Source: an uncultured Flavobacteriales bacterium (GTDB lineage: Bacteria; Bacteroidota; Bacteroidia; Flavobacteriales; Flavobacteriaceae). From it: a stretch of 64,000 bases of DNA. The stretch lies in the NCBI GenBank assembly GCA_913058295.1, contig CAJXRD010000002.1, positions 1 through 64,000 on the forward strand, written 5' to 3'. The notes below the pieces were generated by a model, which was given only the letters and a program-made list of their open reading frames with translations, did no database searches and was not told the DNA's origin. A program made the position numbers and the translations under genes. Positions 1 to 64,000 of this stretch are shown here, piece by piece; position 1 is the stretch's first letter, and every line of letters starts with the position of its first letter.

Positions 1-548
1 TCTTATTAGATGAAATTGGGAGGGGGACTAGTACCTATGATGGTATTTCTATAGCCTGGGCAATTAGCGAATATTTGCATGAGCATCCAAGTAAAGCAAA
101 GACTTTATTTGCTACTCATTATCATGAGCTCAATGAAATGACAGAAACTTTTGATCGAATTAAAAACTATAATGTTTCGGTAAAAGAATTAAAAGACAAT
201 GTTCTTTTTCTTCGGAAATTAGTGCCTGGAGGTTCTCATCATAGTTTTGGGATTCATGTTGCGAAAATGGCAGGCATGCCGCAAGCTGTTTTAGATCGAG
301 CAAATAAAATATTAAAACGTCTTGAGAAATCCCATTCTTCTGAAGAGTTAACCGAAGAAATGAAGGCCATTGCAAAAGATGAAATGCAATTGAGTTTTTT
401 TAAATTAGACGATCCGCTTTTGGAAGATATAAAAAACGAAATTCTCGATTTAGATATTGACACTCTTACTCCTGTCGAAGCTTTAATGAAGCTAAATGAA
501 ATTAAACGAATGCTTCAACCAAAGGCAAACATTAAGTTTAAAAAATAA
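1..548 (+). CDS. mutS: DNA mismatch repair protein MutS, C-terminal part (gene cut by window start)
   Basis: The open frame enters from the left edge (first whole codon at 3) and ends with TAA at 548. It begins inside the ATPase domain: [14 protein letters not shown] is the Walker B/signature segment of MutS, followed by the switch segment [11 protein letters not shown] and the helix-turn-helix dimerisation part ([15 protein letters not shown]). The acidic C-terminal tail ([11 protein letters not shown]...LNEIKRML) is that of MutS1 rather than MutS2, which would carry a Smr domain. MutS recognises mismatches and signals to MutL. The N-terminal mismatch-binding, connector and lever domains lie outside the window. 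An internal ATG at 75 is not a start. Confidence 0.95.
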
Positions 549-622
549 AAGACAATATTAAAATTATATCGTAAATTTATAGAGCGTTTTATCTGAAAAA
601 CAGAACCTTAAATTTATGGAGA

Positions 623-871
623 ATGATACCTGAAGAAATAAAATCTGTACTTGCGAATCTAATAGAAGCTAATATTTTACCTAAAACCATGTCTACAAAA
701 AAAGTGGTAAACTATTTAAAAAGTAAGGAATTCCATAGAGCTAAATTATACGAGCCAAAATTTAAAAAAATCCTAGGAAGACGTAGAAAAGGGGTCAGAA
801 ATTTTGAATTTGACACTCTAAAAGTAATAGAGTTTGAATTAAAATCTCAAGGCACTATAGATTTTTCATGA
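623..871 (+). CDS. small basic hypothetical protein (82 aa)
   Basis: ATG at 623, 74 bases after mutS, ends with TGA at 871. The product is lysine/arginine rich in its middle (KFKKILGRRRKGVRNFEF), with an amphipathic N-terminal helix (MIPEEIKSVLANLIEANILP) and no signal peptide or membrane segment. I do not recognise a family. The basic patch would fit nucleic-acid binding, but this is inference. Same strand as mutS, so it could be co-transcribed. No terminator is visible between the two genes. Confidence 0.6.
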   Translation: MIPEEIKSVLANLIEANILPKTMSTKKVVNYLKSKEFHRAKLYEPKFKKILGRRRKGVRNFEFDTLKVIEFELKSQGTIDFS

Positions 872-914
872 TTTTAAAATAGTGCAGATTCCCATTAAAC
901 ATTAGAGTTTTGGT

Positions 915-2156
915 TTAAGAATTACTTTTTTCCATTTCTAATAAATGAGCCATAGTAGGAATTATTCTTTTGTGTTTTGTCACAAATGGATTGGTTTTAT
1001 CCCATACATAACCAGCTAAGACTGCACAAATCTGAGCTTTGATTTCAGGATTTTCAGGTCTGTGAAAAAATAATTTCTGTAGGTTACCAGTATACCATTC
1101 ATTTACATAAGATTTAAAAACGGTTACTCCTTCGGTAATGTATTCCGTGTATTCTTTTTCCCAATCTACTGCATTTCCTTTTAATTGTTTTGCAACTAAC
1201 TTGGCTGCTAATAAAGAGGATTCTGTAGCAAAGGTTACTCCAGATGAGAAAACTGGATCTAAAAACTCTGTGCTATTACCAGTTAACACATAGCCTTTTC
1301 CATATAATTGTTTTACAGAAACAGAATAGTTTTTAATTAAAACTGGTTCGAATAAGTAGTCAATATCTTCGAATCGATCTTTAAAAAAATTGGATTGACG
1401 AACCATTGCTTGTAATTTTTCTGTGGTATTTCCATCAAAAGATTCGATATGTTCGGTAGGTCCAACGTAACCTATACTTGTGTTTCCGTCTGAAAATGGA
1501 ATTATCCATAACCAAGTTTGAGTATCTAAAACATCAAAAGTGATTCGAGTGCCTTGATATCCTTCAGGTCTTTTTAAATCTTTTACATGTGTAAATACAG
1601 AAGAGTGTTTTGGTAATTCTGAGGGTAGACTTAAATTTAACAATCTAGGTAAAACCCTTCCGTAACCACTAGAGTCAATTATGTTTTTGGCAGTAATGGT
1701 ATAATTGTTTCCGTTTTCATCTTTAATCGTTGTTGTGGAAACCCCATTTTCATCAAATGTAACAGCAATTACTTCATGTTCAAAAGCGATATCAACTCCT
1801 TTTTTTACAAGTTCTTGTGCCAAGACATTATCGAAATCTGCTCTTGGTACTTGCCAAGTCCAATCCCAACCATTACCATGTTTTTTGCTAAAATCGAATT
1901 CACATACTAGATCCCCTTGTAAAAAACGAGCACCTTCCTTTTTCTCAAAACCAAAACCCTTTAAAGCGTCTAATAGCCCAGCCTCTTCAAAGTGATCCAT
2001 ACACCGAGGTAATAAGCTTTCGCCAATAACAAATCTTGGGAACTTGCTTTTTTCTACTACTTTTATATTTACATTATTATTGTGTAAATAGGAAGCTGAA
2101 ACACATCCTGAAGGTCCTGCTCCAATGATTAAAACATCGATTATTGTGTCTTTCAA
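915..2156 (-). CDS. FAD-dependent halogenase-like monooxygenase, divergent from the flexirubin operon
   Basis: A 413-residue flavoprotein. The N-terminus has the Rossmann motif GAGPSG (residues 12-17). Halogenase hallmarks follow: WxWxIP appears as WLWIIP at 215-220, and a lysine in K-x-G-A-x-F (K73 in FEKKEGARF) sits where the catalytic lysine of flavin-dependent halogenases lies. A late FAD segment reads EFLDPVFSSGV. The family uses FADH2, O2 and halide to make enzyme-bound hypohalous acid and halogenates activated aromatic rings. Adjacency to the tyrosine ammonia-lyase suggests the flexirubin phenol ring is the target. Some known flexirubins are chlorinated. The start is TTG at 2156, since no ATG precedes the Rossmann motif. 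A non-halogenating geranylgeranyl-reductase-type oxidoreductase is the main alternative. Confidence 0.75.
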   Translation of the reverse strand: MKDTIIDVLIIGAGPSGCVSASYLHNNNVNIKVVEKSKFPRFVIGESLLPRCMDHFEEAGLLDALKGFGFEKKEGARFLQGDLVCEFDFSKKHGNGWDWTWQVPRADFDNVLAQELVKKGVDIAFEHEVIAVTFDENGVSTTTIKDENGNNYTITAKNIIDSSGYGRVLPRLLNLSLPSELPKHSSVFTHVKDLKRPEGYQGTRITFDVLDTQTWLWIIPFSDGNTSIGYVGPTEHIESFDGNTTEKLQAMVRQSNFFKDRFEDIDYLFEPVLIKNYSVSVKQLYGKGYVLTGNSTEFLDPVFSSGVTFATESSLLAAKLVAKQLKGNAVDWEKEYTEYITEGVTVFKSYVNEWYTGNLQKLFFHRPENPEIKAQICAVLAGYVWDKTNPFVTKHKRIIPTMAHLLEMEKSNS

Positions 2157-2186
2157 AATTGATTATTTTAGTGTAAAAAATTGTTT

Positions 2187-2194
2187 TAAATTTG
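2187..2194 (+). promoter_or_regulatory. -7 promoter element of the flexirubin operon
   Basis: TAAATTTG matches the Bacteroidota -7 consensus TAnnTTTG exactly. Transcription would begin about 2198, giving a leader of roughly 45 bases before the ammonia-lyase ATG at 2243. No good TTTG/TTG -33 box is seen at 19-21 bp upstream (the region reads TTATTTTAG), so an activator may be needed. Confidence 0.5.
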
Positions 2195-2205
2195 CATACT
2201 AAATT

Positions 2206-2229
2206 AATGATTTTAAATCTAAAATCATT
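2206..2229 (+). promoter_or_regulatory. perfect 10-bp inverted repeat in the leader of the flexirubin operon
   Basis: AATGATTTTA (2206-2215) and TAAAATCATT (2220-2229) are exact reverse complements separated by AATC. The repeat lies just downstream of the predicted start of transcription and 13 bases before the first start codon. It could be a repressor operator or an RNA hairpin that limits ribosome access. Sequence alone does not separate the two. Confidence 0.5.
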
Positions 2230-2242
2230 CAATAACTATTAA

Positions 2243-3763
2243 ATGTTAAAAGACAGAGGAAGTTTGGATATTGAGCGTTTTAAAGAAGTAGTTTTTAATG
2301 GTGATACGCTTCAGATAGACCAAACAGTAGTAGATAGAGTAACTAAAAGTTTCGAATTTCTTAAAGAATTTTCAGAAAATAAAATTATATATGGAGTAAA
2401 TACTGGTTTTGGTCCAATGGCTCAGTATAAAATTCAGGATTCAGAAAGAAATCAACTTCAATATAACCTAATAAGAAGTCACGCCTCAGGTACTGGAAAT
2501 CCTATAGACCCAAGATGTGTGAAAGCTGCAATGTTGGCCAGATTAAATACTTTGTGTTTAGGGAATTCTGGTGTACATGTTACCGTAATTCAATTAATGA
2601 CCGAGTTAATAAATCGTGATATAACACCTTTGATATTTGAGCATGGTGGTGTAGGAGCAAGTGGAGATTTGGTGCAATTAGCACATTTAGCTTTGGTGTT
2701 AATTGGAGAAGGGGAAGTGTTTTATAAAGGCGAATTAAAATCAACCAAAGAAGTTTTTGAAATTGAAAATTTAACTCCTATTGAAGTTAAATTACGAGAA
2801 GGACTAGCCTTGATGAATGGTACTTCGGTGATGACAGGTATTGGTCTTGTAAATACTGTTAATACTAGAAAGCTTTTAAATTGGGCAGTAATTTGTTCTT
2901 CAGCAATAAATGAAATAGTTCAAGCATATGACGATCATTTGTCTAGCGAATTAAATGAATCTAAAAAACATATAGGGCAACAGCAAATTGCACAAAAAAT
3001 GCGGGAGCATTTAAGTGATAGTACCTTAACAAGAAAGAGAGAACAACACTTATATAAAGATAATAATGGAGTGACTGTTTTTGAGGAAAAAGTTCAGGAA
3101 TATTATTCTTTGCGTTGTGTGCCTCAAATTTTAGGGCCAGTTTTAGATACTTTAAATCATACTGAAAAAATACTGATAGAAGAGGTAAATTCGGCAAATG
3201 ACAATCCTATTGTTAATGTTGAAAAAAAGAGTGTATACCACGGAGGTAATTTTCATGGAGATTATGTGTCTTTAGAAATGGATAAGTTAAAGCTGGTAGT
3301 GACTAAAATGACGATGCTAGCAGAAAGACAGTTAAATTATTTATTAAATTCACGTTTAAACGATTGCTTGCCACCTTTTGTAAACTTGGCAAAATTGGGT
3401 CTTAATTTTGGAATGCAAGGAGTACAGTTTACCGCAACTTCCACCACCGCTGAAAGTCAAATGCTATCGAACCCCATGTATGTGCATAGTATTCCAAATA
3501 ATAACGATAATCAAGATATTGTGAGCATGGGAACAAATGCAGCAACGATTACCAAGAAAGTAATTGAAAATTCTTTTGAAGTAATTGCAATAGAATTAAT
3601 CACCATTGTTCAAGCTATAGAATACCTTAAGGTACAGGATAAGGTGTCATCAGAAACGAAAAAAATGTACGATGCAATTAGAGAAATTGTTCCTATCTTT
3701 ACTGAAGACGTGGTGATGTACCCCTTTGTAAATAAGGTAAAAGAATATATTACTAATCATTAA
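2243..3763 (+). CDS. tyrosine ammonia-lyase (aromatic amino acid lyase, MIO enzyme)
   Basis: A 506-residue lyase of the HAL/PAL/TAL family. The self-cyclising Ala-Ser-Gly that forms the MIO cofactor is at 139-141 in GGVGASGDLVQLAH. The catalytic tyrosine is Y50 in IYGVNTGFGPMAQY. The NPMYVHSIPNNNDNQDIVSMG block near the C-terminus is also typical. From memory, long stretches agree with the F. johnsoniae tyrosine ammonia-lyase, so 4-coumarate from L-tyrosine is a likelier product than urocanate. There are no histidine-degradation genes nearby. It is the first gene of the plus-strand pigment operon and would supply the aryl starter unit of the polyene. Confidence 0.92.
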   Translation: MLKDRGSLDIERFKEVVFNGDTLQIDQTVVDRVTKSFEFLKEFSENKIIYGVNTGFGPMAQYKIQDSERNQLQYNLIRSHASGTGNPIDPRCVKAAMLARLNTLCLGNSGVHVTVIQLMTELINRDITPLIFEHGGVGASGDLVQLAHLALVLIGEGEVFYKGELKSTKEVFEIENLTPIEVKLREGLALMNGTSVMTGIGLVNTVNTRKLLNWAVICSSAINEIVQAYDDHLSSELNESKKHIGQQQIAQKMREHLSDSTLTRKREQHLYKDNNGVTVFEEKVQEYYSLRCVPQILGPVLDTLNHTEKILIEEVNSANDNPIVNVEKKSVYHGGNFHGDYVSLEMDKLKLVVTKMTMLAERQLNYLLNSRLNDCLPPFVNLAKLGLNFGMQGVQFTATSTTAESQMLSNPMYVHSIPNNNDNQDIVSMGTNAATITKKVIENSFEVIAIELITIVQAIEYLKVQDKVSSETKKMYDAIREIVPIFTEDVVMYPFVNKVKEYITNH

Positions 3764-3772
3764 ATTAATGTC

Positions 3773-4903
3773 ATGAAAAAATCGATTTTATTAGTATTCG
3801 CATTTGTATTTATTACAGGTAATTATTTTGCTCAGGAATTAGCGCTAGTTGTAGAGGATGGAAAGGCAGGATATATTAATAAATCTGGAGAAATGGTTAT
3901 TCCGACTAAGTTTGAAAATGCCGGAAAATTTTCTGAAGGATATGCAGCAGCATCCGAAAATGGTAAAGTTTGGGGGCTTATCAACACAAACGGAGACTGG
4001 GTAATACCCCCAGAATACGATAAAATGAAAGCTTTTAATTCAGGATTTATTGTGGTGTTAAAGGATGACCAATGGAAGCATGTGGATGCTACCAACAAAG
4101 TATTAGAAATTCCTGCAACAGAAAAAGTTTTCGATTTTAAAGATGGTGTTGCATTTTATAGAGTTGAAAAGAAAATAGGCTTGATAGGAACCGATGGGAA
4201 AGTAATTTTAGAACCTACATACGATGTAATTAAGGCATTTAGAAATGGGCATGCTAAAGTTAGAAATAATGATAAATGGGGAATGATTGATACTTCCGGG
4301 AAAGTAATAGTTAATTTAAATTATGAAGGAGTTGGTGATTATAGTTCGGTAGGAATTTGGGCTAAAAAAGGAGAGACATATGGAGTGATTTCGGATAATC
4401 AATTTCATGAAAATTCAGAAATCAATAAAATTTCAGATTTTCATTATGGTGAAAATTTAACTTATGCTCGTAAAGATAAATTATGGGGATTTGTAAATGC
4501 AAAAGCAGAATGGGTAATACAGCCAGAATTTGCAAAAGTAAAAGCGTTTAGAAATGGTATGGCACCAGCATTAAAAGGAAAGCTTTGGGGTTTTATCAAT
4601 GAAAAAGGAGAAATGGTAATACCTGAATCTTATAAAGATGCTGAGGTTTTTGCTGAAAATGGATTAGCTCCAGTAAAAGAAAAAAAATTATGGGGATTTA
4701 TTGATGAAAGCGGTACCATGAAAATTGAAGAAGGCTATGAAATTACTGCCAAAGGATTTTCTATGTTTTCTAAAAATAATATAAAAGGATTCCATAATGG
4801 TTTGGCTAGAGTTTCTGCAAAAAAGAAATGGGGTTATATTAATGCGGATGGCGAATTGTTAGATGGGAAATGGTATGAACGTGCTGAGTTGTTTTCAAAA
4901 TAA
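3773..4903 (+). CDS. secreted WG-repeat protein
   Basis: Starts with a signal peptide (MKKSILLVFAFVFITGNYFA, cleavage after about residue 20). The rest is a series of roughly eight WG/KWG repeats, recognisable as W/Y-G-hydrophobic-I/V-x-x-x-G-x-x-V-I-P followed by a Y/F-D/E segment (for example WGLINTNGDWVIPPEY and WGFINEKGEMVIP). WG repeats form beta-hairpin scaffolds with no known enzymatic activity. It begins 10 bases after the lyase. Its place between lyase and reductase suggests a pigment-related envelope role, which is inference. Confidence 0.85.
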   Translation: MKKSILLVFAFVFITGNYFAQELALVVEDGKAGYINKSGEMVIPTKFENAGKFSEGYAAASENGKVWGLINTNGDWVIPPEYDKMKAFNSGFIVVLKDDQWKHVDATNKVLEIPATEKVFDFKDGVAFYRVEKKIGLIGTDGKVILEPTYDVIKAFRNGHAKVRNNDKWGMIDTSGKVIVNLNYEGVGDYSSVGIWAKKGETYGVISDNQFHENSEINKISDFHYGENLTYARKDKLWGFVNAKAEWVIQPEFAKVKAFRNGMAPALKGKLWGFINEKGEMVIPESYKDAEVFAENGLAPVKEKKLWGFIDESGTMKIEEGYEITAKGFSMFSKNNIKGFHNGLARVSAKKKWGYINADGELLDGKWYERAELFSK

Positions 4904-4926
4904 GAATAGATTTCGAAGAATAGTTG

Positions 4927-5679
4927 ATGAAAGAAAAAACAGAAAAAATTAAATACGCATTAGTAACAGGAGGGTCAAGAGGTATTGGAAGTGCAATTTG
5001 CCTTCAATTAGCAAAAGATTCCAATTATAAGTTACTAATTAATTATAGAGGAAATAAAGAAGCTGCTGAAGCTACTTTAGAGAATGTAAAAGCATTAGGA
5101 GGACAAGGAGAACTACTTCAGTTTGATGTTGCTAATGCAGAGCAGGTTGCTACAGTGTTAGATAATTGGCAGGATAACAATAAGGATGCTATTATAGAAG
5201 TGATTGTCAATAATGCGGGAATTACCAAGGACAATTTGTTTATGTGGATGAAAAGGGAAGATTGGACAAATGTTATCGATACTAGTTTACACGGATTCTT
5301 TAATGTAACCAATCATTTAATTCAGAAATTATTGGTAAATAGGTATGGTCGAATCATTAATATGGTTTCGGTTTCTGGATTAAAAGGAACAGCGGGTCAA
5401 ACAAATTATTCAGCTGCAAAAGGAGCTGTAATTGCAGCTACAAAAGCTTTAGCTCAAGAAGTTGCTAAGCGTAAAATCACGGTTAATGCAGTTGCTCCAG
5501 GCTTTATAGTTTCAGATATGACCAGTGACTTGGATGAAAAAGAACTTAAAAAAATGATTCCAGTAAATCGCTTTGGAAAGGCGGAAGAAGTAGCGCATTT
5601 GGTTTCTTTTTTGGCTTCAGATAAATCATCTTATATAACAGGGGAAGTGATTAATATTAACGGCGGAATTTATTCATAA
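4927..5679 (+). CDS. 3-oxoacyl-ACP reductase, FabG-like short-chain dehydrogenase
   Basis: The start chosen is ATG 4927. A TTG directly before it at 4924 is in frame but adds only one residue. The product of about 250 residues has the NADP-binding TGGSRGIG at 14-21, the NNAG motif, the catalytic Ser and YxxxK (SGLKGTAGQTNYSAAKGA), and the FabG-typical ending SYITGEVININGG. It would reduce the beta-keto group after each condensation on an ACP, giving the hydroxyacyl substrate for the hot-dog dehydratases. It corresponds to ApeQ of aryl-polyene clusters. The ketosynthase gene follows after 16 bases. Confidence 0.92.
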   Translation: MKEKTEKIKYALVTGGSRGIGSAICLQLAKDSNYKLLINYRGNKEAAEATLENVKALGGQGELLQFDVANAEQVATVLDNWQDNNKDAIIEVIVNNAGITKDNLFMWMKREDWTNVIDTSLHGFFNVTNHLIQKLLVNRYGRIINMVSVSGLKGTAGQTNYSAAKGAVIAATKALAQEVAKRKITVNAVAPGFIVSDMTSDLDEKELKKMIPVNRFGKAEEVAHLVSFLASDKSSYITGEVININGGIYS

Positions 5680-5695
5680 AAAACACTTTTAGCAG

Positions 5696-6919
5696 ATGAG
5701 GAGAGTCGTAATAACGGGAATGGGAATTTACTCTTGTATTGGTAAAAACTTGGATGAAGTAAAAGAATCCTTACAAGAAGGGAAATCTGGAATTGTTTAC
5801 GATAAAGATAGAGAGAGCTTTGGTTTTCGATCTTGCTTAACTGGAATGGTAGCCCCTTTAACACTTAAAAAAGAGCTTCATCGAAGACAAAGGATAAGTA
5901 TGGGCGAAGAATCTACTTATGCCTATGTTGCTACTATTGAAGCTTTAAAAAATGCTAAAATAAATCAAGAATATATTGACGCCAATGAGGTGGGAATAAT
6001 TTATGGAAATGATAGTACTTCTAAATCTGTAATTGAATCTGTAGATAAAATAAGAGATAAAAAAGACACGACCTTAGTGGGTTCTGGGGCTATTTTTAAA
6101 GCTATGAATTCTACGGTTACTATGAATTTATCCACTATTTTTAAATTAACTGGAGTCAATTTTACTATTAGTGCTGCTTGTGCAAGTGGATCTCATTCTA
6201 TTGGGATGGCATATCAGTTAATAAAAAGTGGATTGCAAGATTGTGTAATCTGTGGTGGAGCTCAGGAGATCAACAAATTTGGAATGGCAAGTTTTGATGG
6301 TTTAGGGGTTTTTTCATTAAATACCGATGATCCTGCAAAGGCTTCTCGCCCTTTCGATAAAGATAGGGATGGTTTAGTGCCTAGTGGAGGTGGAGCAACA
6401 TTAATTGTTGAAAGTTATGAGTCTGCTATAAAGCGAGGAGCACCAATTTTAGGTGAAATAATTGGTTATGGATTTTCTTCTAATGGCGAACATATTTCTA
6501 CTCCAAATTCAAGAGGTCCAGCAAAAGCAATGCAAAAAGCGTTAGACCAAGCTAATTTATCGCCAGAAGCTATAGATTATATAAATGCCCATGCCACATC
6601 AACACCAGTGGGTGATACTAATGAGGCCAAGGCGATATATGAAGTTTTTGGAGCCTGTAATACACCTGTTAGTTCTACAAAATCTATGACAGGTCATGAA
6701 TGCTGGATGGCAGGTGCTAGTGAAGTTATTTATTCTATGTTAATGATGGAACATTCATTTGTTGCTCCTAATATTAATTTGGAAAACCCAGATGAAAGTG
6801 CTTCAAAATTAAATTTGATCAACAAAACACTAAATAAAAAAATTGACGTATTTTTGTCCAATTCTTTCGGGTTTGGAGGTACAAACTCAGCATTAATTAT
6901 TAAGAAATTCCAATCCTAA
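5696..6919 (+). CDS. beta-ketoacyl-ACP synthase (FabF-type), catalytically complete
   Basis: A 407-residue thiolase-fold ketosynthase with the full triad: Cys162 (SAACASGS), His299 (INAHATSTPVGD) and His334 (KSMTGHECWMAG), plus the closing FGFGGTNS glycine loop. It would elongate acyl-ACP with malonyl-ACP during polyene assembly. An ACP gene follows two bases later, so translation is probably coupled. Whether this is the main polyene synthase or one making the fatty chains for the resorcinol part cannot be told from sequence. Confidence 0.9.
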   Translation: MRRVVITGMGIYSCIGKNLDEVKESLQEGKSGIVYDKDRESFGFRSCLTGMVAPLTLKKELHRRQRISMGEESTYAYVATIEALKNAKINQEYIDANEVGIIYGNDSTSKSVIESVDKIRDKKDTTLVGSGAIFKAMNSTVTMNLSTIFKLTGVNFTISAACASGSHSIGMAYQLIKSGLQDCVICGGAQEINKFGMASFDGLGVFSLNTDDPAKASRPFDKDRDGLVPSGGGATLIVESYESAIKRGAPILGEIIGYGFSSNGEHISTPNSRGPAKAMQKALDQANLSPEAIDYINAHATSTPVGDTNEAKAIYEVFGACNTPVSSTKSMTGHECWMAGASEVIYSMLMMEHSFVAPNINLENPDESASKLNLINKTLNKKIDVFLSNSFGFGGTNSALIIKKFQS

Positions 6920-6921
6920 AA

Positions 6922-7182
6922 ATGAGCAACTTGGCGACGATGACAAAAGAAGATATTATTATTAAAACAAATGCTTTCCTTATAGATGAGTTTGAAGTAG
7001 ACGAAGATGACATTAGTTCAGATGCAGATTTAAAGGAAACCTTAGAACTAGATAGTTTAGACTATGTAGATTTAGTTGTTTCGGTAGAATCTAACTTTAA
7101 TGTCAAGCTAAATGCAGATGATTTTACTGGGATAGTAACCCTTCAAAATTTCTACGACCTACTAGAAAAAAAATTAAAATAA
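6922..7182 (+). CDS. acyl carrier protein 1 of the pigment cluster
   Basis: An 86-residue acidic four-helix protein. The phosphopantetheine attachment site is Ser45 in LELDSLDYVDLVVSVE, and the N-terminus has a hydrophobic helix (IIIKTNAFLIDEFEVDEDDI). It carries the growing chain for the cluster's own type II synthase rather than serving bulk fatty acid synthesis. It sits between a ketosynthase and an acyltransferase with spacings of 2 and 9 bases. Confidence 0.92.
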   Translation: MSNLATMTKEDIIIKTNAFLIDEFEVDEDDISSDADLKETLELDSLDYVDLVVSVESNFNVKLNADDFTGIVTLQNFYDLLEKKLK

Positions 7183-7191
7183 AAATTACAA

Positions 7192-8073
7192 ATGGCTCAA
7201 TGGGATGGTAAATCTAGGGGAGTTGTTTTAGGCTATAAAATATTTATTTTTTTCATTCAAAATTTAGGGATTCGATCTGCTTATTTTATCCTATATTTTG
7301 TTGCGTTTTACTTTCTGTTTTTCTCCGGAGATGGAACAAAAGCTATTTTTTATTACTTTAATAAAAGACTTGGCCATTCTAAGTTTAACAGTTTTTTAAA
7401 AGTATATAAAAGCTATTATAGCTTTGGACAAACAATCATAGATAAGTTTGCAATTGCATCTGGTTTAAAAGATAAATTTACTTATAATTTCGACGGAGAG
7501 AGTAGTTTAAAGAATATTCTAAAAGAGAAAAAAGGTGGGATATTAATTAGTGCACATATTGGTAATTTTGAAATTGCAGAATATTTTTTTTCTAGAGTAG
7601 ATGAGTTTTCTACTCAGATTAATTTAGTCACCACAGACAATGAACATCAGGCTATAAAAAGTTATCTAGACAGTATTTCTGTAAAGTCTAACATGAAATT
7701 TATCATCATCAAAGATGACATGTCCCATGTTTTTGAAATGAATAGTGCGTTAAGCAATAATGAGTTAATTTGTTTTACAGGAGATCGTTACTTTGAAGGA
7801 AATAAAATTTTAACAGAAAAGCTATTAGGAAAAGAAGCAGATTTTCCTGCAGGAGCATTTCTTTTGGGTTCACGATTAAATGTGCCCGTAATATTTTTGT
7901 ATATTATTAAAGAATCCTCTAAACGTTATCATTTTTTTGCTGAAGAGGCTGTTTTTAAAAATAGAGATGCTCAAGATTTATTGAAAAAATATACAGAAAG
8001 TATCGAGAAGATTTTAAAAAAATACCCCTATCAATGGTTTAATTATTTCGATTTTTGGAAGGATATAAAATAA
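7192..8073 (+). CDS. LpxL/HtrB-family lysophospholipid-type acyltransferase
   Basis: A 293-residue protein with an N-terminal membrane segment (about residues 13-45) and the LPLAT motif H-x4-E as H122-IGNF-E127 in SAHIGNFEIAE. The downstream block GDRYFEGNKIL...FPAGAFLLGSRLNVPVIF is characteristic of lipid A acyltransferase-like proteins. These enzymes transfer acyl groups from ACP at the inner membrane. It is comparable to ApeD of aryl-polyene clusters. Here it may attach the polyene acyl chain to its acceptor, but the acceptor is not shown by sequence. Confidence 0.85.
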   Translation: MAQWDGKSRGVVLGYKIFIFFIQNLGIRSAYFILYFVAFYFLFFSGDGTKAIFYYFNKRLGHSKFNSFLKVYKSYYSFGQTIIDKFAIASGLKDKFTYNFDGESSLKNILKEKKGGILISAHIGNFEIAEYFFSRVDEFSTQINLVTTDNEHQAIKSYLDSISVKSNMKFIIIKDDMSHVFEMNSALSNNELICFTGDRYFEGNKILTEKLLGKEADFPAGAFLLGSRLNVPVIFLYIIKESSKRYHFFAEEAVFKNRDAQDLLKKYTESIEKILKKYPYQWFNYFDFWKDIK

Positions 8074-8080
8074 TATTATT

Positions 8081-9010
8081 TTGAAAAAAGTACTAGTAAT
8101 TTATTACACCCAATCTGGACAGTTATTGGATATTTCTAAAAATATCACTCAAGAATTAGAAGATTCTGTTGAAGTCGACCTATCCTATTATGAAATTAAA
8201 TTAAAAAAGAACTTTCCTTTTCCCTGGAATAAAAAGGCGTTTTTTAATTCTTTTCCGGAAACTTTTTTACAGATCGAAACGGATTTAGTAGACCTAGAAA
8301 ATCCTATTTTACAAGGAAAATACGACTTGATAATTTTGTCTTACCAAGTTTGGTATTTGTCCCCATCCATTCCCGTTAATTCATTTTTAAAAAATGATAT
8401 CGCAAAACCATTATTAGAAAATACTCCTATAATTACAGTTAATGGAAGTAGAAATATGTGGATAATGGCTCAAGAAAAGATAAAAATATTATTAACTAAT
8501 AATAATGCAAACCTTGTAGGAAATATTGCATTAGTGGATAGGCATATCAATCATATTAGTGTTATTACCATTGTACATTGGATGATGACAGGTTTGAAAA
8601 CAAAATATTTGGGGGTTTTCCCTAAACCAGGAGTTTCAGATAAGGACATTAAGGAATCCTCTAAATTTGGCCCAATTATTTTAAAAACTCTTTTGAGTTC
8701 TAAGTTTAATGATTTGCAAAATCAATTGCTTGATAAAAAGGCGGTTAAAATAAAGCCCTTTTTAATTGTAATGGATAAAAGAGCAAATATTTTATTTGGA
8801 AAATGGGCTCGTTTTATTTTTTCAAAAGGGAAACCTAATAGCAAGGAACGTCAGCCATATATTAAATTATTTAGCATATATTTAGTGATTGCAATTTGGT
8901 TGATAGCGCCAATTGTATTTTTATTATTTTTGTTGACTTTCATTCCATTTACTAGGAAAAGAATAAGCGATAAAAAATATTACTCATCTGTACAGTTAAA
9001 GAAGGATTAA
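8081..9010 (+). CDS. darA: dialkylresorcinol-forming enzyme DarA
   Basis: A 309-residue protein beginning with a flavodoxin-like beta strand and phosphate loop (VLVIYYTQSGQLLDISKNI), followed by SYQVWYLSPSIPVNSF. A C-terminal membrane anchor spans about 270-293 (IYLVIAIWLIAPIVFLLFLLTF). This matches the DarA family, proposed to aromatise the DarB condensation product to a 2,5-dialkylresorcinol. The start is TTG at 8081 with no usable ATG. The stop overlaps the darB ATG by one base (TAATG). The DarA/DarB pair defines the resorcinol half of flexirubin. Confidence 0.85.
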   Translation: MKKVLVIYYTQSGQLLDISKNITQELEDSVEVDLSYYEIKLKKNFPFPWNKKAFFNSFPETFLQIETDLVDLENPILQGKYDLIILSYQVWYLSPSIPVNSFLKNDIAKPLLENTPIITVNGSRNMWIMAQEKIKILLTNNNANLVGNIALVDRHINHISVITIVHWMMTGLKTKYLGVFPKPGVSDKDIKESSKFGPIILKTLLSSKFNDLQNQLLDKKAVKIKPFLIVMDKRANILFGKWARFIFSKGKPNSKERQPYIKLFSIYLVIAIWLIAPIVFLLFLLTFIPFTRKRISDKKYYSSVQLKKD

Positions 9011-10143
9011 TGAACGACGTTTACATTACAAGATTATCTAAATATTTACCTAATAAGCCTATTGATAACGATCAAATGGAAGATAAACTAGGTGTAATAA
9101 ATGGAAATGCCTCTAAAGCAAGACGAATTGTTTTACGCAACAATAAAATTAAAACTAGATATTACGCAATAGATGATGAGGGGAATGTAACCCACAATAA
9201 TGCACAATTGGTAAAAGAAGCTATTGATGTATTATGCGATGACGATTTTTCAAAAAACGATATAGAATTATTGTCTTGTGGGACTTCTAGTCCAGATCAA
9301 ATGCTGCCGTCCCATGCTTCTATGGTTCATGGTTATTTAAAAAACAGAAACTTGGAAGTTAATTCTCCTACCGGAGCCTGTTGTTCTGGGATGAATGCTT
9401 TGAAATATGGTTTTATGGCTGTAAAATCTGATCAAGTAAATAACGCTGTTTGTACAGGGTCTGAAAGATTATCCTCTTGGTTGAAAGCCGATATTTATAA
9501 AGAAGAAATTCTTCATTTAAAAGAATTAAAAGAAACACCCATCTTGTCATTTAAAAAAGAATTTTTGCGTTGGATGCTTTCAGACGGTGCCGGAGCTTTT
9601 TTATTAGAAAAGCAGCCTAAGGGTAAAACTCCTTTGAAAATTGAATGGATGGAAGGCTATTCTTATGCTTTTGAGTTAGAAACCTGCATGTATTGTGGAG
9701 GAGATAAATTGGAAGACGGAAGTGTGAAGGGATGGAGTGATTTTCCTTCAAATGAATGGAATGACAAGTCCATTTTTTCAGTAAAACAAGATGTTAAATT
9801 ATTAAGCGAGAATGTCCTTAAAAAAGGGGTAGAAAGTTTAAAAAATGCCATTGATAAACATCAGATAAAACCAGAAGAGATTACATATTATTTACCTCAT
9901 ATTTCCTCATATTATTTTAAAGAAAGATTATATGATGAAATGGTAGAACAAGGAGTGTCTATTCCATGGGATAATTGGTTTATGAATTTAAGTAGGGTTG
10001 GTAATATTGGTTCTGCTTCTATTTATATTATGTTAGAAGAGTTAGTGGCTTCAGGCAAACTAAAAAAAGGAGATAAAATATTATTGTCCGTTCCAGAAAG
10101 TGCTCGCTTCTCTTATTCCTATACCTATTTAACCGTGTGTTAA
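9010..10143 (+). CDS. darB: dialkylresorcinol ketosynthase DarB (KAS III-like)
   Basis: A 377-residue KAS III fold protein. The active-site cysteine lies in TGACCSGMNA (most probably Cys125, before Ser-Gly). A histidine occurs in YYLPHISSYYF and an asparagine in RVGNIGSASIY, giving the Cys-His-Asn triad. DarB enzymes condense two fatty acyl-derived thioesters head to head to a cyclohexanedione, which DarA aromatises. It is translationally coupled to darA by a one-base overlap, and the next gene starts at the base after its stop codon. The N-terminal YITRLSKYLPNKPIDNDQME is typical of the family. Confidence 0.87.
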   Translation: MNDVYITRLSKYLPNKPIDNDQMEDKLGVINGNASKARRIVLRNNKIKTRYYAIDDEGNVTHNNAQLVKEAIDVLCDDDFSKNDIELLSCGTSSPDQMLPSHASMVHGYLKNRNLEVNSPTGACCSGMNALKYGFMAVKSDQVNNAVCTGSERLSSWLKADIYKEEILHLKELKETPILSFKKEFLRWMLSDGAGAFLLEKQPKGKTPLKIEWMEGYSYAFELETCMYCGGDKLEDGSVKGWSDFPSNEWNDKSIFSVKQDVKLLSENVLKKGVESLKNAIDKHQIKPEEITYYLPHISSYYFKERLYDEMVEQGVSIPWDNWFMNLSRVGNIGSASIYIMLEELVASGKLKKGDKILLSVPESARFSYSYTYLTVC

Positions 10144-10578
10144 ATGAATTTGCTAAAAGCACCCATAACTAACAAGGATTTTGTTCATAAACTAATTCCG
10201 CAAAAAGAACCTTTTGTTATGGTGGATAAGCTTTTTTATTTTTCAGAAAATAAAGTGGTGTCTGGCTTTAGTATTTCTGCGGATACTATTTTTTCTTTTC
10301 AATCAGTTTTCACTACCTCTGGGCTAATTGAGAATATGGCACAAACCGTTGCTTTATTTACAGGATATCAATATTATTTAAAAAATGAGGAGGCACCAAC
10401 GGGTTATATAGGAGCAATAAAAAAAGTTGAAATTATTGAATTGCCAAAGATTGGAGATGAATTGGTGACAACGGTGAATATTTTACACGAAATAATGGGA
10501 TTTACTTTAGTAAATTCGCAAGTAGAATGTAATGGTAAAATTATTGCTTCTAGCGAAATGAAAACAGTACTAGCTTAA
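10144..10578 (+). CDS. ApeP-like hot-dog dehydratase, copy 1 (LPHR histidine replaced by Gln)
   Basis: A 144-residue single hot-dog domain similar to predicted 3-hydroxyacyl-ACP dehydratases (COG4706/ApeP type). The usual LPHRxPM segment reads LIPQKEPFVMVDKL, so Gln20 stands where the family histidine is expected. The helix segment GLIENMAQ keeps its glutamate (Glu63). It does not carry the GHFPG motif of FabZ. It starts directly after darB. The next gene is a paralogue that keeps the histidine, so the two may form a heteromer. The probable step is dehydration of 3-hydroxyacyl-ACP. Confidence 0.75.
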   Translation: MNLLKAPITNKDFVHKLIPQKEPFVMVDKLFYFSENKVVSGFSISADTIFSFQSVFTTSGLIENMAQTVALFTGYQYYLKNEEAPTGYIGAIKKVEIIELPKIGDELVTTVNILHEIMGFTLVNSQVECNGKIIASSEMKTVLA

Positions 10579-10586
10579 CTGTTTAA

Positions 10587-11042
10587 ATGAATAGAAATAT
10601 AGAAAATAAAAATTTTAAAGACTTTTTGCCACATAGGGGAGCTATGTTAATGGTAGAAGACTTGCTATTTATTGATGAGGAATCTGTTTCTTCAGGACTG
10701 CCAATTTTAGAGACTTGTGTTTTTATAGAAAATGGATTTTTATCGGCTTCAGGACTTATTGAAAATGCCGCTCAAACTTCGACTGCAATTGTTGGCCAAA
10801 GTTTTTTTTCGGAAGATGATGTAACTGGCGAAAGCAACAATTTAATTGGTTATATAAATGCAATTCGAAAAGTAGAGATTTTTCAGTTGCCAAAAGTTGG
10901 AGAATATTTGACCACTAAAGCTACATTAATATCTAGATTAGATACAGGCTCAATGTGTATTTGTAATATAAAAAGTAGCACTTTTATAAAGGAAAAATTA
11001 ATTGTAGATTGTACATTTAATTTTATAATTCACGAAATTTAA
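10587..11042 (+). CDS. ApeP-like hot-dog dehydratase, copy 2 (histidine intact)
   Basis: A 151-residue paralogue of the preceding gene. The motif LPHRGAMLMVEDL keeps His16, and GLIENAAQT keeps Glu59. The C-terminal NAIRKVEIFQLPKVGEYLTTKATL matches the second half of copy 1 (GAIKKVEIIELPKIGDELVTTVNIL), which indicates gene duplication. A 3-hydroxyacyl-ACP dehydratase role for the polyene is the natural inference. Spacing is 8 bases to copy 1 and 2 bases to the next gene. Confidence 0.78.
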   Translation: MNRNIENKNFKDFLPHRGAMLMVEDLLFIDEESVSSGLPILETCVFIENGFLSASGLIENAAQTSTAIVGQSFFSEDDVTGESNNLIGYINAIRKVEIFQLPKVGEYLTTKATLISRLDTGSMCICNIKSSTFIKEKLIVDCTFNFIIHEI

Positions 11043-11044
11043 TT

Positions 11045-11449
11045 TTGAAAAAAGAAGAAATTCCACAAGACAGGTCTAATCTTGAAACTGCTAAGTTTAA
11101 GGAATTATGTTATGCTGTAGATGATGAAGGTAAATATGTAACTGCTCAAAGTACAGGTTGGAATCCAAAAACGATTGCTTTGGATAATGCTTTACAAGAA
11201 ATTAATGAACGAGTTGAAGTCGCAAGACAAAAAGTGATTGCTAACCAAACAAGCCCGATAGAATATTATATGGAATTGCATAAAATGGATCTCTCTATTT
11301 TATCTAGTTATGTTGGGATTTGGAAATGGCGTGTAAAGCGACATTTTAAGCCTTCTGTTTTTAAAAAATTAAAAAACAGTACATTAGAAAAGTACGCTGA
11401 AGTTTTTGAGATTTCAGTTAACGATTTACAACAAATAAAGAAACTGTAG
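11045..11449 (+). CDS. conserved-cluster hypothetical protein (134 aa)
   Basis: TTG start at 11045, two bases after the preceding stop. Soluble, with no signal peptide. The N-terminal part (FKELCYAVDDEGKYVTAQSTGWNPKTIALDNALQEI) looks alpha/beta. The middle is a long helix, and the C-terminal 35 residues (FKKLKNSTLEKYAEVFEISVNDLQQIKKL) resemble the last helices of XRE-type helix-turn-helix domains. I do not recognise the family. It is followed without a gap by the BtrH-like gene, so the two probably act together. Confidence 0.6.
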   Translation: MKKEEIPQDRSNLETAKFKELCYAVDDEGKYVTAQSTGWNPKTIALDNALQEINERVEVARQKVIANQTSPIEYYMELHKMDLSILSSYVGIWKWRVKRHFKPSVFKKLKNSTLEKYAEVFEISVNDLQQIKKL

Positions 11450-12448
11450 GTGGCTATAGATTTTACACATGAACAAACAGCACACTGTGAAAATGGTGTA
11501 GTTTCTAATTTAATGGCTTATAATGGCTTTCCAATAAGTGAGCCTATGGTCTTCGGTATTGGATCGGGACTTATATATTGTTATATCCCACTATTAAAAG
11601 TAAATCATGCTCCAGCAATAACCTATAGGGTTATGCCTGGACAAATTTTTAAAAATTTTGCAAAGCGAGTAGGAATTAAAATTAAAAAGGAAAAGTTCAG
11701 TAATCCAAAAGAGGCTAAAGCTAGATTAGATGAGAATTTAAAAAATAATAATCCGGTTGGGCTTCAAGTTGGAGTTTATAATTTAACCTATTTTCCAGAC
11801 GAATATCGCTTTCATTTTAATGCCCATAATCTAGTGGTTTATGGAAAAGAGGATGCTTCTTATTTAATTAGTGATCCAGTCATGGAAGATGTGACTTCAC
11901 TTACAGATAAAGAATTGGAAAAAGTAAGGTTTGCTAAAGGCGCATTTGCACCTAAAGGCCATATTTATTATCCAGTTGATTTTCCTAAAGAATTAGATTT
12001 AAAAAATGCAATTATAAAAGGAATCAATCATACTTGTAAAGATATGTTAGCTCCAATTCCTGTTTTAGGAGTACGGGGAATTAAATTGGTTGCAGGCTTT
12101 ATTCGGAAGTGGCCCAAGAAACATGGAGTTAAAAAAGCCAACCATTATTTAGGGCAGATTGTAAGAATGCAAGAGGAAATTGGAACTGGTGGTGGTGGAT
12201 TTAGATATATTTTTGCAGCATTTTTACAAGAATCTAGCGAAGTTTTAGGCAACGATAAACTAAAGGGATTGTCTAAGGAAATGACTGAGATTGGAGATTT
12301 ATGGAGAGATTTTGCGTTAAATGCTTCCCGAATATATAAAAACAGAAAGGCACCACAAGATTCTTATGAGTCTGTAGCAGCTGAACTAGACCATATAGCA
12401 GATAGAGAAAAAGTGTTTTTCACAAAACTTAAAAAAGCCATTAAATAG
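11450..12448 (+). CDS. BtrH N-terminal-domain protein, candidate acyl-ACP transferase
   Basis: A 332-residue protein with GTG start at 11450, the base after the preceding stop. The N-terminus HEQTAHCENGVVSNLMAYNG carries the Cys13 segment of the BtrH-type cysteine acyltransferase/peptidase-like fold. A conserved middle block reads HAPAITYRVMPGQIFKNFAKRVG, and a later histidine lies in RFHFNAHNLVVYG. BtrH moves an acyl group from an ACP to an aminoglycoside amine in butirosin synthesis. By analogy this protein could move the polyene from ACP to the dialkylresorcinol hydroxyl. This is inference, and the two PlsC-like, the LpxL-like and the C45-like proteins of the cluster compete for the same step. 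Confidence 0.72.
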   Translation: MAIDFTHEQTAHCENGVVSNLMAYNGFPISEPMVFGIGSGLIYCYIPLLKVNHAPAITYRVMPGQIFKNFAKRVGIKIKKEKFSNPKEAKARLDENLKNNNPVGLQVGVYNLTYFPDEYRFHFNAHNLVVYGKEDASYLISDPVMEDVTSLTDKELEKVRFAKGAFAPKGHIYYPVDFPKELDLKNAIIKGINHTCKDMLAPIPVLGVRGIKLVAGFIRKWPKKHGVKKANHYLGQIVRMQEEIGTGGGGFRYIFAAFLQESSEVLGNDKLKGLSKEMTEIGDLWRDFALNASRIYKNRKAPQDSYESVAAELDHIADREKVFFTKLKKAIK

Positions 12449-12454
12449 CTTTTT

Positions 12455-13198
12455 ATGATACATATTCAACAACTTTCAAAAAAGTATAAAGGTGCTGATG
12501 ATTTTTCAGTAGTTAATCTAGATTTGAAAATTGAAGAAGGGGAAATATTTGGGATATTAGGCCCTAATGGAGCTGGAAAAACTACGCTTATCTCTATGTT
12601 GTGTTCCTTGATTAAACCTACGTCTGGGAAATTCACAATTAACAAACTTAATTATTCCAATGACAAAAGAGAATTAAAACAATTAATTGGGATTGTACCA
12701 CAAGAATATTCTCTTTATCCATCCCTAACAGCCTATGAGAATTTATTTTATTTTGGGAGTATGTATGGCTTGAAAGGGAAAAAATTAAATGATAAGATAT
12801 CTGATTATCTAGAGAAATTTGGCTTGTCTAGTTTTTCTAATAAAAAAATTGAATTTTTTTCTGGAGGGATGAAGCGTCGTATAAATTTAATTGCAAGCAT
12901 TTTACACGAGCCTAAAATATTATTTCTGGATGAGCCTACAGTAGGTGTAGATGTACAATCTAAGAATGTGATTATTAATCATTTAAAAGAATTGAACCAA
13001 AACGGCACTACGATTTTATATACCTCACACCATTTAAATGAAGCGGAGCATTTTTGCACAAGAGTAGCTATAATAGATAATGGAAGTATTTTAGTAAAAG
13101 GGAAGCCAAAGGATTTAATTGAATCTAGTAAAAACACCCACAATCTAGAAGAGGTGTTTATTGCATTTACAGGAAAAGAACTTCGAGATTATGCATAA
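12455..13198 (+). CDS. ABC transporter ATP-binding protein
   Basis: A 247-residue ATPase with Walker A GPNGAGKT (36-43), Q-loop (VPQEYSLYPSLTAYEN), signature FFSGGMKRR, Walker B ILFLDEPTVGVD and the switch histidine in YTSHHLNEAEHF. This is the CcmA-like class that pairs with ABC-2 permeases. The permease gene overlaps its 3' end by eight bases, so subunits are made in step. The likely role is moving a pigment precursor across the inner membrane. Confidence 0.93.
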   Translation: MIHIQQLSKKYKGADDFSVVNLDLKIEEGEIFGILGPNGAGKTTLISMLCSLIKPTSGKFTINKLNYSNDKRELKQLIGIVPQEYSLYPSLTAYENLFYFGSMYGLKGKKLNDKISDYLEKFGLSSFSNKKIEFFSGGMKRRINLIASILHEPKILFLDEPTVGVDVQSKNVIINHLKELNQNGTTILYTSHHLNEAEHFCTRVAIIDNGSILVKGKPKDLIESSKNTHNLEEVFIAFTGKELRDYA

Positions 13199-14459
13199 GT
13201 TATGGGCATCTATATATAAGGAGTTTTTATTACTCACTAGAGATTTAGGAGGGCTAACCATTTTGTTTGTAATGCCAATAGTTCTTATTGTGACGATAAC
13301 ATTAATACAGGATAGTTCTTTTAAAAGCATAAGTAAGTCTAAGATTCCTCTCCTAATTGTAGATAATGATAAGGGGTATATTTCTGAAAATATTTTTGAA
13401 GGAATCACTACCCAAAATGCATTTAATGTAATTGTAAAGGAAAGTGAAGAAGAAGCTAGAGATTTGGTTTTTAAAGGGGAATATCAATTTGCGATAATAA
13501 TCCCAGAAAACCTTTCAAGAGACTTAGAGCTTAAAATAAATCAGAACGTTGATAGTGTTTTGTCTGAATTTGGTTTTGAAGAAGAGGAAGGAACCGAAAG
13601 TGTTGTTGAAATAGCTCCAAAAGAAGTTCGGCTTTATTTTGATCCTGCGATACAATATGCATTTAAAGAATCTATTAAAAGCGGGATAGATCAAATGATT
13701 TCAAAGATTGAAACCCAGTCTATCTATAAAGCATTTCAGGAGCAATTATCTAATGAAGAATCCGAATTTTCTTTTGATTCAGAAAAATTTATAAGCTTTA
13801 AAGAGATTGTTCCAAAACTAAATGATCAAGAAATACTTCCAAACTCCGCCCAACATAATGTGCCAGCTTGGACCTTGTTTGCTATATTTTTTATTATTGT
13901 CCCTTTATCCATCAATATGGTAAAGGAAAAAAGTCAAGGAACCTTTGTTAGATTGCGAACACATCCGGTTTCGTATGCAACTGTATTAGGTGGTAAAACC
14001 ATAGTTTTTTCTGGAGTTTGTTTGTTGCAATTTGTCTTTATGTTATTAATTGGAGTGTATTTATTCCCTGCTCTTGGTTTGCCAACTTTGGATGTTTCAG
14101 GAAAAATATTTTTATTATTTATAGTTGCATTTTTTGCTGGATTAGCAGCTGTTGGTTTAGGATTATTATTAGGAACGATAGCAAACTCACAAGAACAAGC
14201 AGCTCCTTTTGGAGCTACATTTGTGGTAGTATTAGCTGCGATAGGAGGAGTTTGGGTTCCTGTTTTTATGATGCCAAATTTTATGCAAGTTCTTTCTAAT
14301 TTATCTCCTATGAATTGGGGTTTAAATGCTTTTTATGATGTATTTTTAAGAAATGTTGGTTTTCTGGAAATCTTACCTGAATTAGGTTTATTACTTTTGT
14401 TTTTCTTAATAACTACATTAATCTCCATAGCTTATAATAACAAGAAAAATGCAGTCTAA
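13191..14459 (+). CDS. ABC-2 type transporter permease
   Basis: The start chosen is ATG 13191 (MHKLWASIYKEFLLLTRD), which puts a cytoplasmic amphipathic helix before the first membrane span. An in-frame ATG at 13161 lies well inside the ATPase gene and is unlikely. One N-terminal span (GLTILFVMPIVLIVTITLI) is followed by a large periplasmic domain of about 190 residues and then five to six spans in the C-terminal half (AWTLFAIFFIIVPLSI to LGLLLLFFLITTLISIAY). This is the YhiH/DrrB-like topology. It partners with the ATPase whose gene it overlaps by eight bases. Substrate unknown. Confidence 0.88.
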   Translation: MHKLWASIYKEFLLLTRDLGGLTILFVMPIVLIVTITLIQDSSFKSISKSKIPLLIVDNDKGYISENIFEGITTQNAFNVIVKESEEEARDLVFKGEYQFAIIIPENLSRDLELKINQNVDSVLSEFGFEEEEGTESVVEIAPKEVRLYFDPAIQYAFKESIKSGIDQMISKIETQSIYKAFQEQLSNEESEFSFDSEKFISFKEIVPKLNDQEILPNSAQHNVPAWTLFAIFFIIVPLSINMVKEKSQGTFVRLRTHPVSYATVLGGKTIVFSGVCLLQFVFMLLIGVYLFPALGLPTLDVSGKIFLLFIVAFFAGLAAVGLGLLLGTIANSQEQAAPFGATFVVVLAAIGGVWVPVFMMPNFMQVLSNLSPMNWGLNAFYDVFLRNVGFLEILPELGLLLLFFLITTLISIAYNNKKNAV

Positions 14460-14883
14460 AACTATGAAAGAAATAAGTTTTACAAGTCAGATTAGAGTAC
14501 GATTTGTGGAAACAGATCCTATGGGTATTGTTTGGCATGGTAATTATATTCAGTATTTTGAAGATGGAAGAGAAGCTTTTGGTCGGCATCATGGGATTTC
14601 CTATTTAGACCAAAAAGAAAATGGATTTACGTCTCCAATTGTCAAATCGAGCAGTGAGCATAAACACCCCTTGCGATATGGTGAAGTAGCGACTATTAAA
14701 ACAATATTTATAGATTCTCCAGCTGCAAAAATGATGTTTAGATATGAAATTTATAATGAAAAAAATCAGATAGTTTGTACGGGTAAAACCACACAGGTTT
14801 TTCTAGGCAATGATGATAATTTATTTTTGCATCTTCCACCATTTTTTGAAGCTTGGAAAAAGAAAGTTGGACTATTGAATTAG
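14449..14883 (+). CDS. 4HBT-family acyl thioesterase (YbgC-like)
   Basis: A 144-residue hot-dog protein with the signature VETDPMGIVWHGNYIQYFEDGREAF. Asp23 in this motif is the catalytic residue of 4-hydroxybenzoyl-CoA-type thioesterases. It may release finished chains from ACP or clear stalled intermediates, and is comparable to ApeK. The ATG at 14449 overlaps the permease end by eleven bases. A second in-frame ATG at 14464 (MKEISFTSQIRVRF) begins nearer the domain and is an equally good start. Confidence 0.85.
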   Translation: MQSKTMKEISFTSQIRVRFVETDPMGIVWHGNYIQYFEDGREAFGRHHGISYLDQKENGFTSPIVKSSSEHKHPLRYGEVATIKTIFIDSPAAKMMFRYEIYNEKNQIVCTGKTTQVFLGNDDNLFLHLPPFFEAWKKKVGLLN

Positions 14884-14886
14884 AAA

Positions 14887-16026
14887 ATGAGAGAAGCTTT
14901 TATTACACATCATAATGTGATTTCTTCATTAGGTTTTTCTAGTGAAGAAAATTTTGAACACTTGAAAAAGGAACATTCCGGAATTCAAAAATTCCAAAGG
15001 GATAATGGAGATGACTATTATAGCTCTCAAGTAGATAAGGAACTTTTAGATAAAGAATTTACAAAAATTGGAGATGTAACTCTTTATACAACTCTTGAAA
15101 AAATGATGCTACTTTCAGTAGACACTATTTTAAAAGAATCTAATCTTAAAATCACAAAAAAAACGGGCTTAGTTATTGCAACAACAAAAGGGAATGTGGA
15201 TGTGTTATCTCCAGATTCGAGTTTTTATAAAGATAAAAAAAGGGCTTATTTGCCAGAATTAGGAAAGCAAATTCAAGGATTTTTTAATTTTAAGAATGAA
15301 GCAATAATTCTTTCCAATGCTTGTGTTTCTGGAGTTTTAGCAGTGGCTGTATCTCAACGATTTATAAAAGATGGTCTTTATGATGATGTTATAATTGTAA
15401 GTGGAGATTTAGTTTCTGAGTTTATACTTTCAGGGTTTACCTCTTTCCAAGCCATAAGTGACGAACCATGCCAGCCCTTTTCAAAAAACAGAAAAGGAAT
15501 AACTTTGGGTGAAGCTGTAGCAAGTGCTATTGTTTCTTCAGAAAAAAATAAAGGCGCAGTTCAGATTATTGGAGCAGGGTCTTGTAACGATGCCAATCAT
15601 ATTTCTGGACCTTCCAGAACTGGAGAAGGTTTGTTTTTAAGTGTACAATCGGCATTAAGTGAGGCGAATATTAAAAGTAAGGATATAGATTATATTTCTG
15701 CTCATGGTACTGCTACCAATTATAACGATGAGATGGAATCGATGGCTTTTGAAAGATTGAATATGTTGCAAACTCCTACTAATAGTTTAAAGGGGTATTA
15801 TGGGCATACTCTAGGAGCATCGGGGTTATTAGAGACTAATATGGGGATAGAGTCCCTTAAAAATAATACACTAATTGCATCTAAGGGTTTTGATGAAATA
15901 GGAGTTTCCCAGCCCATTACTGTAATTGAGAAAACAGAAACCAAAAAAATACGGGTATTTTTAAAAACAGCTTCGGGATTTGGTGGTTGTAATACCGCAG
16001 TAATATTCAGGAAAATAGCTGATTAA
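14887..16026 (+). CDS. beta-ketoacyl-ACP synthase 2, catalytically complete but divergent
   Basis: A 379-residue ketosynthase with Cys146 (SNACVSGV), His273 (ISAHGTATNYND) and His307 (KGYYGHTLGASG), and FGGCNTA at the end. The N-terminal half is shortened and divergent compared with FabF, as in ApeR-type synthases of aryl-polyene clusters, which are thought to start the chain or make a special condensation. It is the last gene before a 73-base gap holding an internal promoter candidate. Confidence 0.86.
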   Translation: MREAFITHHNVISSLGFSSEENFEHLKKEHSGIQKFQRDNGDDYYSSQVDKELLDKEFTKIGDVTLYTTLEKMMLLSVDTILKESNLKITKKTGLVIATTKGNVDVLSPDSSFYKDKKRAYLPELGKQIQGFFNFKNEAIILSNACVSGVLAVAVSQRFIKDGLYDDVIIVSGDLVSEFILSGFTSFQAISDEPCQPFSKNRKGITLGEAVASAIVSSEKNKGAVQIIGAGSCNDANHISGPSRTGEGLFLSVQSALSEANIKSKDIDYISAHGTATNYNDEMESMAFERLNMLQTPTNSLKGYYGHTLGASGLLETNMGIESLKNNTLIASKGFDEIGVSQPITVIEKTETKKIRVFLKTASGFGGCNTAVIFRKIAD

Positions 16027-16061
16027 TCAATAGATTTTAGAAAAGAAACGAATACTTATAG

Positions 16062-16069
16062 TAAATTTG
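16062..16069 (+). promoter_or_regulatory. internal promoter candidate within the pigment operon
   Basis: TAAATTTG is an exact TAnnTTTG -7 box in one of the few gaps of the operon. Predicted transcription start is about 16073, 27 bases before the methyltransferase ATG at 16100. The -33 region (TTTTAG at 16035-16040) is weak and the spacer is slightly long. Confidence 0.4.
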
Positions 16070-16099
16070 CAAAATCAAAATTTAGAAGAAAATTTAACC

Positions 16100-17158
16100 A
16101 TGTCAAAAAAACCATTAAGAGCTGTTGAAGCATTGCAAGAAGCTCAGAAAATAGCTTTTGCACCTTATATTTTTCAAGCAAGTATATCCCTTAGAAAACT
16201 GGGAATTTTAAACTATATTTTTAATTGTAAAGACGGTGCGACTTTAGAAGAGGTAGCTAAAGGAACTTCAGTGAGTGAGTATGGGGTTGGAGTTTTATTA
16301 GAAATAGCTGAAAGCTCAGATATTGTTAGCTTAGATGAAAACAATAAATATGAGTTAACCAAAACTGGTTATTTCTTAACTTTTGATAAAACAGTAAATG
16401 TAAATATCAATTTCAATAACGATATCTGTTATAAAGGATTGTTTCATTTAAACGATTCTATTGTAAATGGAAAAGCAGAAGGCTTAAAGGAGTTGGGAAA
16501 TTGGCCAACTATTTATGAAGGGCTTTCAAAATTAACACCAGAACAAAATAAATCTTGGTTTGAGTTCGATCATCATTATTCAGACTATGTATTTAACGAT
16601 GCTTTGGAAGTTGTTTTTAAAAGAAACCCAAAAAGAATATTTGATGTTGGTGCAAATACTGGGAAATTTGCCATCAGTTGCTGTAATTATAATGAACATG
16701 TTAATGTAACGATGGTTGACCTTCCTGGGCAACTTAATGTAGCCTTAGATAATGCAAAGAAGAATGGCTTTGAAAATAGAATTGAAGGATATGAAATAGA
16801 TTGGTTGTCTGAAAACCCACAAATTCCAACTGGTGCAGATATTATTTGGATGAGTCAGTTTTTGGATTGTTTTTCGAAAGATGAAATTGTAAAAATTTTA
16901 TCTGCCTGTGCTAATTCAATGAATGAAGATACCGAATTGTTTATTATGGAAACTTTTACCGATCGACAGAAGTTTGATAATGCGAAGTTTATATTAGAAG
17001 CAACATCCCTTTATTTTACAGCCATGGCAAATGGGAACAGTAAGATGTATAAAGCAACCGAATTTTTGGATCTTATAGATAAAGCAGGATTATATTTAGT
17101 GGAGGATATCAACCAAATTGGAGAGAACCACACTATTTTGGTTTGTAAAAAGAAATAA
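16100..17158 (+). CDS. SAM-dependent methyltransferase (O-methyltransferase/CrtF-like fold)
   Basis: The start chosen is ATG 16100 (MSKKPLRAVEALQEAQK). A TTG at 16067 in the same frame overlaps the promoter candidate. An N-terminal winged-helix dimerisation domain (LRKLGILNYIF...VSEYGVGVLLEIAESS) precedes a Rossmann domain with SAM motif FDVGANTGKFAISC and acidic loop VTMVDLPGQL. This is the architecture of hydroxyindole O-methyltransferase-like enzymes. Aryl polyenes of this type often carry a ring methyl next to the phenol, so ring C-methylation is a reasonable alternative to O-methylation. Confidence 0.87.
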   Translation: MSKKPLRAVEALQEAQKIAFAPYIFQASISLRKLGILNYIFNCKDGATLEEVAKGTSVSEYGVGVLLEIAESSDIVSLDENNKYELTKTGYFLTFDKTVNVNINFNNDICYKGLFHLNDSIVNGKAEGLKELGNWPTIYEGLSKLTPEQNKSWFEFDHHYSDYVFNDALEVVFKRNPKRIFDVGANTGKFAISCCNYNEHVNVTMVDLPGQLNVALDNAKKNGFENRIEGYEIDWLSENPQIPTGADIIWMSQFLDCFSKDEIVKILSACANSMNEDTELFIMETFTDRQKFDNAKFILEATSLYFTAMANGNSKMYKATEFLDLIDKAGLYLVEDINQIGENHTILVCKKK

Positions 17159-17163
17159 CTCTA

Positions 17164-17766
17164 TTGGCTAAAGAACTTTACATACAAAATTATTGTAGCA
17201 TAAAGAATAACAAGGTTTCTTTGAATGGAAACTTGATTTTTGAAGAAAACTCAGAAGATATTAAGTCTTTTTTTAAAAGTGTTTATCAATATTTAGATCC
17301 AAAGTATTCCAAGTTTTTTAAAATGGATGCTTTAAGTAAATTGGCTTTTTTGTCTGCAGAGATACTTATGAAAGAAGAGGCTAAAAAAAATATTGCGATT
17401 ATACTTTCAAATAATGCCTCTAGTTTGGATACCGATAGAAAGCATCAAGATTCTATAAATGATAAAGAGAATTATTATCCAAGTCCTGCAGTATTTGTGT
17501 ATACCTTGCCAAATATTGGAATTGGTGAAATAAGTATTCGGCATCAATTAAAAAGTGAAAATGGATTTTTTGTTTTTGAAAATTACAATACTAATTTTCA
17601 TTATAATTATGAAAACATTCTCATTCAGAATAATAAAAGCGAAGCTGTTTTGGCAGGCTGGGTTAATATAGATGGAGATTCTTACGAAGCTTTTTTATAT
17701 TTGGTCTCTCAAAATGGTACTATTGAACATACAGAAAAAAATCTTAAACAATTATATAATAACTAA
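17164..17766 (+). CDS. ketosynthase N-terminal-domain-like protein without active-site cysteine
   Basis: A 200-residue protein with TTG start at 17164, five bases after the methyltransferase. The sequence resembles only the N-terminal half of a ketosynthase: YIQNYCSIKNNKVSLNG, then ...FKMDALSKLAFLSAEILMKE..., IAIILSNNASSLDTD and the PSPAVFVYTLPNIGIGEISIRH segment that corresponds to the core before the nucleophile elbow. No cysteine occurs where the nucleophile would be, and the histidine half of the fold is absent. Such half-proteins are recurrent in these clusters as I recall them. They may be scaffolds or chain-length modulators. Not an obvious pseudogene, because the frame is clean and coupled to the next ACP gene. 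Confidence 0.65.
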   Translation: MAKELYIQNYCSIKNNKVSLNGNLIFEENSEDIKSFFKSVYQYLDPKYSKFFKMDALSKLAFLSAEILMKEEAKKNIAIILSNNASSLDTDRKHQDSINDKENYYPSPAVFVYTLPNIGIGEISIRHQLKSENGFFVFENYNTNFHYNYENILIQNNKSEAVLAGWVNIDGDSYEAFLYLVSQNGTIEHTEKNLKQLYNN

Positions 17767-17768
17767 AA

Positions 17769-18026
17769 ATGGAAGATTTAAAATTAGAATTAAAGAACAA
17801 TATTATTGAATTATTAAACCTTGAAGACGTAAATGTTGATGAAATTAAGGACGATGATTCGCTTTTTGGGGATGGACTAGGCTTAGATTCTATCGATGCT
17901 TTAGAATTAATCGTAATGCTGGATAAAGATTATGGTATTAGATTAACCGATCCTAAAGAGGGTAAAAAAATATTTGAATCTATCGAGATAATGGCTGCTT
18001 ACATTACAGAACATAGGACTAAATAA
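17769..18026 (+). CDS. acyl carrier protein 2 of the pigment cluster
   Basis: An 85-residue ACP with phosphopantetheine serine Ser41 in LGLDSIDALELIVMLDKDYGI. It is not closely similar to ACP 1 (86 aa), so the two probably serve different synthase pairs, as ApeE and ApeF do in aryl-polyene clusters. It precedes the ketosynthase/chain-length-factor pair at 18042-20303, which suggests it carries the polyene. Confidence 0.92.
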   Translation: MEDLKLELKNNIIELLNLEDVNVDEIKDDDSLFGDGLGLDSIDALELIVMLDKDYGIRLTDPKEGKKIFESIEIMAAYITEHRTK

Positions 18027-18041
18027 GTATACCTTTATTAA

Positions 18042-19238
18042 ATGGGAAAAGGAGTAGCTATAACAGGAATGGGAATTATTTCTTCTATTGGTAATACAGT
18101 GGAAGAAAATTATCAATCTCTATTACAAAAAACTCCTGGAATTTCTAAAATTGAAGGAATTTCAACCATTCATAAAGATCATATTAAAGTTGGAGAAATT
18201 AAAATCTCCAATGAAGATCTTAGTGACTTATTAAATCTACCCTCCTCAAACAATTATTCTAGAACTGCTTTATTAGCTGAAATTGCAGCAAAAGAAGCTC
18301 TGAAAAGTGCTGGAATTACGGATGTTAATTCCTGTAATACCGGATTAATATCAGCAACTAGTGTAGGTGGAATGGATCTTACTGAAAAATATTTTTATTC
18401 CTTATTTGAAGAAGAGAAAAACCGAAAATATATAGAGAGTCATTCTGCTGGAAACTCTTCCACTAAAATTGCAAATAGTTTAGGGATTACAGGATTTGTT
18501 TCTACTATAAGCACAGCTTGTTCCTCTGCTGCTAATTCTATTATGTTAGGAGCAAGAATGATTAAAGCTGGAAAGTTAGACCGAGTAATCGTTGGTGGTG
18601 CAGATTGTTTGTCGAAATTTACCATTAATGGTTTTAAAACCTTAATGATTTTATCGGAAACCAATTGCAAACCATTTGATGCCAATAGGACTGGTTTAAA
18701 TCTAGGAGAAGCAGCTGCTTTTTTAGTATTAGAATCTGATGCCTGTGTAAAGGCAGATAATAAAAAAGTACTAGGCTATGTTTCAGGATATGCCAATGCG
18801 AATGATGCTTTTCATCAAACTGCTTCCTCTGTAGATGGCGAAGGAGCTACATTGGCAATGAAAAAGGCATTAAAAGTTGCAGGTTTATGTTCAGGAGATA
18901 TAGATTATATTAATGCACACGGTACCGCAACAGAGAATAATGATGCTTCCGAAAGTCAAGCGATTCGAAGAGTATTTGGCGATAATTTACCAAAAGTTAG
19001 TTCTACAAAAGCTTATACGGGTCATACCTTAGCTGCAGCAGCTGCGATTGAAGCAGTATATTCTGTTATGGCATTACAAAACAATTTGGTGTTTCCAAAC
19101 CTTAATTTTGAAACCCCGATTAAAGAGACGAATATAATTCCTGAAACGGAATTACTTCAAAAAGACCTTCATCATGTGCTTTCTAATTCTTTCGGATTTG
19201 GAGGCAATTGTTCTACCTTAATTTTTTCAAAAGAGTAA
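18042..19238 (+). CDS. beta-ketoacyl-ACP synthase 3 (KS-alpha-like), catalytically complete
   Basis: A 398-residue ketosynthase with Cys160 (ISTACSSAANS), His293 (INAHGTATENND) and His328 (KAYTGHTLAAAA). The following gene encodes a Cys-less ketosynthase-like protein three bases downstream, a KS/CLF pair typical of type II polyketide synthases and of ApeO-ApeC in aryl-polyene systems. This is the best candidate for the main polyene-elongating enzyme. Confidence 0.92.
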   Translation: MGKGVAITGMGIISSIGNTVEENYQSLLQKTPGISKIEGISTIHKDHIKVGEIKISNEDLSDLLNLPSSNNYSRTALLAEIAAKEALKSAGITDVNSCNTGLISATSVGGMDLTEKYFYSLFEEEKNRKYIESHSAGNSSTKIANSLGITGFVSTISTACSSAANSIMLGARMIKAGKLDRVIVGGADCLSKFTINGFKTLMILSETNCKPFDANRTGLNLGEAAAFLVLESDACVKADNKKVLGYVSGYANANDAFHQTASSVDGEGATLAMKKALKVAGLCSGDIDYINAHGTATENNDASESQAIRRVFGDNLPKVSSTKAYTGHTLAAAAAIEAVYSVMALQNNLVFPNLNFETPIKETNIIPETELLQKDLHHVLSNSFGFGGNCSTLIFSKE

Positions 19239-19241
19239 AAT

Positions 19242-20303
19242 ATGGGGAACTATTATATAAACGGGATAGGTTGTGTTTCTGCTCAAGACAGTTCAGATAA
19301 CGAGTTGGGATTACAGAATTTCGTCGCATTAACAGAGAATGTTGCTCCTTTGCAAAAACCCGATTATAAAAAATATATTAAACCAACCATGATTCGAAGA
19401 ATGTCTGTTGGGGTAAAAATGGGAGTAGTAGCTTCTTCTATGGCCTTGCAAGAGGCAAATGTTGAAGTTCCTGAAGCGATTATAACAGGTTCAGGAATGG
19501 GTTGTTTAAGAGATTCTGAAAAATTTCTGAAGAACATTATCGATAATGAAGAGCAGTTTTTAACTCCAACGGCTTTTATACAATCTACACACAACACAGT
19601 AGGTGGACAAATTGCCTTGGGATTAGCGTGTAAAGCATATAATGTTACCTATGTTCACGATGCAACATCTTTTGAAACTTCATTGATAGATGGAATGATG
19701 ATTTTAGATGAAGGGGAACAAAATGTTTTAGTAGGAGGAGTCGATGAAATTGGTAATCACACTACTGAATTGCATAAGTTAATTGACCGTGTAAAAAAAG
19801 AGGAGACTTTAAAAAACAGTTTGCTAAATTCTAAAACTAAAGGTTCCATTTACAGTGAAGGCTCTCAGTTTTTTGTTTTAGAAGATAAAAAGAAGGGCAA
19901 CTGTTATGCACAATTACTGGATGTTACAATTTATAATAAACTCTCAAAAAATGAAGTAACACAAAAATTAGAGGCTTTTCTTATGGATAATAATCTTACT
20001 ATTTCAGATATAGATGTGGTAGTTTTAGGATTGAATGGTGAAGTGGATTATGATGCTTATTACACGACATTACAAAACACTCTTTTAGTAAATACCACAC
20101 AAGTTTATTATAAACATTTTTCTGGAGAGTATAATACTGCTTCTGCATTTGGAATGTGGACGGCTTGTACATTGCTAAAAAGTCAAAAGGTTCCAGGAAA
20201 TATTCAACTAAATGATATTCAGCCGACTTCTATTAAAAATGTAGTACTTTACAATCAGTATCGAGGTGAAAATCATAGTTTTGTATTACTAAAATCATGC
20301 TAA
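19242..20303 (+). CDS. chain-length-factor-like ketosynthase partner (active-site Cys replaced by Ala)
   Basis: A 353-residue thiolase-fold protein aligned with the preceding ketosynthase. The nucleophile segment reads VHDATSFETSLIDG, so Ala141 stands at the cysteine position. The first histidine segment is replaced by VVLGLNGEVDYD, so the catalytic histidine is lost too, while GQIALGLACKAYNVTYV is kept. Non-catalytic partners of this kind set chain length in type II polyketide synthases. ApeC is the aryl-polyene counterpart. The end overlaps the next gene by seven bases. Confidence 0.83.
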   Translation: MGNYYINGIGCVSAQDSSDNELGLQNFVALTENVAPLQKPDYKKYIKPTMIRRMSVGVKMGVVASSMALQEANVEVPEAIITGSGMGCLRDSEKFLKNIIDNEEQFLTPTAFIQSTHNTVGGQIALGLACKAYNVTYVHDATSFETSLIDGMMILDEGEQNVLVGGVDEIGNHTTELHKLIDRVKKEETLKNSLLNSKTKGSIYSEGSQFFVLEDKKKGNCYAQLLDVTIYNKLSKNEVTQKLEAFLMDNNLTISDIDVVVLGLNGEVDYDAYYTTLQNTLLVNTTQVYYKHFSGEYNTASAFGMWTACTLLKSQKVPGNIQLNDIQPTSIKNVVLYNQYRGENHSFVLLKSC

Positions 20304-21073
20304 CTTATAAAAATGTAAATAGAGTTATTGTTGCTCTTTTATTGGTATTTATACTATTAAAAGCAATGATTTTAATTTCTTTTTTATGGATTTTTCTTCT
20401 AGGATTGGTTTGGTTAACTCTAACTATAATTGGGTCTTTTCATATTCGTTGGAATTATTTTTTAAAAGCAGAACATCATAATTACCAAATAAATGAAAAT
20501 ACAATTGCCATAACTTTTGACGATGGAATTCATTCTGAATTTACACCCAAAGTGTTGAAAATCCTAAAGCAATATGATGCTAAAGCTACTTTTTTTTTAA
20601 TAGGGAAACAATTAGAAGGGCAAGAGGAAATCCTGAAAGACATCATACAACAAGGGCATACCATAGGGAATCACACCTATTCTCATTCTAATAATTTTGG
20701 ATTTTTAAAAACGAAAGAAGTTGTTTCAGATTTAAAGAAAACACAAGCGGTTGTTGAAGATTTGGTTGGGTTAAAAATGAATTTATTTAGACCTGCTTTT
20801 GGAGTTACCAATCCTAGAATTGCTAAGGCAGTAGACTCTTTAGAATTAACAACTATTGGATGGAGTATTAGGTCTTTGGATACTACAAAGATTTCTAAAG
20901 AAAAGATCTTGAAAAGGATCACAAAAAATATAAATAAAGGAGATGTTGTTTTACTTCATGATACAAGTCAAAAAACGATTGAAGTCTTAGAACAATTATT
21001 GGTATTTTTAGAAAACAGAAAATTAAAATCGATTACAATAGATCAACTTCATAAGCTTAAAGCATATGCGTAA
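20297..21073 (+). CDS. polysaccharide deacetylase (NodB-domain) family protein
   Basis: A 258-residue protein. The N-terminal 50 residues form one or two membrane spans (VIVALLLVFILLKAMILISFLWIFLLGLVWL), followed by a NodB domain with TFDDG (metal Asp), the H-x3-H pair in GNHTYSH, FRPAFG and VLLHDTS motifs. These metal-dependent enzymes remove N-acetyl groups from amino sugars. Inside a pigment operon its substrate is unclear. It overlaps both neighbours by seven and eight bases, so it is translated with the CLF and LolA-like genes. Confidence 0.87.
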   Translation: MLTYKNVNRVIVALLLVFILLKAMILISFLWIFLLGLVWLTLTIIGSFHIRWNYFLKAEHHNYQINENTIAITFDDGIHSEFTPKVLKILKQYDAKATFFLIGKQLEGQEEILKDIIQQGHTIGNHTYSHSNNFGFLKTKEVVSDLKKTQAVVEDLVGLKMNLFRPAFGVTNPRIAKAVDSLELTTIGWSIRSLDTTKISKEKILKRITKNINKGDVVLLHDTSQKTIEVLEQLLVFLENRKLKSITIDQLHKLKAYA

Positions 21074-21695
21074 ACACATATTTATCATATTATTATTTAT
21101 TGTTTCTATTAGTGTTGAAGCTCAAGAAACAGAAATGAGTCCATCCGAAATTAAAACATTTAGGGCGCAAATAACAGAAGTTTCAGAAAACACAAAAAGT
21201 ATCACTGCCGACTTTATACAATACAAACATTTGGATTTTTTAACCAGTGATATTGAAACTTCAGGCAATATGGCTTTTAAGGCTCCTAATTGGGTGAAAT
21301 GGGAATATACAGATCCATATGTCTACAGTGTTATTTTTAAAGAAGACCAATTGTTAATTAATGATGGCGGCACGAAAAGCAATATTAAAATGGGCTCTAG
21401 TAAACTGTTTAAGAAGTTAAATAATCTTATTATTAATAGTGTTACAGGAGATATGTTTGACGATGAATCTTTTGAAGTTTCATATTATTCTACTCCAGAT
21501 TATAATAAAGTAATTTTCGTTTCTACAGATAAAAAACTGGCAAAAATGATAGCTGTTTTCGAATTGCAATTCGATAAAAATGACGGAGCAGTTTTAGAAG
21601 TTAAAATGATAGAACCTTCGCAAGATTATACTAGAATTGTTTTCTCCAACCGAGTTGTAAATAGCAAAATTAGTGATGCGGTATTTACTAATTAG
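21066..21695 (+). CDS. LolA-like outer-membrane lipoprotein/lipid carrier
   Basis: A 209-residue protein with a signal peptide (MRKHIFIILLFIVSISVEAQ) and the LolA-type core SITADFIQYKHLDFLTSDIETSGNMAFKAPNWVKWEY. LolA-like proteins are periplasmic beta half-barrels that ferry lipid groups to the outer membrane. Aryl-polyene clusters contain a LolA relative (ApeL) next to the exporter, and this gene fits that place. It overlaps the lipoprotein gene that follows by 20 bases. Confidence 0.85.
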   Translation: MRKHIFIILLFIVSISVEAQETEMSPSEIKTFRAQITEVSENTKSITADFIQYKHLDFLTSDIETSGNMAFKAPNWVKWEYTDPYVYSVIFKEDQLLINDGGTKSNIKMGSSKLFKKLNNLIINSVTGDMFDDESFEVSYYSTPDYNKVIFVSTDKKLAKMIAVFELQFDKNDGAVLEVKMIEPSQDYTRIVFSNRVVNSKISDAVFTN

Positions 21696-22296
21696 CATAT
21701 TATTTCTTATACAGACTTCTTGTGCATTGCAAATGACAAAAGACTGGAAAAGATCAGAGCCAACAAAAGAATATGTTGAAAATAGTTATTTTTCAGAGCT
21801 AACAGCAGATTATGTCTACAAAGCAAAAATTACTGTTTATGGTCATAAATTTGGAGGAATACTTATCGTTAAAAAATTAGTAGAAGAGGAACATAGAGTG
21901 GTTTTCACTACAGAGTTTGGAAATAAATTATTCGATTTTTCATATCAAAAAAATACTTTTAAAAAGAATTTTATTGTGGAAGATTTAGATAAAAAGATGA
22001 TCGTAAATACACTTCAAAAAGATTTTAAGTTACTGATTTCAGAAAAAATAATGGTCGAGGAACAATATGATCTTGAGCATGAAATTGTTTTAAAAACATG
22101 TGATGATAAACGGTCTAATTTTTATTTTATTAATAAAAAAACGCATACTTTAGACAAGATAGTAAACACTTCAAAATCTAAACAAAAGGTAGAAGTGCTT
22201 TATAAAGAAGTTGAAGGCGGTATGGCGAATAATATATGGATTAATCACCAAAATATTAATTTACAAATAGAGCTAAAAAAGTTCGCAAAAAAATAG
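21676..22296 (+). CDS. putative outer-membrane lipoprotein of the pigment export module
   Basis: The start chosen is ATG 21676 (MRYLLISILFLIQTSCALQ). The GTG immediately before it adds only one residue. A lipobox (LIQTSC) gives a lipidated mature N-terminus at about Cys16. The remaining 190 residues are predicted beta-rich (VYKAKITVYGHKFGGILIVKKL...HRVVFTTEFGNKLFDF), similar in layout to the LolB-like/DUF3261 lipoproteins (ApeN) next to LolA-like genes in aryl-polyene loci. The match is by position and general form, not by a firm motif. Overlaps the LolA-like gene by 20 bases. Confidence 0.7.
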   Translation: MRYLLISILFLIQTSCALQMTKDWKRSEPTKEYVENSYFSELTADYVYKAKITVYGHKFGGILIVKKLVEEEHRVVFTTEFGNKLFDFSYQKNTFKKNFIVEDLDKKMIVNTLQKDFKLLISEKIMVEEQYDLEHEIVLKTCDDKRSNFYFINKKTHTLDKIVNTSKSKQKVEVLYKEVEGGMANNIWINHQNINLQIELKKFAKK

Positions 22297-22298
22297 AA

Positions 22299-22667
22299 AT
22301 GCTAATAGAAGGATTATATACTATAGAGGCTTTAAAAAACACAGAATCTGATATTACTGCTGCGATTAAGCTCAATGCAAGTCATGAAATATTTGATGGT
22401 CATTTTCCTGGGAACCCTATAATGCCAGGGGTATGTATGATGCAAATTATTAAAGAAATTACAGAAAAAGTGTTGAATAAAAAATTATTCCTTCAGACTT
22501 CTACGAACATAAAATTTATGGCTAAGATAAACCCAAATGTCAACCCGGATTTATCGATACAAATTACGTATTCTGAAGAGGATGGAATATTGAAAATTAA
22601 GAATAATTCTTATTTTGATGATACCCTTGCTTTAAAGTTAAATGCTAAATATAAAATAATAGCTTAG
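22299..22667 (+). CDS. FabZ/ApeI-like hot-dog dehydratase, copy 3 (catalytic Glu replaced by Gln)
   Basis: A 122-residue hot-dog protein with a FabZ-type motif HEIFDGHFPGNPIMPGV. His35 matches the catalytic histidine of FabZ. The glutamate fourteen residues later in FabZ (PGVLILEA) is Gln49 here (PGVCMMQI). It would dehydrate 3-hydroxyacyl-ACP or act in a complex with the other hot-dog proteins of the cluster (10144 and 10587). The Gln substitution may lower its own activity. Two bases separate it from the lipoprotein gene and none from the next gene. Confidence 0.78.
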   Translation: MLIEGLYTIEALKNTESDITAAIKLNASHEIFDGHFPGNPIMPGVCMMQIIKEITEKVLNKKLFLQTSTNIKFMAKINPNVNPDLSIQITYSEEDGILKIKNNSYFDDTLALKLNAKYKIIA

Positions 22668-23159
22668 ATGAAATTTTTATTTATTCTGTTTTTCACAACG
22701 CTTTTTTTAGTTGCACCAGACTTAACTAAGATAAGAGAAGACTATATAAATGCGGTGCATAGTAAAGAAAACGCAGAGAATTTATATAATGATTTAGCCG
22801 AAGTGACGAAAAGCGATGAGAAAATTCTGGTTGCTTATAAGGGAGCTGTAACTACCTTAAAGGCGAAATTTTCAAAAAGCACAAAAGATAAAAAAAAATT
22901 ATTCAAAGATGGAGCAACACTAATTGAGTATGCTGTTTCCGAAGAACCTTCAAATATTGAAATACGATGCATTCGCTTAGGAGTTCAGGGAAATACACCG
23001 AAAGTGGTGAATTATCGTAAAAATATTTTGGAAGACAAACAATATATTTTAGATCATTTTAATGAAATTACTTCTAGTAATTTGAAAAGCTATATTAAGG
23101 GTTTTGTTATGCATTCTAAATCTTTTACGGATTTAGAAAAAGAAAAAATAAAAAAATAA
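22668..23159 (+). CDS. secreted conserved-cluster hypothetical protein (163 aa)
   Basis: Begins right after the preceding stop codon with a signal peptide (MKFLFILFFTTLFLVAPDLTKI). The mature part is helical and lysine-rich (ENAENLYNDLAEVTKSDEKILVAYKGAVTTLKAKF...), ending in SFTDLEKEKIKK. I do not recognise a domain. The segment NLKSYIKGFVMHSKSFTDLEKEKI may form a short helical hairpin. Its location between dehydratase and glycosyltransferase suggests a periplasmic helper in pigment export. Confidence 0.6.
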   Translation: MKFLFILFFTTLFLVAPDLTKIREDYINAVHSKENAENLYNDLAEVTKSDEKILVAYKGAVTTLKAKFSKSTKDKKKLFKDGATLIEYAVSEEPSNIEIRCIRLGVQGNTPKVVNYRKNILEDKQYILDHFNEITSSNLKSYIKGFVMHSKSFTDLEKEKIKK

Positions 23160-23180
23160 AAAGAATAATACTAATTTATA

Positions 23181-24362
23181 TTGCCTGTTAAAAAAACTAT
23201 ATCACAAAGAATAACCGATTTAAAAGTTTGTGTGTTGATTCCAACATATAACAATGATCGTACTTTAAAAAGGGTAATAGATGGTGTTCTAAAATACACA
23301 CAAAACATCATCATTATAAACGATGGTTCTACAGATACGACTTCTCAAATACTAAAAGAGTACCCAAATCTAAAACAATATCCAATCCCAAAAAACAAAG
23401 GAAAAGGAAACGCCTTAAGAATCGGTTTTAAAAAAGCAGAAGCATTAGGTTATCTATTTGCAATTTCGATAGATAGTGATGGGCAGCATTTTCCGGAAGA
23501 TATTTCAGTATTTATAGAGGAATTAGAGGGTTCCGAAACCAAAAACCTATTGTTAATTGGGGCAAGAAATATGGAACATGAAAGTGTTCCTGGAAGTAGT
23601 AGCTTCGGAAATAAATTCTCTAATTTTTGGTATAAATTAGAAACGGGTATCGCATTAAGTGACACTCAATCTGGTTATCGAATGTATCCTTTAAAAGAAA
23701 TCAATAAAATAAAATTTTATACCTCTAAGTTTGAGTTTGAAATTGAGAATATTGTAAAAGCTGCTTGGAGAGGAATTACCGTAAAAAATGTTCCCATAAA
23801 AGTATTATACGATGAAAGTGAACGGGTTTCCCATTTTAGACCTTTTAAAGATTTTGCTAGAATTAGTGTATTGAACACTTGGTTTGTTTTGGTTACTTTT
23901 TTGTTCATCAAGCCTCGAAACTTATTTAGAAAAATTAACGAAAAGGGAATAAAACGTTTTTTTAAGGAAGATTTATTAGCTAGTCATGATACACCAGAGA
24001 CTAAAGCAAAATCCATTGCATTAGGGGTGTTTATTGGTCTTTCTCCATTATGGGGTCTTCATACTTTATTAGTGCTATCTCTTGCTGTCTTTTTTAAATT
24101 AAACAAAGCCATTGCATTTGCTTTTTCTAATGTGAGTCTTCCTCCTTTTATTCCATTTATAGTATGGATTAGCCTCAGTATTGGTGCTTTGTTGTTAGGG
24201 GAAGAAAAAAGTTTTTCCTTAGAAGATTTTAATGGAGATTTCGAGCTATTAAAAAGTCTTAAAACGTATATTGTAGGTAGTTTTGTCTTTGCATTTGGAG
24301 CGTCAATACTTTCAGGTGGAATAGGCTATATTACCCTAAAACTATTTCAAAAGAAAAAATAA
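23181..24362 (+). CDS. family 2 glycosyltransferase fused to DUF2062 membrane domain
   Basis: A 393-residue protein, TTG start at 23181. Residues about 14-235 are a GT-A family 2 domain: VCVLIPTYNNDRTLKRVIDGVL, INDGSTDTT and the DxD-like SIDSDGQHFPEDI. From about 270 onward lies a DUF2062 domain with three membrane spans (AKSIALGVFIGLSPLWGLHTLLVLSL, PPFIPFIVWISLSIGALLLG, GSFVFAFGASILSGGIGYI). Aryl-polyene clusters carry a comparable GT2 protein (ApeJ). It may glycosylate a lipid carrier or the pigment. The substrate is not evident. Confidence 0.87.
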   Translation: MPVKKTISQRITDLKVCVLIPTYNNDRTLKRVIDGVLKYTQNIIIINDGSTDTTSQILKEYPNLKQYPIPKNKGKGNALRIGFKKAEALGYLFAISIDSDGQHFPEDISVFIEELEGSETKNLLLIGARNMEHESVPGSSSFGNKFSNFWYKLETGIALSDTQSGYRMYPLKEINKIKFYTSKFEFEIENIVKAAWRGITVKNVPIKVLYDESERVSHFRPFKDFARISVLNTWFVLVTFLFIKPRNLFRKINEKGIKRFFKEDLLASHDTPETKAKSIALGVFIGLSPLWGLHTLLVLSLAVFFKLNKAIAFAFSNVSLPPFIPFIVWISLSIGALLLGEEKSFSLEDFNGDFELLKSLKTYIVGSFVFAFGASILSGGIGYITLKLFQKKK

Positions 24363-24368
24363 GCATAA

Positions 24369-27300
24369 TTGGATATCCTCTTTTATAACATATACTCCTT
24401 TATAGCTTCCAGGAAATTATGGAGCATAGGCGTATTAATGCTGTTTGTTTTTGGATTGATTTTCTTGGTTTCTAAAATTGAATTTGAAGAAGATATCTCA
24501 AAACTAATCCCTGCTACTGAGGATACTAAAGAATTACAAAAAGTATTAAAGTCTGCAAAGTTTTCAGATAAGTTGGTAGTTAATATTCAAATGCAAGCCG
24601 ATGGCACCTTCGAAGATTTAACCGACTATGCCAGCCAATTTATCGATAGTATTTTAGTAACCTCTAGTGCATTTATAGAAAATATTCAGGGGAAAGTGTC
24701 CGATGAGGATGTATTGGAAACAATGAATTTTGTCTATCAAAATTTGCCGCTATTCCTGGAGGAAAAAGATTATAATGTTATTCGGAACAAATTAACTGCA
24801 GATAGTATTGATGCAATTACCCTAGCTAACTATAAATCTATCCTATCTCCTTCGGGAATCATCACAAAAAACACGATTATAAAAGATCCTTTAGGCCTTT
24901 CTTTTATTGCTTTAAAAAAGATGCAATCGCTTAATATTGGGGATGAATTTATTGTAGAAAATGGCTTTGTAGTTACCAAGAATAAAAAAAATATTTTATT
25001 GTTTATCACTCCTAAATTGAAATCGAGTGAAACCAGTAATAATAGCGAGTTTGTAGATCAATTATATGCCGTTCAAGAAAAACTGAATAATCGCTTTAAT
25101 ACTAAAGTGCAAAGCGAATATTTTGGAGGAGTAATTATTGCTGTAGCGAATGCAAGGCAAATTAAAAATGACATTCAGTTTACGGTAAGCATTTCACTTA
25201 CGGTGTTGATGTTGATCCTGATTGTTTTCTATAAAAAATTAACCATTCCTATTGTGTTATTTGTTCCCACCATTATCGGGGGTTTATTGGCAGGAGTGTT
25301 TCTATTAATAATACGCGATAAAATATCTGCTATTTCATTAGGGTTGGGTTCAGTGCTCCTAGGGATCACAATAGATTATTCTTTGCACATACTTACTCAC
25401 TTAAGAAATAATAATAGTGTAAAGGAATTATATAAAGATGTTGCCCAGCCAATATTAATGAGTAGTCTAACTACAGCTTTGGCTTTTTTATGTTTGTTGT
25501 TTATCAACTCTCAAGCATTACAAGATCTTGGAATATTTGCTGCTATAAGTGTTTTGGGGGCTTCCATATTTGCACTGATATTTATTCCACAAGTATATAA
25601 AACTTCAGAAAAGAAAGAGAATAGATCTACTGTTTTAGATAAAGTTGCGTCCTATAATTTTCATAAAAGTAAGGTGGCTTTAGGACTTATTATTCTGGTG
25701 TTTATAATAAGTGTTTTTACTAATAATAAGGTTTCTTTTAATAACGATTTAACCACATTAAATTTTGTGCCTCCTGCTTTAGAAGCAGCTGAGGAAAAAC
25801 TGGATAAACTAACAAATTTCTCCTCTAAGTCTTTATACATAACAAGCTATGCGGATAATAAAGACAAGGCCTTATTGGTAAATGACAGTATTTACAGTCG
25901 TTTAATTGAATTGAAAAAGAAAGGGGAGATTTATAATTTTAGTTCTATTGGTACACTTGTTTTGTCTAAGGAAGTGCAAGAGCAAAAAATTGAATTATGG
26001 AATTCTTTTTGGACTGAAAATATTAAATCTTCTACTCAGAATGATTTAACTGATAGTGGAAGTAAATTAGGCTTTAAACCAACAACATTTAATCAATTTT
26101 ACACACTCATTTCGAAAGAGTTTACAACCATTGGATTGGAAGACTATAAAGCAATAAAAACCTTTCAGATAAGTGATTATATAAATGTTACTCCAAATTT
26201 TTCAACCGTAACCTCATTGGTTAAGGTGAAGGAGGAAAACCTTCAAAACGTAATGAAAGTTTTTAAGGATAAGGAAAATGTGATGTTGATTGACAGGCGG
26301 CAAATTAATGAGACTTTTTTAGGAAACTTAAAAAATGATTTTAATGAGCTGATCCTTTATTCATTTATTGCTGTAATCCTTGTTCTATTATTGTTTTATA
26401 GAAGCATTTCTCTAACGCTTATCACAAGCGTGCCAATTGCACTCACTTGGTTGTTTACAATTGGTGTAATGGGCCTATTTCATTTGGAATTTAATGTTTT
26501 TAATATTATAATTTCCAGTTTTATATTTGGTTTAGGAATTGATTATAGCATTTTTATGACCAATGCATTACAAAAAGATTATACCTATGGAACTAAAGAA
26601 ATTAGGACTTATAAAATTTCAATTCTATTATCAGTAATTACAACGGTATTGGGTGTTGGAGTGTTGGTTTTTGCCAAACATCCTGCAATATATTCTATGT
26701 CTATAGTGAGTTTAATAGGTATTTTAATTACTGCTTTTGTAGCCTTTACCATACAACCTTTATTGTTTAAAATATTTATTAGTGATCGCGCAAAAAGGGG
26801 ATATTCTCCCATAAACCTTATTCTATTTATACGTTCCATGCTTTTAATGGCTTTTTATGCCTTAGGAGGAATGTTATTATCTCTATTTAGTCTTACCATT
26901 CTTCAAATTATACCTGTTTCTAAAAAAATAAAATACAGATGGATGCATAAACGAATTGCTGTTTTTGCAAATAAGGTTTTAAAAAATCATTACCTGGCTA
27001 AAAAAAAGGTGATAAACAATGTAAATGAATCTTTTGAAAAACCAGCATTAATTATTTCTAATCACTCTTCTTCTTTAGATACTATATCTATTAGTTCATT
27101 AACCCCAAACATTATTTTTATGGTTAACGATTGGGTATATAAATCACCAGTTTTTGGGGTTTTAGCAAGAGTATTAGGGTATTATCCAGTCTCTACTGGA
27201 GTAGATGGTAGTGTGAATCATTTGCAAAACAAATTAAATCAAGGATATATGCTTTGTGTATTTCCAGAAGGGAAACGATCTTTTACAAATAAAATGGGAC

Positions 27301-28049
27301 GTTTTCATAAGGGGGCATTTTTCTTGCAACAGCAATTAAAAGTAGATATCTTACCTATTTATATTCACGGAAATTCTGAAGTAATGCCTAAAGGTGATTT
27401 TATGATTCATTCAGGAGAAATTACGGTTAAGATTGGAGAAAGAATACCCTATAACAGCACTAGTTTTGGAGAAACAGATAGAGAACGAACAAAAAATATT
27501 AGCACATATTATAAAAGTAATTTTTTAAGTTTTAGAGAAGAATGCGAAAATGAAGACTATTTTAAAAGAATTCTATTATCAAATTATAAATATAAAGACC
27601 CAAGAATTATTTCCTTGGTGAAAGACGATTTTGATAAGAATAAAAAGGTATATCATCTTTTAAATAATAACATCCCTATGCGATCTAAAATTCTTCATAT
27701 TGGTGAGGATTATGGGCAATTAGATATACTTTTAGTTTCAAAATATGCAGAAAGAAAAATCACTTCTTTTATAGCAGATGAAACCAAACAAAAGGTAGCA
27801 AGAAACTGTTATACCAGTAAGAAAAGAAAGGTTAATTATATTTCAGAAATAGAAGAATTAGATAAATCAGTTTTTCAAACGATAGTATTGGTCAATACTA
27901 ATATTGAAACAATTATTGATATTTCAAAATTCCCTAATCTTAAAAATATTGTAATTTTAAATCAAGCTTATTCTTTAGAAAAAATGGAGGCGAATGGGTT
28001 TATTATAATTAAGGAAATAGAGAATATGATGTTTTTAGAAAAACAATGA
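24369..28049 (+). CDS. MMPL/RND-type exporter fused to PlsC-like acyltransferase and a C-terminal Rossmann-like domain
   Basis: 1226 residues, TTG start at 24369. Residues about 1-840 form an RND/MMPL exporter with two repeats, each an N-terminal span, a periplasmic loop and a cluster of five to six spans (SISLTVLMLILIVFYKKLTIPIVLF... and FIAVILVLLLFYRSISLTLITSVPIALTWLF). Residues about 870-1060 are a PlsC-like acyltransferase with NHSSSLD near 898 and FPEGKRS near 965. The last 130 residues (KILHIGEDYGQLDILLVSKY...NIVILNQAYSLEKMEANGFIII) look like a degenerate SAM-methyltransferase fold. The exporter part corresponds to ApeM. The fusion places acyl transfer next to export. No frameshift is visible. 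Confidence 0.88.
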   Translation: MDILFYNIYSFIASRKLWSIGVLMLFVFGLIFLVSKIEFEEDISKLIPATEDTKELQKVLKSAKFSDKLVVNIQMQADGTFEDLTDYASQFIDSILVTSSAFIENIQGKVSDEDVLETMNFVYQNLPLFLEEKDYNVIRNKLTADSIDAITLANYKSILSPSGIITKNTIIKDPLGLSFIALKKMQSLNIGDEFIVENGFVVTKNKKNILLFITPKLKSSETSNNSEFVDQLYAVQEKLNNRFNTKVQSEYFGGVIIAVANARQIKNDIQFTVSISLTVLMLILIVFYKKLTIPIVLFVPTIIGGLLAGVFLLIIRDKISAISLGLGSVLLGITIDYSLHILTHLRNNNSVKELYKDVAQPILMSSLTTALAFLCLLFINSQALQDLGIFAAISVLGASIFALIFIPQVYKTSEKKENRSTVLDKVASYNFHKSKVALGLIILVFIISVFTNNKVSFNNDLTTLNFVPPALEAAEEKLDKLTNFSSKSLYITSYADNKDKALLVNDSIYSRLIELKKKGEIYNFSSIGTLVLSKEVQEQKIELWNSFWTENIKSSTQNDLTDSGSKLGFKPTTFNQFYTLISKEFTTIGLEDYKAIKTFQISDYINVTPNFSTVTSLVKVKEENLQNVMKVFKDKENVMLIDRRQINETFLGNLKNDFNELILYSFIAVILVLLLFYRSISLTLITSVPIALTWLFTIGVMGLFHLEFNVFNIIISSFIFGLGIDYSIFMTNALQKDYTYGTKEIRTYKISILLSVITTVLGVGVLVFAKHPAIYSMSIVSLIGILITAFVAFTIQPLLFKIFISDRAKRGYSPINLILFIRSMLLMAFYALGGMLLSLFSLTILQIIPVSKKIKYRWMHKRIAVFANKVLKNHYLAKKKVINNVNESFEKPALIISNHSSSLDTISISSLTPNIIFMVNDWVYKSPVFGVLARVLGYYPVSTGVDGSVNHLQNKLNQGYMLCVFPEGKRSFTNKMGRFHKGAFFLQQQLKVDILPIYIHGNSEVMPKGDFMIHSGEITVKIGERIPYNSTSFGETDRERTKNISTYYKSNFLSFREECENEDYFKRILLSNYKYKDPRIISLVKDDFDKNKKVYHLLNNNIPMRSKILHIGEDYGQLDILLVSKYAERKITSFIADETKQKVARNCYTSKKRKVNYISEIEELDKSVFQTIVLVNTNIETIIDISKFPNLKNIVILNQAYSLEKMEANGFIIIKEIENMMFLEKQ

Positions 28050-28074
28050 CATTGTATTTAATAGAAAATATAAA

Positions 28075-29589
28075 ATGAAGGATAAATACGACGTAGTTAT
28101 CATAGGTAGTGGCTTAGGAGGACTAGTGTCTGCAAATATTTTAGCACGTCATGGCTACAGTGTTTGCGTATTAGAAAAGAATCAGCAATATGGGGGAAAT
28201 TTGCAAATATTTGTTAGGAACAAAAATATTTTTGATACTGGAGTACATTATATTGGAAGTTTAGGAGAAGGTGAAAATCTGAATCAATATTTCACTTATT
28301 TGGGGATTATGAAGGAGCTAAAACTCCTTAAATTGGATGATGATTGTTTTGATGTTATCACATTTGATGATGAAGAAGAGGAGTATTTTCACGCCCAAGG
28401 TTATAAAGCTTTTTCAAATTCTCTTATTGGTCAGTTCCCAGAAGAAGAGATCGCTATCCATGCTTATTGTGAAAAAATTCAAGAAGTTTGTAGAAACTTC
28501 CCATTGTACAATTTAGATACTAGTTCTAAGGGATATTCTATCGATGTTTTAAATATTAAGATTTCAGGTTATTTAGACTCTATTACAAATAATGATTTAT
28601 TAAAAGCAGTTTTGGCAGGATCTAATTTTTTATATGCTGGAGGAAAAAACACACCGCTATATGTGCATGCACTATCTGTAAATTCATACATAAAGAGTTC
28701 TTGGAGATGTGTGGATGGAGGGAGTCAAATTTCTAGATTGTTAATTAAAAGAATCAAGGAGTTTGGGGGAGAGGTTTATAATTACCAAGAAGTAGTTCGA
28801 TTTGGTTTTGATGGAGAGGATATGACTTCTGTAATCACTAAGGGAGGTAAAGAAATAAAAGCGGACATGTTTATTTCTAATATAGAGCCAAAACTAACGG
28901 TTAAAATGTTAGATGGGAAGGGAATGCGAAAATCCTATGTAAATAGGATAAAATCTATTAAAAGTATGATTTCTGCTTTTAGTATCTACATTGTTTTTAA
29001 ACCAAAAACCTTTAAATATATAAATCATAATAACTATCATTTTAAAAACCCCAAGAAAGTTTGGGATGCACAAGAGTATTCAAAATCATCGTGGCCAGAA
29101 GGTTATATGTTGTCCATGGGGGTCCGGAAAAATCAGGATGAATGGAGCAACAATTTGACCGCAATGGCTTATATGAAATTTGATGAGGTTGCGCAATGGA
29201 AAGACACTTTTAATACCGTTGCAGAGGAATCTGAAAGAGGCGAAGCTTATGAGAAATTTAAAAAAGAAAAATCTGAAATATTTATAAACGAATTAGAAAA
29301 GAAATATCCAAATATTAGAGATTGTATTCAATCGGTTCATGCATCAACTCCATTGTCCTATCGGGATTATATTGGTTCTAATGATGGTGCTATTTATGGT
29401 TATGAAAAGGACGCAGATAACCCAATGATGGCTTTTTTGTCCCCTAAAACCAAAGCTAAAAAATTATTTTTCACAGGACAAAGTGTCAATATGCATGGAA
29501 TCTTAGGGGTTACAATTTCTGCCGTATTAACTTGTTCTCATATTATTGGAAAAGAAAAACTTATGCAATCTATTAAAGCATCCTTATAA
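28075..29589 (+). CDS. CrtI/phytoene-desaturase-like FAD oxidoreductase
   Basis: A 504-residue protein with the FAD-binding motif VVIIGSGLGGLVSANILARHGYSVCVLEKN, the FDTGVHYIGSLGEG segment and the C-terminal GVTISAVLTCSHIIG helix typical of phytoene desaturase/all-trans-retinol saturase-like enzymes. It could oxidise or isomerise the polyene. The cluster has no carotenoid synthase genes, so carotenoid desaturation is unlikely. The C-terminal FTGQSVNMHGILGV is the CrtI signature-like stretch. 25 bases separate it from the exporter. Confidence 0.83.
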   Translation: MKDKYDVVIIGSGLGGLVSANILARHGYSVCVLEKNQQYGGNLQIFVRNKNIFDTGVHYIGSLGEGENLNQYFTYLGIMKELKLLKLDDDCFDVITFDDEEEEYFHAQGYKAFSNSLIGQFPEEEIAIHAYCEKIQEVCRNFPLYNLDTSSKGYSIDVLNIKISGYLDSITNNDLLKAVLAGSNFLYAGGKNTPLYVHALSVNSYIKSSWRCVDGGSQISRLLIKRIKEFGGEVYNYQEVVRFGFDGEDMTSVITKGGKEIKADMFISNIEPKLTVKMLDGKGMRKSYVNRIKSIKSMISAFSIYIVFKPKTFKYINHNNYHFKNPKKVWDAQEYSKSSWPEGYMLSMGVRKNQDEWSNNLTAMAYMKFDEVAQWKDTFNTVAEESERGEAYEKFKKEKSEIFINELEKKYPNIRDCIQSVHASTPLSYRDYIGSNDGAIYGYEKDADNPMMAFLSPKTKAKKLFFTGQSVNMHGILGVTISAVLTCSHIIGKEKLMQSIKASL

Positions 29590-29591
29590 TA

Positions 29592-31274
29592 ATGTTCCGG
29601 CTAAAGAGAATATATGGGTTTGTGATTTTGGTCTTCTTCGTAACATTATTTTCCTCTTGTGGTACTAAAAAATCTCTTAACGATTTACCCGATGTAAGCT
29701 CTTATAAATTAAATGATCAACCCCGTATTTCTATAAGTGATTCCTTGTTTTTTATGGATGAAAGTAGCCTTCGGAAAAATGAATTTGGACAATGGGAACT
29801 CGTCGCTTTTGGAAATAATCCTTATGATTTAGGGAATACAATTGGATACTTAACGAATGAGTTAATTATACGTCAAGAAGACTTGTTCTTTGAAAAGGTA
29901 AAAACAATGGTTCCTTCAGAGTTTAAACAAAACCTTCTTCGTAAATTTTTAATTTGGTATGGACGTAAAATGTACCTTCATGTGAACGAAGAATATAAGG
30001 CGGAAATTTATGGAATTTCAAAATATGGATCTACAAACAATGACTTATTTGGCAATGATTATTTAAAAACATTATTCCTGCATGGGGCACATGATATTGG
30101 GCATGCGCTTCAAGATTTAGCATTGGTTGGATGTTCGTCCTTTGCTGTTTGGGGTGAAAATACTGCCGATGGGAATCTATTAATTGCTAGAAATTTTGAT
30201 TTTTACGCAGGCGATGAATTTGCAGAAAAAAAGCTCATATCATTTATCGCACCAGAAAAGGGATTTAAATTTATGGCAGTTTCTTGGGCAGGAATGATAG
30301 GCGTGATGTCTGGGATGAATGAAAAAGGACTAACGGCAACTATTAATGCTGGTAAATCTGATGTGCCAATGCTTGCTAAGACTCCAATTTCTTTGGTGAC
30401 TAGAGAGATATTACAATATGCTTCCACAATAGAAGAGGCAGTGGCAATTGCTAAGCTAAGAGAGGTTTTTGTTTCAGAAGCCATAATGGTGGGGTCTTCT
30501 ATAGATAATAAGGCGATTCTTATTGAAATGTCTCCAGAAAATTTTGATGTTTTTGAACTGGAAAATTCTTCAAAATTAATTTGTACCAATCATTTTCAAA
30601 GTGAAGCTTATAAAAATGATAAAAATAATACAAAGGCAATTTCTGAAAGCCATACAGAATATAGGTTTGACCGTATGGAAGAATTACTTGCCCAAACAGA
30701 TAAAGTCACTCCCCAAAAAGCAGTGGATATATTAAGAAACAAGGAAGGGCTTCAGGATTTGAAAATTGGTTATGGAAATGAAAAAGCACTAAATCAATTA
30801 TTGGCGCATCATGGGATTGTTTTTCAACCTGCAACTAAGAAGGTGTGGGTTTCTGCCAATCCTTATCAATTAGGGGAATTTGTGTCATTTCAATTGGATA
30901 GTGTTTTTGCGAATGCGAATCAGAAAAATAGTAGCTTATCCTTAGCTACGGATTTAATTAAAAAAGATCCTTTTATAAATTCACTTGCTTTCAGTAATTA
31001 CAAAAAATATAGAATTGAAAGAAGTAAATTAGAACAAGCCATTGAAAATAAAGAAGATATTGATTCCGAAAATTTAGAGTCTTTTATTTCCTTAAATTCT
31101 GAGTTTTGGGAAGTTTATTATATTGTAGGAACTTATTACTATAATAATAAAAACTATAAAGCAGCTTTAACTAAATTTGAAAAGGCATTAAGCAAGGAAA
31201 TTACTACGCTTATGGATAGAGAAAATGTTAAAAAATATATTAATAAAACCAAAAGGAAATTAAATGATTCCTGA
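29592..31274 (+). CDS. lipoprotein with C45-type (acyl-CoA:6-aminopenicillanate acyltransferase-like) Ntn hydrolase domain and TPR tail
   Basis: A 560-residue protein. The lipobox LFSSC at 19-23 gives a lipoprotein. The Ntn-hydrolase core has Cys181 in LVGCSSFAVWGENTADGNLLIARNFDF, the position of the nucleophile exposed by autoprocessing in C45 peptidases/acyltransferases. The C-terminus (NSEFWEVYYIVGTYYYNNKNYKAALTKFEKAL) is TPR-like. Such enzymes hydrolyse or transfer acyl amides. On the outer side of the inner membrane or in the outer membrane it could form the polyene-resorcinol ester. Overlaps the next gene by 11 bases. Confidence 0.8.
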   Translation: MFRLKRIYGFVILVFFVTLFSSCGTKKSLNDLPDVSSYKLNDQPRISISDSLFFMDESSLRKNEFGQWELVAFGNNPYDLGNTIGYLTNELIIRQEDLFFEKVKTMVPSEFKQNLLRKFLIWYGRKMYLHVNEEYKAEIYGISKYGSTNNDLFGNDYLKTLFLHGAHDIGHALQDLALVGCSSFAVWGENTADGNLLIARNFDFYAGDEFAEKKLISFIAPEKGFKFMAVSWAGMIGVMSGMNEKGLTATINAGKSDVPMLAKTPISLVTREILQYASTIEEAVAIAKLREVFVSEAIMVGSSIDNKAILIEMSPENFDVFELENSSKLICTNHFQSEAYKNDKNNTKAISESHTEYRFDRMEELLAQTDKVTPQKAVDILRNKEGLQDLKIGYGNEKALNQLLAHHGIVFQPATKKVWVSANPYQLGEFVSFQLDSVFANANQKNSSLSLATDLIKKDPFINSLAFSNYKKYRIERSKLEQAIENKEDIDSENLESFISLNSEFWEVYYIVGTYYYNNKNYKAALTKFEKALSKEITTLMDRENVKKYINKTKRKLNDS

Positions 31275-32550
31275 AATAGAATTAAAATTATTACCAGAAA
31301 TAAAGCAGTTTCAAGAAGAGAAACTCCATGAGTTACTGCAATATCTTTCAGAAAACTCTCCCTATTATAAAAGGATGTTCTTGGAGAATAATATTGCAAT
31401 TTCGGATATTAAATTGTTAGAAGACCTAGAGAAACTTCCGGTGACTACTAAGGAGGATTTAAGTAGGTTTAATGATGACTTTTTATGTATTGATCAGTCT
31501 GAGTTGATAGATTATGTAACTACTTCAGGAACTACTGGGAATCCAGTTTTCTTCGGACTATCTGATAAAGATTTAGATAGATTAGCCTATAATGAAGCAA
31601 TTTCATTTGCCTGTTCAAAAATCACAAAGAACGATACCGTTCAATTAATGACCACTATAGACAGAAGATTTTTAGCAGGATTGGCTTATTTTTTAGGAGC
31701 AAGAAAATTGGGGGCAGGTATTATTAGAGTGGGAGCGGGCATACCAGAATTGCAATGGGATTCCATTTTTAAATTTAATCCAACCTATCTAATTGCAGTT
31801 CCTTCTTTTTTATTGAAACTAATAGAATACGCAGAAAATAATAATATTACTATTAATTCAAGCTCTGTAAAAGGAGTGATATGTATTGGAGAGCCTTTAA
31901 AAGAGCAAGATTTTTCAGATAATTCACTTTCTCAAAAAATAAAGAGCAAATGGGATATCGACTTGTACTCCACCTATGCTTCTACTGAGATGAGTACTGC
32001 TTTTTCTGAATGTGAATTTCAACATGGCGGTCACCATCATCCAGAATTGATTATTGTAGAAATATTAGACGAGGACAATAAGCCAGTTAAAAATGGAGAA
32101 GATGGAGAATTAGTGGTTACCACTCTGGGGGTTGAGGCAATGCCTTTATTGCGCTTTAAAACAGGTGATGTTGTTAGAGTACATTATGATGCCTGTGGCT
32201 GTGGAAGAAACTCCCTTAGATTGGGGCCAGTAATTGGCAGGAAAAAGCATATGATAAAGTATAAAGGGACTACCATTTATCCTCCTGCGATGTATAATTT
32301 ATTGAATGATTTTTCAGAGATAGAGAATTATATTATTGAGATAGATAAAAACGAAATAGGCTTAGATAATATCACAATTAAATTAGGAACTAATGCAGCT
32401 TCAGAAGAATTGATGAAGCGTTTAAAGGATCATATAAGAGCAAAATTAAGAGTATTGCCAAATATTATTATCTTGCCAATTGCGGAAATTCATAAATTAA
32501 AATTCCCTGGGATAAATAGAAAGCCAATATTGTTTGTAGACAAAAGATAG
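31264..32550 (+). CDS. phenylacetate-CoA ligase (PaaK)-like adenylate-forming enzyme
   Basis: A 428-residue ANL-superfamily protein with the ATP loop TTSGTTGNPVFF, the YSTYASTEMSTAFSEC block, GEDGELVVTTL and the hinge LLRFKTGDVVRV. The CxCGRNSLRLGPVIGR stretch is typical of PaaK. It would activate 4-coumarate from the lyase as an adenylate and load it on CoA or ACP as polyene starter (ApeH role). Its distance from the lyase (28 kb, same operon) is notable. Start ATG 31264 lies inside the preceding gene's 3' end. Confidence 0.85.
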   Translation: MIPEIELKLLPEIKQFQEEKLHELLQYLSENSPYYKRMFLENNIAISDIKLLEDLEKLPVTTKEDLSRFNDDFLCIDQSELIDYVTTSGTTGNPVFFGLSDKDLDRLAYNEAISFACSKITKNDTVQLMTTIDRRFLAGLAYFLGARKLGAGIIRVGAGIPELQWDSIFKFNPTYLIAVPSFLLKLIEYAENNNITINSSSVKGVICIGEPLKEQDFSDNSLSQKIKSKWDIDLYSTYASTEMSTAFSECEFQHGGHHHPELIIVEILDEDNKPVKNGEDGELVVTTLGVEAMPLLRFKTGDVVRVHYDACGCGRNSLRLGPVIGRKKHMIKYKGTTIYPPAMYNLLNDFSEIENYIIEIDKNEIGLDNITIKLGTNAASEELMKRLKDHIRAKLRVLPNIIILPIAEIHKLKFPGINRKPILFVDKR

Positions 32551-32554
32551 TAAG

Positions 32555-33670
32555 ATGGATGCACAAATAAAAGAAGATTTTAAATCTATACAACCCTATA
32601 CAGACCAACAGGTTTTAGAAACTCTAAAATGGTTAGAAACCAATGAGGAGTTTATAAAAGGTATACAGTTTTTTTATCCAAAATGGACAGAAAAAGAAAT
32701 CGTTTCAAAATTACAAATGTGCAAGACTTGTGCAGATTTTCAAGTAACTTTTATTGTGGATGTTATTAATAGGTCTATTTATGACACCATGGATTCCTTT
32801 GATATTGTAGGTTTAGAAGAAATTAAAAACCCCAATAATTTAATTATCTCTAATCATCGCGATATATTTTTAGATTCTGCATTATTACAAAATCGTTTGT
32901 TTGAAATAGGAAGACCTTTTACCGAGATTTCTTTAGGAGATAATTTAATTGTAAACGAAACCATGAAAGCTGTTGCTAAACTCAATAGTATGTTTACGGT
33001 TTTAAGAAGTGGTAATAAATCTGAAATGTTGACCAATGTTCGAAATCTATCTAACTATTTGCGATATTCTATAACAGAAAAGAAAGTGTCGTCTTGGATT
33101 GCTCAAAAAAATGGAAGGGCCAAAGATGGAAATGATATAACAGCTCCCGGTTTTATTAAGATGTTGTTGTTAAGTGGTGGGGAAGATATAAAAGAAGCCA
33201 TTAGAGAACTTAATATAGTAGTTTCAACTATTTCTTACGAATACGAACCTTGCGCCTTTGAAAAAGCAAATGAACTGAGCATAATAGCAAAAGAGGGGTC
33301 TTATAAGAAGCGTCAATTTGAAAATATTTACAGTTTGGTAAACGGTGTAAAAGACAATAAGGGCGATGTGAAATTGGTATTTGAAGAATTAAATGTGGAC
33401 AATATACATTTTACTAATAATAGAAAAAAGGATGTACTTAGTGTAGCAAATGAAATAGACAGAATCGTTTATAAGAACTATCAACTTCGGAAAACAAATT
33501 ATATGGCACATGATTTATTATATAACGATAATAAGTATCGTCATCATTATTCTGAAAATGATGTTAAGGCTTTTGAGGAATATTTGTCTAAAGCTACCAG
33601 TGAAGATATTTACCACCGCCTTCTAAAGATTTATGTTTCTCCAGTTCATAATAAAGAAAAGCAAGAATAA
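32555..33670 (+). CDS. PlsC-like glycerol-3-phosphate/lysophospholipid acyltransferase, last gene of the pigment operon
   Basis: 371 residues. The motif NLIISNHRDIFLDSALL places His101 and Asp107 with five residues between them, one more than the classical H-x4-D, although Asp103 may take the role. A second block reads VNETMKAVAKLNSMFTVLR, and SWIAQKNGRAKDGNDITAPGFIKML corresponds to the FPEG-type motif of plant/bacterial PlsB-like enzymes. No membrane span is obvious. It may transfer the pigment chain or a fatty acid. Five bases follow the ligase stop. No plus-strand gene follows. Confidence 0.75.
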   Translation: MDAQIKEDFKSIQPYTDQQVLETLKWLETNEEFIKGIQFFYPKWTEKEIVSKLQMCKTCADFQVTFIVDVINRSIYDTMDSFDIVGLEEIKNPNNLIISNHRDIFLDSALLQNRLFEIGRPFTEISLGDNLIVNETMKAVAKLNSMFTVLRSGNKSEMLTNVRNLSNYLRYSITEKKVSSWIAQKNGRAKDGNDITAPGFIKMLLLSGGEDIKEAIRELNIVVSTISYEYEPCAFEKANELSIIAKEGSYKKRQFENIYSLVNGVKDNKGDVKLVFEELNVDNIHFTNNRKKDVLSVANEIDRIVYKNYQLRKTNYMAHDLLYNDNKYRHHYSENDVKAFEEYLSKATSEDIYHRLLKIYVSPVHNKEKQE

Positions 33671-33690
33671 TTTTTAATTGAAAATAAAGA

Positions 33691-33780
33691 AACCCAGGAT
33701 CGAATAGAGCTGAAGTGGAAACTCTATAAAGAGTTACAATTTTTGCCTCACAAAAAAAGATCAACTATTCTACCTGGGTT
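33691..33780 (-). ncRNA. candidate structured RNA, 6S-like architecture, strand uncertain
   Basis: Terminal repeats AACCCAGG (33691-33698) and CCTGGGTT (33773-33780) pair, followed inward by GAATAG (33702-33707) with CTATTC (33765-33770). At the centre is a second hairpin, AACTCT (33720-33725) with AGAGTT (33730-33735). A closing stem, a wide unpaired middle and an apical hairpin are the 6S RNA layout, and flavobacteria are known to have a divergent 6S. Read on the minus strand, the closing stem is followed by a T-rich tract (TTTCTTTATTTTC), which suits termination. A TAnnTTTG-like box on the minus strand lies at 33893-33900. I could not compare with an RNA model. Confidence 0.4.
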
Positions 33781-33920
33781 AATTTGTAAACGTCTATAGT
33801 GAGCTATAAAAATATCCCCCGATATAATTACTTTTAAATCACTAAAGAATTGCCATTTTTAAAAGCACTAAAATGTATTCTGCTTTATAAGACAAAGGTA
33901 AATCAAGACATAAGAAAAAT

Positions 33921-34007
33921 CCTACAAAATAATTTACTTTTAGCTAAAAAGTTATAAATAATCGATTAACAGCCAATAAACCCCTACATTATAGTCTTTT
34001 TTGTAGG
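33921..34007. repeat. 9-bp inverted repeat spaced by 69 bases
   Basis: CCTACAAAA (33921-33929) is the exact reverse complement of TTTTGTAGG (33999-34007). It lies in the gene-free stretch 33671-34162, between the RNA candidate and the terminator. It could be part of a longer RNA fold or chance in AT-rich sequence. Confidence 0.25.
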
Positions 34008-34057
34008 ATAAATAATTAAATATTAAGATCGATTCTAATTATTATATAGCTTAAAAC

Positions 34058-34090
34058 ACTAAAAGCCCTCTTAATAAGAGGGCTTTTAGT
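34058..34090. terminator. strong bidirectional terminator between the pigment operon and the minus-strand gene 34163-35161
   Basis: ACTAAAAGCCCTCTT and AAGAGGGCTTTTAGT form a perfect 15-bp stem with loop AAT. AAAA/TTTT flank the GC-rich core on both sides, so it can stop transcription from either direction. The gene-free stretch 33671-34162 otherwise holds the RNA candidate and one spaced inverted repeat. Confidence 0.85.
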
Positions 34091-34162
34091 ACTGAAGTCA
34101 GAATTATTCTATTACGGGATTATTATTTACTGAATATTAAGTGATTGAAAAAGAATTAAATA

Positions 34163-35161
34163 TTATTTGCAAGTATCGTATTTTCCAAACTCTTTCTCTC
34201 TAAAATAGGCGTCGAATAACTGCCCATTTTTACCTCCCATATTGGTATAAATCTCCCCTGTTTTTGTGTTTACAAAACTCCTAACATATTGTATTCTTGC
34301 AGTAGTTGCTGGTCCAAAATTACCAACAACAATACTAAAAGGGAAGAAAAAGCCAATGATACGGTCTTCTTCGTTTTCTATAGCTATAGAAATATCTTTT
34401 TCAGATAGTGTTTTAATTTCACCTGAAAAATTAGCATTGATTTCAGGTAAACTTGTTTTTTCATGAATTGCTTCTTTTTGAATATAGGCAGTATTCCCGG
34501 AAAATTCTGGACAATTTTGTGGAGAAACTTCTAATACATATTTATGGAATGAAAATTTCTTTTTATTGTTTTCAACTATATAATCCATGTGTTGATTCAT
34601 TAGTTTTAAGGAAAGTACAAAGTCACTATATTTTATTTGATCATTTCTATTATGTGTATAGTTAATAAAATAGCAATAATCTGTTTTAATACGTCCTTTT
34701 TCTATCCTACTATAATTTAGAGTAGGTACCGTTAAACTAGGGAAATAAGTAAAGCCATAAGAGTCTTGCCGTTTCGAGTTGGTCTCACTATACCATAACA
34801 CGGTATACTCTTCAGTATCACCTTTAATTAATTCTTTAACTTCAGAGGTGGTTTTATAAATTACTTCTGGGTTTACATTCCAATGATTTTGTATGGCCTC
34901 TTTAATAAGGTTGTTATAATCTGTTACAAAAGTCTCATACTTATCAATTTTATCCTGATACTCTGCAATCTTAGCTTCTTTTTTTTCTTTACTCTTTTTC
35001 TTTTCCCATTTTTCTATTAGTTTATTGTCTATTTCTAACATTTCAACAATTAAGGTGCGACTTTTCATGTCTGGAAAATCTTCGGCCTTGGCATTAGATA
35101 TTTGAGCCTGGCTTGTTATCGTAAAAAAAAGAATGGAGACAATAAATAGTATTTGTTTCAT
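34163..35161 (-). CDS. secreted hypothetical protein (332 aa)
   Basis: Signal peptide MKQILFIVSILFFTITSQA (cleavage after residue 19 or so). A charged coiled-coil-like segment follows (KLIEKWEKKKSKEKKEAKIAEYQDKIDKYETF, residues about 47-78), then a mixed alpha/beta part with VLEVSPQNCPEF and a C-terminal IYTNMGGKNGQLFDAYF. No family recognised. It converges with the pigment operon and ends before the terminator at 34058-34090. The 154-base gap to 35316 shows no clear minus-strand -7 box. Confidence 0.75.
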   Translation of the reverse strand: MKQILFIVSILFFTITSQAQISNAKAEDFPDMKSRTLIVEMLEIDNKLIEKWEKKKSKEKKEAKIAEYQDKIDKYETFVTDYNNLIKEAIQNHWNVNPEVIYKTTSEVKELIKGDTEEYTVLWYSETNSKRQDSYGFTYFPSLTVPTLNYSRIEKGRIKTDYCYFINYTHNRNDQIKYSDFVLSLKLMNQHMDYIVENNKKKFSFHKYVLEVSPQNCPEFSGNTAYIQKEAIHEKTSLPEINANFSGEIKTLSEKDISIAIENEEDRIIGFFFPFSIVVGNFGPATTARIQYVRSFVNTKTGEIYTNMGGKNGQLFDAYFREKEFGKYDTCK

Positions 35162-35315
35162 AATTATTGGGTATTAATAGTATGGTTAAATTAAACGTGT
35201 AATTAATGATTAATATCACGAATGTAGGGAATATTAGATTCTAAAAGAAAGTTATGGAATGGCTTCTCTATATAATGAACAGTTAAGTCCTTGTTATCTA
35301 TAAGTTAAGGTCTTT

Positions 35316-35498
35316 TTATTGCCCAATAGGAATTACAGAAAAAGATAGTAGAGTATTGTCTTGGATAATTATGTCAAATTCAAGTGGATTACAACAAACC
35401 TCACAATCCTCAATAAAATTTTGATTAGGTACAGAGGGGTCAATCATTTTTAATTGATTTTCCCAACAATGTGGACAGTCAAAATAATGTTCGATCAT
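35316..35498 (-). CDS. CPXCG-motif cysteine-rich small protein
   Basis: 60 residues with two Cys pairs: CPHC near residue 8 and CEVC plus an adjacent Cys near residues 33-36 (DCEVCCNPLEFDI). This spacing gives a zinc-ribbon as in the CPXCG family of small bacterial proteins of unknown function. The start MIEHYFDCPHC is the usual N-terminus of that family. No signal peptide. Monocistronic as far as can be seen. Confidence 0.75.
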   Translation of the reverse strand: MIEHYFDCPHCWENQLKMIDPSVPNQNFIEDCEVCCNPLEFDIIIQDNTLLSFSVIPIGQ

Positions 35499-35573
35499 AT
35501 AAATGTTTAAAGAGTAAAAATAAGTATTTAAGCTATTTATATAGCGGTAAGGAAGATATTTGTTTTTTAAAAC

Positions 35574-35604
35574 AAAAAAGCCAGAACTTTCGTTCTAGCT
35601 TTTT
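35574..35604. terminator. bidirectional hairpin terminator after the tRNA genes
   Basis: AAAAAAGC-C-AGAAC and GTTCT-A-GCTTTTT pair around loop TTTC. It lies 4 bases beyond the 3' end of tRNA-Leu on the minus strand and is flanked by A and T runs. Confidence 0.75.
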
Positions 35605-35607
35605 AAG

Positions 35608-35693
35608 TACTGAAGACGGGACTTGAACCCGTACGGACATTACTGCCCACTGGATTTTAAGTCCAGCGTGTCTACCAATTCCACCACTTCAGC
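35608..35693 (-). tRNA. tRNA-Leu (anticodon TAA)
   Basis: Read on the minus strand, the acceptor strand GCTGAAG pairs with CTTCAGT, the D-loop region is GTGGAATTGGTAGACAC, and the anticodon arm is CTGGACTTAAAATCCAG with TAA in the loop. A long variable arm (TGGGCAGTAATGTCCGTA) marks a class II tRNA, and the T arm is CGGGTTCAAGTCCCG. Discriminator base A. CCA is not encoded. Followed by a terminator and preceded by tRNA-Gly. Confidence 0.95.
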
Positions 35694-35723
35694 ATTGGTA
35701 TGTTTGTCGTTAAATTCGAATCG

Positions 35724-35796
35724 AGCGAAAAACGGGATTCGAACCCGCGACCTCCACCTTGGCAAGGTGGCGCTCTACCAGCTGAGCTATTTTCGC
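35724..35796 (-). tRNA. tRNA-Gly (anticodon GCC)
   Basis: On the minus strand the acceptor stem is GCGAAAA/TTTTCGC, the D arm AGCTCAGCTGGTAGAGC, the anticodon arm CCACCTTGCCAAGGTGG with GCC, and the T arm GCGGGTTCGAATCCCGT. Discriminator T, as is usual for bacterial tRNA-Gly. It lies 30 bases upstream of tRNA-Leu and probably forms one transcript with it. Confidence 0.96.
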
Positions 35797-35911
35797 GATT
35801 AATATGAACATAGCTTCGTTGTTAAAGCGGTTGCAAATTTATAACTTTTAATACAACTGCAAAGTATTTTTAATTAAAAAATAAATAAATATTTTTCCAT
35901 CTAAAAAGAAA

Positions 35912-35924
35912 GGGAATTATTCCC
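35912..35924. promoter_or_regulatory. palindrome GGGAAT-T-ATTCCC upstream of the S24 regulator
   Basis: A 13-bp perfect palindrome 40 bases before the larger inverted repeat. It shares the GGAAT/ATTCC core with that repeat and may be an auxiliary operator site. Confidence 0.35.
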
Positions 35925-35951
35925 ATTATTTATATAAAAATCAATCAATTA

Positions 35952-35986
35952 TGGAATATGTCCAATACCATGTTGGATATATTCCA
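35952..35986. promoter_or_regulatory. operator-like inverted repeat of the S24 regulator gene
   Basis: Half sites TGGAATATGTCCAA (35952-35965) and TTGGATATATTCCA (35973-35986) match at 13 of 14 positions as reverse complements, with a 7-bp spacer. The right half overlaps the -33 box of the promoter at 35973-36002. This is the layout of an autorepressor operator. Confidence 0.6.
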
Positions 35987-36002
35987 AAAAAGACTATATT
36001 TG
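35973..36002 (+). promoter_or_regulatory. promoter of the S24 regulator (TTG-N19-TATATTTG)
   Basis: TTG at 35973-35975, spacer of 19 bp, and TATATTTG at 35995-36002, an exact TAnnTTTG box. With the usual spacing, transcription starts at 36006, the first base of the chosen ATG, which implies a leaderless mRNA. Confidence 0.65.
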
Positions 36003-36005
36003 AGA

Positions 36006-36773
36006 ATGGACAAAGAAATAACAGTAGAAGCTAGACGGTTTAAAAAGATTCGCGAAGACTTACATCTTACCCAACAGATCTTTGCCGAAACTCTGGGAAT
36101 AGGATTAAGTACTGCAGATATCGAAAGAGGAAAAACAAAAATTACCGGAAAAGTAGTGATGTTACTTTTTAAAAATTATAACATCAACCCACTTTGGTTG
36201 TTTGGAGAGAGTTTAAATCAATATTTGTCTCCAAGTGGAGGTGATGTGAGCCCAAAGGTGATTACTACCGATTTGGATAATGAAGATTCTATTGTTCTGG
36301 TTAATCAAAAAGCTGCTGCAGGATATCCTCATAATATCCAAGATGTGGATTGGTACCAAACCCTTCCTGTGTTTAATTTACCACTTCCACAATATAGAAA
36401 TGCTACCTATCGTGGTTTTCAGGTAGAAGGAGATAGTATGTTGCCTAATATTCGTCCTAACGATTGGGTATTGGGTCGTGCGGTTGCGAATGTTTCTGAA
36501 GCTTCCGATAGTAAAATATATATAGTAGTTTTACATGATTCTGTTTTGGTTAAAAAACTTCAGAAGTTATCGGATCCAGCCAAACTTCGATTGATTTCGT
36601 TAAACGATGAATATCTTCCCATAGATGTTCAGGTAAATGAAATACAAGAATTGTGGCAAGTTAATAGTAAGTTGAGTTTTGGAGTAGATGAACCTTCAGA
36701 TAGTGGTTTGCTTAAGCAATTGCAGAAATCTATGGAGGATTTAAAGGGGCAGATTAAAAGTTTGAATAACTAG
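36006..36773 (+). CDS. HTH/S24 (LexA/CI-like) transcriptional regulator
   Basis: The start chosen is ATG 36006 (MDKEITVEARRFKKIREDLHLTQ). An upstream in-frame ATG at 35958 lies inside the operator and before the promoter. The N-terminal XRE-type helix-turn-helix (LTQQIFAETLGIGLSTADIERGK) is followed by a linker with an Ala-Gly self-cleavage site (KAAAGYP, near residue 104), then a peptidase S24 domain with Ser in VEGDSMLPNIRPNDWVLG and Lys in DSVLVKKLQK. All parts needed for autocleavage are present. Role inferred: stress- or damage-responsive repressor acting on its own gene. Its stop overlaps the convergent Kdo transferase gene by four bases. Confidence 0.87.
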   Translation: MDKEITVEARRFKKIREDLHLTQQIFAETLGIGLSTADIERGKTKITGKVVMLLFKNYNINPLWLFGESLNQYLSPSGGDVSPKVITTDLDNEDSIVLVNQKAAAGYPHNIQDVDWYQTLPVFNLPLPQYRNATYRGFQVEGDSMLPNIRPNDWVLGRAVANVSEASDSKIYIVVLHDSVLVKKLQKLSDPAKLRLISLNDEYLPIDVQVNEIQELWQVNSKLSFGVDEPSDSGLLKQLQKSMEDLKGQIKSLNN

Positions 36774-38011
36774 TCATTATAAGATTCTATATAATCTATC
36801 ACTTTTTTGGTGGCTCCAATATTACTTTTTGCAAATTGTTCTGCGATTTTACCCGTTTGATTTCTGAAATCTAAATCAATCACCAATCTTGTGAGTATTT
36901 CACTGCATTCTGAAGCATTACTCACTGTAAATAGACCATTCAAATTCAATAAAGATTTAGCTTCAGGAAATTTATTAAAATTCTTACCGATGATTATAGG
37001 AACACCAAAAGTGATGGGTTCTAAGATATTATGTAATCCTGTTGAGCCCATAGCGCCACCAACATAAGCGATGTCTGCATAACTATAAATTTTTGTCAAT
37101 AAGCCAATAGTGTCAACAATTAATACAGAATAATTAGAAAGAGTTTCGTTTTCTTTTTCTGAAAATAATACCACCTTCTTTTGGATGCTATTTCTAAAAG
37201 TTTCAATTTTTTGAGGATCAATTTTATGGGGAGCAATAATAAACTTAACAGTATCTGGAGCCGAATTAATATAATCTAAAAGCACTTGTTCATCTTCTGG
37301 CCAAGTACTTCCGCAAACAATACAAGTAGTATCTTGTTTAAATTCACTTATAAATTCTAAGTTATTATCTTGCTTTAATTGATTGGAAACTCTATCAAAA
37401 CGAGTGTCTCCACTTAAAGTGATATTATTAAAATTCAACTGTTTTAATAAGGCAATTGAAGCTTCATCCTGAACAAAAAAATGATCAAAACTATGTAGCG
37501 CTTTTCGCATAAAACCTCCATAAGGTTTAAAAAACAACTGATTTTCCCTAAATAAGCCTGAAACTAATAAAGTTTTTACCTCTTTCTTTTTTAACTGAAA
37601 AAGATAGTTCGGCCAAAACTCATATTTTATAAAAACTGCTAAAGATGGATGGGTCAAGCGAATAAATTCCCTCGCATTTTTTGAGCTGTCTAATGGTAAA
37701 TAAACAATTACATCTGCAATGGGGTCGTTTTTTTTAACTTCATAACCAGAAGGGGAAAAAAAGGAAACTATTAATTTATGTTCTGGATATTTTACTTTTA
37801 ATGCTTCCATTAAAGGCACGCCTTGCTCAAACTCACCTAATGAAGCACAATGAAACCAGATGGTTTTATCATCAGGGTTTAAAGAAGATTCTAATGTTTT
37901 AAAAACATCTTTTCTACCATCCTTAAAAAGCTTCATTTTTTTGCTAAAAAACTGAACAAGCCAAATAATAAACGAGCTACTATATATTAAAAAATTATAT
38001 AAAAATTGCAT
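36770..38011 (-). CDS. waaA: 3-deoxy-D-manno-octulosonic acid (Kdo) transferase
   Basis: A 413-residue GT-B enzyme with an N-terminal membrane anchor (FLYNFLIYSSSFIIWLVQFFSKK), the catalytic glutamate segment ASLGEFEQG, the KYEFWPNYL block, STWPEDEQVLLDYI and the nucleotide-sugar site GGAMGSTGLHNILEPITFGVPIIIGKNFNKFPEA. It adds Kdo from CMP-Kdo to lipid A precursor at the inner membrane. Divergent from the DegT aminotransferase, with which it shares an upstream region. Confidence 0.93.
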   Translation of the reverse strand: MQFLYNFLIYSSSFIIWLVQFFSKKMKLFKDGRKDVFKTLESSLNPDDKTIWFHCASLGEFEQGVPLMEALKVKYPEHKLIVSFFSPSGYEVKKNDPIADVIVYLPLDSSKNAREFIRLTHPSLAVFIKYEFWPNYLFQLKKKEVKTLLVSGLFRENQLFFKPYGGFMRKALHSFDHFFVQDEASIALLKQLNFNNITLSGDTRFDRVSNQLKQDNNLEFISEFKQDTTCIVCGSTWPEDEQVLLDYINSAPDTVKFIIAPHKIDPQKIETFRNSIQKKVVLFSEKENETLSNYSVLIVDTIGLLTKIYSYADIAYVGGAMGSTGLHNILEPITFGVPIIIGKNFNKFPEAKSLLNLNGLFTVSNASECSEILTRLVIDLDFRNQTGKIAEQFAKSNIGATKKVIDYIESYND

Positions 38012-38056
38012 AGATAAAAACTGTGTTGCTAAAATACGCTTCTTTGTGGAATTACA

Positions 38057-38087
38057 TTGTTTGCCGTTTTCAAATTTCGTAATTTTG
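38057..38087 (+). promoter_or_regulatory. promoter of the DegT aminotransferase gene
   Basis: TTG (38057-38059), 20-bp spacer, TAATTTTG (38080-38087). Predicted transcription start is near 38091, 18 bases before ATG 38109, which decides that start over the GTG at 38046. Confidence 0.6.
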
Positions 38088-38108
38088 AATCCATCTTTAA
38101 AAGTTGTT

Positions 38109-39266
38109 ATGAGAAAAATTCAAATGGTAGACCTTAAAGGTCAATACGAAGGTATAAAGGAAAGAGTTAATCAATCAGTTCTTGATGTAATAGAGTCAAC
38201 AGCTTTTATAAATGGGCCCGAAGTACATCAATTTCAAAAGGAATTGGAAGAGTATCTCGATGTAAAGCATGTAATTCCTTGTGCAAACGGGACAGATGCA
38301 TTACAAATTGCAATGATGGGTCTTGGTTTAAAGCCAGGAGATGAGGTGATCACTGCCGATTTTACTTTTGCTGCTACAGTGGAAGTAATTGCGCTTTTAG
38401 GACTTACTCCAGTTTTAGTAGATGTAGATCCTATTACTTTTAATATAGATACTGCTGCAATTAAAAAAGCAATAACGTCTAAAACAAAAGCAATTGTGCC
38501 GGTTCATTTATTTGGTTTAGCGGCCAATATGGATGAAATTATGGATATAGCTAAAGAGCATAATCTATTTGTAATTGAAGATAATGCTCAAGGTATAGGT
38601 GGAGATTATATATCTAAAGATGGTTCTAAAAAGAAAACAGGAACCATCGGTCATGTAGCTTCTACTTCCTTTTTTCCTTCTAAAAATTTAGGATGTTATG
38701 GAGATGGTGGGGCAATATTTACAAATGATGATGATTTAGCACATATCATTAGAGGAGTTGTAAATCACGGAATGTATAAGAGATATCATCACGATGTAGT
38801 GGGTGTTAATTCTAGATTAGATTCTATTCAGGCAACTATTTTAAGAGCAAAACTTCCTAATTTAGATACTTATAATAAAGCAAGACGGGATGCCGCAGCA
38901 AAATATAACAAGGCTTTTGAAGGAATTGAAAATATCATAACTCCTACTTGTTCATGTAGTTGTTCTTCAGAAATGAAAGAAAACTGTGTTTTGCATGTAT
39001 ACCATCAGTATACTTTGAAGATTGTAAATGCAGATCGAGATGCATTAGCAGCTCATTTAAATGAAAATAATATTCCCTGTGGTGTATATTACCCAATTCC
39101 TTTACACCTTCAAAAAGCATATTTAGACGATCGATATAAGGAAGAAAATTTTACGGTAACCAATCAATTAGTTAAAGAAGTAATTTCATTACCTATGCAT
39201 ACAGAGTTGGACGATGAGCAAATAGAGTTTATCAGTACTACGATCATCAATTTTCTAGCAAAATAA
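38109..39266 (+). CDS. DegT/DnrJ/EryC1-family PLP aminotransferase
   Basis: Start ATG 38109 (MRKIQMVDLKGQYEGIKERVN). Typical blocks are CANGTDALQIAMMGLGLKPGDEVITADFTFAATVEVI, VPVHLFGLAANMDEIMDIA, EDNAQGIGGDY and the lysine that binds PLP in STSFFPSKNLGCYGDGGA. The enzyme makes amino sugars on nucleotide-sugar precursors for surface glycans (WbpE/FdtB-like). An unusual cysteine-rich insert, PTCSCSCSSEMKENC, stands just before the HVYHQYTLKI block. GalE follows after 36 bases. Confidence 0.9.
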   Translation: MRKIQMVDLKGQYEGIKERVNQSVLDVIESTAFINGPEVHQFQKELEEYLDVKHVIPCANGTDALQIAMMGLGLKPGDEVITADFTFAATVEVIALLGLTPVLVDVDPITFNIDTAAIKKAITSKTKAIVPVHLFGLAANMDEIMDIAKEHNLFVIEDNAQGIGGDYISKDGSKKKTGTIGHVASTSFFPSKNLGCYGDGGAIFTNDDDLAHIIRGVVNHGMYKRYHHDVVGVNSRLDSIQATILRAKLPNLDTYNKARRDAAAKYNKAFEGIENIITPTCSCSCSSEMKENCVLHVYHQYTLKIVNADRDALAAHLNENNIPCGVYYPIPLHLQKAYLDDRYKEENFTVTNQLVKEVISLPMHTELDDEQIEFISTTIINFLAK

Positions 39267-39302
39267 ACTTTAATAAAAACACCCGTTTATTCGGTCCATT
39301 AT

Positions 39303-40310
39303 ATGAGTAAAATATTAGTAACAGGAGGATTAGGGTATATAGGTTCACACACTGTGGTGGAACTTCAGGATGAAGGATATGATGTTGTTATAATTGACAA
39401 TCTTTCTAATTCTTCCATAGAAGTTTTGTCTAGAATTACTTCTATAACAGGGGTTAAACCTGCTTTTGAACAGATTGATTTAAAAAATAAAGAGGACGTT
39501 AAACAATTTTTTAAAAAATATACTATTGATGGAGTGATTCATTTTGCAGCATCAAAAGCAGTTGGCGAGAGTGTAGATGAACCTTTGAAATATTACGAAA
39601 ATAATATTACTACCTTGACTTATGTGCTAAAGGAAATGACAGCAAATAATGTTAAGAATTTTATTTTTAGTTCCTCTTGTACGGTTTATGGGCAAGCGGA
39701 TGAATTACCTATAACTGAAAATGCGCCAACAAAACCTGCAGAGTCTCCTTATGGCGCTACAAAGAAAATGGGAGAAATTATAATTGAAGATACTACAAAA
39801 GCAACCGATTTAAATGCGATTGCATTGCGTTATTTTAACCCAATTGGGGCACATGAAACTGCGAAAATTGGAGAATTACCTTTGGGAGTTCCTCAGAATT
39901 TAATTCCTTATGTAGTACAAACTGCTGCTGGAATTAGAGAATGTCTCTCTGTTTTTGGAGACGATTATGATACTCCAGACGGTACCGCAATCAGAGATTA
40001 TATTCATGTAGTAGATTTAGCAAAAGCACATATAGTTGCCTTAAATAGGCTGTTGAAAAATGAAAACAAAGCGAAGTGTGAGTTTTTTAATATAGGTACA
40101 GGAACAGGAAGTTCAGTATTAGATGTAATAAATGCTTTTGAAAAAGCCACGAATAAAAAAGTAAATTATAAAACCGTTGATCGACGTGCTGGTGATATAA
40201 CTTCTGCTTTTGCAGATACTTCTTTAGCAAATAAAGAGCTAGGTTGGAAGGCGGAACTTAGTTTAGAGGTAGCACTAGCTAGTTCTTGGAAATGGCAAGA
40301 AAGCTTATAA
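39303..40310 (+). CDS. galE: UDP-glucose 4-epimerase
   Basis: A 335-residue extended SDR with NAD motif VTGGLGYIGSH, SSSCTVYGQADELPITE, catalytic SPYGATKKMGE (YxxxK) and RYFNPIGAHET. The segment YDTPDGTAIRDYIHVVDLAKAH is characteristic of GalE. It interconverts UDP-glucose and UDP-galactose for cell-surface polysaccharides. Same strand as the DegT gene, so co-transcription for glycan building is plausible. Converges with fabD at a 20-base gap in which no hairpin is visible. Confidence 0.95.
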   Translation: MSKILVTGGLGYIGSHTVVELQDEGYDVVIIDNLSNSSIEVLSRITSITGVKPAFEQIDLKNKEDVKQFFKKYTIDGVIHFAASKAVGESVDEPLKYYENNITTLTYVLKEMTANNVKNFIFSSSCTVYGQADELPITENAPTKPAESPYGATKKMGEIIIEDTTKATDLNAIALRYFNPIGAHETAKIGELPLGVPQNLIPYVVQTAAGIRECLSVFGDDYDTPDGTAIRDYIHVVDLAKAHIVALNRLLKNENKAKCEFFNIGTGTGSSVLDVINAFEKATNKKVNYKTVDRRAGDITSAFADTSLANKELGWKAELSLEVALASSWKWQESL

Positions 40311-40330
40311 TCCCTAAGTCTTTATGATAA

Positions 40331-41218
40331 TTATGCTTCAAATGAAGCGCCACTAGCAGTTACACTTCTGTCAATTTTACGCATTAAACCTTGTAATACT
40401 TTACCTGGACCAACTTCGGTAAATTCAGTTCCACCATCTGCAACCATTTGTTGGATACATTGAGTCCATCGAACAGGAGCGGTTAATTGTGCAATAAGAT
40501 TTTCTTTAATTTCATCAGGGTTTGTTACTGCTTTAGCAACAACATTTTGATATACTGGACAAGTAGGCTCACTAAAAGTAGTCCCCTCGATAGCTGCTGC
40601 AAGTTCCTCACGTGCAGGTTCCATTAAAGGACTATGAAAAGCTCCTCCAACAGGCAATACTAAAGCACGACGTGCACCTTTTTCAGTTAATAAGTCACAG
40701 GCTTTGTTTATGGCTTCCACTTCTCCAGAAATCACTAACTGTCCTGGACAGTTATAATTTGCTGCCACAACAACTCCATCAATTTCTGCACAGGCATCTT
40801 CCACAACTTTGTCATCCAATCCTAGTACTGCAGCCATTGTAGATTCTTGTGCTTCACAGGCTTTTTGCATAGCTAAAGCTCGTTTAGAAACTAATTTTAA
40901 TCCATCTTCAAAAGTCAAAACTCCATTAGCAACCAAAGCAGATAATTCTCCTAAAGAATGTCCAGCTACCATTTCTGGCTTAAAATCATCACCCAAAACC
41001 TTCGATAAAATAACCGAATGCAAGAAAATTGCTGGTTGTGTTACTTTGGTTTCTTTAAGCTCTTCAGGTGTACCCTCAAACATAATGTCTGTGATACTAA
41101 AGCCTAAAATTTGGTTTGCCTTATTAAATAGCTCTTGAGCTAAGCTTGAATTTTCAAATAAATCAAGTCCCATTCCTGTAAACTGAGCGCCTTGACCTGG
41201 AAAAATATATGCTTTCAT
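40331..41218 (-). CDS. fabD: malonyl-CoA:ACP transacylase
   Basis: 295 residues with FPGQGAQFTGMG at the start, the nucleophile elbow GHSLGE (Ser), the partner histidine in VGGAFHSPLMEPA and the oxyanion-hole Gln-Gly of the N-terminus. It loads malonyl groups on ACP, which serves both fatty acid synthesis and, probably, the pigment cluster. That cluster has no malonyltransferase of its own. Last gene of the minus-strand group thyA-folA-fabD. Confidence 0.96.
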   Translation of the reverse strand: MKAYIFPGQGAQFTGMGLDLFENSSLAQELFNKANQILGFSITDIMFEGTPEELKETKVTQPAIFLHSVILSKVLGDDFKPEMVAGHSLGELSALVANGVLTFEDGLKLVSKRALAMQKACEAQESTMAAVLGLDDKVVEDACAEIDGVVVAANYNCPGQLVISGEVEAINKACDLLTEKGARRALVLPVGGAFHSPLMEPAREELAAAIEGTTFSEPTCPVYQNVVAKAVTNPDEIKENLIAQLTAPVRWTQCIQQMVADGGTEFTEVGPGKVLQGLMRKIDRSVTASGASFEA

Positions 41219-41275
41219 ATTTTAATATAAATTATTTTGCAAAAATAGCTTTTTAATTGAAATCTAAGATTGATT

Positions 41276-41758
41276 TTATTTTCTAATAAAAGTTTGATAG
41301 GTGAAATCAAATTTATGACGTTCGTTCTTTTCATAAAGCACTTCTTGGATGAGCTCCCAGTTTTCAATAGGGATTTCAGGGAAAAAAGTGTCAGCTTCAA
41401 AATTTTCATGAACTCGAGTGAGTTCTATTTTATCGGAAACCTCTAAACCTAATTTGTAAATCTCACCACCTCCAATAATAAAAGGTTGTTCGTCATTTTT
41501 TGCTATTTCTAATGCTTCAGACATAGAATGGACTATAATAGCACCCTCTGGATTATAATCCTTGTTTCTAGTAATTACGACATGAACTCTATTCGGCAAA
41601 GGTTTTGGAAAGGATTCGAACGTTTTACGACCCATAATGATATGATGGTCGGTAGTTAGTTTTTTGAATCGTTTAAAGTCGTCTGGTAAATGCCAAACCA
41701 AATCATTATCTTTCCCTAACTCATTGTTTTTTCCTGCGGCGGCAATAATCGTTATCAT
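41276..41758 (-). CDS. folA: dihydrofolate reductase
   Basis: 160 residues with MITIIAAAGKNNELGKDNDLVWHLPDDFKRFKKLT at the start, the MGRKTFESF block, RVHVVITRN and IIGGGEIYKLGL, and a C-terminal TYQTFIRK. It regenerates tetrahydrofolate after thymidylate synthase, whose gene lies 19 bases upstream. Confidence 0.96.
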   Translation of the reverse strand: MITIIAAAGKNNELGKDNDLVWHLPDDFKRFKKLTTDHHIIMGRKTFESFPKPLPNRVHVVITRNKDYNPEGAIIVHSMSEALEIAKNDEQPFIIGGGEIYKLGLEVSDKIELTRVHENFEADTFFPEIPIENWELIQEVLYEKNERHKFDFTYQTFIRK

Positions 41759-41777
41759 AATTTTTTAATGAATTAAT

Positions 41778-42602
41778 TTAGATAGCAACTGCTCCTTTAA
41801 TATGAGGATGATGTTCATAATCTGTTAATGTAAAATCATCAAAAGTGAAATCAAAAATATTTGTAATCTCTGGGTTCAAAACCATTTTTGGTAAAGGCTT
41901 TGGTTCTCTAGATAATTGAAGTTCCACTTGTTCTTTGTGATTGCTGTAAATATGAGCATCGCCAAATGTATGTATAAAATCACCTGCTTCCAACCCACAA
42001 GCTTGTGCCATCATCATAGTGAAAAGGGCGTAGGATGCAATATTAAAAGGCACTCCTAAAAACACATCTGCACTTCGTTGGTAAAGCTGACAAGATAATT
42101 TTCCGTCTGCTACATAAAACTGAAAAAAAGCATGACAAGGAGGTAGAGCGGCTTTTCCATTAGCTACATTTTCTGAAAATGATTTGCTAGTATCTGGTAA
42201 TACGGAAGGATTCCAAGCAGAAACTAACATTCTACGACTATCAGGATTGTTTTTTAAAGTTTCAATGATTTCAGTAATCTGATCTATTTCGTCCCCATTC
42301 CAGTTGCGCCATTGGTATCCATAAACAGGTCCTAAGTCTCCATTATCATCTGCCCATTCGTTCCAGATTCTCACCCCATTTTCTTGTAAATACTTAATGT
42401 TAGTGTCTCCTTTTAAAAACCATAGCAATTCATATACTATCGATTTTAAATGTAGTTTTTTGGTAGTTACCATTGGGAATCCTCTACTTAAATCGAATCG
42501 CATTTGGTATCCAAAAACACTTTTGGTTCCTGTACCAGTACGATCTTGTTTAAGAGTTCCGTTTTCTTGAATATGGCGGATTAAGTCGTGGTATTGTTTC
42601 AT
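41778..42602 (-). CDS. thyA: thymidylate synthase
   Basis: 274 residues. The nucleophile is in [42 protein letters not shown], with the phosphate-binding arginines in [11 protein letters not shown] and [10 protein letters not shown], and [14 protein letters not shown] at the C-terminus. It methylates dUMP to dTMP with methylene-tetrahydrofolate. Upstream of folA in the same transcription direction. Confidence 0.97.
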
Positions 42603-42760
42603 AGTATGACCCTGAGATAGGGGAACTTATTTAATTAATTGTTATTTTTGAGATTCTTCAATAGTCTCGAAATGACAAAAATATTTCGTGGATAAAAATA
42701 AAAAAAAGGAATTTGTACTTAAGAATACTGAGTTAAAATCTATTAAAAGTTATTAACGTA

Positions 42761-44476
42761 TTACCCAATAATCATCCCAGCAATAGTTGCCGAAATTAAG
42801 GAAGCTAAACTACCACCAATTAAAGCTTTCATTCCAAATTTAGATAAGGTTTTACGTTGTCCTGGTGCTAAAGAACCAATACCACCAATTTGAATACCTA
42901 TAGAGGCAAAGTTAGCAAACCCACATAGCATATACGTTGCCATAATAATGGATTTTTCATAAGTAAGGTGCGTAGCATTGGCTACATTTTTTAAGTCAGC
43001 CAATTGAATATACCCTACAAATTCGCTGGCTACTAATTTAATTCCAAGTAGTTGTCCCATCATCATCATATCTTCTTTTGCAATTCCAATCAACCACATT
43101 AAAGGTGCGAAAACAGTTCCTAAAATAGCTTCTAAAGAAAGGGAAGGGTATGATGTGTTTGCTGCCATCCAATTATTTATGGAAGTAAAATCACCAAGCC
43201 ATCCAAGAATACCATTCATCATAGCGATAAATGCAACAAAAACTAATAACATTGCGCCTACGTTTACTGCTAATCTTAATCCTTGTGTGGTACCGTTAGC
43301 AATTGCATCTAATATGTTTGCGCCAATTTTTTCTGAAGAAACTTCTACATCTGTATTTACTTCTTCGGTTTGGGGATATAATATTTTAGAAATAACAATA
43401 GCTCCAGGAGCTGCCATTACGGATGCTGCTAATAAATGTTTTGCAAACATCAATCTTAATACAGGGTCGTCTCCACCTAAAAATCCGATGTATGCTGCCA
43501 GTACTGCTCCTGCAACTGTAGCCATACCACCAATCATTACCAAAAGCATTTCAGACTTATTCATTTTTTCTAAATACGCTTTTATTAAAAGCGGAGCTTC
43601 GGTCTGACCTAAAAAGATGTTTCCAGCAACACTTAAACTTTCTGCGCCAGATATTTTAAGTAATTTAGAAAGTAACCACCCAAAGGCTTTTACTACTTTT
43701 TGAATGATACCTAAGTAGAATAATACAGAAGTTAATGCTGAGAAAAATATAATAGTAGGTAATACTTGAAAAGCAAAAATGAATCCGAAAGTATCCATAT
43801 CTACCACTAAACCTTCAAATAAGAATTTACTTCCAGCTCGAGTATAATCTAAAATACTAACAAAAACTTTTCCAACAGCTTCAAAACCATTTTGTATAAA
43901 AGATACTTTTAAAACGCCTATAGCAATGATTAATTGAAATGCTAATCCGATTGCAGCGGTACGCCAATTTATTGCTTTTCGATTATTACTGAACAGAAAG
44001 GCAATAAATAGTAATGAGATCATCCCAACTACACCTCTCCATAAGCTATTCATAGAGAACCCTTCGCTTGGAACTATTTTACCTGTTTCAGCTTTTTCTA
44101 AAAGAACTGTTTCTTTAATTTCAGGTGTTGAAATAAATTTATATTGGACACCGTTTTCGGTAAAAACTAAAGTTGAATCTGTGTGTTCTGAGATTTTATA
44201 TCTTCTAATTGTGTCTTTTGGCTGATTGTAATAAAACACCAATAATTTATTTTGAAAAATATAATCTCCAGATGCTTGTAAATTATTTTTAGCTTCTAAT
44301 TGATATTGAAAAGAGCCTTCGGTAAGTTTTAAATTGTCTTTTGAAGGATTGATATTAAATAATGATTCTCCTTGTTCGTTTTCAACTCCTGAAAATTGCC
44401 ATTCTTTTTCTAAGTTTTGACCAAAAGAAAAAGTTTGGGTTAAAACGAATGCTACAATCAATAAATAATTCTTCAT
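42761..44476 (-). CDS. NupC/CNT-family nucleoside transporter with N-terminal periplasmic domain
   Basis: 571 residues. The N-terminus is a signal peptide (MKNYLLIVAFVLTQTFSFGQ) and a beta-rich domain of about 95 residues (LEKEWQFSGVENEQGESLFNINPSKDNLKLTEGSFQY...YKFIST) that looks lipocalin-like. From about residue 145 follow the usual spans of concentrative nucleoside transporters, with LSVAGNIFLGQTEAPLLIKAYL and MATVAGAVLAAYIGFLG motifs, and GFANFASIGIQIGGIGSLAPGQR near the end. CNT proteins are normally about 400 residues, so the N-terminal domain is an addition. It probably supplies nucleosides to the thymidylate genes next to it. Confidence 0.88.
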   Translation of the reverse strand: MKNYLLIVAFVLTQTFSFGQNLEKEWQFSGVENEQGESLFNINPSKDNLKLTEGSFQYQLEAKNNLQASGDYIFQNKLLVFYYNQPKDTIRRYKISEHTDSTLVFTENGVQYKFISTPEIKETVLLEKAETGKIVPSEGFSMNSLWRGVVGMISLLFIAFLFSNNRKAINWRTAAIGLAFQLIIAIGVLKVSFIQNGFEAVGKVFVSILDYTRAGSKFLFEGLVVDMDTFGFIFAFQVLPTIIFFSALTSVLFYLGIIQKVVKAFGWLLSKLLKISGAESLSVAGNIFLGQTEAPLLIKAYLEKMNKSEMLLVMIGGMATVAGAVLAAYIGFLGGDDPVLRLMFAKHLLAASVMAAPGAIVISKILYPQTEEVNTDVEVSSEKIGANILDAIANGTTQGLRLAVNVGAMLLVFVAFIAMMNGILGWLGDFTSINNWMAANTSYPSLSLEAILGTVFAPLMWLIGIAKEDMMMMGQLLGIKLVASEFVGYIQLADLKNVANATHLTYEKSIIMATYMLCGFANFASIGIQIGGIGSLAPGQRKTLSKFGMKALIGGSLASLISATIAGMIIG

Positions 44477-44482
44477 AAGCTA

Positions 44483-45106
44483 CTACTGTCTTTTAGAAAT
44501 TTCATCACGAATGCCGGCGGCTTTTTCGTAATCTTCATTAGCAACTGCTTCTTCGAGCATTTTTTTAAGACTTTTAAGACTTTTATTGCTATAGTCTTTC
44601 TTTGTTTGTTTTAAAGGCTCTGTAGGGTTTCCAGCAATTAACTCTTCAATAACAATATCTGCTTTTTTAGAAACTTCAATTTTTTTAGTTTCTGTTTCAG
44701 TAGAAATACCGGCAGTATCTAAAATGTTCTTATAGGTGAAAATTGGAGCATTAAAACGCAGTGCTAAAGCAATTGCATCACTAGTTCGCGCATCAATGAT
44801 TTCTTCAATTTGATCACGTTCACATATAATGCTGGAATAAAATACGCCATCTAACAGTTTGTGAATAATTACCTGCTTTACCGTAATTTCAAACCGACTT
44901 GCAAAGGTTTTAAATAAATCATGAGTGAGAGGTCTAGGAGGCATGATCTCTTTTTCTAGAGCAATAGCAATAGATTGAGCTTCAAAAGCACCAATAACTA
45001 TGGGTAATTTTCGGTCGCCATCTTCCTCGCTTAAAATTAATGCATAGGCGCCATTTTGTGTTTGGCTGTATGAAATTCCTTTAATATTAAGTCTTACTAA
45101 GCTCAT
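44483..45106 (-). CDS. bifunctional nuclease (BFN/DUF151) family protein with UVR motif
   Basis: 207 residues. Residues about 5-135 form the BFN domain (GAYALILSEEDGDRKLPIVIGAFEAQSIAIALE and ARTSDAIALALRFNAPIFTYKNIL). The C-terminal 35 residues are a UvrB/UvrC motif (LKSLKKMLEEAVANEDYEKAAGIRDEISKRQ). DUF151 proteins have been linked to nuclease activity and stress response. Six bases separate it from the nucleoside transporter gene downstream. Confidence 0.88.
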   Translation of the reverse strand: MSLVRLNIKGISYSQTQNGAYALILSEEDGDRKLPIVIGAFEAQSIAIALEKEIMPPRPLTHDLFKTFASRFEITVKQVIIHKLLDGVFYSSIICERDQIEEIIDARTSDAIALALRFNAPIFTYKNILDTAGISTETETKKIEVSKKADIVIEELIAGNPTEPLKQTKKDYSNKSLKSLKKMLEEAVANEDYEKAAGIRDEISKRQ

Positions 45107-45146
45107 TTGGTATTATTAAAATCTTGAAATTAATCAGAAATAAAAA

Positions 45147-45184
45147 GCTGTTTAGTTTTAGGGAGTTCCTTAAAACTAAACAGC
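45147..45184 (-). terminator. terminator of the etfB-etfA transcript
   Basis: GCTGTTTAGTTTTA and TAAAACTAAACAGC pair over 14 bp around a ten-base loop. On the minus strand the stem is followed by TTTTTA. It lies 31 bases beyond the etfA stop. Confidence 0.8.
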
Positions 45185-45214
45185 CCATTTATTCAGGCAC
45201 AAATTAATAAAAAA

Positions 45215-46183
45215 TTATGCGTTATTAGATTTAAACTCTTTTAATTTTTCTATAAGCTGAGGTACAACTTCAAATGCGTCACCTACAATACCGTATTCTG
45301 CTGCTTTAAAGAAAGGTGCTTCAGGGTCATTGTTGATGACAACTTTTACTTTTGAAGAGTTTACACCTGCCAAATGTTGTATCGCTCCAGAAATACCAAT
45401 AGCTATATAAAGGTTAGAGGATACAGGTTTTCCTGTTTGTCCTACGTGTTCGCTATGGGGTCTCCAGCCTAAATCACTTACAGGTTTAGAACAAGCTGTT
45501 GCTGCTCCTAAAACATCTGCAAGTTCTTCTATCATTCCCCAATTTTCAGGGCCTTTTAATCCACGACCTCCAGATACAACAACCTCTGCATCGGCAATGG
45601 TTACTTTATCGCTTGCTTTTTCAACTGATGCAACAGTTGTATTAAAATCTTCATCAGCTAAGTTTGGAGAAAAATCCTCTGCTGTTAATGAAGTTTCATT
45701 TTCTTTTAAACCATAAGCATTTTTAGCTAAACCTATTAATTTGATATTGGTTGTAATTTCTGTTTCAGCTAAAGCTTTGTTGGAAAATACACTAGATGTT
45801 ACTTTAAAAGGAGAAGTGCTTAATGGCAGATCCACTACATTAGGGACAAAGCCTGCTTCAAGGTTGACTGCTAAAAGGGGAGCTAAATATTTACTATTTG
45901 CACTAGAACTTATAATTACAACTTGAGCATTTTCTTGTTTTGCTGCTTGCGCTATAACATCTGCAAATCCTTGTGCATTAAAGTTTTGTAATTTATCGTT
46001 AGAAACTTGTAAAACTTTTGAAGCGCCATAATTACCTAATTCATTAGATTCCTCACCATTTATGGTTATAGCAGTTACTGAAGTGCTCAATGAATCTGCA
46101 ATCCCTTTTGCATATGAAACTGCTTCTAATGCTATTTTTTTGAATTTTCCTTCTTCAGATTCTGTATATACTAATACTGACAT
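45215..46183 (-). CDS. etfA: electron transfer flavoprotein alpha subunit
   Basis: 322 residues. The C-terminal FAD domain carries VVSGGRGLKGPENWGMIEELADVLGAA, DLGWRPHSEHVGQTGKPVSSNLYIAIGISGAIQHLAGV and INNDPEAPFFKAAEYGIVGD. It takes electrons from acyl-CoA and other dehydrogenases and passes them to ETF:quinone oxidoreductase. It pairs with etfB upstream, with a 58-base gap that contains an 8-bp palindrome. Confidence 0.96.
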   Translation of the reverse strand: MSVLVYTESEEGKFKKIALEAVSYAKGIADSLSTSVTAITINGEESNELGNYGASKVLQVSNDKLQNFNAQGFADVIAQAAKQENAQVVIISSSANSKYLAPLLAVNLEAGFVPNVVDLPLSTSPFKVTSSVFSNKALAETEITTNIKLIGLAKNAYGLKENETSLTAEDFSPNLADEDFNTTVASVEKASDKVTIADAEVVVSGGRGLKGPENWGMIEELADVLGAATACSKPVSDLGWRPHSEHVGQTGKPVSSNLYIAIGISGAIQHLAGVNSSKVKVVINNDPEAPFFKAAEYGIVGDAFEVVPQLIEKLKEFKSNNA

Positions 46184-46198
46184 AATTTTTATTTTCTT

Positions 46199-46219
46199 AT
46201 CCTGAACTTAATTCAGGAT
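46199..46219. repeat. extragenic palindrome between etfB and etfA
   Basis: ATCCTGAA and TTCAGGAT flank CTTAA. Similar short palindromes recur between flavobacterial genes, from memory, so this may be a dispersed repeat. It could also modulate the EtfB:EtfA ratio through an RNA hairpin. Confidence 0.4.
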
Positions 46220-46241
46220 CAATTTTATACTTTGTTTTTTG

Positions 46242-46982
46242 TTAAATAACCTTTGCTTCGTTATGAAGAAGAGAGATTAATTCGTCTACATTGTCCACTA
46301 ATTTTACTGCTCCTTTTGCTTCAGGTTTAGTAAAACTAGAAATTTGAGTTTCAGAATTGGTCTCTATAGGTTCTTTTAAGTGAAGAGGCTTTGAACGAGC
46401 TTGCATAATTCCACGCATATTTGGGATGCGTAAATCTGATTCTTGAACAATACCTTTTTGTCCACCAACTACTAATGGGAGTGATGTATTTATATTTTCT
46501 TTACCACCATCAATTTCTCTTGATGCAGTAGCATTATTTCCGTCAATATCTAAACCAATACACATATTTACAAAATTTGCTTTTATTAGTTTTGCAACCA
46601 TACCAGGTACCATTCCTCCATTATAATCAATAGACTCTCGGCCACCAATTACTAAATCATATCCGCCTTCTTTTACAACATTTGCTATTTGTTTTGCAAC
46701 ATAATATCCATCAGATGCAACAGTATTTACTCTAATAGCTTCATCCGCACCTATAGCTAAGGCCTTACGAAGAGTAGGTTCAGTTTCAGGACCGCCAACA
46801 TTTATAACATGAACAGAAGCGCCTTGCTTTTCTTTAAACCACATTGCACGAGTAAGTCCAAATTCATCATTAGGATTAATAACAAATTGTACTCCATTGG
46901 TGTCAAATTTTGTGTCTCCTTCAGTAAAATTAATTTTTGAAGTAGTGTCTGGAACATGACTTATACACACTAATATTTTCAT
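46242..46982 (-). CDS. etfB: electron transfer flavoprotein beta subunit
   Basis: 246 residues with MKILVCISHVPDTTSKINF at the start, NPNDEFGLTRAMWFKEK, VIGGRESIDYNGGMVPGMVAKLI and the signature VVGGQKGIVQESDLRIPNMRGIMQARSKPL. It binds AMP and forms the heterodimer with EtfA. Divergent from pdhB across a 258-base region. Confidence 0.96.
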   Translation of the reverse strand: MKILVCISHVPDTTSKINFTEGDTKFDTNGVQFVINPNDEFGLTRAMWFKEKQGASVHVINVGGPETEPTLRKALAIGADEAIRVNTVASDGYYVAKQIANVVKEGGYDLVIGGRESIDYNGGMVPGMVAKLIKANFVNMCIGLDIDGNNATASREIDGGKENINTSLPLVVGGQKGIVQESDLRIPNMRGIMQARSKPLHLKEPIETNSETQISSFTKPEAKGAVKLVDNVDELISLLHNEAKVI

Positions 46983-47145
46983 TCTTGATTTTTTTTATTG
47001 TATTGTTTATTAAGTAAACCTGGGCTAAAATAACACCCGGTTTTCGGGCACGAAGTTACATATATATTTGCAATTATTTACTATGCACGCATAATAAAAA
47101 TCGTTAATTCTTGATAAAAAATAGCAAGCCACCTAGAAATAATAG

Positions 47146-47153
47146 TATTTTTG
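47146..47153 (+). promoter_or_regulatory. -7 box candidate of pdhB
   Basis: TATTTTTG, an exact TAnnTTTG, 88 bases before the pdhB ATG. A second exact match, TATATTTG, lies at 47063-47070. Neither has a convincing -33 box. The region also holds a small GC hairpin (CCCG/CGGG at 47036-47048) in the etfB leader. Confidence 0.4.
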
Positions 47154-47240
47154 CATTTCCTTATTAAAAGGCTGTGTTTTTAAGGTTTTTAATTATTACT
47201 AAATTAACGCAGAAATACTAATAAAATCTAATAGTTATTT

Positions 47241-48218
47241 ATGAAGACAATTCAGTTTAGAGAAGCGATATGTGAAGCGATGAGCGAAGAAATGCGTAGA
47301 GACGAAAGCATTTATTTAATGGGGGAGGAAGTTGCGGAATATAATGGTGCATACAAAGCTAGTAAGGGTATGTTGGATGAATTTGGTGAGATGCGTGTCA
47401 TCGATACTCCTATTTCTGAACTTGGTTTTTCTGGTATTGGTGTTGGTTCTGCAATGAATGGAAACCGTCCTATTATAGAATATATGACCTTTAATTTTTC
47501 TTTGGTTGGTATTGATCAAATTATAAATAATGCAGCAAAGATGAGGCAAATGAGTGGCGGTCAATTTAACATCCCAATAGTTTTTAGGGGACCTACTGCT
47601 TCCGCTGGTCAATTAGCAGCTACGCATTCACAAGCATTTGAAAGTTGGTTTGCAAACTGCCCTGGTCTAAAAGTAATTGTTCCTAGTAATCCTAAAGATG
47701 CTAAAGGACTTTTAAAAAGTGCGATTAGAGATAATGATCCTGTGATTTTTATGGAAAGTGAACAAATGTATGGAGATAAAGGAGAGGTGCCAGAAGGAGA
47801 GTATTTAATTCCAATAGGAGTTGCAGATGTAAAGCGAAAAGGGACCGATGTAACTATTGTGTCTTTTGGTAAAATAATTAAGGAAGCTTATAAAGCAGCC
47901 GATGTGCTTTCTAAAGATGGAATAGAGTGTGAAATTATAGATTTACGTACTGTCCGTCCTATGGATCATAAAGCGATTTTAGATTCAGTTAAAAAAACAA
48001 ACAGATTGGTAATATTAGAAGAGGCCTGGCCTTTTGGGAATGTTGCTACTGAAATAACATATCAGGTACAAGAACAAGCCTTTGATTATTTGGATGCTCC
48101 AATTATTAAAATAAATACAGCAGATACACCTGCTCCATTTTCCCCAGAACTTTTAGCGGAATGGCTTCCTAATAGTGAAGATGTAATAAAAGCCGTGAAA
48201 AAAGTGTTATACAGGTAA
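47241..48218 (+). CDS. pdhB: pyruvate dehydrogenase E1 component beta subunit
   Basis: 325 residues with the E1-beta pattern: TIQFREAICEAMSEEMRRDESIYLMGEEVAEYNGAYKASKGM, GSAMNGNRPIIEYMTFNF, GGQFNIPIVFRGPTASAGQLAATHSQAFESWFA and the C-terminal TADTPAPFSPELLAEWLP. With the alpha subunit it decarboxylates pyruvate using thiamine diphosphate. No alpha-subunit gene is near, so pdhA is elsewhere. Confidence 0.94.
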   Translation: MKTIQFREAICEAMSEEMRRDESIYLMGEEVAEYNGAYKASKGMLDEFGEMRVIDTPISELGFSGIGVGSAMNGNRPIIEYMTFNFSLVGIDQIINNAAKMRQMSGGQFNIPIVFRGPTASAGQLAATHSQAFESWFANCPGLKVIVPSNPKDAKGLLKSAIRDNDPVIFMESEQMYGDKGEVPEGEYLIPIGVADVKRKGTDVTIVSFGKIIKEAYKAADVLSKDGIECEIIDLRTVRPMDHKAILDSVKKTNRLVILEEAWPFGNVATEITYQVQEQAFDYLDAPIIKINTADTPAPFSPELLAEWLPNSEDVIKAVKKVLYR

Positions 48219-48259
48219 TTTACAAATTGCTCTTATATCGATATAACTATAACTTTTCA

Positions 48260-50749
48260 ATGAATAAATTTCTTTTTTTATTATTGATTACACTTCCTTT
48301 TTTGAGTTTTTCTCAAACAAAGGTAAGTGGTGTGATTAACGATGAATTTGGAGAACCTGTTGCCTTTGCAAATGTTTTGTTTAAAGATTCCTATGAAGGA
48401 ACTATCACAAATGAAAACGGACGCTTTTATTTAGAAAGTGATGAGACTTATACTACTTTACAGTTTTCATTTATTGGTTATGCAACTCTTGAACTAGAAC
48501 TAAGCCAAAAGAGTACCTTTAAAATTGAGGTAGTTTTAAAAGAAGAGTCAGCTGCTCTTGATGAAGTGGTTATTTTTTCGGGAAAACAATCTAAAAAAAA
48601 TAACCCTGCAATTGATATACTTAGAAAGATTTGGGAAAATAGAAGAGGGAATGGGGTTAAGAAGTTTGATCAATATGCTTATAACAAATACGAAAAACTA
48701 GAATTCGATTTAAATACCATAGATAGTAGCCTTATAAATAGTAAAACATTTAGAGGGATGGAATTTATTTTTGATCAAATAGATACTTCTAGAGTAACCG
48801 GGAACACTTATTTGCCAGTATTTATAAATGAAGCTTATTCTAAAGTTTATGGGGATAATTTAATAAACAAGGAAACTGAAATTCTTGAAGGAAATAAAAA
48901 TTCTGGATTTGAGAATAATCAAACACTTATTGAATTAGTAAAAGATCTGTATTCAGACTTTGACATTTACGACAATCATTTAAAGTTTTTTGATGTTGCC
49001 TTTACGAGTCCATTATCAAGAACAGGAATAAATGTTTATAATTATGTTTTACTGGACAGTGCTTATATAGGGGATAAATGGTGTTATAATATTGTTTATT
49101 ACCCTAGAAGGAAAAACGAATTGACCTTTAAAGGTGATTTTTGGGTAAACGATACTACTTGGGCAGTAAAAGAAATTAATCTTCAGGCATCTAAAAGTGC
49201 CAATTTAAATTGGGTTCGTGAAATTTATATTGAACAAGAATTCGATGTATTGAATGATTCTACCTTTTTAATCACTAGAGATTATATGTTGAGTGATTTT
49301 AGTTTCAGAAAAAAAGAAAGTGCTCAGGGATTGTATGGTAAAAGAACAACCCTTTTTGATAATTATGAGTTTGACATACCAAAAGAAGAGAAGTTTTATA
49401 AAGAAAATATAGATCCTTACGAATATGAAACTTACAATCGCTCCGATGAATTTTGGGACGAAAGAAGAATGGAGGCTTTAAATAATGACGAGAAGGGTGT
49501 TTATAAAATGCTAGATACTTTAAAAACGGTTCCTCGTTTTAAAAGATTATATACTACGGGAGCTATGTTTGCTAGTGGTTATTATGAATTTAAAGGTTTT
49601 GATGCAGGTCCCATTTATTCTGTTTTTGGTTATAATGAAGTGGAAGGATTGCGTATAAGGCTTGGGGGTAGGACCTATTTTGGCCAAAACGATATGTGGC
49701 GATTAGAAGGTTTTGGTGCTTATGGTTTTAAGGATCATGCTATTAAATATGGATTGTCAGGGAAAGTGTTAGTTAGTAAGGTTAATAGGAAAATTTTATT
49801 TGGAGGGCATCGAAGTGATATTGAACAGACAGGAGCAAGTTTAACAAACAGTAAAGATGTTTTAGGAAGAAATAGAGCTTCATCAGGTTTAATTACAGTT
49901 GGCTCTAACGACAAACTAACAGATATAGAGCTTTCTACTTTAGGCTATGAAATGGAACCAGCTAAGAATTTTATCTTCCGAGTTACTGGTTCGCATCGAA
50001 CATTAAAATCGGCTTCAGACACTTTTAGTTTGAGTTATTATGATGAAAACGGAAATATTGAAGATGTTTTAAAGCAATCGGAATTAGAATTAGGAATCAA
50101 TTATACACCGGGACGTAAAACTTCAGGATTTGGGGTAGAAAGAAGAGTGATTAATGGAGGGGATTTTCCTGAATTTTATGCAGGGTACACCTTTGGTTTA
50201 GAAAATGTTTTAGATAGCGATTTTCAATACCACAGAATTCAAGCTTTATATACACAACCATGGAATGTAGGTGGTTTTGGAAGATTATATACCACTATTG
50301 AGGTAGGGAAAATATTTGGAGTGGTTCCTTTAGGATTATTAAGTCCAATACCAGGAAATCAATCTCTATGGAGCATCTATAATACATTTGCTCAATTAGA
50401 TTATTATGAATTTGTTAGTGATACCTATGCCTCTTTTCATTTAAAGCATAATTTTGGAGGAAGGCTTTTTGGTAGAATTCCATTAATTAAGGAACTTAAT
50501 TTGCGGGAATTGGTAGGATTTAGAGCAGTTTGGGGACAAATTTCTGAAGAAAATAATTCAATAAATGTAGGCGTAGATGGATTGCCTATTCGTTATCAAT
50601 CCCCTGAAGATATCTATTGGGAATGGAGTGCAGGAGTTGGAAATATCTTTAAAATATTTGCAATTGAACTTAATTTCCGTGGAAATTATTTAGACAATCC
50701 AGGGGCTAGGAATTTTGGAATTAAAGGAAATTTTAGTTTTTCATTTTAA
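48260..50749 (+). CDS. DUF5686 / carboxypeptidase-regulatory-like outer-membrane protein
   Basis: The start chosen is ATG 48260 (MNKFLFLLLITLPFLSFSQ, a signal peptide). The in-frame upstream codon at 48227 adds 11 residues before it. Residues about 20-105 form a CarboxypepD_reg-like beta sandwich (TKVSGVINDEFGEPVAFANVLFKDSYEGTITNENGRFYLES). The rest is the DUF5686 region ending in a beta-barrel-like stretch with terminal FGIKGNFSFSF, typical of outer-membrane insertion. Function unknown. It lies nine bases or so after pdhB, more likely by position than by pathway. Confidence 0.85.
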   Translation: MNKFLFLLLITLPFLSFSQTKVSGVINDEFGEPVAFANVLFKDSYEGTITNENGRFYLESDETYTTLQFSFIGYATLELELSQKSTFKIEVVLKEESAALDEVVIFSGKQSKKNNPAIDILRKIWENRRGNGVKKFDQYAYNKYEKLEFDLNTIDSSLINSKTFRGMEFIFDQIDTSRVTGNTYLPVFINEAYSKVYGDNLINKETEILEGNKNSGFENNQTLIELVKDLYSDFDIYDNHLKFFDVAFTSPLSRTGINVYNYVLLDSAYIGDKWCYNIVYYPRRKNELTFKGDFWVNDTTWAVKEINLQASKSANLNWVREIYIEQEFDVLNDSTFLITRDYMLSDFSFRKKESAQGLYGKRTTLFDNYEFDIPKEEKFYKENIDPYEYETYNRSDEFWDERRMEALNNDEKGVYKMLDTLKTVPRFKRLYTTGAMFASGYYEFKGFDAGPIYSVFGYNEVEGLRIRLGGRTYFGQNDMWRLEGFGAYGFKDHAIKYGLSGKVLVSKVNRKILFGGHRSDIEQTGASLTNSKDVLGRNRASSGLITVGSNDKLTDIELSTLGYEMEPAKNFIFRVTGSHRTLKSASDTFSLSYYDENGNIEDVLKQSELELGINYTPGRKTSGFGVERRVINGGDFPEFYAGYTFGLENVLDSDFQYHRIQALYTQPWNVGGFGRLYTTIEVGKIFGVVPLGLLSPIPGNQSLWSIYNTFAQLDYYEFVSDTYASFHLKHNFGGRLFGRIPLIKELNLRELVGFRAVWGQISEENNSINVGVDGLPIRYQSPEDIYWEWSAGVGNIFKIFAIELNFRGNYLDNPGARNFGIKGNFSFSF

Positions 50750-50807
50750 TAAAAACATAATTCTCGCCTAAAGAGAACAATTTTAAAATTAGTAAAATAT
50801 TAATAGT

Positions 50808-51335
50808 ATGAGTCCAAGAAATAAAAAAACCTTCGATGTTTTAATCGAAATACCTAAAGGAAGCAGAAATAAATACGAATACGATTTCGATTTGCATAAA
50901 ATTAGATTCGATAGAATGTTGTTTTCATCTATGATGTATCCAGCAGATTATGGTTTTATTCCTGAAACACTTGCATTGGATGGAGATCCATTAGATGTAT
51001 TGGTTTTAGGTGGGGAGCCAACATTCCCAATGTGTGTGGTAGAAGTAAAACCAATAGGAGTTTTTCATATGGCTGACGAAAAGGGTCCAGATGAAAAAGT
51101 GATTTGTGTTCCAGTTTCAGATCCTATTTGGAATAATCTTAACGATTTATCAGATATGAATCCACATCAAATTAAAGAGATAGAACATTTTTTTCAAGTT
51201 TATAAAGATCTAGAAAAAAAGAAAGTTGACGTAGGTGGATGGGGAGATGCTACAGAAGCATATGATATAGTAGATAAATGTATTGATAGATACGAGAACA
51301 GTGAGCATAAAGCAAATGGTAACTTTACCATTTAA
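50808..51335 (+). CDS. ppa: soluble inorganic pyrophosphatase (family I)
   Basis: 175 residues with FDVLIEIPKGSRNKYEYD, MMYPADYGFIPETLALDGDPLDVLVLGG (the D-G-D-P-L-D-V-L metal site) and HFFQVYKDLEKKKVDVGGWG. Hydrolyses cytoplasmic pyrophosphate. A rho-independent terminator follows, then the membrane pyrophosphatase gene. Two PPi-hydrolysing systems therefore stand side by side. Confidence 0.96.
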   Translation: MSPRNKKTFDVLIEIPKGSRNKYEYDFDLHKIRFDRMLFSSMMYPADYGFIPETLALDGDPLDVLVLGGEPTFPMCVVEVKPIGVFHMADEKGPDEKVICVPVSDPIWNNLNDLSDMNPHQIKEIEHFFQVYKDLEKKKVDVGGWGDATEAYDIVDKCIDRYENSEHKANGNFTI

Positions 51336-51360
51336 AAGCTTCTAGATAACATAAAGTTAG

Positions 51361-51393
51361 CCCTTCAGAATTAGTTTTTCTGAGGGGTTTTTT
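51361..51393 (+). terminator. terminator of ppa
   Basis: CCCTTCAGAA (51361-51370) pairs with TTCTGAGGGG (51378-51387) with one G-T pair, then six T residues. 25 bases after the ppa stop. Confidence 0.85.
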
Positions 51394-51410
51394 ATTCTAT
51401 TTGAATTTAC

Positions 51411-51418
51411 TACTTTTG
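51411..51418 (+). promoter_or_regulatory. -7 box of the membrane pyrophosphatase gene
   Basis: TACTTTTG is an exact TAnnTTTG match. Transcription would start near 51422, 24 bases before ATG 51446. The -33 region falls on the T run of the ppa terminator. Confidence 0.5.
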
Positions 51419-51445
51419 CCCAGCTTAATAATAAAATAAAAAAAA

Positions 51446-54217
51446 ATGGGATCAATGATGATTTATATGCCAATAGTAGCGGCATTAATAGGATTAGCAT
51501 ATATGCTAATTAAAAAATCTTGGGTGATGAAGCAAGATGCAGGTGATGGTAAAATGAAAGAGATTTCTGACCACATCTATGAGGGTGCTTTAGCATTTTT
51601 AAATGCAGAATATAAATTATTAGCAATTTTTGTTGCTGTAGTAAGTGTTTTACTATTTATAGTTTCTTCAGTAGTGCCTTCTACACATTGGCTAATTGTA
51701 ATTGCCTTTATTATAGGAGCAATATTCTCTGCATTGGCAGGAAATATGGGAATGAAAATAGCAACCAAAACAAATGTTAGAACAACACAAGCAGCTAGAA
51801 CAAGTTTGCCAGACGCTTTAAAAGTGTCTTTTGGTGGTGGAACAGTAATGGGACTAGGTGTTGCTGGTTTAGCAGTTTTAGGTTTAACTATGTTTTTTAT
51901 ATTTTTCTACAACTATTTTATGGGTGGAGCAGCTGGTGCTTTTTCAGTAGAAAAAATGACAATTGTTTTAGAAACTTTAGCTGGTTTTTCTTTAGGTGCT
52001 GAATCTATTGCATTATTTGCAAGAGTAGGTGGAGGTATATACACCAAAGCAGCAGATGTTGGAGCAGATTTAGTAGGTAAAGTAGAAGCAGGAATCCCTG
52101 AAGATGATCCAAGAAATCCAGCAACAATTGCTGATAACGTTGGAGATAACGTTGGAGATGTAGCAGGAATGGGAGCCGATTTATTTGGTTCTTATGTAGC
52201 TACCGTATTAGCAGCAATGGTTTTAGGAAACTATATCATTAAGGATATGGGCGGAATGATTGAGGATGCTTTTGGAGGAATAGGACCAATCTTATTGCCA
52301 ATGGCAATTGCAGGTGCAGGTATTATTATATCTATGTTAGGTACCATGTTAGTGAAAATTAATTCTAATGACGCTAAAGAATCTCAAGTAATGGGAGCTT
52401 TAAATAAAGGGAACTGGTTTGCAATTGCTTTAGTTGCAGTTTCTTGTTATTTTTTAGTAATATATATGTTGCCAGAAACTATGAAAATGCATTTTTTCGG
52501 TGAAGGCTTAATAGATATCACTGCAATGCGTGTGTTTTATGCAACCTTAGTTGGTTTGTTTGTTGGTGGTGTTATATCAGCAGTAACAGAATATTATACA
52601 GGTTTAGGTAAAAAACCAATTTTAAATATTGTTCAAAAATCAGCTACAGGTGCTGGTACAAATATTATTGCAGGTTTAGCAACGGGTATGATCTCTACAT
52701 TTCCAACAGTAATTTTATTTGCTGCTGCAATTTGGTCTTCTTATGCTTTAGCTGGATTTTATGGTGTTGCAATGGCAGCATCAGCAATGATGGCAACTAC
52801 AGCTATGCAATTAGCGATTGATGCTTTTGGACCTATTGCAGATAATGCAGGAGGTATCGCTGAAATGAGTGAACAAGATCCAATCGTAAGAGAACGTACA
52901 GATATATTAGATTCAGTTGGTAATACAACTGCTGCAACAGGTAAAGGTTTTGCAATCGCATCTGCTGCATTAACTTCATTAGCACTTTTTGCTGCTTATG
53001 TTACATTTACTGGTATCGATGGAATTAACATCTTTAAAGCTCCAGTTTTAGCAATGTTATTTGTTGGTGGAATGGTACCTGTAGTATTCTCTGCATTAGC
53101 TATGAATGCTGTTGGTAAAGCGGCTATGCAAATGGTATATGAAGTAAGACGACAGTTTAAAGAGATACCAGGGATTATGGAAGGTACTGGGAAACCAGAA
53201 TACGATAAATGTGTTGCAATTTCAACGGAAGCATCTTTAAAAGAAATGATGCTACCAGGTTTATTAACTATTGGATTTCCATTAGTGATCACATTTGTTC
53301 CTATGATATTTGGAATGGATAATATGATTATTGCAGAAATGTTAGGTGGTTATATGGCTGGGGTTACTGTTTCTGGTGTGCTTTGGGCAATCTTCCAAAA
53401 CAATGCTGGAGGTGCTTGGGATAATGCTAAGAAATCTTTTGAAGCAGGTGTTATGATTAATGGTGAAATGACACATAAAGGTTCTGATGCTCACGAAGCA
53501 GCAATTACTGGAGATACTGTTGGTGATCCATTTAAAGATACTTCTGGGCCATCGATGAATATCCTTATTAAACTTACCTGTTTAATTGGATTGGTAATCG
53601 CTCCTATTTTAGGAGGGCATTCTTCTGAAGAAGGACATGAAATGACAACTGAATTACAGGAGTCTGTAGAAGTTAATGTTGAAGAGACTGTTGCAAACAC
53701 AAACAATACTGCAGAATTGCAAGGAGTTTGGGTATTAGATGCAAGTCACTCTTATGTTGATTTTTCAATTAGACATATAGTAGCTAAATCTAAAGGTAGT
53801 TTTAAATCAGTCCAAGGTGTTGTGAACTTTTCTGATACGCCATCTATGAATGTAACTATTGATGTAGCTTCTATTAATACTTCTAATGAAAAAAGAGATA
53901 CACATTTAAAATCTGATGAGTATTTTGATGCTGCTAAATTTCCAAATATGACATTTGTATCCAAAAGTTTTGATAAAACTAGTGATGGAATGTTAGTAAA
54001 AGGAGATTTGACTATAAAAGATGTAACTAAAGAAATTGAATTGCCTTTAACTTATTTAGGTAAACAAGATACCCCTTGGGGATTCCCATCTGCTGCATTT
54101 GAAGGTGAAATCACAGTGAATAGAGCAGAGTTTGGAGTTGGTGAAGAAGGAGGATTATTAGGTGACGATGTTACTGTTGATTTTTCATTAGAATTAAACC
54201 CAAAGAAAGAAGAGTAG
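51446..54217 (+). CDS. hppA: membrane-bound ion-pumping pyrophosphatase with C-terminal YceI-like domain
   Basis: 923 residues. Residues 1 to about 735 form the multi-span V-PPase, with the PPi-binding segments [35 protein letters not shown] and [14 protein letters not shown], and [19 protein letters not shown]. The stretch [15 protein letters not shown] has Ala and Gly at positions linked to K+-dependent enzymes. Residues about 750-923 are a YceI lipocalin-like domain ([27 protein letters not shown] and NRAEFGVG), joined by an acidic linker. Both ends of these pumps face the periplasm, so the YceI part should be periplasmic. H+ or Na+ specificity cannot be settled here. Confidence 0.9.
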
Positions 54218-54243
54218 ATTTGTAAGTCTTCTTTATATATAAT

Positions 54244-54275
54244 AAAAAAAGCCCATCATTCGATGGGCTTTTTTT
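54244..54275. terminator. bidirectional terminator between hppA and the deoxynucleoside kinase gene
   Basis: GCCCATC and GATGGGC pair around ATTC, flanked by seven A before and seven T after, so it works for both convergent genes. Confidence 0.9.
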
Positions 54276-54308
54276 ATTATATAAATATAGTTTTTGTATT
54301 ATTTTAAA

Positions 54309-54923
54309 CTAAAATAAACCGTGAATCTCAGCATCTATTTTATTAATAACCTCTCCTAAATCTTCTGGATTATCTACAAAATCTAAATTATCTACATCGA
54401 AAATAATGACATTTCCTTTGTCGTATTTATCTATCCAAGCTTCATAACGTTCGTTTAATCTACTTAGATAATCAATGCTTATAGAATTTTCGTATTCTCT
54501 GCCTCGCTTGTGTATTTGTTTCACTAAATTAGGGATAGAGCTGCGTAAGTAAATAAGTAAGTCTGGAGACTCTGTAACGCTTTCCATTAAATCGAATAAA
54601 GACCTATAATTTTCATAATCACGATTGGTCATTAAACCCATAGCATGAAGATTGGGTGCAAAGATAAATGCATCTTCATAGATGGTGCGATCTTGAATAA
54701 TCGTTTTTTTGTCTCTTCTAATATCTAATATTTGACGAAACCTACTGTTTAAAAAATATACTTGTAAGTTAAAAGACCAACGTTCCATTTTATTATAAAA
54801 ATCATCTAAATATGGGTTGTCCTCAACATCTTCATATTGTGGTTTCCATTTATAATGTTTCGCTAATAAACGTGTTAATGTTGTTTTTCCTGAACCTATA
54901 TTTCCTGCTATTGCAATGTGCAT
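54309..54923 (-). CDS. deoxynucleoside kinase family protein
   Basis: 204 residues with P-loop IAIAGNIGSGKTTLTRLL, the DRTIYEDAFIFAPNLH block (DRS/DRT motif), and YLRSSIPNLVKQIHKRGREYENSI with the lid arginines. It phosphorylates deoxynucleosides (dGK/dAK-like) for nucleotide salvage, which fits with the nucleoside transporter and ThyA elsewhere in the window. Eight bases separate it from the preceding minus-strand gene. Confidence 0.9.
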   Translation of the reverse strand: MHIAIAGNIGSGKTTLTRLLAKHYKWKPQYEDVEDNPYLDDFYNKMERWSFNLQVYFLNSRFRQILDIRRDKKTIIQDRTIYEDAFIFAPNLHAMGLMTNRDYENYRSLFDLMESVTESPDLLIYLRSSIPNLVKQIHKRGREYENSISIDYLSRLNERYEAWIDKYDKGNVIIFDVDNLDFVDNPEDLGEVINKIDAEIHGLF

Positions 54924-54930
54924 AAAGTGT

Positions 54931-55701
54931 TTACTTAGGGAGAGTTAGTTTAAATGTGTTTACTCGTTTTCCGTCATAAATATAAAGGAAATCTTGCGTA
55001 AGCTGCAAGTCTTTTATATTTATTTCGGGGGATTTTATTTTAGAAATCTCTTTGGTCCTTTTGTCGATATAATACAACTCATTATCCTTTAATGCTAATA
55101 GATTTTCATTGACTTGTACAATTTTTGCAAATCCGTCATTATTAATTTCAGCAATTAGGCTTCCATAGATATTATAAGCTCGAATTTTTTCAGAAGTAAG
55201 AACAAAACAATAATTATAATTACTCACTTGTGAAAGCACCTCTCCTTGTATGGGTTGAGAAACTAGAGTTTTGTTTTTAGATCGATAATTATAAGATTCT
55301 AATTGTTGAGAGTCTATATTAAAAACCCATAAACTTGTATTAGCCGCTAAAGTTGCAGTACTAGTATTGATGAATTCTGAATGACTATTAAAGTTGACTC
55401 GTTCAATTTCTGTGAGCTTATTATCGAGTAAAACCACCGTATTAAAATCTGAATAATAAACTACAATATTCATAGGGTTCATAACATCTACTGATTCTAT
55501 CACTCCCATTTGAAAATCTTTGAAGTTAAAAAGCTCTGTTCCTGTTTTTTTATAAAGGACTTGATCTTTTATATAAAATAGATCATTATAATTATCTATA
55601 CCAATAAATGTGTCAGCTTTTAACTCAGTTTGTTCAACTAGAGTAGTCACCTGAGACCATGATAGGAATGGAAAAATAAGTAAAAAGAAGATAGCTTTCA
55701 A
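54931..55701 (-). CDS. secreted propeller-like hypothetical protein (256 aa)
   Basis: Signal peptide MKAIFFLLIFPFLSWSQ. The mature part has repeated short beta-hairpin units (FYIKDQVLYKKTGTELFNF, VVYYSDFNTVVLLDN, LWVFNIDSQQLESYNY, LYIYDGKRVNTFKLTLPK) that suggest a six- to seven-bladed propeller. No family name can be given. Eight bases upstream of the deoxynucleoside kinase start, so the two share a transcript. Flavobacteria often keep this pair together, from memory. Confidence 0.7.
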   Translation of the reverse strand: MKAIFFLLIFPFLSWSQVTTLVEQTELKADTFIGIDNYNDLFYIKDQVLYKKTGTELFNFKDFQMGVIESVDVMNPMNIVVYYSDFNTVVLLDNKLTEIERVNFNSHSEFINTSTATLAANTSLWVFNIDSQQLESYNYRSKNKTLVSQPIQGEVLSQVSNYNYCFVLTSEKIRAYNIYGSLIAEINNDGFAKIVQVNENLLALKDNELYYIDKRTKEISKIKSPEINIKDLQLTQDFLYIYDGKRVNTFKLTLPK

Positions 55702-55805
55702 AACGATTACAAGGTAGTGAAATTAGATTTATGAATTTTCTATAAATGAAATTCAAATTCATTATTTCAGCATGATTTTATGAAAACAAAAGCTCTTCTT
55801 TTGGC

Positions 55806-55922
55806 TTAGCAGATTAATTTATAACCATAAGCTCTAACATTTGCAATCTGAATGTTTTGGTCTTCAATAAGCTTCTTTCTAAGTTTAGAGATAAACACAT
55901 CCATGCTTCTGGCATTAAAAAA
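55806..55922 (-). pseudogene. remnant of a duplicated OmpR-type response regulator (last 38 codons)
   Basis: Read on the minus strand, this stretch encodes FFNARSMDVFISKLRKKL, then IEDQNIQIANVRAYGYKLIC and stop. That equals the C-terminus of the intact regulator at 56005-56700 at 35 of 38 residues. Similarity extends about 25 bases past the stop. Upstream (55923 on) the match ends abruptly and no start codon or receiver domain remains. It is a decayed tandem duplicate, or the scar of a recombination between two copies. The gene-free stretch 55702-56004 holds nothing else. Confidence 0.85.
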
Positions 55923-56004
55923 TTGAGGGTATGCGAAACGGAAATATTTTAAAAAAATAAACAGGAAGAATTATTTTTTTTAAAACAACCACCCCTTCTT
56001 TGGT

Positions 56005-56700
56005 TTAACAGATTAATTTATAACCGTAACCTCTAACATTTACAATCTGAATGTTTTGATCTTCTTTTAGTTTTTTTCTAAGTTTTGAAATAAATACATC
56101 CATACTTCTTGCATTAAAAAAATCATCGTTACCCCAAAGTTTTTTTAAGACAAAGGAGCGATCTAAAACTTCATTTTTGGTATTGTATAAATGAAATAAT
56201 AAATGGGCTTCCCGATGCGTCAACAAAACAGAATTGTTAGTTTGATTAAGTAGTAAAGTTTGCTTTGGAAAATTAAAAGTATAATTTCCTATTTGTATGG
56301 TTTCAGTTTTCTTTTGTAAGGAGGATCGATCCAATAAATTTTTTATCCTAACGATTAATTCTTCCATACTAAAAGGTTTTTTTAAATAATCGTTTCCGCC
56401 TATAGAAAACCCTTCCACAACATCTTGAGTCTGTGATTTTGCGGTTAAAAATATAATTGGGATTTTAGAGTCTTCTTCTCTAATCTCCTTAGCTAAAGTA
56501 AAACCGTCTTTTTTTGGCATCATCACATCGAGCACTAAAAGTTGAGGTTCAGATTCTTTATATTTGGTATATGCTTCCTCTCCATTTGTACAAAGGGTTA
56601 CTAAGAAGTTACGTGTTTCGAGACTTTCTTTAATAATCTGACCTAGTGCTGGTTCATCTTCGGCAAGCAATAATTTTATTTTATTATTTTTTTCTGTCAT
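56005..56700 (-). CDS. rprY: OmpR-family response regulator RprY-like
   Basis: 231 residues. Receiver domain with acidic pocket (LLLAEDEPAL), phosphoacceptor Asp in LLVLDVMMPKKDG, Thr/Lys in IFLTAKSQ and KKPFSMEELI. The winged-helix DNA-binding domain ends in ARSMDVFISKLRKKLKEDQNIQIVNVRGYGYKLIC. Close to Bacteroides RprY as I recall it. The histidine kinase gene lies four bases upstream. The direct-repeat site at 58215-58230 is a candidate for its binding. Confidence 0.9.
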   Translation of the reverse strand: MTEKNNKIKLLLAEDEPALGQIIKESLETRNFLVTLCTNGEEAYTKYKESEPQLLVLDVMMPKKDGFTLAKEIREEDSKIPIIFLTAKSQTQDVVEGFSIGGNDYLKKPFSMEELIVRIKNLLDRSSLQKKTETIQIGNYTFNFPKQTLLLNQTNNSVLLTHREAHLLFHLYNTKNEVLDRSFVLKKLWGNDDFFNARSMDVFISKLRKKLKEDQNIQIVNVRGYGYKLIC

Positions 56701-56703
56701 TGC

Positions 56704-58173
56704 TTATGAATTTGGAATTCTAATTATAAATTCAGTGCCATTTTTAATGTTCACACCAACAGTTCCCCCATGTTTTTCAATAATGTTTTTGGTATAATAC
56801 AAGCCAATTCCGAATCCTTTTATATCGTGAGTATTACCTTTTGGAACTCGGTAAAACTTTTCAAATATTTTTAAAGATTGTTGTTTGCTAAGCTCATTTC
56901 CATGGTCCATTATAGAAATGATTACTTCTAAATTGTTTTTCTGAATTCCAATTTCAATTTTATCTCCTCCATATTTTATAGCATTGTCCAATATGTTGTT
57001 TATTGCATTTTCAAAATGAAATCGATCCATTTTTAGCAGGCATTCCTCCAAATTAGTTGTGAGTGAAATAGTCTTGCCCTGAAGCATATCCTCTTCAATA
57101 TTAGCAGCTTTCTCCAATAGGCTCACCAAATTAATTTTTTCTAAATTAAGATGTAAGCTATTACTATCCAAGGTTGCAGTTTCCAGTAATTTTTCAACCA
57201 TTAGGGTGAGTTTTTCTACTTCAGTCCTAGACATTTCGGCATACTTCTTACTTTTTTCAGAATCGTTTTCTAAATTAAATCTTTGTATTCCTTCTAACGC
57301 GACATTAATAGTAGCTAATGGTGTTTTAAATTCGTGGGTGATATTACTGATAAGATCATTTTTAATTTCAGCCAATTCTTTTTGTTTCTGAATTATTTTA
57401 AGAAGGTATAAAAGACAGATGATAATGCTAGTCACTAATAAGAAAGATAATAATAAACTTGTAGCATTTCTTTTTAAAATAATCAATGTAGTATTGTTAT
57501 AATGCATTAATAAAGCACTTCCATCTAATAAAAAAGAAGATCCAGCAGTCGCTTTTAGTACAGAGGCTTCTATAACATTGGTTCGTAATTCTTGGTCATT
57601 CCCCCAATTACTTTTATAGCTAATTCCGTAGGTAACATTTAAATCTTTTCTCAATAATTCTTGATGAATCAAACTATCCACTTTTTTTAGGGATAAAGAA
57701 TCTTCAGTAAAAGAAACCACAATTTTAGAAGTAAGCATCTCCAAATGTTTGGGGGTACTTCCCTTTTCATCATCTAAATATTTGAGGAGGATCTTAGGTT
57801 TATTACTACTGTATTCAATACTAAGACTATCAGTAGCATTAGATTTTATTAACGAATCACTGCCGTCTTTTATATAAATGTCATTAAATTTTCCCTCTAT
57901 AGAGTCTCTATTTGAAATTAAATCGGCTAGATGAATTCCCATAAAAAGGCTATCAGCTGGGATTGAGTCTGAGATATAAGAAAGCGTGTTTTTCTTTGCC
58001 AATTGCGTATAATAAGAATCTACCGCATTGTCTAAGCTTACCTGTACATCAGTAATGAGTTGCCTTTTTTCAGACAAATAATTCTTATAGCTCCAATAGC
58101 CCTGAACACATAAAGTGAGCAAGATTACAATGCTGATAAAATATAGAATTTGTTTGTATTTGTGGTTATTCAT
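56704..58173 (-). CDS. rprX: sensor histidine kinase RprX-like
   Basis: 489 residues with two membrane spans (ILYFISIVILLTLCVQGYWSY and LLLSFLLVTSIIICLLYLLKII) enclosing a periplasmic sensor of about 210 residues. The H box is SNITHEFKTPLATI, the N box NAINNILDNAIKYG and the G boxes FEKFYRVPKG...GFGIGLYYTKNII. The ATG at 58173 sits one base or less from the predicted transcription start, so its mRNA appears to be leaderless. It controls the RprY regulator encoded next. Confidence 0.92.
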   Translation of the reverse strand: MNNHKYKQILYFISIVILLTLCVQGYWSYKNYLSEKRQLITDVQVSLDNAVDSYYTQLAKKNTLSYISDSIPADSLFMGIHLADLISNRDSIEGKFNDIYIKDGSDSLIKSNATDSLSIEYSSNKPKILLKYLDDEKGSTPKHLEMLTSKIVVSFTEDSLSLKKVDSLIHQELLRKDLNVTYGISYKSNWGNDQELRTNVIEASVLKATAGSSFLLDGSALLMHYNNTTLIILKRNATSLLLSFLLVTSIIICLLYLLKIIQKQKELAEIKNDLISNITHEFKTPLATINVALEGIQRFNLENDSEKSKKYAEMSRTEVEKLTLMVEKLLETATLDSNSLHLNLEKINLVSLLEKAANIEEDMLQGKTISLTTNLEECLLKMDRFHFENAINNILDNAIKYGGDKIEIGIQKNNLEVIISIMDHGNELSKQQSLKIFEKFYRVPKGNTHDIKGFGIGLYYTKNIIEKHGGTVGVNIKNGTEFIIRIPNS

Positions 58174-58177
58174 TTGT

Positions 58178-58210
58178 CAAATGTAGTGACATAATAATAT
58201 CATTACCAAA
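58178..58210 (-). promoter_or_regulatory. rprX promoter (TTTG-N21-TACATTTG)
   Basis: On the minus strand TTTG (58210-58207), a 21-bp spacer and TACATTTG (58185-58178) match the phylum consensus at every position. The predicted start is 58174, one base before the ATG. The direct-repeat operator lies five bases upstream of the -33 box. Confidence 0.7.
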
Positions 58211-58214
58211 TGGC

Positions 58215-58230
58215 TTAACACTAGTTAACA
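58215..58230. promoter_or_regulatory. direct-repeat operator candidate upstream of rprX
   Basis: TTAACA (58215-58220), CTAG, TTAACA (58225-58230): direct repeats with a 10-bp period, the arrangement bound by tandem OmpR-family dimers. An identical 16-bp sequence occurs at 59357-59372. The position just upstream of the -33 box suits activation and suggests autoregulation by RprY. Confidence 0.6.
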
Positions 58231-58266
58231 CTCGAAGTTATACTTTGAAAACGTAATAATATAGTA

Positions 58267-59247
58267 TTACATTTTTGTCATCCACTTAAATTGGTAAGGA
58301 GTATTTGGTATAGTTGCACGTTCAGCTAATCGATACATTCTGTCTGGAAGACGCATTAAATAATCTCTTGCCTTTTCTGCTTCCGAAGTCAGTCCTGTTA
58401 TTTTGTCTATACTCCATTTGTCATTAAGTTTTCGCATAATATCCACATAATCAAAACCAGTATAAACGCCAGAACGTTGTGCTACAATTGAGAATTGATC
58501 GAACAAAGTAGCTTTATCACAAAAAGATTCTCTTAAATTCATCGCAGGCATGATGATTTGTTTTTTCATCATATAGTAATAGGCCAACATCATTTCTGAG
58601 GGGTCTATTTTAAAGATTTCTTCAATAAAATGAGAATAAGCAATATGATGTCTCATTTCGTCCCCTGCAATAATTTTTGACATTTTTGCTAAAGCATTAT
58701 GTCCTTTTTTACGAGCTATTTTAGCTACATTATTGTGAGATACATAAGTGGCTAATTCTTGAAAACTAGTATATACAAAGTTTTTATAAGGATCTGTTGC
58801 CGTCCCAATATCAAAGCCATCTGCAATTAAGTGCTGTGTAGAGATTTCAACTTCTCTCATATTTACTCTTCCAGAAAGGTATAAGTATTTGTTAAGAACA
58901 TCTCCGTGACGATTTTCTTCTGCAGTCCAAGCTCTTACCCATTTTGCCCAGCCATTATCTGGATCTTGTTCTACACCATCTAATGATAATAACCAAGATT
59001 CGTAAGTTGGTAATGCTTCTTCGGTTATGGTATCTCCAACCATACATACCCAAAAATCATCATCTAGCTCTTTACCTAATTCTTGTATTTCTTTTACTTC
59101 TTCAATAAAGTTATCTGCTTGAGGATTTGGTAAAAAATCTGAAGGTTGCCAGATCGTGTCTATATCCATTAAAAACTTATCGACAAATTGATTGATGTTT
59201 TTGCCAAGGGTTTGCATGACTTCTATTCTAATGTTTTCTACAGACAT
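58267..59247 (-). CDS. acyl-ACP desaturase (type 2 fatty acid desaturase)
   Basis: 326 residues, mostly helical, with the two di-iron ligand motifs EENRHGD (after WAKWVRAWTA) and DEMRHHIAY, an earlier glutamate in LPTYESWLLSLDG and MRKLNDKWSIDKI towards the end. It introduces a cis double bond into acyl-ACP, adjusting membrane fluidity. Its promoter region contains the triple TTAACA element at 59357-59382, shared with the divergent GLPGLI gene. Confidence 0.9.
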   Translation of the reverse strand: MSVENIRIEVMQTLGKNINQFVDKFLMDIDTIWQPSDFLPNPQADNFIEEVKEIQELGKELDDDFWVCMVGDTITEEALPTYESWLLSLDGVEQDPDNGWAKWVRAWTAEENRHGDVLNKYLYLSGRVNMREVEISTQHLIADGFDIGTATDPYKNFVYTSFQELATYVSHNNVAKIARKKGHNALAKMSKIIAGDEMRHHIAYSHFIEEIFKIDPSEMMLAYYYMMKKQIIMPAMNLRESFCDKATLFDQFSIVAQRSGVYTGFDYVDIMRKLNDKWSIDKITGLTSEAEKARDYLMRLPDRMYRLAERATIPNTPYQFKWMTKM

Positions 59248-59314
59248 AAGGTGTTCGTTTTATGGGCGCAATATACTTCTATGTACTGAATTAAACTAAC
59301 AATTAATTCATCTA

Positions 59315-59322
59315 CAAACATA
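59315..59322 (-). promoter_or_regulatory. -7 box of the acyl-ACP desaturase gene
   Basis: On the minus strand TATGTTTG is an exact TAnnTTTG. Transcription would start near 59311, about 64 bases before the ATG. No strong -33 box. The TTAACA repeats begin 34 bases upstream. Confidence 0.45.
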
Positions 59323-59356
59323 ATAAATTATAGCTAAATGTAATGATAAATAGATG

Positions 59357-59382
59357 TTAACACTAGTTAACAGTCGTTAACC
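59357..59382. promoter_or_regulatory. triple direct-repeat operator candidate between desaturase and GLPGLI genes
   Basis: TTAACA (59357-59362), TTAACA (59367-59372) and TTAACC (59377-59382), spaced by CTAG and GTCG, repeat every 10 bp. The first 16 bases are identical to the element in front of rprX. The third unit falls where the -33 box of the GLPGLI promoter should be, as in activator-dependent PhoB/OmpR-type promoters. Confidence 0.62.
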
Positions 59383-59403
59383 ATTATAGAGAATATAATC
59401 TTT

Positions 59404-59411
59404 CAATTTTG
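59404..59411 (+). promoter_or_regulatory. -7 box of the first GLPGLI gene
   Basis: CAATTTTG differs from TAnnTTTG at one position (C for T). There is no -33 TTG. The third TTAACC repeat lies there instead. Transcription would start near 59415, 24 bases before ATG 59439. Confidence 0.45.
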
Positions 59412-59438
59412 CGGTATCAATTTTAAATAAACAAAATC

Positions 59439-60290
59439 ATGAAAATTTTACTTTACGTTAGTTTGACACTTACTTTATTTTTTACATCCATGTTATCTGC
59501 TCAAGATTTTAAGGGAATCGCAACTTACAAATCTCAAAGAAAAATGAATATAGAAATGGATAGCACGCAAATGAATGGCGATATGCATAAACAAATGATG
59601 GCAATGCTTAAAAAACAATTTCAGAAAGAATATACTTTAAAATTTAATGCAGAGGAATCTTTGTATAAAGAAGTTGAAAATTTAGATAAGCCTGATGGAA
59701 TGGGTTCTGGAGGAATGCAAATAGTTGTAGCTGGAAATGGGGACGGAGACTTGCTTTATAAGAATATTAAAGAGAACAGAATTGCGAATCAAAGTGATTT
59801 ATTTGGAAAAATATTTCTGATAAAAGATAGCCTAGAACAACCAGAATGGAAGCTGGAAAAAGAAACAAAAAATATAGGGGAATACACTTGTTTTAAAGCA
59901 ACATATACACGCATGTCTACCATGCCTTCTACAATGACTATGAGAGTAAACTCAGAGGAAGAGCCAGAAAATACAGAGCCAGAAGAGTTTGAACAAACTG
60001 TGACAGCTTGGTATACTCTTCAGATTCCAGTTAAACATGGGCCAGGAAATTATAGTGGATTACCAGGATTGATCTTAGAAGTGAATGATGGTAGTGAATC
60101 TATATTATGTAGTAAGATCGTTTTAAATCCTAATAATGGGGTAAATATAGAAGAGCCTAAAAAAGGAAAAATAGTTACACAGGAAAAGTTTGACTCTATC
60201 ATGGAAAAGAAAATGAGAGAAATGGATGAACAGAGAAATTCTGGAAGACATGACGATGGCAATAGTATGGAGATCCGAATTGGAGGATAA
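59439..60290 (+). CDS. GLPGLI family secreted protein, copy 1
   Basis: 283 residues. Signal peptide MKILLYVSLTLTLFFTSMLSAQ, then FKGIATYKSQRKM, the EYTLKFNAEESLYKEVE block and the family signature GPGNYSGLPGLILEVNDG near residue 205. The C-terminus is charged and Met-rich. GLPGLI proteins are exported, of unknown function, and usually stand next to TonB-type receptors with a carboxypeptidase-regulatory domain, as here. A paralogue follows after 55 bases. Probably controlled by the TTAACA element. Confidence 0.93.
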   Translation: MKILLYVSLTLTLFFTSMLSAQDFKGIATYKSQRKMNIEMDSTQMNGDMHKQMMAMLKKQFQKEYTLKFNAEESLYKEVENLDKPDGMGSGGMQIVVAGNGDGDLLYKNIKENRIANQSDLFGKIFLIKDSLEQPEWKLEKETKNIGEYTCFKATYTRMSTMPSTMTMRVNSEEEPENTEPEEFEQTVTAWYTLQIPVKHGPGNYSGLPGLILEVNDGSESILCSKIVLNPNNGVNIEEPKKGKIVTQEKFDSIMEKKMREMDEQRNSGRHDDGNSMEIRIGG

Positions 60291-60345
60291 ACCTTTCAGA
60301 AAAATTACTGTCAAATGAGATTATATAATTTCAAAACTTCTTTCT

Positions 60346-61218
60346 ATGAAAACATTAAGCACTCTAATTTTTATAATGCTATCCTTAATTTCTTATGCAC
60401 AGGATGTCATTGGTCAAGCATTTTACGAATCTAAAACAATAGTGAAGACAGGTGAAATAGGCAGAAAAGATATGGATGAAAATATGCGAAAAATGATTGC
60501 CGAGCGTATGAAAGACCATCTTGAAAAGACCTATGTACTAACTTTTAATGAAGATGAATCTATATATAAAGAAGAAGAAAAACTAGAAACGGAATCTAAA
60601 GGTGGGATGATGAATATAATGATTGGAAGTTTTTCACCAGGTATTCAATATAAAAACCTTAAAACCAATCAGATTTTAGAAGAACGAGAATTTTATGGTA
60701 AACAATTTTTAATTCAGGATACCATAACCAATTTAGAATGGACTTTAGAAAAAGAGTCTAAACAAATTGGACAGTATATTGTTTTCAAAGCTACTGCTTT
60801 AAAAAGTATAGATGATAATGATATGAGTATGGCAAGACGAAGGGATGCTGCTAAAGAAAAAGAAGAGGTTGTAAAAGACAGCACAAAAACGGATGCTCCT
60901 TTAAATAATGTTAAAGTGCCAAAAGAAATGATAGTTACTGCTTGGTACACTCCCCAAATTCCTATAAATAATGGGCCTGGAGAGTATTCAGGCTTACCAG
61001 GATTAATACTAGAATTAAACTTTTATAGAACAAGAATTCTTTGTTCAAAAATCGTGATGAATCCAAAGGAAACAACTGCAATTAAAGCTCCAAAAAAAGG
61101 AAAAGAAGTGAATAGAGCAGAATACAATAAAATAGTAAAAGTAAAAATAAAAGAAATGCGCGAAAATAATAAAGGTAGGGATAGAAAAGGAGATGCGCAT
61201 TTTAGAGGAGGGAATTAA
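60346..61218 (+). CDS. GLPGLI family secreted protein, copy 2
   Basis: 290 residues, paralogous to copy 1 along its whole length. Signal peptide MKTLSTLIFIMLSLISYAQ, TYVLTFNEDESIYKEEEKL, KQFLIQDTITNLEWTLEKESKQIGQYIVFKAT and the signature GPGEYSGLPGLILELNFY. An insert of lysine/glutamate-rich sequence (ARRRDAAKEKEEVVKDSTKTD) precedes the signature. Strand and spacing suggest one operon with copy 1 and the receptor gene at 61283. Confidence 0.93.
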   Translation: MKTLSTLIFIMLSLISYAQDVIGQAFYESKTIVKTGEIGRKDMDENMRKMIAERMKDHLEKTYVLTFNEDESIYKEEEKLETESKGGMMNIMIGSFSPGIQYKNLKTNQILEEREFYGKQFLIQDTITNLEWTLEKESKQIGQYIVFKATALKSIDDNDMSMARRRDAAKEKEEVVKDSTKTDAPLNNVKVPKEMIVTAWYTPQIPINNGPGEYSGLPGLILELNFYRTRILCSKIVMNPKETTAIKAPKKGKEVNRAEYNKIVKVKIKEMRENNKGRDRKGDAHFRGGN

Positions 61219-61282
61219 ATCTCGACTTCTTATCCTTTAGGGTAAAAATTATATCTCATTAATCAAAATCAATCAAAAAAAC

Positions 61283-64000
61283 ATGTATAAATTTAGTTTA
61301 GCAATCCTATTGCTTTTTTCCTTGTCGGTTTCGGCTCAAAGTATAAAAGTGAGAGGTGCAATTAACGACAGTATTGGCGAGCCTTTAGAACTATCTAATG
61401 TAATAGCAACAGTTAAGGAAACTGGAACTATTGAGTCTTATGGAATTACAAATTATGAAGGGCGATTTCAATTGGACTTGCCAGTAAATAACACCTATAT
61501 TTTAACTGCAAGTTATTTGGGTTACGAAACCATAGCAAAAGAATTGGCCGTTCCTGAAAATGCAACTGATTTAGATTTAAATTTTGTTTTAAATTCTATG
61601 GCTTCAGAGTTAGATGGTGTAGAGTTAATATATGAAATGCCAGTTGTAGTTAAAGGAGATACTATTGTTTATAATGCAGATTCTTTTACCAATGGCTCCG
61701 AAAGAAAACTAGGGGATGTAATGAAAAAACTTCCAGGAGTTGAAATTAATGAGGATGGTGAAATTGAAGTGGAAGGGAAAACCGTAAATAAAGTGATGGT
61801 AGAAGGGAAGGATTTCTTTGATGGAGATTCAAAGTTGGCAGTTGAAAATATTCCAGCGGATGCTATAGATAAGATTGAAGTACTTCGTAATTACAATGAA
61901 GTAGACCAAATGCGAGGATTGGGAAATGACGAAGACAATATTGCAATAAACATAAAATTAAAAGAAGGGAAAAAGAATTTTTGGTTTGGTGAGGCTACCG
62001 CAGGAATAGGAATTGGAGATGATGAAAGCAGGTATTTAGTGCATCCAAAATTATTTTATTATAGTCCGAAATACAGTATAAATTTAATTACAGATTTTAA
62101 TAATATTGGGGAAGTGCCATTTACTTTTAGAGACTATTTTAAATTTACCGGAGGCTTTAGAAATTTTAATAGAGGTGGAGGAACTAATTTTAATGTCAGT
62201 CAAGGGGATCTAGGTTTTGCAATGATGCAAAACGATAGAGCCAATGAAATTGAAACAAATTTCGTGGCTGGAAATTTTAGTTGGGAGATTTCAAAACAAT
62301 GGGATTTAAGTGGATTTGCAATTCTTTCAGATAATAAGACCAATATGCTTACAAATTCTCTTCGTAGTTATGTGGTTTCAGAAGCACAAGAAACCACCAA
62401 GAGTAATAATGACCAACGAACACAGTTAGGGATGTTGAAATTGAGTAGTGTGTATAAACCTAATTCTAATTTTCAGTTAGATTATGATGCACTCTTTAAA
62501 ACTTCAAAACAAACAGAAGATTCAGAAACGATTTCATTAGTAGATGAGGTTACGAATAATATTGAAGAGGAAAAAGAAAGCAAACCTACTTCTATCAATC
62601 AAAATGCAAACCTATATTATACCGCAAATGAGGATAATATTATAGCAGGTCAGGTTCAACATTTATATCAAAATGAAGATCCTTTTTACAATGCTATAGT
62701 AGATTTACTGCCCTTTAATGGGATTATTCCAGTAGACGAAGATCAAGATCGTTTCAATATCAATCAGGAAAAGAATATTGTTACCAATAAGTTGGATGCA
62801 AAAGTGGATTATTATCATGTAATTAATAAAAAGAGTAATATTAATTTTACTTTAGGAAGTACTTTGAGCAAGCAACAATTTGATTCCAATATCTTTCAGT
62901 TATTAGATAATGAGGAGCGTATCGATTTTACAGATGCTTTACCAGATAATAACGGGGATGTATATTCACTAACAAACGATGTACAATATAATTTTACCGA
63001 CTTGTTTTTAGGGGTACATTATAAATTTAAAGCTGGAAAATTTACCATTACACCAGGGCTAAGTTTGCATAATTATATATTAAAAAATGAGCAGTTTGGA
63101 ACTGCGATATCTCAAAACGACTGGAATGTATTGCCAGATGTAAATGTAGTTTTGGAACTAAAAAACAGCGAAAACTTACGATTTAATTATTCCATTTCTT
63201 CGGAATATACAGATATAAATAATTATGCAGAAGCTTATGTTTTTAGCGATTATAATAGAATGTTTCGAGGAAATAGAAGTCTTGAAAATTCATTAGCTCA
63301 TAATTATAATCTAAATTATTTCAGTTATAATATGTTTAATTATACCAATGTTAATGCATCTTTAAACTATTCAAGACGATTGGAATCTGTGAAGTATAAT
63401 TCCTTATTAGTAGATATAAATCAAGTAAGTACTCCTATAAATATGGACAGTAATTTTCCAGACGAAACCTTTTCTGGCTATGGAGAATTTAGCAAGCGTG
63501 TTAAGAAGCTTCAATTCAATGCAAATGCAAGAATAAGTTATAGTACAACCTTTAATAATATTAATACTACAGTTATTGAAAGCACTAGTTTTATACAAAA
63601 CTATAAAGTAAGTGTGCGTTCAAATTTTAGAGATTGGCCTAATTTTGAAATTGGGTACAATGCTATCATCAACGATTATGATAATGGAGGTTTGCAAGAA
63701 ACGTACTTCACCAATAGTCCCTTTGCCAATGTCGATATGAAGTTTCTAAAGCATTTTACTTTAACTGCAGATTGGAATTTATACAATTACAGTAATGAAT
63801 CTAATACTGTAGAAAACCAATACTCCTTTTTAGATGCTAATCTGTATTTCAGAAAAGGAGATAGTCCTTGGGAATTTAAAATACAAGCCACGAATATTTT
63901 AAATACAGAGTTTACAAATTCTGATAGTTTTAGCGATGAATATAACACTACAACTCAATATTTTGTGCTTCCTCGTATTGTAATGTTGATGGTGAAATAC
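61283..64000 (+). CDS. outer-membrane beta-barrel receptor with CarboxypepD-reg and TonB plug domains (cut by window end)
   Basis: ATG 61283, open to the last base (906 codons seen, 3' end missing). Signal peptide MYKFSLAILLLFSLSVSAQ. A carboxypeptidase-regulatory-like sandwich follows at about 20-105 (IKVRGAINDSIGEPLELSNVIATVKETG...GRFQLDL). A plug-like part comes next (VVKGDTIVYNADSFTNGSERKLGDVMKKLPGVEINEDGEIEVEGKTVNKVMVEGKDFFDGD), then a long beta barrel. The form is that of TonB-dependent receptor-like proteins of the OMP_b-brl_3 type that accompany GLPGLI genes. Substrate unknown. Confidence 0.9.
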   Translation, partial: MYKFSLAILLLFSLSVSAQSIKVRGAINDSIGEPLELSNVIATVKETGTIESYGITNYEGRFQLDLPVNNTYILTASYLGYETIAKELAVPENATDLDLNFVLNSMASELDGVELIYEMPVVVKGDTIVYNADSFTNGSERKLGDVMKKLPGVEINEDGEIEVEGKTVNKVMVEGKDFFDGDSKLAVENIPADAIDKIEVLRNYNEVDQMRGLGNDEDNIAINIKLKEGKKNFWFGEATAGIGIGDDESRYLVHPKLFYYSPKYSINLITDFNNIGEVPFTFRDYFKFTGGFRNFNRGGGTNFNVSQGDLGFAMMQNDRANEIETNFVAGNFSWEISKQWDLSGFAILSDNKTNMLTNSLRSYVVSEAQETTKSNNDQRTQLGMLKLSSVYKPNSNFQLDYDALFKTSKQTEDSETISLVDEVTNNIEEEKESKPTSINQNANLYYTANEDNIIAGQVQHLYQNEDPFYNAIVDLLPFNGIIPVDEDQDRFNINQEKNIVTNKLDAKVDYYHVINKKSNINFTLGSTLSKQQFDSNIFQLLDNEERIDFTDALPDNNGDVYSLTNDVQYNFTDLFLGVHYKFKAGKFTITPGLSLHNYILKNEQFGTAISQNDWNVLPDVNVVLELKNSENLRFNYSISSEYTDINNYAEAYVFSDYNRMFRGNRSLENSLAHNYNLNYFSYNMFNYTNVNASLNYSRRLESVKYNSLLVDINQVSTPINMDSNFPDETFSGYGEFSKRVKKLQFNANARISYSTTFNNINTTVIESTSFIQNYKVSVRSNFRDWPNFEIGYNAIINDYDNGGLQETYFTNSPFANVDMKFLKHFTLTADWNLYNYSNESNTVENQYSFLDANLYFRKGDSPWEFKIQATNILNTEFTNSDSFSDEYNTTTQYFVLPRIVMLMVKY

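Follow-up and report, generated by a model that had tools for sequence, protein, structure and literature searches.

A tandem array of three TTAAC units, set 10 bp apart between two divergent promoters, is very probably the operator of the two-component system encoded beside it, a paralogue of RprXY that would bind the array, activate the divergent GLPGLI/receptor operon, regulate its own operon and answer to an envelope signal. We examined a 64-kb stretch of DNA (64,000 nucleotides, here called the window) from an uncultured Flavobacteriales bacterium, together with the corresponding loci of its relatives. The operator prediction, which comes from this comparison, is strong and well supported, and tandem-repeat operators are already known as a kind. 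It assigns a precise predicted operator and a set of candidate targets to an uncharacterised two-component system, along with a natural series of deletions. The features concerned are the following.

56005-56700, minus strand: response regulator with receiver and Trans_reg_C domains, OmpR/PhoB type (PF00072 100.9 bits, PF00486 65.5 bits)
56704-58173, minus strand: sensor histidine kinase of 489 amino acids, with HisKA and HATPase_c domains
58178-58185, minus strand: kinase -7 box TACATTTG, ending 4 bp ahead of the ATG, at 29 bp from the operator
58206-58210, minus strand: kinase -33-like box TTTGG, read from the sequence
58215-58230, plus strand: operator copy on the kinase side, with two TTAAC units (58215, 58225), the third unit lost
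58267-59247, minus strand: acyl-ACP desaturase, inserted in the ancestral shared control region (PF03405 434.7 bits, above the gathering cut-off of 22.7)
59357-59382, plus strand: operator copy on the GLPGLI side, with three TTAAC units (59357, 59367, 59377)
59404-59411, plus strand: -7 box of the GLPGLI operon, CAATTTTG, 22 bp after the third unit
59439-60290, plus strand: GLPGLI protein 1 (TIGR01200 205.5 bits, above the cut-off of 50)
60346-61218, plus strand: GLPGLI protein 2 (TIGR01200 162.3 bits, above the cut-off of 50)
61283-64000, plus strand: outer-membrane receptor-like beta-barrel (CarbopepD_reg_2 and OMP_b-brl_3 in Pfam), continuing past the window end

The 16-mer TTAACACTAGTTAACA occurs twice in the window, at 58215-58230 and 59357-59372 (both plus strand), and a third unit, TTAACC at 59377-59382, follows the second copy in the same 10-bp register; the arrangement described in an earlier note on this DNA was thereby confirmed. 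The kinase-side copy lies upstream of the minus-strand TTTGG and TACATTTG boxes of the kinase, while on the GLPGLI side the third unit precedes CAATTTTG at the position expected for a -33 box. This is the layout of an OmpR/PhoB-type tandem-repeat operator, in which direct repeats recur every 10-11 bp or so close to a promoter. Operators of this family, such as those of PhoB, CpxR and ArcA, consist of direct repeats, two or three in number and spaced by roughly a helical turn, placed upstream of the promoter or overlapping it, and the PhoP box of Bacillus is TTAACA with spacers of about 5 bp. The window-type triple differs from these in standing between two divergent promoters at fixed distances, with -7 boxes of the Bacteroidetes type, and no prior description of a triple TTAAC operator was found in the open-licence literature, where GLPGLI is mentioned in 3 papers.

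The bare repeat is not unusual in number. Within the window, TTAACACTAGTTAACA at up to one mismatch gave 4 matches against 1.95 expected, a count reached by 10 of 100 shuffles and not significant taken alone. Genome-wide, the double at up to one mismatch showed no excess (29 + 32 matches against 35 + 37 for the reversed control) and was exact at 6 places; TTAACA-N4-TTAACA is therefore unusable as a marker of the regulon. The triple at up to one mismatch, by contrast, was confined to a single place in the 3.07-Mb genome, matched on both strands since GTTAAC is palindromic, and a genome-wide search with the consensus operator at up to three mismatches returned the window locus only. The unusual features are thus the triple, its consensus form and, above all, its conservation in relatives.

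Both domains of the response regulator score above their gathering cut-offs, which places it in the OmpR/PhoB family. Its best-scoring NCBIfam model is that of RprY from the RprXY system of Bacteroidales (NF051850, an equivalog model), with which it shares the receiver and winged-helix architecture; at 268.9 bits, however, it falls short of the curated cut-off of 370, as do two of its clade mates (264.8 and 262.4 bits). The same genome encodes a second pair on contig C15, here called RprXY-type, whose regulator is 45% identical to that of the window and somewhat nearer RprY (279.5 bits, likewise below the 370 cut-off). In a tree of 140 regulators, 103 orthologue rows fell on one side of a single branch (SH-aLRT 95), apart from the RprY-type paralogues sampled; this was a quick LG+G4 tree with some long branches flagged, and the orthologue rows had been picked at at least 56% identity. 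The score below the cut-off and the separate clade indicate that the window pair is a paralogous system relative to RprXY, and the names RprX and RprY given to it previously are not supported. The recognition helix RSMDV[FY]I[TS]KLRKKL fits all eight commonest variants, carried by 82 of the 103 regulators of the clade. The predicted structure of the kinase was of low quality (pTM 0.38). The terms 'motif', 'consensus' and 'binding site' are absent from the main text of two papers on Porphyromonas RprY (PMC6032018, PMC3646045), so that no RprY motif is available for comparison. A remnant second copy of the regulator C-terminus sits directly downstream of the regulator gene in the window (55809-55931, minus strand; 85% identical to residues 191-231), and a similar partial copy is present in locus L077.

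The distribution of the system was surveyed in 149 Flavobacteriaceae genomes, one per genus, of which 51 hold an orthologous kinase according to our own score cut, which falls in the interval from 206.7 to 172.4 bits. In the order as a whole, 118 genomes were sampled; kinase matches at E <= 1e-50 were obtained in 10, 7 of them in Flavobacteriaceae, and full-length orthologues also occur outside this family among named loci, for example in Roseivirga, Reichenbachiella and Algoriphagus. Loci were fetched for 49 of the 51 genomes (all but the window and G062). The regulator adjoins the kinase in all 49, GLPGLI genes diverge from the kinase in 46, at distances of 110-981 bp, and 44 of the fetched stretches contain a homologue of the window receptor. 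Against this conserved neighbourhood the window stands out, its kinase-GLPGLI gap measuring 1265 bp because the desaturase sits inside it. Three loci (L106, L109 and L111) keep the operator with no divergent GLPGLI gene alongside. In many relatives whose gap measures about 500 bp (L069, L070, L073, L074, L078, L080-L082, L088, L092 and others), the first gene of the GLPGLI operon encodes, by eye, a small protein of secreted appearance, some 110-120 amino acids long; the one scanned, from L170, had no Pfam match above cut-off.

The earlier note had staked its proposal in part on conservation of the repeats upstream of kinase orthologues, and they proved to be conserved in place. Eighty named loci were added to the family set, 49 with orthologous kinases and 47 of these with sufficient upstream DNA; the triple lies within 1.5 kb in 45 of the 47, the other two (L223 and L236) having two exact units. 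Pooling gave 98 loci, 95 of them unique and 93 with at least 100 bp of upstream DNA. With no preselection for the motif, three exact TTAAC units in the 10-bp register, the first of them at a distance of 34-59 bp from the start codon of the kinase, were present in 82 of these 93 promoters; two units were found in 7, one in 1 and none in 3 (L072, L096 and L103), where the triple is present farther out. The control region at 130-400 bp of the same sequences held three units in 1 and two in 1 at the best register, the former probably being the displaced operator of L072 itself. Among 31 named loci below the orthologue line, 3 carry a triple with other spacers. Below the same line, L246, from Bacteroidales and divergent to GLPGLI, has a consensus-like double. 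In three further kinases of distant Bacteroidota divergent to GLPGLI (L240, L245 and L259), TTAACC stands at 0 and 10, followed by a third TTAAC at 31 bp, by eye a variant operator with one extra turn.

Spacing was analysed in the 83 of 95 unique promoters with a close triple, the other 12 being set aside. Their consensus is [GC]TTAACAC[TA]CG-TTAACACTNG-TTAAC, in which the units are invariant by construction; the distances to the promoters are not so constrained. A TAnnTTTG box was found on the kinase side in 73 promoters and lies 27-29 bp from the operator in every one of them. In 65 of the 73 it ends 4 bp before the ATG, from which the kinase transcript is predicted to be possibly leaderless. 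Towards GLPGLI, TTTG occurs at one fixed spacing in 81-82 of the 83 anchored promoters, and the strict form YAnnTTTG is exactly 22 bp after the third unit in 59, elsewhere in 4 and missing from 20. The window, with TACATTTG at 29 bp and CAATTTTG at 22 bp, fits both spacings.

Presence of the operator was then compared with presence of the pair. The exact triple occurs in 59 of the 149 genomes, of which 47 belong to the 51 that have the pair and 12 to the 98 that lack it. In 46 of the former it lies within 2.5 kb upstream of the kinase, and in G062 it is on a separate contig (L170); in the 12 pairless genomes the matches are scattered and of low consensus, and the reversed control of the bare triple gave 10 matches in 8 of 149 genomes. 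A composite pattern (operator, 22 bp, YAnnTTTG) at up to two mismatches was found in 49 of 51 genomes with the pair, the exceptions being G002 and G010, against 2 of 98 without it (Fisher p 2e-34, a value that ignores shared ancestry), and its reversed control had no match in the 149 genomes. A chance coincidence in A+T-rich DNA, to which the unremarkable number of one-mismatch doubles in the window genome might point, has next to no probability and is refuted by the conservation in 82 of 93 promoters together with the empty composite control.

Some genomes with the pair carry extra triples. These lie before an OMP_b-brl_3 receptor (L164), aspartyl-protease-like proteins (L162, L167), an AhpC/TSA-thioredoxin-like protein (L166), two similar small secreted proteins (L161, L165) and a weakly LTXXQ-like protein (L168), and L161, L164, L165, L166 and L167 match the composite pattern with one mismatch each. 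The genes behind them point to the envelope. Four other extra matches (L163, L169, L171 and L172) are probably due to chance.

A parallel is offered by PhoPR of Riemerella anatipestifer (RAYM_RS09735/RS09740), which combines an OmpR-type regulator, a TTTAACA half-site and binding of the regulator ahead of its own genes. According to PMC9603813, TTTAACA represents the most conserved bases of the PhoP motif, PhoP binds upstream of its own operon, phoPR, and the unphosphorylated form bound as well in vitro. The 50 direct targets given there include, as do the candidate targets here, GLPGLI, TonB-receptor and outer-membrane beta-barrel genes; of the five GLPGLI genes, three were activated and two repressed. 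The same study records 583 DAP-seq peaks, whereas the consensus operator occurs at one locus in the window genome. Orthology of the window pair with PhoPR was not borne out at the published qPCR primer sites, as given in PMC5399024. In stretches of 6-7 residues, the Riemerella primers encode GMGMEP, KGQGLG and GYQLGAD, against DHGNELS, KGFGIG and GFSIGGND in the window pair and DKGIGMTK, KGHGLG and GYKVGADD in the RprXY-type pair, which is the better fit; neither pair fits a fourth primer (GEEGLK) better. On these short matches Riemerella PhoPR looks RprXY-type, and it therefore lends weight to the half-site and to the connection with GLPGLI but not to the window system as such. The passages of PMC10197871 and PMC8757827 consulted hold nothing on the window pair, the latter reporting two GLPGLI genes changed in a mutant of another regulator.

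These likenesses raise the alternative that the operator is bound mainly by an RprY-type paralogue encoded elsewhere in the genome and not by the adjacent regulator. Riemerella PhoP, RprXY-type by its short primer translations, prefers TTTAACA; the recognition helices are near-identical (commonest RSMDVFITKLRKKL against RSMDVYIAKLRKYL); and TTAAC-N5-TTAAC was seen by eye upstream of five RprX-type kinases of Cyclobacteriaceae (L239, L241, L243, L250 and L251). Kinase matches, however, were obtained in all 149 genomes, those below the cut being mostly RprX-like and of about 515-536 amino acids among the matches listed. The paralogue is thus widespread, yet the composite pattern follows the adjacent pair, which counts against the paralogue as the binder and makes this alternative distinctly unlikely. 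We retain the adjacent regulator as the probable principal binder; since its half-site resembles that of the paralogue, some cross-binding may occur. The double of the Cyclobacteriaceae kinases lies about 40 bp from the likely start codon with a -7-like box adjoining, a layout much like that of the window kinase.

Instead of the two separate RprY sites assumed in the earlier note, the two copies in the window are best read as one ancestral shared operator split by the inserted desaturase gene. A survey of the genus gave kinase matches at E <= 1e-60 in 8 of 19 genomes. Two of the loci (L186, L189) have no large insert in the gap; in the window (G000), G276 (L188) and G274 (L185) the desaturase stands between a two-unit and a three-unit operator copy, and in L184 a different open reading frame, alpha/beta-hydrolase-like by eye, stands between copies of the same kind. 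L183 begins like the split loci and ends with its contig, and in L182 three units remain next to the kinase, other open reading frames lying beyond. Outside the genus, two operators in an enlarged gap were found in L075 and L110. Apart from L182 and the degenerate L110, split operators have two units on the kinase side and three on the GLPGLI side, a natural deletion experiment which suggests that the kinase promoter needs just the two proximal units. The first spacer is common to the left and right copies of one genome (ACTAG both in the window and in L188, and ACACG in L185) although spacers vary from genome to genome, as by concerted change or co-evolution with the regulator; such sharing is absent in L075 and L110.

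The identical 16-mers might also be nothing but a target-site duplication left by the insertion, given that they flank the inserted gene in direct orientation and that the different insert of L184 is also flanked, by TTAACACACGTTAAC. The triple, however, keeps its position in 82 of 93 promoters, none of which contains the desaturase other than those of the genus and L190. A target-site duplication as the sole explanation is very improbable and is refuted by the desaturase-free promoters carrying the triple; a duplication may have occurred, in which case it copied an operator already in place.

The shared regulon proposed earlier stands as regards a tandem operator, conserved in place and spacing, common to the two-component and GLPGLI/receptor operons, but it loses the desaturase, which is probably a bystander. 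Among the 49 loci from other genomes of the family, no gap contains the desaturase; besides the three genomes of the genus, it occupies the gap in the named locus L190. It or a relative also occurs away from the pair within the genus. No 10-bp TTAAC pair was present in the 300 bp upstream of such unlinked desaturases, whether of 88-90% identity (L301, L303, L308) or of about 70% (L304-L307). The gene retains its own TTCAGT...TATATTGC-like stretch (by eye), and in the window its -7-like box (59315-59322) is 34 bp from the operator, off the 27-29 bp of the kinases. In L308 (G272) the desaturase has a C-terminal piece of the regulator (81% identical) next to it, at 1322-1495, and no kinase match was obtained at E <= 1e-60, as if the two-component system had been lost in that genus mate.

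With a single shared operator, a mechanism may be proposed from the arrangement of sites. The regulator, its activity set by phosphorylation, would bind head-to-tail on TTAAC half-sites 10 bp apart, along one face of the DNA. The third unit would fill the missing -33 position of the GLPGLI operon, which makes activation by direct contact with RNA polymerase the most likely outcome, and the same operator, lying just upstream of the kinase promoter, would serve autoregulation in the other direction. The insertion of the desaturase into the shared region in this genus would have left an operator copy on each side, probably because both promoters need one. That the bound regulator instead represses the GLPGLI operon, its own operon being activated or repressed, is fairly unlikely. 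The third unit does overlap the GLPGLI -33 position, and two GLPGLI genes are repressed by the RprY-type regulator in the Riemerella study (PMC9603813); the three others, however, are activated in the same source. In addition, the GLPGLI promoters show no other -33-like conservation, with low information between +25 and +46. Absence of -33 conservation is typical of activator-dependent promoters, and activation of the GLPGLI operon is the outcome we prefer.

The signal is most likely one from the envelope, the GLPGLI operon encoding an OMP_b-brl_3 receptor and proteins of predicted LolA/RseB-like fold. The GLPGLI structure model (mean pLDDT 72, pTM 0.66, the five models being uneven) matched the N-terminal domain of PNGase F-II with Z 16-17 and LolA, RseB, MucB and VioE with Z of about 9-11. 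The predicted fold is thus of a lipid- or lipoprotein-handling or stress-sensing type; a shared fold shows no function.

The GLPGLI/receptor operon is also kept by genomes that have no orthologous pair, in which the regulator appears to have been swapped. On balance we think it likely that one operon (GLPGLI plus OMP_b-brl_3 receptor) has passed, within one family, between the triple-TTAAC two-component system and an ECF sigma factor acting at AAC-N17-GTC. If so, two kinds of envelope regulator would control the same outer-membrane operon in different genera of one family. The GLPGLI proteins would be tied to envelope regulation by two promoter types as well as by the LolA/RseB-like predicted fold, and the apparent swap between an ECF-type promoter and an operator for a response regulator would open the rewiring of regulation in Bacteroidota to direct tests in environmental strains that are in culture. 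A receptor homologue at E <= 1e-100 is present in all 51 genomes that carry the pair and in 59 of the 98 that lack it. Upstream DNA was fetched for 54 of these 59, first 15 and then 39, of which 2 were unusable and 37 were left. GLPGLI genes precede the receptor in all of the first 15 stretches, where no 10-bp TTAAC pair was found in 6.5 kb (0/15); a TTAAC pair was present in 1 of the next 37 and missing from the other 36. An AAC...GTC element was spotted by eye in the first 15 and then tested on the next 37; AAC...GTC at a fixed spacing resembles ECF-sigma promoters. Within 160 bp of the first GLPGLI gene, AAC-N15-17-GTC occurs in 13 of the first 15; letter-shuffled sequences gave 1.0, and 5 of 93 operator gaps contain it. 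In the test set, AAC-N17-GTC was found in 22 of 37, whereas the other spacings from 12 to 23 gave 0-1 each and shuffled sequences 0.54. Pooled (L309-L362), it is present in 35 of 52 pairless stretches and missing from 17, against 3 of 93 operator gaps (p 2e-17, a value that ignores shared ancestry). The strict form G[TA]AAC-CGTC accounts for just 9 of the 52, and AAC-N17-GTC lies -3 to 107 bp from the approximate start codon.
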